DNA of 41,334 nt from Draconibacterium orientale (GTDB lineage Bacteria; Bacteroidota; Bacteroidia; Bacteroidales; JAIFNL01). A program made the position numbers and the translations under genes. The notes under the pieces are model-generated. The model was not told the origin of the DNA, made no database searches, and saw only the letters and a list, made by a program, of their open reading frames with translations. Location of the stretch: contig DZBP01000009.1 of the NCBI GenBank assembly GCA_022729915.1, forward strand, positions 1-41,334, read 5' to 3'. Below, piece after piece: positions 1 to 41,334 of this stretch. Numbering within the stretch: position 1 is the first letter of the stretch; the number at the start of each line of letters is the position of its first letter.

Positions 1-55
1 TTTTGTTGTTTTATTGCGATTTTTTTATTTAATATTTTTGTCCAAAGTCTAATAT

Positions 56-928
56 TTAAAGGCTCGCTAAAAAATTATTCAAATTAGAATCTGAAGCAAC
101 ATTTAATTTCTTTCGCAAGCGACTGCGAGCTGTTTTAACGCTATCTACCTGAATTGAAAGTATTTTGGCAATTTCTTTGGAGCTTAAATTCAACCGAAGC
201 AAAATGCTTAATTTTTGTTCTGTTGGCGAAATGTCGCTGCAAATTTCGAGCAATTTTTTTGAAAATTGTGGATGAACTTTTTCAAAGCGTAATTTGAAAT
301 CGTCCCAAATGCTTATATCAACTTTCGATTTTAATTTTATAACAGCTTCATTAAAAAGTGCTTTTATTTTGTTGCTACTCAACCCATTAAAACTGTCTTT
401 TAATTCATCTACTATTTTAATTATTTCGGTATTTTGTTTAGCCATAAAAAGCGTATTGCTAGCAAGCTCTCTATCTTTAAATTCAATGGTTTCGTTTAGT
501 AAGCGGTTTATTTCTTGCTCATTTCTAAGCTTTTCTCTGTAAATGTCTATGAATTGTAACATTGACCTTACTCTTGCATTAAATTCAATTCTATCTACTG
601 GTTTGCGCATAAAATCGATAGCTCCAGTTTCTAGCGCCTCTTTTAAGTGCATAGAACTGGTCATCATTCCTGTAATGATAATTATTGCTATGTCGCTGGT
701 TTCTTTATTGTTACGCAAGCTTTTTATAACATCAATTCCTGAAATATCTGGCATTTCCCAATCTAGTAAAATTAAATCGGGTTTTTTCTTTTTAATAATT
801 TCGAGCGCCATTTTGCCACTATTGGCTTGCAAAATCTCATAATTCTGATTGGCTTCTATTAAAAATTCAATATGAATTTTCAAATTGAAAATCTCATCAT
901 CAACTACTAAAATTATATTATTTTTCAT
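56..928 (-). CDS. Response regulator: N-terminal receiver, coiled linker, C-terminal LuxR-type HTH
   Basis: VVDDE, DLILLDWEMPDISG and FMRKP receiver motifs; C-terminal SPTEQKLSILLRLNLSSKEIAKILSIQVDSVKTARSRLRKKL is LuxR-like HTH. Confidence 0.88.
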   Translation of the reverse strand: MKNNIILVVDDEIFNLKIHIEFLIEANQNYEILQANSGKMALEIIKKKKPDLILLDWEMPDISGIDVIKSLRNNKETSDIAIIIITGMMTSSMHLKEALETGAIDFMRKPVDRIEFNARVRSMLQFIDIYREKLRNEQEINRLLNETIEFKDRELASNTLFMAKQNTEIIKIVDELKDSFNGLSSNKIKALFNEAVIKLKSKVDISIWDDFKLRFEKVHPQFSKKLLEICSDISPTEQKLSILLRLNLSSKEIAKILSIQVDSVKTARSRLRKKLNVASDSNLNNFLASL

Positions 929-945
929 CGAATCTAAAATATTAT

Positions 946-1725
946 TTATATTTGAATATTCGTTTGTTTTTTACATAGATAAATTTTTTCGGTAGTATCA
1001 AGTCTAAAATAATCAGATTTTTCTAATCCTATTTCAGTAACCAAATCTATTGTTTCTACATTAAAACCTCCTTTTTCGAGCCGCTCGGCAAAGTCTAAAC
1101 CATGAAGCCTCAAATGGTCGTATTGTCCAAAATGCTTTTCTCTTTCTGAGGCTGTAACGATTGTGTTGTCTTCGTAAGTAGTTGATTTATTTATGTCTAA
1201 AGGAACTTGCATAATCGCCCATCCTCCATTTTTTAGAATTCTAAAAACTTCGGTAATCGCTTTATGCTCGTCAGGAATGTGTTCAAGCACATGATTTGCA
1301 AAAACCACATCAAATTCATTTTCTTTGAAAGGAATATTTTGGATATCTAGTTTTACATCGGCAATTGGTGATACCAAATCAGCTGTAATGTACTCTAAAT
1401 TAGACATATTCTTAAATTTCTTCAAAAATGGCTGCTCGGGTGCAATGTGCAAGAGTTTTATTTTTCGTTCAAAAAAGTCTGTTTTTTCTTTCAAAAAAAG
1501 CCAAAGCAATCGATGTCTTTCGAGGGATAAACAACTAGGACACAGTCTGTTATCAATTCCTTTGTTTCCATAGGGCAACATTTTTCTAAATTCATTTTGG
1601 CAAACCGGACATTTGTATTTTTTACCTTTATAAAATATACTTACTAATTTGCTAAATAAAAAGCTGAATTTAATTAAAATGGGTCGGGGTATTTTTCTTA
1701 CCAAAAATGTTATTATTTTTTGCAT
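946..1725 (-). CDS. Class I SAM-dependent methyltransferase with N-terminal CPVC/CPSC zinc-ribbon-like motif
   Basis: YKCPVCQNEF...LCPSCLSLERHR followed by Methyltransf_11-like FKENEFDVVFANHVLEHIPDEHKAITEVFRILKNGGWAIMQVP. Confidence 0.85.
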   Translation of the reverse strand: MQKIITFLVRKIPRPILIKFSFLFSKLVSIFYKGKKYKCPVCQNEFRKMLPYGNKGIDNRLCPSCLSLERHRLLWLFLKEKTDFFERKIKLLHIAPEQPFLKKFKNMSNLEYITADLVSPIADVKLDIQNIPFKENEFDVVFANHVLEHIPDEHKAITEVFRILKNGGWAIMQVPLDINKSTTYEDNTIVTASEREKHFGQYDHLRLHGLDFAERLEKGGFNVETIDLVTEIGLEKSDYFRLDTTEKIYLCKKQTNIQI

Positions 1726-2477
1726 TTTTTTAACTTACTTTGTTGTTCCAATTTTGTATATTTAAGAAAAGTTTCGTGTGCTGATATTATGCTTATTACA
1801 AAGCCATAATATCCATCGAGTAATCCAGCTTTAAAGAAATAATTCCGCAAGAATTTCCAAAATGGCTTAAGTAAAATTTGGATTATGCTTGTTTTTTTTC
1901 CTTTCTCAAAAAGCATTTTTGCACTCAAATTACTAAATTTGTTGGATTGTAAAACGTGTTCTTCAATTGTATAATATGAATAATGTAACAAATTCCCATA
2001 CAGTAATTTAACGGGAGTACTACTTTCAAAAATAAGAGTTTCGTGTATTTCGCCTTGCCAAAGTGCAGTCTTGTTTTTCCATAGCCTTAATTTTGTATCG
2101 GGATACCAGCCTCCGTGCTTTATCCATTTGCCACAATAATTATTTAACCTATGCATTTCAAAAGCATTATTTGAAAAATCATTACCTTTCAGATTTTTAA
2201 TAGAAATTATTAATTCCTCAGAAAGTGCTTCGTCGGCATCTATCGAAAAAATATAATCGTAAAGTGCGAAAGAGTTTGCATAATTTTTTTGTAATGAGTA
2301 ATTTACAAATTTATTTTCATAAAATCGGCAAGAGAACTTATTGCATATTTCTTTTGTTTTATCTGTCGAAAAAGAATCTACTACAATTATCTCATCGGCT
2401 ACTTCTTTTATTGATTTTAAGCATCGCTCAATATTTTTTTCTTCATTAAAAGTAATAATTATAAAGGATATTTTCAT
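1713..2477 (-). CDS. Glycosyltransferase family 2 (WaaE/KdtX-like)
   Basis: MKISFIIITFNEEKNIERCLKSIKEVADEIIVVDSFSTDKTKEI...DYIFSIDADEALSEEL. Confidence 0.9.
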   Translation of the reverse strand: MKISFIIITFNEEKNIERCLKSIKEVADEIIVVDSFSTDKTKEICNKFSCRFYENKFVNYSLQKNYANSFALYDYIFSIDADEALSEELIISIKNLKGNDFSNNAFEMHRLNNYCGKWIKHGGWYPDTKLRLWKNKTALWQGEIHETLIFESSTPVKLLYGNLLHYSYYTIEEHVLQSNKFSNLSAKMLFEKGKKTSIIQILLKPFWKFLRNYFFKAGLLDGYYGFVISIISAHETFLKYTKLEQQSKLKKCKK

Positions 2478-2489
2478 TTTAGACGTATT

Positions 2490-3383
2490 TTAATTAGATA
2501 AAAATAGTTTTATTTTATCAAAAAACAATTTTTTTTTCAGACGAAAGTTCATTTCAGGGTTTTTTAATTCACCGTCAAAAGGTTTTCCCATTCGAAGGTA
2601 ATATTTATAAAAGGTTGAACTAGTTATTCCCCATTTTTTTAAAAATTGCTTGCGTCCATTGTTCTTTACTACTTTTTTTGTCGATTTCGACATAAAGTGA
2701 TATACTCTACTTTTTCCAATTATTTTGAAATAGCGAACACCTAACTGCCACATCTTCATTGAAATATCTGGATCAGAATACATTCCGGGTGAGAATTCAA
2801 TGCTAAACCCACCAATTAAGTTCCACATTTTGCGATGCATTACAGAAGGTGGCCAAGAACTTCCATTTTTATCATGAATTTCAATTTTTTCAAATTTTTC
2901 GAGAAACTCTTTTTCGTTAAAAGTTTCAGGTGAACGACCAAAATCATAAGGAGCTGAAACTGATTTATTTCCAGTTGCAACAGGTTCTATCAATGACGCA
3001 GATAAATAAAAATAGGGTGTGGAAATAGTATCAATTTCATCTTTTATATGTTTATCCCAATCGGGGCAAACATACATATCATCGTACATGTAAACCACAT
3101 AATCTGTTTCGGCAAGTGAAAAAGCCGCATTTACAGCTGCGCAAATACCTACATTTTGAGATGATAATGTGTGTTTAATTCCCTTATTTTCAAGCCATTG
3201 TTTGGTGTTGTCAGCATTTTCATTTACATGTACAATGATTTCATGTTCGTATTTTGAGTTTTTCTCAATGGAACGAATACAAAATTGCAATAATTCCAAG
3301 TTGTTCCACGTAGGAATTAGGATTGAAAATACCGGTTTTTTTAATTGTTTGTATGTGAAGAATTTAATCATAAATACTTTCAA
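2490..3383 (-). CDS. Glycosyltransferase family 2
   Basis: FSILIPTWNNLELLQFCIRSIEKNSKYEHEIIVHVNE...YVVYMYDDMYVCPDWD. Confidence 0.88.
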   Translation of the reverse strand: MKVFMIKFFTYKQLKKPVFSILIPTWNNLELLQFCIRSIEKNSKYEHEIIVHVNENADNTKQWLENKGIKHTLSSQNVGICAAVNAAFSLAETDYVVYMYDDMYVCPDWDKHIKDEIDTISTPYFYLSASLIEPVATGNKSVSAPYDFGRSPETFNEKEFLEKFEKIEIHDKNGSSWPPSVMHRKMWNLIGGFSIEFSPGMYSDPDISMKMWQLGVRYFKIIGKSRVYHFMSKSTKKVVKNNGRKQFLKKWGITSSTFYKYYLRMGKPFDGELKNPEMNFRLKKKLFFDKIKLFLSN

Positions 3384-3559
3384 TCATTTCTAGTTTAAAC
3401 TTGTAAATCTCTTTTTCTAAATTTGGAATAAATATTATAAAAAAATACATTAAAATTAAAATATTTATATGAATTAATATAAAATATACTACTTATTTTG
3501 CATGACATATTTTTTGCAAAGTTAATTTAATTTCGAGTAAAACCAAAATATATTTTTTT

Positions 3560-4819
3560 TCAATTAGCGTAAATAAATTCTTCTTTATCACTATTTATAA
3601 ACAAAAAAGCAAAGAAAAATGAGAAAAAAACAACACCATGCTGCCTCATTAACATTGACTCAAACAGAAAATTTATGGAAGTAATAATTAGAAATGCGAT
3701 TCCTATTAAGTTTTTTTCTTTAAGAGAATATAAAAAACTAATAAAGAAAATTGCAAAAATACTTATAAAACCCAAAATGCCTAAGCTTGAAAATGCCATT
3801 AAAAACTGATTATGAGCACCAAATTTACTATGTACTCCAGCATCAAAATGAGTAATTTTATATTTATTTACAATTTCAAAACTATAATCACCTATTCCTG
3901 TTCCCCAAAAGAAATTTTCTTCAATTAATTCAAAATGAGATTGCCAAATTAATATGCGAACATCGGTTTTTTCGTCATTTTCACTTTTTTTTATATTTAT
4001 TTTTCTTTCGCTTAGTAGTGTTTGCACTCGCTTGCTATTGAATATAAAAAAAGAGAGTGATATAAAAATTACCGTGCCAATAACACTAAATTTAATTTTT
4101 TTTGTTTTTACAATTAGATAGATTAAAGATAAAAAGGAAATGAAAAATAATGCTAAAAAACCAGCTTTTGACGAATATAAATAAATAATTGTTAAATATA
4201 TAAAAATAAGTAATAGCCATTTTTTGCTTTCGTTGTGTTTGAAAACTATTAATAAAATACTTACTATGGAAAAAAGTGAAAAAAGTGAGGCGTAGCTTGG
4301 GTGGATAAAGTGAGAAAGTTCGGTGTAAAAATAAAATGATAATATACTTTCGCAATGTATGCAATTGATTGGAAATGGTTCTTTAATGATATATGCCCGA
4401 TAAGTAGCTATGGCAATTTGAATGGAAAATGAAAATAAAGTTCCTAAAATATGTGATTTTAGAATATTTATTTGGTGTTTTTTTTTTAATGTAGGTGATA
4501 AAATAGTAATAATAGGAAAAATAATTATAGACAAAATAGTTTCTAATTCTTTTAACCCATTTAATACATTTGAACTCCACAAAAGGCTTAGTGCTGAATA
4601 TAAAAAATAGGAAATAATGGTAAAAAATAGAATTTTATGATTGTTCTTTTTATAATTAATGCTTGAAAAGTTAAAAAGACTAAAAAAAAATAAAAGCAAA
4701 ATTAAAGGAGGCATAATTTGCCGATAAGATGAAATAAAAAACGCAATGAGAAGTAGTAAAAAGTAATTTATTTGGTATTTTTTAATAAAATATTGAATAT
4801 TTGATATACTTGTATTCAT
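3560..4819 (-). CDS. O-antigen ligase/polymerase-like multi-spanning membrane protein
   Basis: Multiple hydrophobic segments; Wzy_C-like region DVRILIWQSHFELIEENFFWGTGIGDY...HNQFLMAFSSLGILG. Confidence 0.85.
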   Translation of the reverse strand: MNTSISNIQYFIKKYQINYFLLLLIAFFISSYRQIMPPLILLLFFFSLFNFSSINYKKNNHKILFFTIISYFLYSALSLLWSSNVLNGLKELETILSIIIFPIITILSPTLKKKHQINILKSHILGTLFSFSIQIAIATYRAYIIKEPFPINCIHCESILSFYFYTELSHFIHPSYASLFSLFSIVSILLIVFKHNESKKWLLLIFIYLTIIYLYSSKAGFLALFFISFLSLIYLIVKTKKIKFSVIGTVIFISLSFFIFNSKRVQTLLSERKINIKKSENDEKTDVRILIWQSHFELIEENFFWGTGIGDYSFEIVNKYKITHFDAGVHSKFGAHNQFLMAFSSLGILGFISIFAIFFISFLYSLKEKNLIGIAFLIITSINFLFESMLMRQHGVVFFSFFFAFLFINSDKEEFIYAN

Positions 4820-5028
4820 GTTTTTTGTTGCTTGTAAGTTTTTGGGTTAAATAAATTTGTGAAATAGTGCCAAAAAAAAACTCGGAATTATCTATAAATT
4901 TAATATAACTCTTTGTTTTAGAGATAATTAAGAGTTTTCTTTCAAATGCTAAATAATTGAAATACCATTTATTTAGACTACAAAATTAAAAAAGAAATTC
5001 ATTTTATTATTTCTTTTTAAAAAGTTTT

Positions 5029-5036
5029 TATTTTTG
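5029..5036 (+). promoter_or_regulatory. Putative Bacteroidota -7 element (TATTTTTG) upstream of the lipid A acyltransferase gene
   Basis: Matches TAnnTTTG consensus 24 bp upstream of the ATG at 5061; -33 element not clear. Confidence 0.4.
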
Positions 5037-5060
5037 TGGATATTTTTTTAAAAAAAAGCT

Positions 5061-5933
5061 ATGCAAAAAACAGGTTATCTATTTTTCCGTTTTTTTATTT
5101 TTTTCTTTAAAATTATGCCCTTTTGGGCATTGTATCTATTTTCTGATTTTATGTATTTTTTCTTATATAAAGTTGTTAAATATCGAGTGAAAATTGTAAG
5201 GGAAAATTTAAATAGAGTTTTTCGAAATAAAAGCGATAAGGAGAGGCATGAAATAGAGCGTAAGTTTTATGAAAATTTGGCTATGATAACTGTGGAAAGT
5301 CTAAAGGGACTTTCTATGTCGCCAACTCAAATGCAAAAACGTTATGTCATTAAAAATAAGGAAGTTGCTGATAAATATTTTGAACAAGGCAAAAGTGTGA
5401 TAGTTTTAGCAGCTCACTACGCTAACTGGGAATGGGCTGTAGATGCAGTCAAAGTTTTTAAGCATCATATTATTGGTTTTTATAAACCATTAACTAACAA
5501 ATATATAGATAAATATATCAGAGAAAAACGCTCTGACGAAGGTGTTGAATTAGCTCCAATTGAATTGACTCGTTTTACGTTTCAAAAACCAAAAGAAAAG
5601 CCAAGTATGTATGTTTTGATAGCTGACCAAAATCCTTCAAATACGGATAGGGCTATTTGGGTTAATTTTCTTGGATACGATACAGCTTGCTTGCACGGTC
5701 CTGAGTATTACGTGAAATATACAAAAATGCCTGTTTTATATTTTAATAATCAAAGAGTTAAAAAGGGTTACTATACTTTAGAAATTATTGATTTGGGCGA
5801 AGAATTTCACCTTTTACAGCAAGGAGAAATTACCGAGATTTATATGAAAACGCTTGAGGAAATTATTTTGAAAAAACCTGAAGATTGGCTTTGGTCTCAC
5901 AAACGTTGGAAACATACACGAATAAAAGAATAA
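5061..5933 (+). CDS. Lysophospholipid/lipid A acyltransferase (LpxL/HtrB family)
   Basis: VIVLAAHYANWEWA (HX4D/E-like) and LIADQNPSN...WVNFLGYDTACLHGPEYYV, typical of LpxL/HtrB. Confidence 0.9.
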   Translation: MQKTGYLFFRFFIFFFKIMPFWALYLFSDFMYFFLYKVVKYRVKIVRENLNRVFRNKSDKERHEIERKFYENLAMITVESLKGLSMSPTQMQKRYVIKNKEVADKYFEQGKSVIVLAAHYANWEWAVDAVKVFKHHIIGFYKPLTNKYIDKYIREKRSDEGVELAPIELTRFTFQKPKEKPSMYVLIADQNPSNTDRAIWVNFLGYDTACLHGPEYYVKYTKMPVLYFNNQRVKKGYYTLEIIDLGEEFHLLQQGEITEIYMKTLEEIILKKPEDWLWSHKRWKHTRIKE

Positions 5934-5969
5934 TAGGGTTTATTTCCATAGAAAATATGCCTTTTATTT

Positions 5970-8900
5970 TTATCTGACAAGAGAAATATTTCCTTTTAAA
6001 ATTTCTGAATTTTTGGTTAATTTTATTCGATACCAGTAGGCTCCCATGGGCATTGGTTTGTTGTTGAAATTTCCGTTCCAACCAATTTCACCTGAATTAT
6101 AGCGTGTTATACTATTTCCATTTCTATCGTAAATTTGAACCCACGCATCGGGATAAAGCTCAAGGTGTTGAATTTCCCAAGTATCGTTAATTCCATCATC
6201 GTTTGGCGTAAAAGCTGAAGGGATAACAATGCACATATTACTCGATGCAATAATCTCAATATCAGTAGTCAAAATGCAATTATTTTCATCTTTGGCGGTT
6301 AATGAGTGCATTCCGGCAGCCAAATTTTGAAATAAACCATCAGTTTGTTCTACGGAATTATCTAATTTATAGCTAATTATACCAGTTCCGCCAGTAGCTT
6401 TGGCTAAAATTTCGCCGGTATTTATTCGGTCGCAATTCAAATCTACTTTTTTTATTTCATTGAATATTAGCTTATTAGGCTCAATGATTGGTACAATAGT
6501 GGGAGTCGTTCGGCAATTGTTTCCATCTTTAGCTACCACAGAGTAGTTTCCTTTTTGTAAAAAGCTAAATATGTTTGATGTACTGAAATTTAGAGCATTA
6601 TCTATTGAAAATGAATAATTTCCTACGCCACCATGTGCTTGCAGTTTTATTTCACCATCATCTTCACCGAAGCACGAAATGTTGTTTTTTTGAAATTCAA
6701 ATAGGAGTTGTTCTGGTTGTGTTAACCGAATGGAACTATCTATTTCACAGTTGTTTGCATCTCTTACTAAAAGTTGGTAATTATTCGCTTTTTGATTTAG
6801 AAATACTGAGTTTGATTGAAAATTTTCGCCATTATTTATAGAATAGAGTAGAGGAGTAGTACCTCCAACAGCTTTAATATCAATGCTTCCATCGCTGAAA
6901 TTAAAACAACTAGTTACGTTTTTTATTTCAATTTTTTCAAATTCCAACTTGTCTGGTTGCAGTATTTCTAACGTTGTAGAAATTTTACAATTGTTTGTAT
7001 CTTTGGAAGTTACAAAGTATTCTCCTGCTTGGAGGTTTTCAAATATTCCTGAATTTTGATAAACAGAGTTGTTGTTGAGAGCATAGCTTTTGTTACCACT
7101 TCCGCCAATTGCAATTACTTCAATTTTACCATTTTTATCGCCAAAACAGCCATTTATATTGGTCATTTCTTTTGTGGAAAAGCTTAGCTTTTGAGGCTCA
7201 ACAATACTTAAAAAAAGTGATTTTTGGCAATTGTTTTTATCTTTGATAATTGCTGGATAATTATTGGCATTTAGTTGTTTAAAAGTGCTATCTTCTTGAA
7301 AAGTATTTCCGTTATCAATAGAAAAATAATAAGGCTTTGTGCCTCCTTTTACACTAAACTCAATTTTTCCCGAAAAATCATTGAAGCAGCGCAGGTTTTC
7401 TGTATTTTTGGTAACATTTAGCACTTGAGGCGCAATAATAGTTATGTTTTTTGACTTAAAACAATTATTTGCGTCTAAAATTTTTAGTGTATAATTGCCA
7501 ACTATTAAGTTAGAAAAAAGGCTTTCTGTCTGATAATTAATCCCATTATTTATTGAAAAGCGATAGGGAGTTTTACCACCTGAGGTATTAAATTTAATTG
7601 AAACATCGTTTGAATTATTGCAGCCTGAATTAATTTCTTCATTCATAGTCAATTCATTAGGTTCAATTATTTCAATTACTTTTAGTTTTTTACAATTCTT
7701 TTGATCTTTTACTATGAAATTGTAAATTCCTTTTGAAAGCCCAATAAAAGCAGTAACTTCTTGATAATTAGTACCATTATTACTTGAAAACTGAAAAGGC
7801 GGAAAACTTCCATAAACAAAAAAATTGACTGTTCCATTCATTTCACCAAAGCATTTAATATCTTGTTTTGTGTAATTAACGTCAAAAATTGGCTCTTTAA
7901 GCGTAGCAGAAGCTGTTTGCTTGCACAGATTTTCATCTTGAATAATGATTGGATAATATCCGGCTTTTAAATTTTCAAAAGTTGGCTCGTTTTGAAAATT
8001 TTCGCCAGAAGTAATCGAGTAAAAAAGAGTTCCAGTTCCACCTTCACCGGAAATTGAAATTTTACCCGTTGAATCGCCGTTACACGTAAGATTTTCGGTT
8101 AGAATGGAATTTACTAAAATTGCATTAGGTTCAGTAATAGAGATAGTTAAACTCTTCGAGCAGCTGTTTTTATCTTGCACAATGGCTTGATAATTTTTAG
8201 CAGTTAAATTTACAAAACTAGTTGTTGTTAGATAATTTACACCCGAATTGATTGAATATCTGTAAGTTCCTGCACCTCCTGTTGCGTAAAGTGTTATGGT
8301 TGCATCGTTTAACCCATTGCAGGTTACATTTGAATGAATTTCCGAAATTTTTAATTCATCTTCTTGAAATACAGAAATATAACGCGCTTCTGTACAACCA
8401 TTCGCATCTTTAACTTTAGCGATATATTCATTAGCCATCAAATTTTCGAAAATAGGATTCGTTACAAAATTTTCATTTTCGATTGAAAATTTTAACGGAT
8501 TTACTCCACCTTTGGCATAAAAAGTAATTTTACCGTCGTTTGAATTGAAACAACTTAAATCTTTGGTATGTATTGAATCGATAATTAATTTATCCGGTTG
8601 AAAAATCGAAAAGCTTTTTTCAGCAGTACAATTGTTAATATCCTTAACTTGAGCAGTATAATTTCCTGCTGCTATGTTTTCAAAAAGTTCGGTTTCGTTA
8701 AAATTTGTTCCGTCAATTGAAAAAGTATGAATTGCTGTTCCACCTGATGAAATAATTTCGGCAGAACCATTATTATCTGCAAAACAAGGAGCTACATTTT
8801 TAAGTATGATATTAGAAATGGTAATTTTTTCAGGTTCGTTAATGTTTAGCGCGAAAGATTTTTGACACCCATTTTTATCTTTTGCCACAACTTGGTAGTA

Positions 8901-9497
8901 CCCAGCATAAAGTTCTGAAAATAAGTTAGTTGAATAGAAATTAATTCCATTATTAATCGAAAATTCATAAGGTAAACTTCCGCCAGTTCCGGTGAGTAAA
9001 ATACTACCACTTTTATCACCAAAGCAACCTAATACATTTGTTTTTTGTCCAGTTAGCTTAAACTCTTCAGGTTGAGTTATTTCAATAGATAAAGAGGCTT
9101 CGTTATTGAGAGCATCTCGTACTTTTACAGTGTAATAACCTACATCAAGATTTAGAAAATCTCCGTTGCTTTGGCTTGATTGCCAATTGTTTATAGTGTA
9201 AACATAATCGGGAGTTCCACCTACAGCATACAGTTTAATGTAAGCATTTTTGTCGCCATAACAACCAGTTACATTTTTTACTATTCCTTCGAGTTTTAAT
9301 GCCTCATTTTCAATGGAAAAAATAGTATTGTGGATAAACAAAAAAAAGACAAAAAATAAAACTGTTGTTTTTATTTTACCCGAAAATTTATTTTTAAGGC
9401 AAACTAAAATAGGAGAATTGCACTTAAAATCTGAAGTTAAAAGCATATATTTTATGAAAATTTGAGTGTTAAATACCAATGTTTTTAAAATAAACAT
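5970..9497 (-). CDS. SprB-repeat surface protein with gliding-motility/T9SS type C-terminal domain
   Basis: 13 tandem ~78-80 aa modules (CFGDxxGxI...GGTxPYxFSINNGxNFQ...FxNLxAGNYxxxVKDxNNC...EPxxL), then IPSAFTPNDDGINDTWEIQHLELYPDAWVQIYDRNGN...GAYWYRI. ORF track starts at GTG 9515; ATG 9497 or 9446 is preferred because it avoids or reduces overlap with an intergenic repeat. Confidence 0.92.
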   Translation of the reverse strand: MFILKTLVFNTQIFIKYMLLTSDFKCNSPILVCLKNKFSGKIKTTVLFFVFFLFIHNTIFSIENEALKLEGIVKNVTGCYGDKNAYIKLYAVGGTPDYVYTINNWQSSQSNGDFLNLDVGYYTVKVRDALNNEASLSIEITQPEEFKLTGQKTNVLGCFGDKSGSILLTGTGGSLPYEFSINNGINFYSTNLFSELYAGYYQVVAKDKNGCQKSFALNINEPEKITISNIILKNVAPCFADNNGSAEIISSGGTAIHTFSIDGTNFNETELFENIAAGNYTAQVKDINNCTAEKSFSIFQPDKLIIDSIHTKDLSCFNSNDGKITFYAKGGVNPLKFSIENENFVTNPIFENLMANEYIAKVKDANGCTEARYISVFQEDELKISEIHSNVTCNGLNDATITLYATGGAGTYRYSINSGVNYLTTTSFVNLTAKNYQAIVQDKNSCSKSLTISITEPNAILVNSILTENLTCNGDSTGKISISGEGGTGTLFYSITSGENFQNEPTFENLKAGYYPIIIQDENLCKQTASATLKEPIFDVNYTKQDIKCFGEMNGTVNFFVYGSFPPFQFSSNNGTNYQEVTAFIGLSKGIYNFIVKDQKNCKKLKVIEIIEPNELTMNEEINSGCNNSNDVSIKFNTSGGKTPYRFSINNGINYQTESLFSNLIVGNYTLKILDANNCFKSKNITIIAPQVLNVTKNTENLRCFNDFSGKIEFSVKGGTKPYYFSIDNGNTFQEDSTFKQLNANNYPAIIKDKNNCQKSLFLSIVEPQKLSFSTKEMTNINGCFGDKNGKIEVIAIGGSGNKSYALNNNSVYQNSGIFENLQAGEYFVTSKDTNNCKISTTLEILQPDKLEFEKIEIKNVTSCFNFSDGSIDIKAVGGTTPLLYSINNGENFQSNSVFLNQKANNYQLLVRDANNCEIDSSIRLTQPEQLLFEFQKNNISCFGEDDGEIKLQAHGGVGNYSFSIDNALNFSTSNIFSFLQKGNYSVVAKDGNNCRTTPTIVPIIEPNKLIFNEIKKVDLNCDRINTGEILAKATGGTGIISYKLDNSVEQTDGLFQNLAAGMHSLTAKDENNCILTTDIEIIASSNMCIVIPSAFTPNDDGINDTWEIQHLELYPDAWVQIYDRNGNSITRYNSGEIGWNGNFNNKPMPMGAYWYRIKLTKNSEILKGNISLVR

Positions 9498-9508
9498 TTT
9501 TTTTGTTA

Positions 9509-9612
9509 TAAGCACTAAGACAAAATAAATTGCATATTTCGTTTTGCCAAGTGCTTAAAATTTATTTGATTACAAAAAAGTTTGCTCCAATTAAAAAAAG
9601 CACTGGTGCTTA
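9509..9612 (+). repeat. Repeat family 1 copy A (104 bp, TAAG...CTTA ends)
   Basis: taagcactaagac...ttttgccaagtgcttaaaatttatttgattacaaaaaagtttgctccaattaaaaaaagcactggtgctta; matches copies C-F. Confidence 0.9.
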
Positions 9613-9705
9613 AAATAATTTTAGAAGTGATCATCAAAATTAATTTCTTCATTAATTTATGTTTCTTTCTTTACAACTTTTTATTCCTCAAAAAAAATTA
9701 AAACT

Positions 9706-9808
9706 TAAGCAAAGGTGCCATTTTATTTTGAGTTATCTTTTTGTAATCAATTATATTCGATTCATTACTGATTAAGAAATATAATAGAATTTTCGAACAT
9801 CTAAAATG
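9706..9808 (-). repeat. Repeat family 1 copy B (degenerate)
   Basis: Reverse complement contains aattgattacaaaaagataactcaaaataaaatggcacctttgctta, matching the 3' half of the family; 5' half strongly diverged, so the outer boundary is approximate. Confidence 0.65.
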
Positions 9809-9878
9809 AGTATAATTTCTGAAAATTACAAAATTTCAGAAATTAAAAATTTTATTTTTTTTTGAAATTTGAATAAAT

Positions 9879-9980
9879 TAAGCACGCGTGCTATTTAAAA
9901 TGGAGTTAACGTTCTTGTTGTTTGTTTTTTTTAAGCACCTCGCAAAAGTTGATATACAATTAATTAAGTCTTAGTGCTTA
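9879..9980 (-). repeat. Repeat family 1 copy C (102 bp)
   Basis: Reverse complement taagcactaagacttaattaattgtatatcaacttttgcgaggtgctta...tttaaatagcacgcgtgctta; shares the 5' TAAGCACTAAGAC of copy A. Confidence 0.85.
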
Positions 9981-10105
9981 TTAGAAACTTAAGAGAAATA
10001 ACACAATATATATTCCAAATTTTATTAAAAATTAAAAATATAAAAAAAACGTTTTTTTGTTGATAAAAAGTTAAAAATATAACTTGAAAATTGAATTTTT
10101 TTTTA

Positions 10106-10114
10106 TACTTTCGC
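10106..10114 (+). promoter_or_regulatory. Putative Bacteroidota -7 element (TACTTTCGC) for gyrB
   Basis: tatactttcgcacc resembles TAnnTTTGC; implies a ~160 nt leader before the ATG at 10284. Confidence 0.45.
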
Positions 10115-10283
10115 ACCTCTGTAAAAGAAGCACTTTTTGAGAGTGTGGAAATATAAAACCACTTGTCTTTTAGATAGATAGTGAAAGTGTCGAACCATAT
10201 TATTGTAGTAAATTTTTAGGCGTTTTCTGATTCTAAAATTTCAGTGAATGAAAAGGCAAGTAAATACAAAAAAAATTTTATAA

Positions 10284-12245
<1,962 letters not shown>

Positions 12246-12314
12246 TGGATTGTTTTTTTACAATTATTTTAAGCAACGAATCATAGTTAATTGTATATTT
12301 TCAAATCTTAAAAC

Positions 12315-12350
12315 AAAAAAGCTATTCAAAAATATGAATAGCTTTTTTTT
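12315..12350 (+). terminator. Intrinsic terminator downstream of gyrB
   Basis: aaaaaaGCTATTCAaaaataTGAATAGCtttttttt. Confidence 0.85.
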
Positions 12351-12431
12351 ATCACATTATGTATAAAACTTTTTTTTAGTTTAAGAAACATAGTGCTTTA
12401 TAATGCTTTTGCGGCAAAATCAGCAATAAAA

Positions 12432-12617
12432 TTAAATTTCACTAAATATTTTATCCATAACTCTTTTACTTGGTTCGGCTTTTGCTTTTTCTAAAATTTC
12501 AAAAACATCTTTATACGTGTCGAAATCTTTGCTAAAAGTTTCATCAACATCTATGAAAGTATTTTTTTCGTTCTTAGAATTGTCCACCGAGTAAAAAAAG
12601 GTCTTAACACTCTTCAT
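12432..12617 (-). CDS. Small hypothetical protein (61 aa), co-oriented with and downstream of the sigma factor gene
   Basis: Charged ORF MKSVKTFFYSVDNSKNEKNTFIDVDETFSKDFDTYKDVFEILEKAKAEPSKRVMDKIFSEI with amphipathic C-terminus; not antisense to another gene. Confidence 0.6.
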   Translation of the reverse strand: MKSVKTFFYSVDNSKNEKNTFIDVDETFSKDFDTYKDVFEILEKAKAEPSKRVMDKIFSEI

Positions 12618-12938
12618 AAGCTTTATTGTATTTATTAAAATAGTTATTGATAAAACGACTAAATTAAGAATATATTATGCAAATCTTATTTTTGAGTAAA
12701 ATTTCTGTTTTTTTAAGAAAAAAAATGAATATTTTATTCTTTTTTTAGAAGTTCCTTTTTTATTAAATAACGAATAGAGCTTATTGAATAGTATAAAAAA
12801 AGCGAACCTTTTTTGTCCGCTTCTGTGATTTATTTAACAATTTGGTTTACAGTTTTATAAACGTATTAGTTTCGTGTTTTAAATACCGAAATTTTTTAAC
12901 TTTTTTTAAAACTTTCAAGTTCATTTTTTTTTGAAAGC

Positions 12939-13529
12939 TTATACTTTAGTCAAACTTAGTTTCTTTTCATCAATTAATTTGCGTAAATTGATAAGTGCAT
13001 AACGCATTCTACCGAGTGCTGTATTAATGCTAACTCCCGTTTGATCAGCTATTTCCTTAAAACTAAAGTCGCCGTAGTGTCTGAGCAAAATTACTTGCTT
13101 TTGGTCCTCAGGCAGTAAATCGATTAACTTACGAACGTCGTTAGCTATTTGATTTTCAATAAGTTCATCTTCGATATTGCTATCAGAAAATTTGAAGCTG
13201 TTAAAAATATTCACATCAGAATCTTCGCTCGAAAGCGTACGCAAATGCTTGGCTTTTCTAAAATGGTCAATAATTAAATTGTGCGCAATTCGAATAACCC
13301 ACGAAACAAAAATACCTTTTTCTTGATATTTTCCTTTTCTAAGCGATTTAATAACTTTTATAAATGTTTCTTGAAAAATATCTTCTGCTAATGCTTCTTT
13401 TTTCACTATCAGAAGAATGTATGTATAAACTTTGCTTTTATGTCTTTTAATCAAAGTTTCAATACTTTTTTTATCACCATTTATAAAATCCTGAACTAAT
13501 TGATAATCATCTAATTTATTTGTTGTCAT
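12939..13529 (-). CDS. RNA polymerase sigma-70 family (ECF-type) sigma factor
   Basis: Region 2 AEDIFQETFIKVIKSLRKGKYQEKGIFVSWVIRIAHNLIIDHFRKAKH and region 4 LPEDQKQVILLRHYGDFSFKEIADQTGVSINTALGRMRYALINLRK. Confidence 0.93.
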   Translation of the reverse strand: MTTNKLDDYQLVQDFINGDKKSIETLIKRHKSKVYTYILLIVKKEALAEDIFQETFIKVIKSLRKGKYQEKGIFVSWVIRIAHNLIIDHFRKAKHLRTLSSEDSDVNIFNSFKFSDSNIEDELIENQIANDVRKLIDLLPEDQKQVILLRHYGDFSFKEIADQTGVSINTALGRMRYALINLRKLIDEKKLSLTKV

Positions 13530-13971
13530 AATTTCCTCCTCTCTTAGGTTTTACCCTAAAATCTTTTTTATAGAATTTTTTTTCACTAATTAATAAATTT
13601 TGATTAAAGTCAGAATGTTTTGTGTTAGATGCTTTTTTGTGTAAAATTTAGTAATCCTCAATTTATTTATTTTTCTGTCAGAAAATTTTTACTGTCAATT
13701 ATTTTTTTTCATTTACTTTCGTTGTTGTTTTCAAAATATAGACAGTTTGAATGTTCAAAAGGTTGCTTTGTTTTTATGTCAATGTTTCTTTTATCTTTAA
13801 AATATTTTTATTTATGTTGATTATTAGTATTTTAAGAAATCAAAATAATTTATATTTTCAATATTGTTTTATTAAAAAATAAACTAAATATAAATAAAAA
13901 AAAGAAAAAATGCAAATTTTTCTGTCGAAAAATAATTTTTTACGCTTTTTTTACGTTTTATAATGATGTTA

Positions 13972-14074
13972 TAAATCGAGAACCAAATTTAATTGTATAT
14001 TTTATTTCGCCAAGTGATTAAAAATTAATTGATTACAAAAATGTTTGCTCAAAATAAAATAGCAGTGGTGCTTA
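13972..14074 (+). repeat. Repeat family 1 copy D (103 bp)
   Basis: taaatcgagaaccaaatttaattgtatattttatttcgccaagtgattaaaaattaattgattacaaaaatgtttgctcaaaataaaatagcagtggtgctta. Confidence 0.9.
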
Positions 14075-14282
14075 TTTTTTTTACGAATATATTTTATATC
14101 TTAATTTGTTGTTATATAGCTGTTTAAATGAATTATAAGAAAATATTTATTCCAATCAAATATCCAGTCATAATTTTTATTTTCTTCTCATTTATAAACA
14201 TCACAAAATAAGATTGTTAACAATTTCAATGTAAGTATTAATTTTTTAGCATCTAAAAGCATTAAAAATTAAAATTTAAAAT

Positions 14283-14293
14283 TGTACTTTCGC
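14283..14293 (+). promoter_or_regulatory. Putative Bacteroidota -7 element upstream of uvrA
   Basis: tgtactttcgc, same form as the putative gyrB promoter (tatactttcgc). Confidence 0.45.
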
Positions 14294-14394
14294 GAGCTGC
14301 AATAAGCTTTTTTCAAGTCGTATTCTTTAAATGAAAAAATCATATAAAATATTTATTATCAAATAATTAAATATTTTGAATGCAAAAATAAAAA

Positions 14395-14418
14395 ACATTA
14401 CTTCTGATAAAGTAATGT
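14395..14418 (+). promoter_or_regulatory. Perfect 9-bp stem hairpin immediately upstream of the uvrA start codon
   Basis: ACATTACTT-CTGATA-AAGTAATGT, 17 nt upstream of ATG 14436. Confidence 0.5.
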
Positions 14419-14435
14419 AAATAAATTCAATATTT

Positions 14436-17276
14436 ATGCCAAAAAAAACGCAAAAAGAGGAACAATTTATTCATGTAAAAGGAGCTAAGGTTCATAACCT
14501 GAAAAATTTAGAGGTGCAAATACCTCGTAATAAATTTGTTGTGATAACCGGTTTATCAGGTTCAGGAAAATCATCTTTGGCTTTTGATACCTTATATGCC
14601 GAAGGACAAAGGCGTTATGTAGAAAGTTTATCGTCTTATGCGCGTCAGTTTTTGGGCAAAATACACAAGCCCGAAGTTGATTTTATTAAAGGCATACCTC
14701 CTGCTATTGCTATCGAACAGAAAGTAAATAGCCGAAATCCGCGTTCTACTGTTGGTACTTCAACCGAAATTTATGATTATATGAAATTGCTTTTCGCACG
14801 AATTGGCGAAACTTTTTCGCCAGTTTCGGGTAAAAAAGTAGTACAGCACAAAGTTTCTGATGGTGTTGATTTTTTGCTTTCTTTTCCGGAAAAGACAAAA
14901 GCGATGATTTTGGCAAAATCGGTTGTGCCAATAGACCGCTCTTTGGAAGAACATTTGGATATTTTACAAAAACAAACCTACTCTCGCATTGAAGTTCGCA
15001 CCAAAAAGGGAGATACTTTTGGAGCCATTTATAAAATTTCGGAAGTGCTTGAAGATAAAAAGCTTTTAGCAAAAATTAAAGAAATTTGCATTGTAATTGA
15101 TAGAATTTCAATCGCTTACGATGAAGACAGCCAAAGTAGATTTGCCGATTCATTGCAATTGGCATTTTTTGAAGGAAAAGGAACGGCAAAAATTGAAATT
15201 TTTGAAGGCGAAGAGGTTCGTGTGGAATATTTTTCCAATTTGTTTGAAGCCGACGGAATTGAATTTGAACAGCCTAGTGTTCACATGTTTAGCTTTAATA
15301 ATCCATTAGGCGCATGTCCGGTTTGTGAAGGATTTGGCAAAATTATGGGAATAGATGAAGATTTAGTAGTTCCGGATAAATCGCTTTCTGTTTACGAGGA
15401 AGCTATTGTAGCATGGCGTGGCGAAAAATTGTCGTATTACAAAGAGTTATTTTTGAGCAATGCGCATCGTTTCGATTTTCCTATTCATAGAGCTTATGCC
15501 GATTTATCGGAGAGTGAAAGACGATTGTTGTGGTCTGGTAATCAATATTTTACAGGGATAACAGATTTTTTCAAACAGCTAGAAACAGAGAATTATAAAA
15601 TTCAAAATAGAGTTTTGCTTTCGCGGTATAGAGGTAAAACGGTTTGTACCGAATGTGGAGGCACACGTTTGAAAAAAGCTACAAAGTATGTAAAAGTTGC
15701 CGAAAAATCAATTCAAGATTTGGTAGATATGCCAATAGGCGAATTGTATGAATTTTTCAATTCAATAAAACTTTCTGATAATCAGACTAAAATTGCTGAG
15801 CGAATTTTAGTTGAAATTCAGGCACGATTAAGTTTTATGGTAAATGTGGGTTTACCTTATTTGACTTTAAATCGATTGTCGTTGAGCCTTTCGGGAGGTG
15901 AATCTCAGCGTATTAATTTAGCTACTTCATTGGGCAGTAGTTTAGTAGGTTCACTATATATACTCGACGAACCAAGCATTGGCTTACATTCGCGCGATAC
16001 CGAACGGTTAATAAAAGTACTGAAAGATTTACAAAAACTAGGTAACACCGTAGTGGTTGTAGAGCATGATGAAGAAATAATTCGTGCAGCCGATGAAATA
16101 ATAGATATAGGTCCTTTGGCAGGAAGTAGGGGCGGAGAGCTTGTTTTTCAAGGAGATGCAAACCAATTGCTCCAAACGGGTAATAGCTTGACAACACAAT
16201 ATTTGACCGGAAAATTAGAAATTTCGATTCCAAAAATACGACGAAAATGGAGTAGATTTATCGAAGTTAAGAATGTTTATGAAAATAATTTGAAAAATAT
16301 TTCGGTAAAATTTCCATTAAATGTATTGACCGTTGTAACTGGCGTAAGTGGTTCAGGTAAAAGCTCTTTGGTTCGAAATGTGTTGCATTTGGCATTGTCG
16401 CGCCAAGTTAATGGTTTTGGAAATAAACCCGGCAAATTTGGTGCTATAAATAATGTTCAAAATGAAATTTCGAATGTTGAATTTGTAGATCAAAATCCAA
16501 TTGGTCGTTCATCTCGCTCTAATCCAGTAACTTATATAAAGGCTTACGATGAAATTCGTAAACTTTTTTCGGAACAGCAAGCTTCAAAAATTTATAATTT
16601 CAAACCGGCTCATTTTTCGTTCAATGTGGAAGGAGGTCGGTGCGAGGAGTGCCAAGGCGAAGGTACAATAAAAGTAGAAATGCAGTTTATGGCTGATGTG
16701 ACTTTGGAGTGCGAAAGTTGCAAAGGAAAGCGTTTTAAGGAAGAAGTGTTAGAGGTTTTGTATCACGAAAAAAATATTTTCGACGTTTTGTCTATGACGG
16801 TGGAAGATGCAATTGTATTTTTTTCGCAAACTAAAGCAACAACAGAGCAAAAAATTGTGCAAAAAATGCAACTTTTGGCAGATGTGGGTTTAGGTTACGT
16901 GCAATTGGGGCAGTCGTCGAGTACGCTTAGTGGTGGTGAAAGCCAGCGTATTAAACTAGCTTCATTTTTGAGTAAAGAAAATGCAGGCGGTTCTAATCTG
17001 TTTATTTTTGATGAACCAACAACTGGTTTACATTTCCATGATATTCACAAATTATTAGGAGCCTTTAATGCGTTGATAGAGCGTGGAAACTCTATAATTG
17101 TGATTGAACACAATTTAGATGTCATAAAATCAGCTGATTGGATAATAGACTTGGGCAAAGAAGGTGGCAAAGGTGGAGGAATGATTATGGCAGAAGGAAC
17201 TCCTGAAGAAGTAGCTAAAAATACAGAATCTTATACTGCTTTTTATTTGAGAGAAAAATTGAACATGAACTTGTAA
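14436..17276 (+). CDS. uvrA: Excinuclease ABC subunit A
   Basis: [36 protein letters not shown], two ABC signature LSGGESQRI segments, [10 protein letters not shown] and CEECQGEG...CESCKGKRF zinc motifs. Confidence 0.98.
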
Positions 17277-17296
17277 TTGTTTGATATTTAAGATTT

Positions 17297-17340
17297 AAAG
17301 AACTTTTCTATAATAAATAGCGTAGAAAAGTTCTTTTTTT
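17297..17340 (+). terminator. Intrinsic terminator downstream of uvrA
   Basis: AAAGAACTTTTCTA-taataaatagcg-TAGAAAAGTTCTTTtttt. Confidence 0.88.
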
Positions 17341-17359
17341 TGAGTAGAAAAATACCGAT

Positions 17360-18343
17360 TTAATTTGTTAATTTGAGCGCATATTTTTGTAATTCATTAG
17401 GTAGTAAATTATAATTCTTATTTGGCATTGGTTCTGGAGTTTCTTGCCCATTTTTTTTCATGATAGCTTTTCCTTTTTCTGAAAGTACAAAGTCAATAAA
17501 TGCAGTTTTTGCTTTTGGATTTGGCGAATTTTTAATAGCAGTAATTCCATAAAGCATTGGTTCTCCTATCATTAATTCTTTTTCAGAAGGTGTTTTTCCA
17601 TTTATTTCGACCGAAAATTGAGCATAAAGTTCAGCTAAATCATTGTTTTTAAGATTTATTTTGTCAGGTAAAACTAAATATTTTAAATTGTGCTGCAAAG
17701 CAACCGATTTATAAAGAAAAATATAATCAATGGACTTAACTTCCAATAAAGCAAGCAAATCTACTTCCTTTGGACGAATGTGCTTGGTATCTTTGGCTAA
17801 CAATTTGCTGCTAAAATTTGGTAATTTGTAGTATTTTTCAGCTAATTTACTAGTCAAAACTGTTCTGTATCCGCATGGGTCAGAATTTGGGTCAGAACGA
17901 CCATAAGCAACATCTTTTTTTAATAAAATTTTATACCAATTTGTGCTATCTATTTCATTAGCATGTCGAGAATTAGAGTTGTAAACAATAGACATTTCGT
18001 TTACTGCAAAAGGCAAATTCCAATCTGCGTATTGAGGCATCAAAAATTTATCTATTACGGCATAATCAGCCGAAGCCATAATGTCGCAATCGAGGTGCAA
18101 ATCTGTTATTTTTCGAGCACATTTTACACTTCCCGCTGCCTCTAAAATTACATTTACTTTAGGATAAAGTACCTTAAAACTATCTGCCATTTCTTTAAAG
18201 GGAACGCTTAAACTTCCGGCATGAAATATGATTAAATCGCCGCTTATTTCGTTCTTATTTGTGCTTTCTGTTTGCATCGACTGATGTGTGCAACTCATAG
18301 CAGATAAGGTCAAAAGTGCGAATAAGAAAATAATATTTTTCAT
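17360..18343 (-). CDS. Molybdate/tungstate ABC transporter substrate-binding lipoprotein (WtpA/ModA-like)
   Basis: Lipobox LSAMSC; LIIFHAGSLSVPFKEMADSFKVLYPKVNVILEAAGSVKCARKITDLHLDCDIMASADYAVIDKFL and GRSDPNSDPCGYRT, WtpA-like. Confidence 0.85.
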   Translation of the reverse strand: MKNIIFLFALLTLSAMSCTHQSMQTESTNKNEISGDLIIFHAGSLSVPFKEMADSFKVLYPKVNVILEAAGSVKCARKITDLHLDCDIMASADYAVIDKFLMPQYADWNLPFAVNEMSIVYNSNSRHANEIDSTNWYKILLKKDVAYGRSDPNSDPCGYRTVLTSKLAEKYYKLPNFSSKLLAKDTKHIRPKEVDLLALLEVKSIDYIFLYKSVALQHNLKYLVLPDKINLKNNDLAELYAQFSVEINGKTPSEKELMIGEPMLYGITAIKNSPNPKAKTAFIDFVLSEKGKAIMKKNGQETPEPMPNKNYNLLPNELQKYALKLTN

Positions 18344-18391
18344 AAATTATCGATTGTTGTTTGCTTTTACTTAGATAATAAACTAAATTTT

Positions 18392-18769
18392 TTATGTATT
18401 TATTTTATTGAAAAAATCCTTTATTACTTTTCCGGCAGCTAAATTAAATTCCTCGTAAAATGCTTCATAAGCATCAATTAAAGTTTTGGCTTCTTGGGTA
18501 AGAATTGTTTTTCCACCAGTTTTTCCGCCTCTCGATGTTTCAACTAATGTAAAGTTTAGCAGGCTTTCTGCTTTTTTTAAATTTCCCCAAGCTTTTCTAT
18601 AACTGATTTTTAGCTCGTTAGCAGCAGCTCTTATTGAGCCTACTTTGTCGATAGTTTTTAAAAGAGTAAGCCTACCATCACCTAAAATTCCTTCACCGTC
18701 GGGTGACGAAAGCCATACCTTGTAGTCAATGAATACGTTGTAATATTTCGACCCTTTTTTTCCAGCCAT
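18392..18769 (-). CDS. ModE-like winged-helix (LysR-type N-terminal) regulator, DNA-binding domain only
   Basis: GRLTLLKTIDKVGSIRAAANELKISYRKAWGNLKKAESLLNFTLVETSRGGKTGGKTILTQEAKTLIDAYEAF. Confidence 0.88.
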   Translation of the reverse strand: MAGKKGSKYYNVFIDYKVWLSSPDGEGILGDGRLTLLKTIDKVGSIRAAANELKISYRKAWGNLKKAESLLNFTLVETSRGGKTGGKTILTQEAKTLIDAYEAFYEEFNLAAGKVIKDFFNKINT

Positions 18770-19079
18770 TTTATCTAAATTTATTGATATGAATTATTTT
18801 TGCATATCGAAAACATGGCAAAATTAGTATTTAATTTGAAATTTTAAAATAGATTTTTTTTTTGTATCGTAACAATATGATAACAGGCAATTAGATTGAA
18901 AAATATATCGAAATTTTTTTATGAAAAAAACAAATGGGAATATAATAAAAATTTAGAAGCACCGTTATTTTATTGAGAAATTATCAAAAAAAGAGATTTT
19001 TATTTTTTTAAAATCTTATAACAAAATATCTACTAAAAAAACAAAATTACTATTCATTTATTAATTAATTTACAAATTT

Positions 19080-19511
19080 ATGAAGATTTTAAAATTTGTT
19101 ACATTCAGTATTTTACTATTAATTTCTACCGAAGTTTTTTCTCAATTAAGTGTCTCAAGTTATTCCATTTATGCTTTAGGAGTAAGTACTTCACATACTA
19201 AAAAAGTTAGTGGCGAGTTAAAGTTATTTGGTAATAGAATGTTTGACGAAATTTTATATGAGCCGGCAGTTTTATTTAATTTTTCCGGCAAGGAGTACCA
19301 TCAATTTTCGATAGGAGTAGGTTGTAATTTTACACCATTTGGCAGTTTTGATAGAATTAATGCACTTACAGTTCCGTTTCAATTGCAAATTTTTCCATTA
19401 GCAGAAATGAAAAAAATTTCACTTTTAATTGAATTAACTCCTGAATTTATACCTGAAGAAAGTATGAATTTGCGCCATTTATGGGGAATTCGATATACCT
19501 TTGGTAATTAA
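19080..19511 (+). CDS. Hypothetical secreted/outer membrane protein (143 aa)
   Basis: Signal peptide MKILKFVTFSILLLISTEVFSQ; alternating beta-like segments ending RYTFGN. Confidence 0.65.
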   Translation: MKILKFVTFSILLLISTEVFSQLSVSSYSIYALGVSTSHTKKVSGELKLFGNRMFDEILYEPAVLFNFSGKEYHQFSIGVGCNFTPFGSFDRINALTVPFQLQIFPLAEMKKISLLIELTPEFIPEESMNLRHLWGIRYTFGN

Positions 19512-20440
19512 TTTGCTTTCTTTTTAATAAGATTCTTTAATATTTTAGGAGTTTTTAATTTTGGAGTTTTACGCTTTGGAACAAGAACATTGAGCGAAAG
19601 CGGTAAAACTTCAATTTCGATATTGTTCTTATAATGAGACGGTTCACCATCTATTTGAGTGATAAATTCATTTTCTGACTCAATTGAAATTTTTTTCCCT
19701 GAAAAAGTTCTGATAATTTTAAATCTATCAAGAGTTTTCTTAAATTCTTCTTTTTGAGTGGATTTTTGAATAATTTTAGGCAAATTTACAATTGTAACAT
19801 TTAATTTACCATCAGTCATCGAAGCACCTGGCGCAATGTAGGCATTGTTGCCAAACTGTCGTCCGTTGGCAACTGTAAGCATAACTGCATCTAAATCAAC
19901 AAATTTGTCGTCAATAGTTAGTTTGTAACTATTTCTTTTAATGTGTGCAAATTCCTTAAGAGTGAGCTTTACGTACGATTTGAAACCTCGTGTGCCAAGT
20001 TCTGCAAATTTGTGGGCTATTTGTGCATCAAAACCTAATCCAGCTACGTTTACAAAATATTCATTGTTAATTCGCGCAGTATCAATCTGTTTGGTATTAA
20101 AATCGTTGATTATCTTTATTGCTTTTTTTATGTTTAGAGGTATTTTTAAATCGCGAGCAAAACCATTTCCAGAGCCAGTTGGAATGATACCAAGCGCTGT
20201 ATTTGAGTTAATTAATGATTGTGCAACTTCATTTATAGAGCCATCTCCTCCCACAATTACTATTGCATGAAATTTTACTAGGTTTTGTTTACATATTTCA
20301 ATTGCATGTTGTGCATATTGAGTATAGCTTATTTGATAGTTAATATTTTGATTATCAGAATATTTTTCAAGTGCATTTTCAATTACACGCTGTTTACCAA
20401 CACCCGAAATGGGATTAATAATGTACAAAACGTTTTGCAT
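19508..20440 (-). CDS. Diacylglycerol kinase-family lipid kinase (YegS/DagK-like)
   Basis: FHAIVIVGGDGSINEVAQSLINSNTALGIIPTGSGNGFARDLKIP. Confidence 0.93.
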   Translation of the reverse strand: MQNVLYIINPISGVGKQRVIENALEKYSDNQNINYQISYTQYAQHAIEICKQNLVKFHAIVIVGGDGSINEVAQSLINSNTALGIIPTGSGNGFARDLKIPLNIKKAIKIINDFNTKQIDTARINNEYFVNVAGLGFDAQIAHKFAELGTRGFKSYVKLTLKEFAHIKRNSYKLTIDDKFVDLDAVMLTVANGRQFGNNAYIAPGASMTDGKLNVTIVNLPKIIQKSTQKEEFKKTLDRFKIIRTFSGKKISIESENEFITQIDGEPSHYKNNIEIEVLPLSLNVLVPKRKTPKLKTPKILKNLIKKKAN

Positions 20441-20461
20441 ATTTTTTGAATAAAATGGTTT

Positions 20462-20836
20462 TTACTTTTTATATCGTTCAATAATATCAATGATTTTTTC
20501 GATAGAATAAGGCTTTGAAATATAATCATTAAAACCTGTTTTTTTGAGCTTTGCATTGAAGTGCTCAGGTGAATGAGCCGAAATAGCAATTATGGGAGTT
20601 TGATTTTTTGGCGATGAAAAGTGAGCCCGTATTTCGTGGGTTGCTTCTAATCCGTTTAGTCTAGGCATTTCAATGTCCATTAATATAATATCAACCGCAT
20701 TTATTTTAAGCATTTCGCATGCTTGCTCTCCATCTTCTGCCAATATACAATTGTGTCCCAAGATGTTGATTATTTCTTTCAACAAAATTCTATTATCAAT
20801 ATAATCATCGGCAACCAAAAAGTTTAATTTTGTCAT
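20462..20836 (-). CDS. Single-domain response regulator (receiver only)
   Basis: FLVADDYIDNRILLKEII...DIILMDIEMPRLNGLEATHEIR...DYISKPYSIEKI. Confidence 0.9.
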   Translation of the reverse strand: MTKLNFLVADDYIDNRILLKEIINILGHNCILAEDGEQACEMLKINAVDIILMDIEMPRLNGLEATHEIRAHFSSPKNQTPIIAISAHSPEHFNAKLKKTGFNDYISKPYSIEKIIDIIERYKK

Positions 20837-20869
20837 TTTTTCTTTTTTTGGAATTAATAACTTGTTTTG

Positions 20870-20962
20870 TAAGTACTATAACAAAAGTTCTTGCGCTTTT
20901 TATTAACGTAAGTCGCTAATTAATAGCTAAGAAGTTTCGAATAAAATAGGTCTTAGACCTTA
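20870..20962 (+). repeat. Repeat family 2 copy 1 (93 bp)
   Basis: taagtactataacaaaagttcttgcgctttttattaacgtaagtcgctaattaatagctaagaagtttcgaataaaataggtcttagacctta; 89/93 identical to 24633-24725. Confidence 0.95.
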
Positions 20963-21025
20963 GGTGATTTAAGAAGAATTAAAATTGTTTTATAATTGTA
21001 AGTCTATTTTGTTAGTTTTACCTGA

Positions 21026-22273
21026 TTACTTAATATCTTCTCTACTTACAGGCATGGTCATGCAGCGAGCACCTCCACCTCCTCGTGCAAGTTCGGTACC
21101 TTCTATAGTTACAACATATTTTTCGTAATTGGCAATGTCAATTTTATTTTTGATAATATCCGTTGCTTTTAACACTTCAAAGCCATTTTTATTTAAGGCT
21201 TCTATGGTGTAAACATTTCTATTATAACCAATTATCTTGCCTGGCGCCATAGCAAAAAAATTAGCTCCACTGTGCCATTGTTCACGTTCTTGCACCCAAA
21301 TGTCGTTTTCTCCACCACATTTAACGGTTTCCAAATCCATTCCAAGCCCTTTCAATGCGACAATAATATTATCAACATTTTTGATACTGACCACTTTACC
21401 ATTGTCGATACAAATGTGAACAGTTTGAAATTTATTTTTTCTAAAAATTACAGGTTCGTAAACCATTGCTTTGTCTTTATCCAAAAAAGTAAAAACCATA
21501 TCCAAATGTATGAACGACTCTGGGCTATCTGGCAATTCTTGCACTATTATATGATGTTTGTTGCTAAATTCTTTTATTCTATCTATAATAAAATCAATGC
21601 CTTGTGTTGTAGTTCTACCGCTAAGACCAATCAAAAGGATATCGTGGCGAGCTATTAAAATGTCGCCTCCTTCGATTGTGATTTGGTCAGAATCATTTTT
21701 ATATTTTAAGGGATTTATGCTTTTGGTCGAAAAATTTGGATTGTAATCGAAAATTGCTTCCATAATTAAAGCTTCTCTCTCTCTAATTTTGCTTGCCATT
21801 TTTGATATAAAAACACGGTTACCTATTGATACAGAAGCATCTCTGGTAAAAAAAAAGTTGTGCAAAGGTTGCAATGCAAACCGCTGCTTGTTCATAAAAT
21901 TAGTAAGCGAATTTTTTCGAATTTCAACTCCTTCTATTAACAATCGTGCAAGCTCAATATTGTTGGTATTGAGCAATTCATCTTCGATTTCGGGGATATT
22001 TTCATTTTTGCAAATATTTTTTACCAAATCAGACTTTACTTTTTCGTTTTTCAGAATATCGGAAAGGAGCGTATTGATTTTAAAAACGGTGGTATGTTTT
22101 TCTAAAACACGCTCAAACTGTTCGTATTCTTTTTTGGCAACAGCCAAATTTAGAATATCGCTATATAAAGCTCTTTCAGCATTTTGTGGGTTCATATTTT
22201 CAATTTCTTGACCCATCGAATGCAGAATTACACCTTCTAATTTTCCTATTTCTGAATTTATATTTATGTTCAT
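21026..22273 (-). CDS. arcA: Arginine deiminase
   Basis: SEIGKLEGVILHSMGQEIENMNP, FFTRDASVSIGNRVFISKMASKIREREA, IEGGDILI, HLDMVFTFLDKD, ARGGGGARCMTMPVSRE; ATG at 22273 fits better than the upstream extension in the ORF track. Confidence 0.93.
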   Translation of the reverse strand: MNININSEIGKLEGVILHSMGQEIENMNPQNAERALYSDILNLAVAKKEYEQFERVLEKHTTVFKINTLLSDILKNEKVKSDLVKNICKNENIPEIEDELLNTNNIELARLLIEGVEIRKNSLTNFMNKQRFALQPLHNFFFTRDASVSIGNRVFISKMASKIREREALIMEAIFDYNPNFSTKSINPLKYKNDSDQITIEGGDILIARHDILLIGLSGRTTTQGIDFIIDRIKEFSNKHHIIVQELPDSPESFIHLDMVFTFLDKDKAMVYEPVIFRKNKFQTVHICIDNGKVVSIKNVDNIIVALKGLGMDLETVKCGGENDIWVQEREQWHSGANFFAMAPGKIIGYNRNVYTIEALNKNGFEVLKATDIIKNKIDIANYEKYVVTIEGTELARGGGGARCMTMPVSREDIK

Positions 22274-22338
22274 GTTTTCATTAATAAAAAATATTTGCAA
22301 AATGCCAAAACATTTATTTTCTGTATTCTGAATAATTT

Positions 22339-23004
22339 TTATTCAAAAAGTGATTTTTCTACAAAACGTTTGTAATCGTCCATTGCTCTCATAATCACAT
22401 CTTTAGCTTCTTCTTTGTTGTAAATGTGAGTTATTTCACATTTACTTTTAGCACCAGGCATATCTTTATAGGTCAAAAAATAATGCTTTAATCTATCTAC
22501 AATTCGCTCAGGAACTTCCGTAATATCTTTGTACTGTTCGTAAAGTGCATCGCCGTACAAAACAGCAATAATTTTATCGTCAGCTTCGTTGCCATCGAGC
22601 ATTCTAAAACCCCCAATTGGCATAGCTTTTACAATAATATCGCCGTGAGTAATTTCTTTTTCGGTTAGAACTAAAACGTCAAGAGGGTCGTTGTCGCCAA
22701 CAATTTCGGGTCTGTTCAAAATTTTTCGTCCGAGCTCAGCAACATTATCGTTGCAGTAAGTTTGTGGAATAAAGCCATATAGCGCAGGTACAATATTCGA
22801 AAACTTTTGTGGACGGTCTATTTTTAAATAACCGGTTTCTTTATCTACTTCGTATTTTACAGTGTCGCTCGGTACCATTTCTATAAAAGTAGTCAACACT
22901 TCAGGAGCACCAGTTCCTATGTCGATACCATGCCAAGGGTGAGATTTATATCTCAAACCCAGCAACTTACCAATAGGGTCAATTGATTTATTTAGTTTTT
23001 TCAC
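22339..23004 (-). CDS. ppa: Inorganic pyrophosphatase (family I)
   Basis: KYEVDKETGYLKIDRP, YGFIPQTYC, DNDPLDVLVLTE, AMPIGGFRMLDGNEADDKIIAV. Confidence 0.93.
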   Translation of the reverse strand: MKKLNKSIDPIGKLLGLRYKSHPWHGIDIGTGAPEVLTTFIEMVPSDTVKYEVDKETGYLKIDRPQKFSNIVPALYGFIPQTYCNDNVAELGRKILNRPEIVGDNDPLDVLVLTEKEITHGDIIVKAMPIGGFRMLDGNEADDKIIAVLYGDALYEQYKDITEVPERIVDRLKHYFLTYKDMPGAKSKCEITHIYNKEEAKDVIMRAMDDYKRFVEKSLFE

Positions 23005-23275
23005 TGCTTTATTTTTTTTAGTTGTTTTTTTTAATCGATTTTTTTTTAGTAAACATTTTGCAAATGTAAAATAAATAATGAAAAAGTGCGAATAAATTTA
23101 TTTGTTTGTTGTCAAATAATTACTTTTTTTTTATTTGAATGCGAACTTAATTCTAATTTTTTGCAGATAAATTTTTTATATTGATAAAAAGTCTGTACTT
23201 ATGTTTTTTTTTATAAAATTACAAATGATACTTTTAAATTGAATTTTGATTTGAAAATATCGAAACAAACGAACA

Positions 23276-23797
23276 ATGAATATAGTTTTATTAGGCTTTA
23301 TGGGTGCCGGAAAGACGAGCGTAGGGACGATTTTGGCAGAATTATTGGATTTTCAATTTATTGATTTAGACCAATATATTGAAAATAGATTTAGAACAAC
23401 AATTTCTTCAATATTTGCTACAAAAGGGGAAGATGGTTTTAGAGAGTTAGAAAAAGTAGCATTGACCCAAGTATTGCGTTACAGACGAACCGTAGTAGCA
23501 ACCGGCGGTGGAACACCTTGTTTTTTTGACAATATTGAACAGATAAATCAAAATGCAACGAGCATTTACTTGCAATTTTCGCCTGAAGTATTAGCCAAAC
23601 GACTCAGTTTTGATACTTCCGGAAAACGACCATTGGTACAAGAAAAAACCTTCGATGAGCTTGTTGAATATGCAAAACAAAAATTAGTAGAGCGCGAAAA
23701 ATTTTATTTGCAATCTACTATAACTGTCTCAAATACAAATGTAAGCTCTTATGAGTTAGCCGATTTATTGTTTAGAAAAATACAAACTCAGCGTTAA
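23276..23797 (+). CDS. aroK: Shikimate kinase
   Basis: IVLLGFMGAGKTSVGTILAELLDFQFIDLDQYIE...FRELEKVAL...VVATGGGTPCF...SGKRPLV. Confidence 0.95.
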   Translation: MNIVLLGFMGAGKTSVGTILAELLDFQFIDLDQYIENRFRTTISSIFATKGEDGFRELEKVALTQVLRYRRTVVATGGGTPCFFDNIEQINQNATSIYLQFSPEVLAKRLSFDTSGKRPLVQEKTFDELVEYAKQKLVEREKFYLQSTITVSNTNVSSYELADLLFRKIQTQR

Positions 23798-23805
23798 GTT
23801 AATAA

Positions 23806-24552
23806 ATGAGAACTATTTTTTTTATTCTGCTTTTGTTTTTAATAAAAGTTTCTATGGCTCAGAGTTTTAAAGAAACTCAAATGAAATACCAACGAGTAAA
23901 ATCGGCTTATTCTGAAAAAGAAAAATCGCTCAATGTTCTGTGCAAAACCAAAGGCTTCTCGTCGTTAGCTAATGAATTGCTTTTGGTAGCATTTAAAAAA
24001 GAAGAAATTCTCGAAGTTTGGGCTAAAAATAAAAAAACAGGTAAGTTTGAACTATTGACTAGTTATGAATTTTGTGCAAATTCTGGAGTTTTGGGTCCAA
24101 AACGAAAAGAAGGAGACCTACAAATACCCGAAGGTTTTTATTTTATCAATTTGTTTCATCCTACAAGTGCTTATCATTTAGGTTTGAAAATAAATTATCC
24201 TAATGAATCGGATAAAATTTTGTCGGATAAAAAGCATCCAGGAAGCGATATATTAATTCATGGTAATTGTTGCACAATTGGTTGCATTCCAATTACTGAC
24301 GACAAAATAAAGGAGCTTTATGTTTTGTGTGTAGAAGCAAAAAATGCAGGACAAGAAAAAATTCCGGTACATATTTTTCCTTGTCGTTTAACTGATGCAA
24401 ATTTTAACACATTAAATGACGATTTTGCAGATGATGTTAAAAAACGTCAATTTTGGAATAATTTGAAACCTATTTATGATTTTTTCGTAAAAAATAACCA
24501 AATACCGCTAATAAAAGTAGATTATTTAGGGCAATACACAATTCAAAAATAG
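23806..24552 (+). CDS. L,D-transpeptidase (YafK/YkuD-like) with signal peptide
   Basis: LYSFCANSGVLGPKRKEGDLQIPEGFYFINLFHP-type region and SDILIHGNCCTIGCIPITDDKIKELY catalytic region. Confidence 0.85.
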   Translation: MRTIFFILLLFLIKVSMAQSFKETQMKYQRVKSAYSEKEKSLNVLCKTKGFSSLANELLLVAFKKEEILEVWAKNKKTGKFELLTSYEFCANSGVLGPKRKEGDLQIPEGFYFINLFHPTSAYHLGLKINYPNESDKILSDKKHPGSDILIHGNCCTIGCIPITDDKIKELYVLCVEAKNAGQEKIPVHIFPCRLTDANFNTLNDDFADDVKKRQFWNNLKPIYDFFVKNNQIPLIKVDYLGQYTIQK

Positions 24553-24632
24553 CTTTTTTTTTGAGCAATTTAGCATAGAATATTAGATGTTTATTTGGTT
24601 TGTTCAATTTTTTTAATATTTTTGTGCCGATA

Positions 24633-24725
24633 TAAGTACTCTAACAAAAGTTCTTCCGCTTTTTATTAACGTAAGTCGCTAATTAATAGCTAAGAAGTTT
24701 CGAATAAAAAAGGTCTAAGACCTTA
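24633..24725 (+). repeat. Repeat family 2 copy 2 (93 bp)
   Basis: taagtactctaacaaaagttcttccgctttttattaacgtaagtcgctaattaatagctaagaagtttcgaataaaaaaggtctaagacctta. Confidence 0.95.
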
Positions 24726-24758
24726 AACTAAAATAGTATTAACACAAATAATAAGGTA

Positions 24759-25382
24759 TTGGAATTTCACTATTTATTTAAAGGAATACTAATAGGGCTA
24801 TCTATTTCGGCACCAATGGGACCGATGGGAGCAATGGTTATTCAACGAACTATTCATAAAGGCTTGCCTTCAGGGCTTGCTTCAGGTGGAGGCGTTGCTA
24901 TTGGCGATACTATTTACGCTCTTATAGCTGGTTTTGGATTAACATTTATTTCTAGCTTTTTAGACACTCACCAATTTTATTTTCGACTCATTGGCGGACT
25001 TATTTTGCTTTTTATGGGTTACAAAATGTATAATCCTTCTCAAATTCAAACATTTAAGGAGAAAAGGCAAAGACATAATAACTTATTTACCGATTTTTTA
25101 TCTCTTCTTTTGCTAACGGTTTCTAACCCATTTACCATTTTAATTTTTGGAGTTGCATTTACAGGGCTTAATATTTTTACTTCTACACAAAATACTACTA
25201 CACTGGTAGTTACAGGCATTTTTTTAGGTGCGCTTACTTGGTGGTTGGTCTTAGGTTTCTTGGTGGATACTTTGAAAGCAAAACTCAATGTTAGTTTTAT
25301 ATCTGTAATTAACAAAATTGTAGGTATTCTTGTTATTTTAGTAGGTTTAATTGCGCTTTTTAGTGTTTTTACTTTAGATTAA
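24759..25382 (+). CDS. LysE family amino acid exporter (TTG start)
   Basis: LFKGILIGLSISAPMGPMGAMVIQRTIHKGLPSGLASGGGVAIGDTIYALIAGFGL...GGLILLFMGYKMY. Confidence 0.9.
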   Translation: MEFHYLFKGILIGLSISAPMGPMGAMVIQRTIHKGLPSGLASGGGVAIGDTIYALIAGFGLTFISSFLDTHQFYFRLIGGLILLFMGYKMYNPSQIQTFKEKRQRHNNLFTDFLSLLLLTVSNPFTILIFGVAFTGLNIFTSTQNTTTLVVTGIFLGALTWWLVLGFLVDTLKAKLNVSFISVINKIVGILVILVGLIALFSVFTLD

Positions 25383-25467
25383 AATCTTTCCTTTTTTTTA
25401 AAATTTAATTAGAAATTATTTTAAAAGTTTTTTAATAAAAGACTTTTTTATCTGAAATTATTTTTTT

Positions 25468-25475
25468 ACTTTTGC
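25468..25475 (+). promoter_or_regulatory. Putative Bacteroidota -7 element (TACTTTTG) upstream of thiS
   Basis: Matches TAnnTTTG 31 bp before the ATG at 25506. Confidence 0.45.
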
Positions 25476-25505
25476 AACATCAAAATTTACAAAAATAAGT
25501 TTGAT

Positions 25506-25709
25506 ATGACAATAATTTTGAATAACAAATCCGAAGTTTTTGAAGCTGAAAGTTTATCAATTGCTGAGATAATTACAAGAAAGAATTTCACTTTCAAATT
25601 GTTAGTTACTAAGCTGAATGATAGATTAGTAAAGAAAGATGAACGAGCCACAACTTATGCAAAAAATGGCGATAATGTGCTTGTTTTACATTTAATAAGC
25701 GGCGGTTAG
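25506..25709 (+). CDS. thiS: Sulfur carrier protein ThiS
   Basis: 67 aa ubiquitin-like protein ending in GG: ...RATTYAKNGDNVLVLHLISGG. Confidence 0.82.
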   Translation: MTIILNNKSEVFEAESLSIAEIITRKNFTFKLLVTKLNDRLVKKDERATTYAKNGDNVLVLHLISGG

Positions 25710-25721
25710 TTTTTTCAAAAT

Positions 25722-25824
25722 TAAGTAGTGAGCCAAATCAAATTGTATGTTTCACTTTACAAAGTGCTAAAAATCTATTTGATAACAAAAAGACTTGCTC
25801 AAATTAAAATAGCACTAGTGCTTA
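25722..25824 (+). repeat. Repeat family 1 copy E (103 bp)
   Basis: taagtagtgagccaaatcaaattgtatgtttcactttacaaagtgctaaaaatctatttgataacaaaaagacttgctcaaattaaaatagcactagtgctta. Confidence 0.88.
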
Positions 25825-25887
25825 TTTTGTAAATTGACAAACAAAAAGCAAATCTTTTTCCATAAAACAGTTTAAAATTTTAAAACA

Positions 25888-26403
25888 ATGACAAAAAACA
25901 ATTCAAAAGTAACTTTTAAAGGAGGATACATAACTCTTGTAGGAAATGAAATAAAAGTGGGCGATGTAGCACCTGATTTTACTGTACTTGGCGGTGGTTT
26001 GGCACCTGTGAAATTGTCCGATTACAAAGGAAAAGTAGTAATTTTATCAATTTATCCATCAATTGATACACCCGTTTGTGCAGCACAAAACAGAACTTTC
26101 AACAAAGAAGCTGCTTCACTTAGCGAAAACATAGCTATTTTAGGTATTTCAAACGATTTGCCATTTGCACAATCGCGCTTTTGCGCAGCCGAAGGAATCG
26201 ACAAAGTAGTGTCAGCTTCTGACTATCGCGACCTCGATTTTTCGCACAAATATGGCTTTTTAATTGAAGAATTGCGCCTTTTAGCTCGTGGAACAGTAGT
26301 TGTAGATAAAGACGGAATCGTACGCCATGTAGAATATGTAGCTGAAGCAACTCACGAACCAAATTACGAAGCTGCTCTTGAAGTAGCCAAAAAATTAGTT
26401 TAA
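25888..26403 (+). CDS. tpx: Thiol peroxidase (Tpx-type peroxiredoxin)
   Basis: KVVILSIYPSIDTPVCAAQNRTFNKEA (peroxidatic Cys), DLPFAQSRFCAAEGIDKVVSASDYRD (resolving Cys). Confidence 0.96.
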   Translation: MTKNNSKVTFKGGYITLVGNEIKVGDVAPDFTVLGGGLAPVKLSDYKGKVVILSIYPSIDTPVCAAQNRTFNKEAASLSENIAILGISNDLPFAQSRFCAAEGIDKVVSASDYRDLDFSHKYGFLIEELRLLARGTVVVDKDGIVRHVEYVAEATHEPNYEAALEVAKKLV

Positions 26404-26427
26404 AATGTTTATTTATAGATAGTTATT

Positions 26428-26463
26428 AAAAGCTGCTTCTTAAAAAAGAAAGCAGCTTTTTTT
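26428..26463 (+). terminator. Intrinsic terminator downstream of tpx
   Basis: AAAAGCTGCTTcttaaaaaagaAAGCAGCTTTTttt. Confidence 0.88.
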
Positions 26464-26482
26464 GTATAAATTTGCTTTAAAT

Positions 26483-26845
26483 TCATTCAGTAAATTCAAT
26501 AATGTAAGCTGAAACAGTAACATTGTATTTTCTAAAAAAAGGAAAAAAAGTATGTGTAAGTTCAACTGTTTCGTTAGCAACAGCTTTTGAGCTACCAATT
26601 AAATTTGCTTTTTCGAGCATTTTTGTTCTAGCTTCTTCCACGAGTGCTTTTTTTGTAATTGACCCAATACCAAAAAGATAGCTTGCTTCAGCTTCGCCTT
26701 TTACGCTGCTTACTACTTTGAAATTCTTTTTTGAAAGCACCACATCTGTGCTATGAATATTTGAGTTGTAGGTTAATCCATTATGAATGCTGCAACTGCT
26801 TAATAAAGAGATAATTAATAAAGTTAAAATTCCTATTTTTTTCAT
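26483..26845 (-). CDS. Hypothetical lipoprotein (possibly DUF6567-like)
   Basis: Lipobox LLSSCSIHNG; compact 120 aa, co-oriented with nothing but bounded by a terminator and own start. Confidence 0.7.
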   Translation of the reverse strand: MKKIGILTLLIISLLSSCSIHNGLTYNSNIHSTDVVLSKKNFKVVSSVKGEAEASYLFGIGSITKKALVEEARTKMLEKANLIGSSKAVANETVELTHTFFPFFRKYNVTVSAYIIEFTE

Positions 26846-27027
26846 AAATAAATTGTTATATTAGATATTTTTGTTGAGATTAAGTTTTACAATATTAATT
26901 ATTTTCAGAAAAATATAAAAATCTTTTCAAAATTTGTAATAGTCTAATATTTGTTGTAAATTGTATGATTGAAAAAAAAGCGAAAAACGAGGTTTTTTGA
27001 TACTAAATTTCTATAAAACAACATATT

Positions 27028-30000
27028 ATGAAAAATAAAAACTTTTTAAAAACCATTTTTGGGCTTTCATTAATTACCTTGGTGTTTGTTTTGCTGCCCA
27101 CTTGCAAATCTGGAACAGAAATAAATGCCAATAAAGCAGGTTTTAGGCAATATATAACTGCCTATACTGCTGGAATTATATCGAAAGAATCAGTAATAAA
27201 AATTAAATTGATCAGTGATTTTGCAAAGAAAGTTAAAAAAACGGACAAAGTATTAAATTCGCTTTTTTCTTTTTCGCCTTCTATCGACGGAAAAGCTTAT
27301 TGGTCAGATGATAACACAATAGAATTTAAACCTGAAAAAAGTTTAAAATCGGGTGAAAAATACATAGTTGAATTCAATTTGGGTGATTTAGCCGAAGTTC
27401 CTGACGATTTGAGTGAGTTTATATTTAATTTTGAAACGATTCGTCAAAATTTTGATGTCGAATTTGATGAAATTCAAACTACCGATTTGAAAAAATTTAC
27501 CAGCCAAAAAGTAGTTGGAACGGTTAAAACAGCTGATAGCGAGAAACTTGAAAATATAAGAAAAATAATAACAGCTAACCAAAACGGTAAAGAATTAAAA
27601 ATAGAATGGGAATCTGATGGTTTAAATCATCGTTTTGAAATAGACAATGTAAAGCGCGATGAAAAAAAGTCGTCCTTAAAAGTAGCTTGGGATGGTGAAA
27701 AAATAGATATTGAAAACAAAGGTGAAAAATCTATAAAAGTTCCGACCGTAAGTGAATTTAAAGTGTTGTTTACTAAACTTGTAAACCAACCAGAGCAGTA
27801 TGTTTTTGTTCAATTTTCTGACCCTCTTGACCAAAATCAAGATTTGGAAGGTTTGGTAAAAATTCAAGGTATAGATTTTGTTCGCACAATTGTAGATGGA
27901 AACACACTAAGAGTCTATCCAAATAACAGATTAGAAGGCGAATACAAACTTGAAATTACCAAAGGAGTACAAAATATTTTAGGCAAACAATTGCAAGAAT
28001 ATTTTAGCCAAATGATTTCGTTTCAAGAAATGAAACCGGCTGTTCAATTGGTTGGAAAAGGTTCAATTTTGCCTTCATCTACCAATGGATTGGTTTTTCC
28101 ATTTGAAGCTGTAAACTTGAAAGCTGTTGATGTTCAGATTATTAAAATATTTGAATCGAATGTTACGCAATTTTTGCAAGTGAATAATTACGAAGGCAGT
28201 TATCAGTTAGAACGCGTAGGAAAACCGATTTTGCGCAAAACAATAAAACTCGATGACAAAGGAGTTACCGATTTTAACAAATGGAATCGTTTTTCGTTGG
28301 ATTTGAATGAGTTAATAGAAGCAGAACCCGGCGCAATTTACCGAATTTCGATAGGCTTTAGAAAAAAACATGCTATTTATTCGTGTGGCGACCAAGATGA
28401 AGATTCAGATAATGAGGATAATATGACCAGTTTTGATGAAGAATGGGATCCAAAAGACGATTCTGAATCTTCTTATTGGGACATGTACACCGAGGAATAT
28501 TATTACGACGATTACTACTATGAGGACTACGATGCTTATTGGCAAAATAGAGAAAACCCTTGTCATGATGCGTTTTACGGAAAACATAGAAGTGTAACAC
28601 AAAATATAATTGCTTCAAATCTCGGTTTAATTTCTAAAATGGGAAATAATGGCGAAATAAGTGTTTTTGTAACCGATATACGCACTACAGAACCATTATC
28701 TGAAATTGAAGTTGATGTGCTTGATTATCAGAATCAAGTGTTAGCTTCTACTAAAACAAATGCCGAAGGAAAAGCAGAATTTAAAAAATTAGATAAACCT
28801 TATTTTGTAATTGCAAAAAATGGAAAAGAAAGAGGTTATTTAAAGATAAATGATGGTAATTCGTTGTCATTAAGTAAGTTTGACGTGAGTGGTGTGGAAA
28901 TAAAAGATGGCGTAAAAGGCTTTCTTTATGGTGAAAGAGGAGTTTGGCGTCCGGGTGATTCTATTTATGTAACCTTTATTCTTCAAGAAGAAACAAAACT
29001 ACCAGACAAACATCCAGTCGTTTTTGAATTACATGATTCACGTTCTCAGTTAGTTACGCGTATTATTGAAAAGAAAAACGAAACAGGTTTTTATACTTTT
29101 AAACTAAAAACTGCCGATGATGCACCAACAGGAAATTGGGACGCAACAGTAAAAATGGGTGGTTCAAGTTTTTATCAGCAAATAAAAATTGAAACGGTAA
29201 AACCTAATCGCCTGAAAATTAAGCTAGAACTTGAAGGAAAACAACTTGTAGCCGGAAATGCGCAAAGTGTGTCGATGAATGTGAAATGGTTGCATGGTGC
29301 GATAGCTAAAAATCTGAAAACCAAGGTAGATGTAACACTTTCTAAGACGCAAACTACTTTTGCAAAGTATGCCGAATATGTATTTGATGACCCAACAAAA
29401 GCTTTTGAGTCGGAAAGTGAAGTCGTTTTTGAAGACCAAATTGACGAAAATGGTGAAGCATCGTTTGTTCCTTCAATTGAAGCAGGTGAAAATGCACCTG
29501 GAAAGTTGAAAGCTACTTTTGTAACTCGAGTTTTTGAAAAAGGAGGCGATTTTAGTATCGACCAGCAAACGGTTGATTTTTCGCCGTTTCAGTCGTATGT
29601 AGGATTGAAATTGCCTAAAGGAGATAAAACTCGCGGAATGTTGCTCACAGATAAAGCACACAAAGTTGAAGCTGTGATTGTTACGCCCGAAGGAAAACTT
29701 TTAAGTGATGGTCATGAGCTTGAATTTTCATTTTATAAACTCGATTGGCGTTGGTGGTGGGATAAATCAAGCTCAGACTTAGCTAATTATATATCAAGTG
29801 ATTATGCAAGTCCACTTAAAAAAGATGTTGTAAAAACAAAAGGAGGAAAAGCCGATTGGTCAATTCAAATAAATGAACCCGATTGGGGTCGTTACTTAGT
29901 GAGAGTGAAAGACTTAACAAGTGGGCACTCCAGTTCAAAAGTAGTTTATATCGATTGGCCCGGTTGGGCAGGAAGGCAGCAAAATGATGAAAACGGAGCT

Positions 30001-32607
30001 ACAATGCTTAATTTTTCATCAGACAAAACTGCTTATAAATCAGGCGAAGAGATTAAGCTAACGATTCCTTCAACCGAGGGATCTCGTGCGCTGATTAGTA
30101 TCGAAAACGGAAGCCGAGTTATAGAAAGTTTTTGGGTAAAAACTGAAAAAAATCAGACAGAGTTTAAGTTTAAAGCGCGCAAAGAAATGGCACCTAATAT
30201 TTATGTGCATGTTACTTTGCTTCAGCCTCATGCTCAAATGGTTAATGATTTACCAATTAGGCTTTATGGCATAATTCCTATTTCAATAGAAGACCCTGAG
30301 ACAAAATTAGAGCCTCAAATTACAATGGCTAAAGAATTGGAAGCTGAAAAGGAATTTACTATTACTGTTTCTGAAAAGAACAATAAATCAATGACTTACA
30401 CTTTAGCTGTGGTTGATGAAGGATTGCTGGACTTAACTCGATTTAAAACTCCCGACCCATGGAATTCGTTTTATGCACGCGAAGCAATTGGCGTAAAAAC
30501 TTGGGATATTTACGATTGGGTAATTGGTGCTTTTGGAAATCAAATTTCGCATTTAATTTCTATTGGAGGAGATGATAGTGAAAATAAAGCGAAAAATAAG
30601 AAAGCAAATAGATTTGTTCCGGTTGTTAAATTTTTAGGACCTTTTACACTCAAAAGTGGCAAAAAGACACATAAAATTATGATGCCTCGCTATGTTGGTT
30701 CGGTAAGAACCATGGTAATCGCCGGAAATAATGGTGCTTATGGAAGTGTTGAAACCACAACGGCGGTTACTAAGCCTGTGATGGTTATTGGTACTTTACC
30801 ACGCGTTTTGGGAACAGGCGAAAAATTGAAACTGCCTGTAAACGTGTTTGTTATGAAGGACAATATCAAATCGGTACAAGTAGAAATCAAAACAAATAAG
30901 TTGCTTAAAGTAGAAGGTTCAAATAAAAAGACTATTTCTTTTGCTAAAAAAGGCGAAGAAATGGTTGAATTCGACATCAATTCACTTACTAGTGAGGGAA
31001 TTGCAACGGTTGAAATTATAGCTACTTCGGGAAATAATAAATCAACTTATGAAATAGAACTAGATGTTCGCAATCCTAATCCGCTGGTTAACAATGTGAA
31101 ATCGAAAATTTTGAAGGCTGGTGAAACTTGGACTGTTGATTATTCGCCAATTGGAGTAAAAGGTACAAATACTCACACAATTGAAGTGGCTTCAATTCCT
31201 CCAATAAATTTGGAAAAACGTACAAAAGAATTGATTCAATATCCTTATGGTTGTGTAGAACAAACTACTTCATCTGTTTTTCCACAGCTGTATTTGTCTG
31301 AATTTGTGAAACTTGATGAAAAACGAAATCAAGATATCGAACGCAATATTAAAGAAGGAATTAAGCGACTTTCTCAATTTCAGCATTATAGCGGTGGTTT
31401 GGGATATTGGACCAACAGCAACGATGTAGATGATTGGGGAACTTGCTATGCCGGACATTTTATGATTGAAGTTCAGAAAAAAGGCTATACTTTACCAAAT
31501 GGTTTCATAGATAAATGGTTGAAATATCAAAAAAAAGTAGCTCAAAATTGGGTTGATGCAGGAAATCGTTCGCAGTTTATACAAGCCTATCGACTTTATA
31601 CTCTGGCACTTGCTGGAAATCCTGAGCGAGGTGCTATGAATCGTTTGCGCGAGAGTAAAAACTTGAGCAATGATACAAAATGGCGTTTGGCGGCTGCTTT
31701 TGTACTTTCCGGCAAAAAACAAATTGCTGAAAGTTTGGTAGCAGATGCTAATAAAACGGTAACAAACTATCAAGAAATGAGTTATACGTATGGTTCTGAC
31801 GAAAGAGATAAAGCCATGATTTTAGAAACCCTTGTGTTACTTGGCAAATCAGCTGATGCTTTTGATATTTTGAAAGCACTTTCTACTGAATTGAGCTCTG
31901 ATAGATGGTTGAGCACTCAAACAACGGCTTATTCGCTGTATGCAATTGCACATTACGTACAAAAAAATAAAGTAGGCTCACAGCTAACTTATTCATACAC
32001 TGTAAATAATGAGAAAGAGAAAGCTGTTGCTGAAACTAAAAATATTTCGTCAGTTAAATTAGCAACTAATGAAAGTGCAAACCAGAAATTAACAATTAAG
32101 AATACAAGTGGTGGCATTTTGTACGTTAGTTTGTTACAATCTGGAATCCCAGAAGTTGGTAACGAAACATCGGGTGAAAGTAAACTTAGTATGAGTGTAA
32201 TATATAGAGGAGTAGAGGGTGAAGTACTCGACCCAAGCTCATTAGTGCAAGGAACTGAGATAATTGCAGAAGTTAGTGTGAAAAACCCAACGCAATCGGA
32301 TTATCAAAATATTGCACTTTCGCAGATTTTTCCATCGGGCTGGGAAATTATGAATACCCGTTTATTTAATTTTGGAAATTTGGGTGCAACTCACGTTCCA
32401 ACTTATCTCGATATGCGCGACGACAGAGTTTATACATACTTTGATTTACCCAAAGGAGAAACCAAGCTATTCAGAATTATGCTGGTAGCCAGTTATTTAG
32501 GTACATACTATTTGCCAGCACAATATTGCGAAGCGATGTATGATGGAACTATTTATTCTCGACAAAAAGGAAAATGGGTAAGTGTAGTGTTGCCTAATGA
32601 AATTTAA
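27028..32607 (+). CDS. Bacterial alpha-2-macroglobulin family lipoprotein with CVEQ thioester motif
   Basis: 1859 aa; lipobox VLLPTC; GVKGFLYGERGVWRPGDSIYVTFIL (MG domain hallmark), YTLAVVDEGLLDLTRFKTPDPW, YPYGCVEQTTSSVFPQLYL. Confidence 0.95.
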   Translation: MKNKNFLKTIFGLSLITLVFVLLPTCKSGTEINANKAGFRQYITAYTAGIISKESVIKIKLISDFAKKVKKTDKVLNSLFSFSPSIDGKAYWSDDNTIEFKPEKSLKSGEKYIVEFNLGDLAEVPDDLSEFIFNFETIRQNFDVEFDEIQTTDLKKFTSQKVVGTVKTADSEKLENIRKIITANQNGKELKIEWESDGLNHRFEIDNVKRDEKKSSLKVAWDGEKIDIENKGEKSIKVPTVSEFKVLFTKLVNQPEQYVFVQFSDPLDQNQDLEGLVKIQGIDFVRTIVDGNTLRVYPNNRLEGEYKLEITKGVQNILGKQLQEYFSQMISFQEMKPAVQLVGKGSILPSSTNGLVFPFEAVNLKAVDVQIIKIFESNVTQFLQVNNYEGSYQLERVGKPILRKTIKLDDKGVTDFNKWNRFSLDLNELIEAEPGAIYRISIGFRKKHAIYSCGDQDEDSDNEDNMTSFDEEWDPKDDSESSYWDMYTEEYYYDDYYYEDYDAYWQNRENPCHDAFYGKHRSVTQNIIASNLGLISKMGNNGEISVFVTDIRTTEPLSEIEVDVLDYQNQVLASTKTNAEGKAEFKKLDKPYFVIAKNGKERGYLKINDGNSLSLSKFDVSGVEIKDGVKGFLYGERGVWRPGDSIYVTFILQEETKLPDKHPVVFELHDSRSQLVTRIIEKKNETGFYTFKLKTADDAPTGNWDATVKMGGSSFYQQIKIETVKPNRLKIKLELEGKQLVAGNAQSVSMNVKWLHGAIAKNLKTKVDVTLSKTQTTFAKYAEYVFDDPTKAFESESEVVFEDQIDENGEASFVPSIEAGENAPGKLKATFVTRVFEKGGDFSIDQQTVDFSPFQSYVGLKLPKGDKTRGMLLTDKAHKVEAVIVTPEGKLLSDGHELEFSFYKLDWRWWWDKSSSDLANYISSDYASPLKKDVVKTKGGKADWSIQINEPDWGRYLVRVKDLTSGHSSSKVVYIDWPGWAGRQQNDENGATMLNFSSDKTAYKSGEEIKLTIPSTEGSRALISIENGSRVIESFWVKTEKNQTEFKFKARKEMAPNIYVHVTLLQPHAQMVNDLPIRLYGIIPISIEDPETKLEPQITMAKELEAEKEFTITVSEKNNKSMTYTLAVVDEGLLDLTRFKTPDPWNSFYAREAIGVKTWDIYDWVIGAFGNQISHLISIGGDDSENKAKNKKANRFVPVVKFLGPFTLKSGKKTHKIMMPRYVGSVRTMVIAGNNGAYGSVETTTAVTKPVMVIGTLPRVLGTGEKLKLPVNVFVMKDNIKSVQVEIKTNKLLKVEGSNKKTISFAKKGEEMVEFDINSLTSEGIATVEIIATSGNNKSTYEIELDVRNPNPLVNNVKSKILKAGETWTVDYSPIGVKGTNTHTIEVASIPPINLEKRTKELIQYPYGCVEQTTSSVFPQLYLSEFVKLDEKRNQDIERNIKEGIKRLSQFQHYSGGLGYWTNSNDVDDWGTCYAGHFMIEVQKKGYTLPNGFIDKWLKYQKKVAQNWVDAGNRSQFIQAYRLYTLALAGNPERGAMNRLRESKNLSNDTKWRLAAAFVLSGKKQIAESLVADANKTVTNYQEMSYTYGSDERDKAMILETLVLLGKSADAFDILKALSTELSSDRWLSTQTTAYSLYAIAHYVQKNKVGSQLTYSYTVNNEKEKAVAETKNISSVKLATNESANQKLTIKNTSGGILYVSLLQSGIPEVGNETSGESKLSMSVIYRGVEGEVLDPSSLVQGTEIIAEVSVKNPTQSDYQNIALSQIFPSGWEIMNTRLFNFGNLGATHVPTYLDMRDDRVYTYFDLPKGETKLFRIMLVASYLGTYYLPAQYCEAMYDGTIYSRQKGKWVSVVLPNEI

Positions 32608-32648
32608 TCTGAAGGAATATTTTTTTTAATTAAAGAAATACATTTGAG

Positions 32649-32687
32649 TGAAAGCCGATAATTTGTTTATCGGCTTTCTATTTTTTG
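32649..32687 (+). terminator. Intrinsic terminator downstream of the alpha-2-macroglobulin gene
   Basis: tGAAAGCCGATAAtttgTTATCGGCTTTCtatttttt. Confidence 0.88.
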
Positions 32688-32852
32688 CTAGAGAAAAAAG
32701 CATTTTTTTTTAATGATGTACTAATGATGTAGTCATTGGTTTAATAATATGTTGTATTTGTATATATTAGATAGATAAAATAAAAAAATGATGTAGTAAT
32801 TATGAAGTAAAAAATGGAGGAATTTCAATAAAATAGTTTACTTTTGTGAAAA

Positions 32853-32953
32853 TAAGCACCAGTGCTATTTTATTTTGGAGCAAACTTTTTTGTAATAAAA
32901 AAAAATAAGCACTTGGCAAATAAAATATACAATTAAATAGGGTTTGCTACTTA
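32853..32953 (-). repeat. Repeat family 1 copy F (101 bp)
   Basis: Reverse complement taagtagcaaaccctatttaattgtatattttatttgccaagtgcttattttttttttattacaaaaaagtttgctccaaaataaaatagcactggtgctta. Confidence 0.92.
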
Positions 32954-33053
32954 AAATCACAATTATTTCTAAACAAATGTATATTTTATTAAGCTGAAAC
33001 CAAATTTGAAATTATCTTTTTATTAATTATAAATTTAAAAACAAAAATTTAAA

Positions 33054-34478
33054 ATGGCTAGCACAATTATTACGAACAACAATCAATCCGCTCAAGCTTT
33101 TGATTCAACTGCGAATTACAAGCCAGCATTAATACTTTTAACCTCTTTATTTTTTATGTGGGGCTTTATAACTTGCCTCAATGACATTTTAATTCCGCAT
33201 TTAAAAGCTCTTTTTGAGTTGAATTACACAATGATTATGTTGATTCAATTTACTTTTTTTGGAGCTTATTTTTTAATGTCATTGCCCGCAGGTTTAATTG
33301 TAGGAAAAGTCGGTTATAAAAATGGAATTATTTTAGGTTTGGTAATCACAGGAATAGGTGCGTTGATGTTTTTGCCAGCTTCAATGTATATTAGTTATGT
33401 GTTTTTTTTAAGTGGTTTTTTTGTATTGGCTTCGGGAATAACTGTTTTGCAAGTAGCTGCTAATCCGTATGTTGCAATTTTGGGAACACCCGAAACTGCT
33501 TCTAGCCGTTTGAATTTAACACAAGCTCTGAACTCTTTTGGAACTACCATAGCTCCTGTTTTTGGTGCATTTTTAATTCTTTCTGACAATGTAGAAGGTG
33601 AAACTTTAGATGCAGCTCAACATGCTGCTGCAGTGCAAGTTCCCTATTTGGCTATTGCAGGAGTTTTATTTGCAATCGCCGCCATTTTTGTTTTTGCCAA
33701 AATGCCAGTAATTGCCGAATCAAAATCGGAAAAAGTTGAAACTAAAGAAACTACCGGAAGTGCTTGGCAATATTCGCATTTGGTTTTGGGCGCATTAGCT
33801 ATTTTTGTATATGTTGGAGCAGAAGTTTCAATTGGTAGCTTTATGATTAATTTCTTTTCTGAAGATTCTATTGCTGGGTTAGCCGAATCTGCTGCCGCTA
33901 AGTATGTTGCGCTATATTGGGGAGGTGCAATGGTAGGACGTTTTTTTGGTGCAACCTCTATGTCAAATACTAGTTCAACCAATAAATTTTTATTTTCGGG
34001 AATAATAGCAGTATTTTCAATTTTATTAGCTTGGTATTTGACTACTGAAATTCAATTAGCTTTTACTTTCTTTGCATTTGTAATTTTGAATTATGTTGCA
34101 ATTATGATTGGTAAAAATAAACCGGCACGTACTTTAGCTGTTTTTGCACTTGCAGCAACTATTTTAGTTACTATCACAGTTTTTAGTTCTGGTATTTTTG
34201 CTATGTGGACTTTAATTGCTGTTGGACTTTTCAATTCCATCATGTTCCCAACTATTTTCACACTCGCAATTGACGGATTAGGCAAGCATACAAGCCAAGG
34301 CTCTGGCATTTTAGTGATGGCAATTGTAGGTGGAGCTATTATTCCTTTACTAATGGGAGCAATTGCAGATGCTATTGGTGTACATACTGCGTTCATTATC
34401 ACAGTTTTGTGTTATGCTTACATTGCGTTTTATGGGTTTAAAGGTTACATAAACAAAAATGTACAAGTGAAAATTTAA
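33054..34478 (+). CDS. Sugar MFS transporter (FucP/GluP family)
   Basis: [69 protein letters not shown]. Confidence 0.93.
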
Positions 34479-34505
34479 AATAAGTAAGTATCTTTCTTAA
34501 AAAAT

Positions 34506-34550
34506 AAAAAGCTGATAATTTTTTTTTATTATCAGCTTTTTTTTTCAAAA
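34506..34550. terminator. Bidirectional intrinsic terminator between convergent fucP-like and REC-HATPase genes
   Basis: aaaaaGCTGATAATttttttttATTATCAGCttttttttt. Confidence 0.85.
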
Positions 34551-34560
34551 AGGGAAAAAC

Positions 34561-35460
34561 TTATTTTATTTTTTTCAAAATACGAACACTGTTTCCTTTT
34601 CCTAAATATTCCATTTCGTCAAATTGGAAGCGGCTAATGAAAATTCCACGTCCGTGCAATTTTTCGGCTCGGTCGTTCAAAAGTGGATTTTGCACATTGT
34701 TCCAATCAAAACCATTTCCTTGGTCGGTAATTATCCATTGGCAAAATTCAGTATTTAGAATAAAATCAACTTTTACAGTTCTTTTAGCAATTTCAGTATC
34801 TGTAAGTCGCTGATTTACAAGTTCAGGAAGCCTATCTTCGTCGAGCGCTTCGCTTTTTTCGGCATAGCTAATGTTCAAATTTCCGTGCTCAACTGCATTT
34901 GTAATCAGCTCAGCTAAACCAAGTTCAACCCCAATTCGTTCGGAATCTTCAAAACTTTCGCGAATGTATTGCATCAAATAATCCACAATAATTGGAACTG
35001 AACGCATATCGGATTTAAAATATTTGATAAACTCCAGTTTTTCAGTGGTTTGTATTAAATTATCAAACACAGTATGTTGCTCAACAATGTGTTTGTATTT
35101 ATTAAGCAAACTCAATAAATTGTCTGGGTAAACAGGCTTTTTTAAATAGTTATTCGCCCCAAGTTCTAAAGCTCTAATAGCATAATCTTCTGATTCAAAG
35201 GCTGTTGCCATTATTACAATGGCATCTGAATTGTCTCCTCTAATTTTTTCTAAAAATTCTAAACCGTCCATTTCCGGCATTTGAATGTCGCAAATAATTA
35301 CATCGGGGTCAAATTCTTTGTAAAATTCGTATCCAATTTTCCCATTTTCAACAGCTTCGCAAATGAAACCTTGACGTTCTACTATATTTTGAAAATATTT
35401 TCGAGAAAAAGTATCATCTTCAAGAATAAGTACTTTCATTGTGTTAACAGCTGTATCCAT
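34561..35460 (-). CDS. Response regulator with C-terminal HATPase_c (anti-sigma kinase-like) domain
   Basis: VLILEDDTFSRKYF...DVIICDIQMPEMDG...LKKP; C-terminus GVELGLAELITNAVEHGNLN, WIITDQGNGFDW, LHGRGIFISRFQFDEMEY. Confidence 0.9.
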   Translation of the reverse strand: MDTAVNTMKVLILEDDTFSRKYFQNIVERQGFICEAVENGKIGYEFYKEFDPDVIICDIQMPEMDGLEFLEKIRGDNSDAIVIMATAFESEDYAIRALELGANNYLKKPVYPDNLLSLLNKYKHIVEQHTVFDNLIQTTEKLEFIKYFKSDMRSVPIIVDYLMQYIRESFEDSERIGVELGLAELITNAVEHGNLNISYAEKSEALDEDRLPELVNQRLTDTEIAKRTVKVDFILNTEFCQWIITDQGNGFDWNNVQNPLLNDRAEKLHGRGIFISRFQFDEMEYLGKGNSVRILKKIK

Positions 35461-35882
35461 ACTAAAAATTTATAAGTTATGGCATTTTTTTATATACTAA
35501 ATTTGTTGAAAATTAAGCTAAATAAATGAGTTTTAACCAATATAGAATCGTTTTTAATAGAGTCAGCTCAAAATGAATCGTGTTAAAATATATATATCTA
35601 AAATTCAGCATTTTAAATAATACTACATTTTTCAAGTTGAGTTTTTTATTGTTTTTTTAATTTTGTAAAAATATTAATTTCTTTTAAATTTTAAAATTAT
35701 TTACCTTTAGTTTTGTTTATTTTTAGTTAAACTTTTATAGAAATTATTCCGATATAAAAAAAAACAAAATATAATTCAAAAAAAATGGTTTTTAATTGGA
35801 AAAGATGTATTTTTACTTACTTTTTTTAATTCAAAGTGTATTCTTTTTAACTCATTGATTTTTTGATATTTGTGATTTTGTT

Positions 35883-38800
35883 TTGAGTTTCATAAAAAAG
35901 TCTTTTTCTAAAAAAAATAGATATAAAATGATAAATAATTTGAGTTTAGTGGCTAAACAAGTATTAGGTTTTGGCTTGATTTTGGCTATTATGTTGGGGG
36001 TTAATATTTTTTCGCTTGTAAAACTCTCTCAATTGAAGCAAGATGTAGATGATGTTACAAAGCTTTGGTTGCCAAGCGTAATTGCTGTAAGTGAAATAAA
36101 TACAGAGTCTTCAGCACTTCGAATATCGGAGCTTCAGCATGCTTTTAGCGGCGAAGAGGAAGAAATGTTGGTTTTTGAGCAAGCGATGGAAAATACAAAA
36201 ATATATATCAATGAAGTCAAAACAAATTATGAATCTCTCTTAGGTACTGATAAAGAGCGCGAACTTTTTCGGAAAATTAGCAATAAATGGCAACGTTATA
36301 CTGAGTTGAACAATGAATTTATTCAACTTTCGGGAAATAGAATGAAAGAAGAGGCTGTTTTTTTGCTCAACGACGAAGCTTTGCAGCTATTTAATGACCT
36401 AACCCTAGATTTAAATGAGCTTGTAAAACTCAATAAAAAATACGCATTCAATTCTGCCGAACGAGCCAATAGCACTTATAATTCAACACGTTATATTATT
36501 TTTACTCTTCTAGCATCTACTATTTTAATTTCCATTATTATAAGTGTCGTTTTGGTTAGAGCCATTATTAAACCTATCCAATTGCTCGAAAAAGGGGTAA
36601 AAAGTGTAGCGGAAGGTAACGATTCTTTTGAACTACAGATTTTTAATAAAGATGAAATTGGAAATTTAGCGCAATCGTTTAATAAAATGATAAAAGCGCT
36701 CCGAAAAGCGCGGCAAGAAAATCAATTGCAAGATTGGATAAAATCAGGTCAAAATCAGCTCAATGAAATTATGCGTGGAGACCTTGATTTGTCAGCATTG
36801 TCTCGAAATGTGATTACTTTTTTAGCGCAATATATTTCTGCTCAAATTGGAGCTCTTTATGTTTGGAACGAAGACGAAAAGGTGTTGAAATTGCAAGGAA
36901 CTTACGCTTTTTCGAGTCGTAAATATCTGGGCGACAGTATAAAACTTGGCGAAGGCATCGTGGGGCAAGCAGCTATGGAAAAACAGATTATAAGCATTAC
37001 AAATATTCCGGAAGGTTATATTGAAATCAATTCAGCTTTAGGAAGTATTGCACCAAAAAATGTAGTTGCAGTTCCTTTTTTGTTTGAAAATCAATTGGTT
37101 GGAGTAATTGAATTTGGTAGTTTGCATCCAATCAATCAACGCGAGATGGATTTGTTTGAAATTATCATGAAAAATATTGCAATGGGCTTTAATTCAGCAA
37201 TTTCAAGAAACAAAATACGTTATTTATTAGAAGAATCGCAAATTCAAGCAAAAGAACTTCAAAAACAACAAATGCGTTTGAAGAAATCAAATGAAGAGCT
37301 TGAGGAACAGACGCTTGCTTTAAAAGAATCCGAATCGGCTTTGCAGGCACAACGCGAAGAATTACAAACAACAAACGAAGAACTCGAAGAAAAAACCAAT
37401 TATCTCGAAAAGCACAAAAAAGAGATTATTTTGCAAAATCAAGAACTCGAAGAAGCGCGAAACAATATTACAAAGAAAGCCAAAGAACTTGAGATAATTA
37501 GCAAATATAAGTCAGAGTTTTTGGCAAATATGTCGCATGAGTTACGTACACCTTTGAATAGTTTGCTTATTTTGGCTCGAAATTTAGCCGACAATAATTC
37601 AAACAATTTAAATGGCGAACAAATAGAATCGGCAAAAATTATTTACAATAGTGGCAACGATTTGCTCGAATTAATTAACGATATTCTCGATTTATCGAAA
37701 ATTGAATCTGGCAAAATGAGCTTGAATTTAGATAAATTTAGGCTTCAAGATTTTGAACGCAACGTATATTCTACTTTTAGCCACATGATTTTGGAGAAAG
37801 GACTTGAATTGGAGGTGAAACTCGACGATAATTTACCCGAATTTATTTTATCGGATTACCAGAAAATTACTCAAGTTATAAAAAACTTAATGTCGAATGC
37901 CATCAAATTTACACTCAAAGGAAAAATTTTATTTTCAATTTATGAAGAATCAAATCGCAGTTTATTTACAATTCCTACTTTAAAAGAAGCAAAAAAAATA
38001 ATTGCTTTTTCGGTAAAAGATACTGGAATTGGAATAAAAGAAGATAAGCAAATGGCTGTATTTGAGGCATTTAAACAAGCTGATGGTAGCACTTCACGCA
38101 AATTTGGAGGTACAGGCTTAGGGCTATCTATTTCGCGGCAATTGGTACTTTTGTTGGGCGGCGAAATCAAATTAAAAAGTGACTATGGAGTAGGTAGTGA
38201 GTTTACTTTTTATATTCCTACAAAACTATATAATCAGCATAAAGACCTGACTATAAAAGAAGTAAATATCGATAGTGAAGAAAATAAAGCACAAAAAACT
38301 ATTGACGCTTTTCTTACAACCAAAAATAATTTTAAGGCAATTCTTTCACATAATTTTGATGATAGAGCAAAAATAAATAAGACAGATAAAATTATTTTAG
38401 CGATAGAAAATGATATTTCGTTTACAAAAATTTTGCACAAAATGTGCAATGAAAAAGGATTTAAGTTTTTAGCAGCAACATCTGGTGAAGAAGGCATCGA
38501 ACTTGCCACAAAATATATTCCTACTGCAATTATTTTAGATATGAAATTGCCTGAAATTTCGGGGATTGAAGTTTTAGAAATATTAAAAGAACGAAAAATA
38601 ACAAGGCATATTCCAATTCATATTATTTCAAATGAAGAAGACGAAAGCGATGTGCTTAAACGAGGTGCAGTGGGTTTAATTTCTAAACCAATAAGTTCTG
38701 AAAAACTTGATAATGCGTTCATTACACTTGAAAATGTTATCAATAAGAAAATAAAAGATTTACTTATTGTGGAAGACAATAACAATTTGAGAAAATCTAT

Positions 38801-39560
38801 CGTAAAACTTATAAAAAGTAATGACGTTAATTGCAGTGAAGCAGCATCAGGAAAAGAGGCAATTGAAATGATTAAAAATACTAGATTTGATTGTGTTGTT
38901 TTAGATTTAGGATTGCCTGATATGCATGGAACAGAGTTACTTAATTCCCTTTCAAATGAGTTGGAAATAAAAATTCCACCGGTAATTGTTTATACCGGAA
39001 AAGAACTTTCAAAAGAGGAGCATGCGCAATTGAAAAAGTATTCAGATTCGATAATTATAAAAGGGGTAAAATCAGAAGAGCGACTTTTGGACGAAACTGC
39101 TTTATTTCTGCATCGAGTAATTGACGATTTACCTGACCACATGCAAAAAATAATTACAGATATTCATACTACAAAAGATGATATTTTTAAAGATAAAAAA
39201 ATAATGATAGTAGATGATGACATGCGAAATGTATTTGCACTATCTAAAATATTAAAAGAGAAAGGATTAAGGATAATAAAAGCTGAAGATGGAAAAAAGG
39301 CTTTGCAATTACTCGAACAAAATAAAGATACAAAATTGATATTAATGGATATTATGATGCCAGTAATGGACGGATACACAACCATAAAGGAGATTCGGAA
39401 ATTGAAAGAACACGTAAAGCTGCCCATTATAGCACTTACAGCCAAAGCAATGAAAGAAGATAGAGAAAAGTGCATGGCTGCCGGAGCAACCGATTATCTG
39501 TCAAAACCTGTTGATATTGAACGACTTATATCATTAATTCGTGTTTGGCTTTATAGCTGA
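35883..39560 (+). CDS. Hybrid sensor histidine kinase: TM sensor, HAMP, GAF, coiled coil, HisKA/HATPase_c, three receiver domains
   Basis: RAIIKPIQLLEKGVKSVAEGN (HAMP), EGIVGQAAMEKQIISI (GAF), FLANMSHELRTPLNSL, NLMSNAIKFT, DTGIGIKED, GGTGLGLSIS; receivers AIILDMKLPEISG, CVVLDLGLPDMHG, LILMDIMMPVMDG. Confidence 0.95.
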   Translation: MSFIKKSFSKKNRYKMINNLSLVAKQVLGFGLILAIMLGVNIFSLVKLSQLKQDVDDVTKLWLPSVIAVSEINTESSALRISELQHAFSGEEEEMLVFEQAMENTKIYINEVKTNYESLLGTDKERELFRKISNKWQRYTELNNEFIQLSGNRMKEEAVFLLNDEALQLFNDLTLDLNELVKLNKKYAFNSAERANSTYNSTRYIIFTLLASTILISIIISVVLVRAIIKPIQLLEKGVKSVAEGNDSFELQIFNKDEIGNLAQSFNKMIKALRKARQENQLQDWIKSGQNQLNEIMRGDLDLSALSRNVITFLAQYISAQIGALYVWNEDEKVLKLQGTYAFSSRKYLGDSIKLGEGIVGQAAMEKQIISITNIPEGYIEINSALGSIAPKNVVAVPFLFENQLVGVIEFGSLHPINQREMDLFEIIMKNIAMGFNSAISRNKIRYLLEESQIQAKELQKQQMRLKKSNEELEEQTLALKESESALQAQREELQTTNEELEEKTNYLEKHKKEIILQNQELEEARNNITKKAKELEIISKYKSEFLANMSHELRTPLNSLLILARNLADNNSNNLNGEQIESAKIIYNSGNDLLELINDILDLSKIESGKMSLNLDKFRLQDFERNVYSTFSHMILEKGLELEVKLDDNLPEFILSDYQKITQVIKNLMSNAIKFTLKGKILFSIYEESNRSLFTIPTLKEAKKIIAFSVKDTGIGIKEDKQMAVFEAFKQADGSTSRKFGGTGLGLSISRQLVLLLGGEIKLKSDYGVGSEFTFYIPTKLYNQHKDLTIKEVNIDSEENKAQKTIDAFLTTKNNFKAILSHNFDDRAKINKTDKIILAIENDISFTKILHKMCNEKGFKFLAATSGEEGIELATKYIPTAIILDMKLPEISGIEVLEILKERKITRHIPIHIISNEEDESDVLKRGAVGLISKPISSEKLDNAFITLENVINKKIKDLLIVEDNNNLRKSIVKLIKSNDVNCSEAASGKEAIEMIKNTRFDCVVLDLGLPDMHGTELLNSLSNELEIKIPPVIVYTGKELSKEEHAQLKKYSDSIIIKGVKSEERLLDETALFLHRVIDDLPDHMQKIITDIHTTKDDIFKDKKIMIVDDDMRNVFALSKILKEKGLRIIKAEDGKKALQLLEQNKDTKLILMDIMMPVMDGYTTIKEIRKLKEHVKLPIIALTAKAMKEDREKCMAAGATDYLSKPVDIERLISLIRVWLYS

Positions 39561-39595
39561 TTTTTTTATAATTTTAAGCAAAATTAATTGTAAAA

Positions 39596-41314
39596 ATGAA
39601 TACAAGATTCCGCTTTGCATTAGTTACAAGTCTGATTTCTTTAGCTATAACACTTCCATTAGTTTGGGTTGTGGTAGCTAATATTTATATTTTTTTAGAA
39701 GAAAATACCGATAATCGTATTAAAATACAAACTAATAAAATAATATACGAGCTCAATTCAAAATTAGAAAAAGCGAGCCAAACAGCCAATTCTGTTGCAC
39801 ATTCTCTTTTAGCACTTAAACAAAATGAAATGGCATATCCCCATTTAGTTTCGGATATTTTAAAAGCAAATATTGTTTCTAACCCTGAAGTTTTTGGTAT
39901 ATGGACTGTCTGGGAACCAAATACTTGGAATACTCCAAAGGACAGTGTTCCTCTTGAAAGATTGGCTTTGTATTGGAATAAATTAAATGGTAAAATTTTA
40001 CTTGATACACTGGTCAGTTTCAATGACCCAATTTTAGGTCAATATTATTTGCAACCTAAGAAAAATAGAAAGCTAACTATTTTGCCTCCAACAAATTATA
40101 GTATTGGAAAGAAGCAAGTAATTCTGTCGAGTATAGTTTATCCTATCATTTTAAGTAATGATTTTCAAGCAGTTGTGGGAGTAGATTTTAATTACGATTT
40201 CTTTCAATCAACGCTTACTAAATATAGCAATTATACTTCGCTGAGCATGGCAATTTATAGTAGTGAAGGTAGAGTATTAGCGCATTCTGACAGAGCAAAA
40301 ATTGGAAAACTTATTTCTATAGAGGATAAAGATTTCTACCATGATGAGTTAGATTTTCTTTCTAAAGCATTGAAAAACAATGAAAAATTGAAAAAAAGTA
40401 TCTACTTAAAAGATCAAAATGAATACGTAACTGTTTACCTTACTCCTATAGAAGTGCCAAACTTAACAACGCATTTTTCAATACTAATAAGTGAAAGAAA
40501 TGATAAGCTTTATGCAGATAAGCAAGATTTGAGAAGTAAAATTGTTTTTTTTATTATTATTGGATTTATTGTTTTTTATGCAATTATTTTGTTGTATATC
40601 AATAAATTAATTAAGCCTTTCTATTTAGCAGTGGACTATATTTTGAGTATTGCAAACGATAATAAAATAGTAACAATAAAATCGAAGTATAAAAAATTAA
40701 GCGATATTAGAGGAAATCTATTTAAAAGTATAGAATCTATGTACCGAAGCATAAAGGAAAAAGAACAAATGATTGAGGAACAAAATTCTGTGGCAGAGTG
40801 GATTAGAGTAGGTCAAAGCAAGCTTTATGATTCGATGCGAGGCATTTTTTCAATTAAAGATATGTCGGAGAATATTCTATTTTTTCTGTGTAAATATCTT
40901 GATATTCAAATAGGTGCACTTTATTTGCATTATGAAAAAACTAAGTATTTAAAACTATCGGCTGCATATTCACTTACTTACGATGACAACATTAATAATT
41001 ATATAAACATTGGCGAAGGACTTGTGGGGCAAGCAGCTCTTGATAATCGGATTGTTTCAATTGAAAATGTTGAAAATCAGTATTTTTATAGCAGCTCATC
41101 GACTCTCAAAATTTTACCCAAAAATTTAATTATATTGCCATTTTCGTTGAATAAAAAAGTAATTGGTGTATTAGAATTTGGAAGCTACGAAGTAATAAAT
41201 GGCAAAAAATTGAAACTTCTTGAAGGAATACTTGAGAATATTGCTATCGCATTAAATTCGGTAATGATAGCTAATAAAATTTCGCGACATCGAAGAAATA
41301 AAAAGTATTTATAG
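39596..41314 (+). CDS. Cache-domain membrane sensor with cytoplasmic GAF domain, no recognisable kinase domain
   Basis: N-terminal TM, periplasmic dCache-like (IWTVWEPNTWNTPKDS...VVGVDFNYDF), second TM, linker and GAF EGLVGQAALDNRIVSIENVENQ...VIGVLEFGSYE. Confidence 0.85.
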   Translation: MNTRFRFALVTSLISLAITLPLVWVVVANIYIFLEENTDNRIKIQTNKIIYELNSKLEKASQTANSVAHSLLALKQNEMAYPHLVSDILKANIVSNPEVFGIWTVWEPNTWNTPKDSVPLERLALYWNKLNGKILLDTLVSFNDPILGQYYLQPKKNRKLTILPPTNYSIGKKQVILSSIVYPIILSNDFQAVVGVDFNYDFFQSTLTKYSNYTSLSMAIYSSEGRVLAHSDRAKIGKLISIEDKDFYHDELDFLSKALKNNEKLKKSIYLKDQNEYVTVYLTPIEVPNLTTHFSILISERNDKLYADKQDLRSKIVFFIIIGFIVFYAIILLYINKLIKPFYLAVDYILSIANDNKIVTIKSKYKKLSDIRGNLFKSIESMYRSIKEKEQMIEEQNSVAEWIRVGQSKLYDSMRGIFSIKDMSENILFFLCKYLDIQIGALYLHYEKTKYLKLSAAYSLTYDDNINNYINIGEGLVGQAALDNRIVSIENVENQYFYSSSSTLKILPKNLIILPFSLNKKVIGVLEFGSYEVINGKKLKLLEGILENIAIALNSVMIANKISRHRRNKKYL

Positions 41315-41334
41315 AATTAACCATTGTTTATTTT

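Follow-up and report, generated by a model that had tools for sequence, protein, structure and literature searches.

The window, by which we mean the whole 41,334-nucleotide stretch of DNA analyzed here, carries a cluster of three copies of a short repeat between a SprB-repeat gene and gyrB and three further copies downstream. Copy A (9509 to 9612, plus strand) is a full-length copy of a probable MITE that has the young 5′ subtype of the repeat (TAAGCACTAAG...) and up to 96% identity to other genomic copies. Its 5′ 49-nucleotide part (9509 to 9557, plus strand) is what remains of an IS630 right end; the family consensus read antisense gives the transposase C terminus. The copy closes with the 3′ terminal palindrome AGCACTGGTGCTTA (9599 to 9612, plus strand). 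Copy C (9879 to 9980, minus strand) is full length and diverged, with 72% identity to copy A. The sequence-only reading of this DNA had placed copy B at 9706 to 9808 on the minus strand. A profile HMM recognized the 3′ half of this decayed copy at 9706 to 9757 (minus strand; HMM positions 51 to 103, E = 0.0055), but the remainder is indistinguishable from AT-rich background. Copies D (13972 to 14074, plus strand; HMM match from 13978 to 14074), E (25722 to 25824, plus strand), and F (32853 to 32953, minus strand) are all full length and have the older 5′ subtype (TAAGTAGTGAGCC... in copy E). Six copies had been proposed, and A, C, D, E, and F are borne out at these positions with lengths of 101 to 104 bp.

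The cluster of copies A, B, and C looks like the product of repeated insertion into one long AT-rich gap between divergent genes. The SprB/CHU_C (type IX secretion) ORF on one side of this gap (5970 to 9515, minus strand) was called from a GTG at 9515 and so overlaps copy A by 7 bases; translation probably begins at a more internal codon.

Copy number, ends, and genomic placement

The genome that contains the window, G000, is a 3.5-Mb draft in 299 contigs that is 83% complete. The density of six copies in 41 kb, if typical, had implied a large genome-wide family, and a scan of G000 found one, with 328 to 354 first-look candidates, 40 top-scored places that matched at E < 1e-30, and 160 occurrences of AGCACTGGTGCTTA with at most one mismatch versus 0 for the reversed control. 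We estimate the total at about 160 to 350 copies in G000. An exact 23-mer core pattern had 0 matches in a wider contig collection, from which records near G000 are possibly absent, and the repeat had no match in viral contigs and plasmids.

Copy statistics were based on 132 profile hits from the fetched G000 loci, 106 of which were unique and near full length. The median divergence of these 106 copies from the majority consensus was 11%, but the best copies in G000 had 97 to 99% identity to the young-subtype consensus, which means that several waves of spread are represented, the latest fairly recent. In dozens of copies, similarity ended abruptly with the terminal TAAG and CTTA, beyond which the flanking sequences were unrelated apart from A/T richness. 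The TAAG...CTTA ends described for the window thus recur across the family, with TAAG at the start of 73/106 copies and CTTA at the end of 99/106. The terminal inverted repeat is 7 bp long in the young subtype (TAAGCAC/GTGCTTA) and is limited to 4 bp (TAAG/CTTA alone) in the older TAAGTAG subtype. The 2-nucleotide center of the 3′ palindrome had been reported to vary; the variation is real, but the center is mostly TG (90/106 copies).

Two partial or interrupted forms were also seen. Isolated near-perfect hairpins of about 48 nucleotides that match just the 5′ portion of the element (TAAGCAC...GTGTTTA) lie at about positions 1496 to 1549 of locus L032 in genome G002 and at positions 95 to 147 of L024. 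These are the only two examples of a solo 49-nucleotide hairpin; they are probably truncations, and we rejected the hairpin as a mobile unit. At L084 (G000 contig C196, about 1506 to 1741), an insert of about 140 bp interrupts one copy of the repeat seen in the window; the insert carries AAAGGGCTAAAGCCCTG and CCCGACCTAAAGGTCGGG palindromes and is bounded by a 10-bp direct repeat, TTATTGCCAA. This insert is another small mobile element.

All copies in the window had been called intergenic, and the sampled G000 loci show intergenic accumulation: with ORFs counted from 120 codons upward, 131 of the 132 copies examined were intergenic, while 82% of random positions in the sampled DNA fell inside such ORFs. 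The flanking genes were in tandem at 64 copies, with 20 divergent pairs and 20 convergent pairs, in line with all of the gaps there (109, 26, and 31, respectively). Relative to tandem genes, 27 copies had the same orientation and 37 the opposite orientation, with no clear bias. No regulatory placement of the copies was visible in the flanking-gene arrangement or in the orientation. The observed placement is what would survive if insertions were selected against in genes or preferred AT-rich sites.

Mobility, TA duplication, and IS630 ancestry

At several loci (L104, L066, and L012), copies are nested within older members of their own family. When the outer copy at L104 was rejoined with one TA kept, its length equaled that of the uninterrupted sequence (30 = 30 nucleotides), and the same was true of L266, from a sister family in genome G017 (43 = 43 nucleotides); rejoined without a TA, both were 2 nucleotides short. 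L066 rejoined with one TA came within one base (29 versus 29 to 30 nucleotides), and L012 gave a weaker fit, consistent with TA duplication only if a further 2-nucleotide change is allowed. The cleanest case is L310 in genome G071, where a repeat of a sister family has inserted toward the 3′ end of a gene for an IS630 transposase. Excision with exactly one TA kept restores a 92-amino-acid frame, whereas keeping zero or both TAs breaks it. No target duplication longer than TA adjoins the element. The sequence-only reading saw no obvious target-site duplication because the duplication is just TA and is concealed by the TA with which each end of the repeat terminates. These results show that the repeat moved as a unit and that its insertion duplicated TA. 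The repeat also has other features of a MITE, being short and without coding capacity and occurring as many dispersed copies with sharp common ends.

Within the same genus, G001 had about 182 first-look candidates and G002 almost none. Outside the genus, we probed with the 3′ terminal palindrome, a subterminal GTGCGTAAGCAACATTAAATAG block, and the 5′ end TAAGYACYNNTACAAAAGTTNTT. The same architecture was present in G017, G085, G071/G174, and G259, genomes that represent four separate families of the order, and almost every other sampled genome was blank with the palindrome and GTGCGTAAGCAACATTAAATAG probes. From gyrB matches of 73 to 78% to Bacteroidales and Bacteroidetes MAGs, the order is loosely placed as Bacteroidales-like. 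The highest count, 663 for one 5′ end, came from the 5.7-Mb genome of G017. A second sister MITE of G071 (L283, L297, L305, and others) has the same 5′ end followed by a minisatellite of about 24 bp (ATAATTGTATCATTGAACCATTGA), the unit number of which differs among copies, and it ends in ...ATCATTCCTTA with no palindrome. Many contigs break off a few tens of bases into a repeat (for example, C59, C82, and C94 of G017 and C206, C246, and C345 of G071), which suggests that these MITEs fragment the G017 and G071 assemblies.

We searched G000 and the genomes of its relatives for DDE_3 (IS630-family) transposase genes. At L309, in G174, the transposase gene ends with FGTKYTIKFS* and is followed directly by GTGCTTA, and the insertion sequence (IS) end read inwards is TAAGCACCTATGAAAATTTAATTGTATATTTCGTT. 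This IS, which comes from another family of the order and not from G000, has a right end with 28/36 identities to the first 36 nucleotides of the window family, compared with 15.3 ± 2.4 identities in shuffles, 0/2,000 of which reached 28. The same right end has 32/36 identities to the sister repeat of G085. The ORFs of L309 (DDE_3, E = 5.5e-30) and L115, both found in relatives and not in G000, match PF13358 (DDE_3) and HTH_23/HTH_29. As in the C terminus of the L309 transposase, KYTI[KNY]F can be read antisense in the repeat consensuses of G000, G001, G085, and G259. The antisense reading of the window family is GKTKYTIYF or GEIKYTIKF, and KYTI is kept in 69/106 copies in G000.

A transposase flanked by TAAG...CTTA ends had been proposed as something to look for, and IS630 copies with such ends occur in the relatives G017, G071, and G283, but none was found in G000. 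The ends are visible on the left of L115, on the right of L311 and L317, and on the apparently complete L318. At L115 (G017), an IS630 transposase gene is preceded by the left end TAAGTACTATTACAAAAGTTTTTCGAC, which the G017 repeats carry as their 5′ end. L317, also in G017, holds a C-terminal fragment from this transposase group, and its right end read inwards is TAAGTAGTTTGACAAAAGTTTTCC. The end of the IS630 gene at L311 (G071) adjoins an inward TAAGCACTCCAACAAAAGTTTTTAC right end with its first base changed, and L318 (G283) is an apparently complete member of the group, about 1,071 bp long, with the ends TAAGTAGT...ACTACTTA. Within G017, the sister repeats and the IS630 copies have 20 to 25 nucleotides of the repeat 5′ ends in common. 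Based on the end identity, the antisense C-terminal codons, and the DDE_3 ORFs, we conclude that the 5′ end of the repeat descends from the right end of an IS630 element, an ancestry shown by sequence comparison.

Origin of the repeat and alternative explanations

We put at about 0.9 the probability that the repeat is a nonautonomous MITE of about 101 bp with duplicated-TA flanks that derives from an IS of the IS630 family (IS630/Tc1-mariner). In this account, the 5′ end of the MITE is the right end of the IS, with the final transposase codons readable on the opposite strand, and the middle of the IS has been lost. A transposase of the IS630 type, supplied in trans, would cut at the AGCAC.../...GTGCT ends, and the excised unit would reinsert at a TA in AT-rich DNA so that the TA becomes duplicated, after which the inserted copies would decay neutrally. 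We infer that an IS630 transposase moved the G000 copies and that these copies do nothing for the host. The sequence-only reading had offered a MITE-like or REP-like element or a structured RNA; the first of these stands, sharpened to an IS630-derived MITE with TA duplication, but the other two are unsupported.

Neither profile nor protein searches found an IS630 transposase in G000. This absence is weak evidence because the draft is 83% complete and in 299 contigs, and the gene may be missing through incompleteness, assembly collapse of repeats, or true loss. G001 has the IS630 copies L114 and L116, and L114 was rejected as a partner on account of its differing inverted repeats (AACGCAATAATAAATTTGGCA). 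The invisibility of an IS630 gene in G000 would also suit a MITE that was moved by some other TA-targeting DDE transposase and had captured an IS630-like fragment as its 5′ end, as would the 3′ end, which is not recognizable as an IS630 end. Compared with IS ends, this 3′ end shares TAAG and a few scattered bases and does not reproduce the opposite end of the IS. However, IS4/IS5-type DDE_Tnp_1 genes were likewise not found in G000, which led us to reject DDE_Tnp_1 as the partner, and the 5′ sequence common to sister repeats and IS630 copies in G017 also speaks against a different transposase. We consider this explanation improbable.

The 3′ end also differs among relatives. The palindrome arms are GCAC/GTGC in some sister families and GGTC/GACC in others, and one G071 family is without a palindrome. 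It is conceivable, though we doubt it, that the MITEs are true hybrids that join one IS630 end to an unrelated module whose terminal palindrome varies between sister families. Were this so, the transposase would have to tolerate a second end with hardly more than TAAG in common with the inverted repeat of its own element, and such loose recognition of ends would be unusual in the IS630 class.

The covariation of the palindrome arms between sister families, together with a consensus fold of −20.6 kcal/mol, is what recommends a structured RNA or cis-regulatory element that is selectively kept at each site. Within G000, however, arm mutations in single copies were uncompensated (0 compensated, 19 broken, and 8 G-T). 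The palindrome is therefore not maintained copy by copy and would be relevant in a few source copies at most. Moreover, the copies nest in and disrupt one another, and their orientation to genes shows no clear bias. Rfam gave no family at the gathering score; at E < 0.5, eight repeat-bearing loci yielded one subthreshold match, to Trp_leader, which lies beside the repeat and not on it. A structured RNA or cis-regulatory element is accordingly very improbable.

Least probable of all is a REP/REPIN-like element with hairpins acted on by a Y1 (RAYT) transposase: the repeat is short, intergenic, present in hundreds of copies, and terminally palindromic, and G000 has one single-copy Y1 gene, but that gene, the only one found there, is surrounded by CGTAGGGCGTTGCCCTACG repeats with a different palindrome and not by the window repeat, the Y1 genes of G001, G002, and G017 sit among their own, differing palindromes, and the TA duplication and transposase C-terminal codons indicate IS630. 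The Y1 locus itself (L046; G000 contig C245, 1 to 720) has the RAYT-like gene amid CGTAGGGCGTTGCCCTACG palindromes arranged in tandem, along with a CAGCCTTTCAGGCTGG repeat, and is a separate REP system in G000.

Relation to known elements

As far as the literature searched shows, the family is new and its kind is already known; we found no papers there on Bacteroidetes MITEs of IS630 origin. In several uncultured Bacteroidales-type lineages, intergenic DNA is filled by this repeat, for which boundaries, a target rule, and an ancestry are now available. The repeat probably breaks assemblies of these lineages, and masking it is advisable before regulatory RNAs or promoters are called in them.

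The IS630-derived MITE resembles REP/REPIN elements with RAYT in copy number, intergenic location, and palindromic end, but it duplicates TA, and the Y1 gene of G000 sits among other repeats. BrickBuilt is described, in a citing paper, as a Porphyromonas gingivalis MITE with a minisatellite (cited in PMC5771137), and by that description it is a Bacteroidales parallel to the G071 sister repeat with 24-bp units. The Correia/NEMIS elements of Neisseria and the ERIC/RU-1 elements of enterobacteria are small, with TA termini, terminal inverted repeats of 24 and 7 bp, respectively, and target duplication, and according to a review they have no IS match (PMC2229807). Compared by description, the window family is like them in being a small repeat with TA termini and target duplication, and its own terminal inverted repeat is 7 bp in the young subtype and 4 bp in the older one.

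The nearest known element in kind is RUP of Streptococcus pneumoniae, which is 107 bp long, has about 108 to 110 mostly intergenic copies, TA at both termini, a 9-bp terminal inverted repeat, and TA targets, and has been proposed to be mobilized in trans by IS630-Spn1 (PMC2229807, PMC3049150). Likened by description, the two agree in size, intergenic bias, TA termini, and TA targets, and the 9-bp terminal inverted repeat of RUP compares with 7 bp in the young and 4 bp in the older subtype of the window family. They differ in that the host phyla are unrelated, the window family has more copies per genome, and no IS630 gene was detected alongside it in the G000 draft. Moreover, the ancestry of RUP was deduced from terminal inverted repeat similarity only, whereas that of the window family comes from residual transposase codons, making it a bacterial example in which the ancestry of a MITE can be seen in leftover transposase codons, beyond matching inverted repeats.
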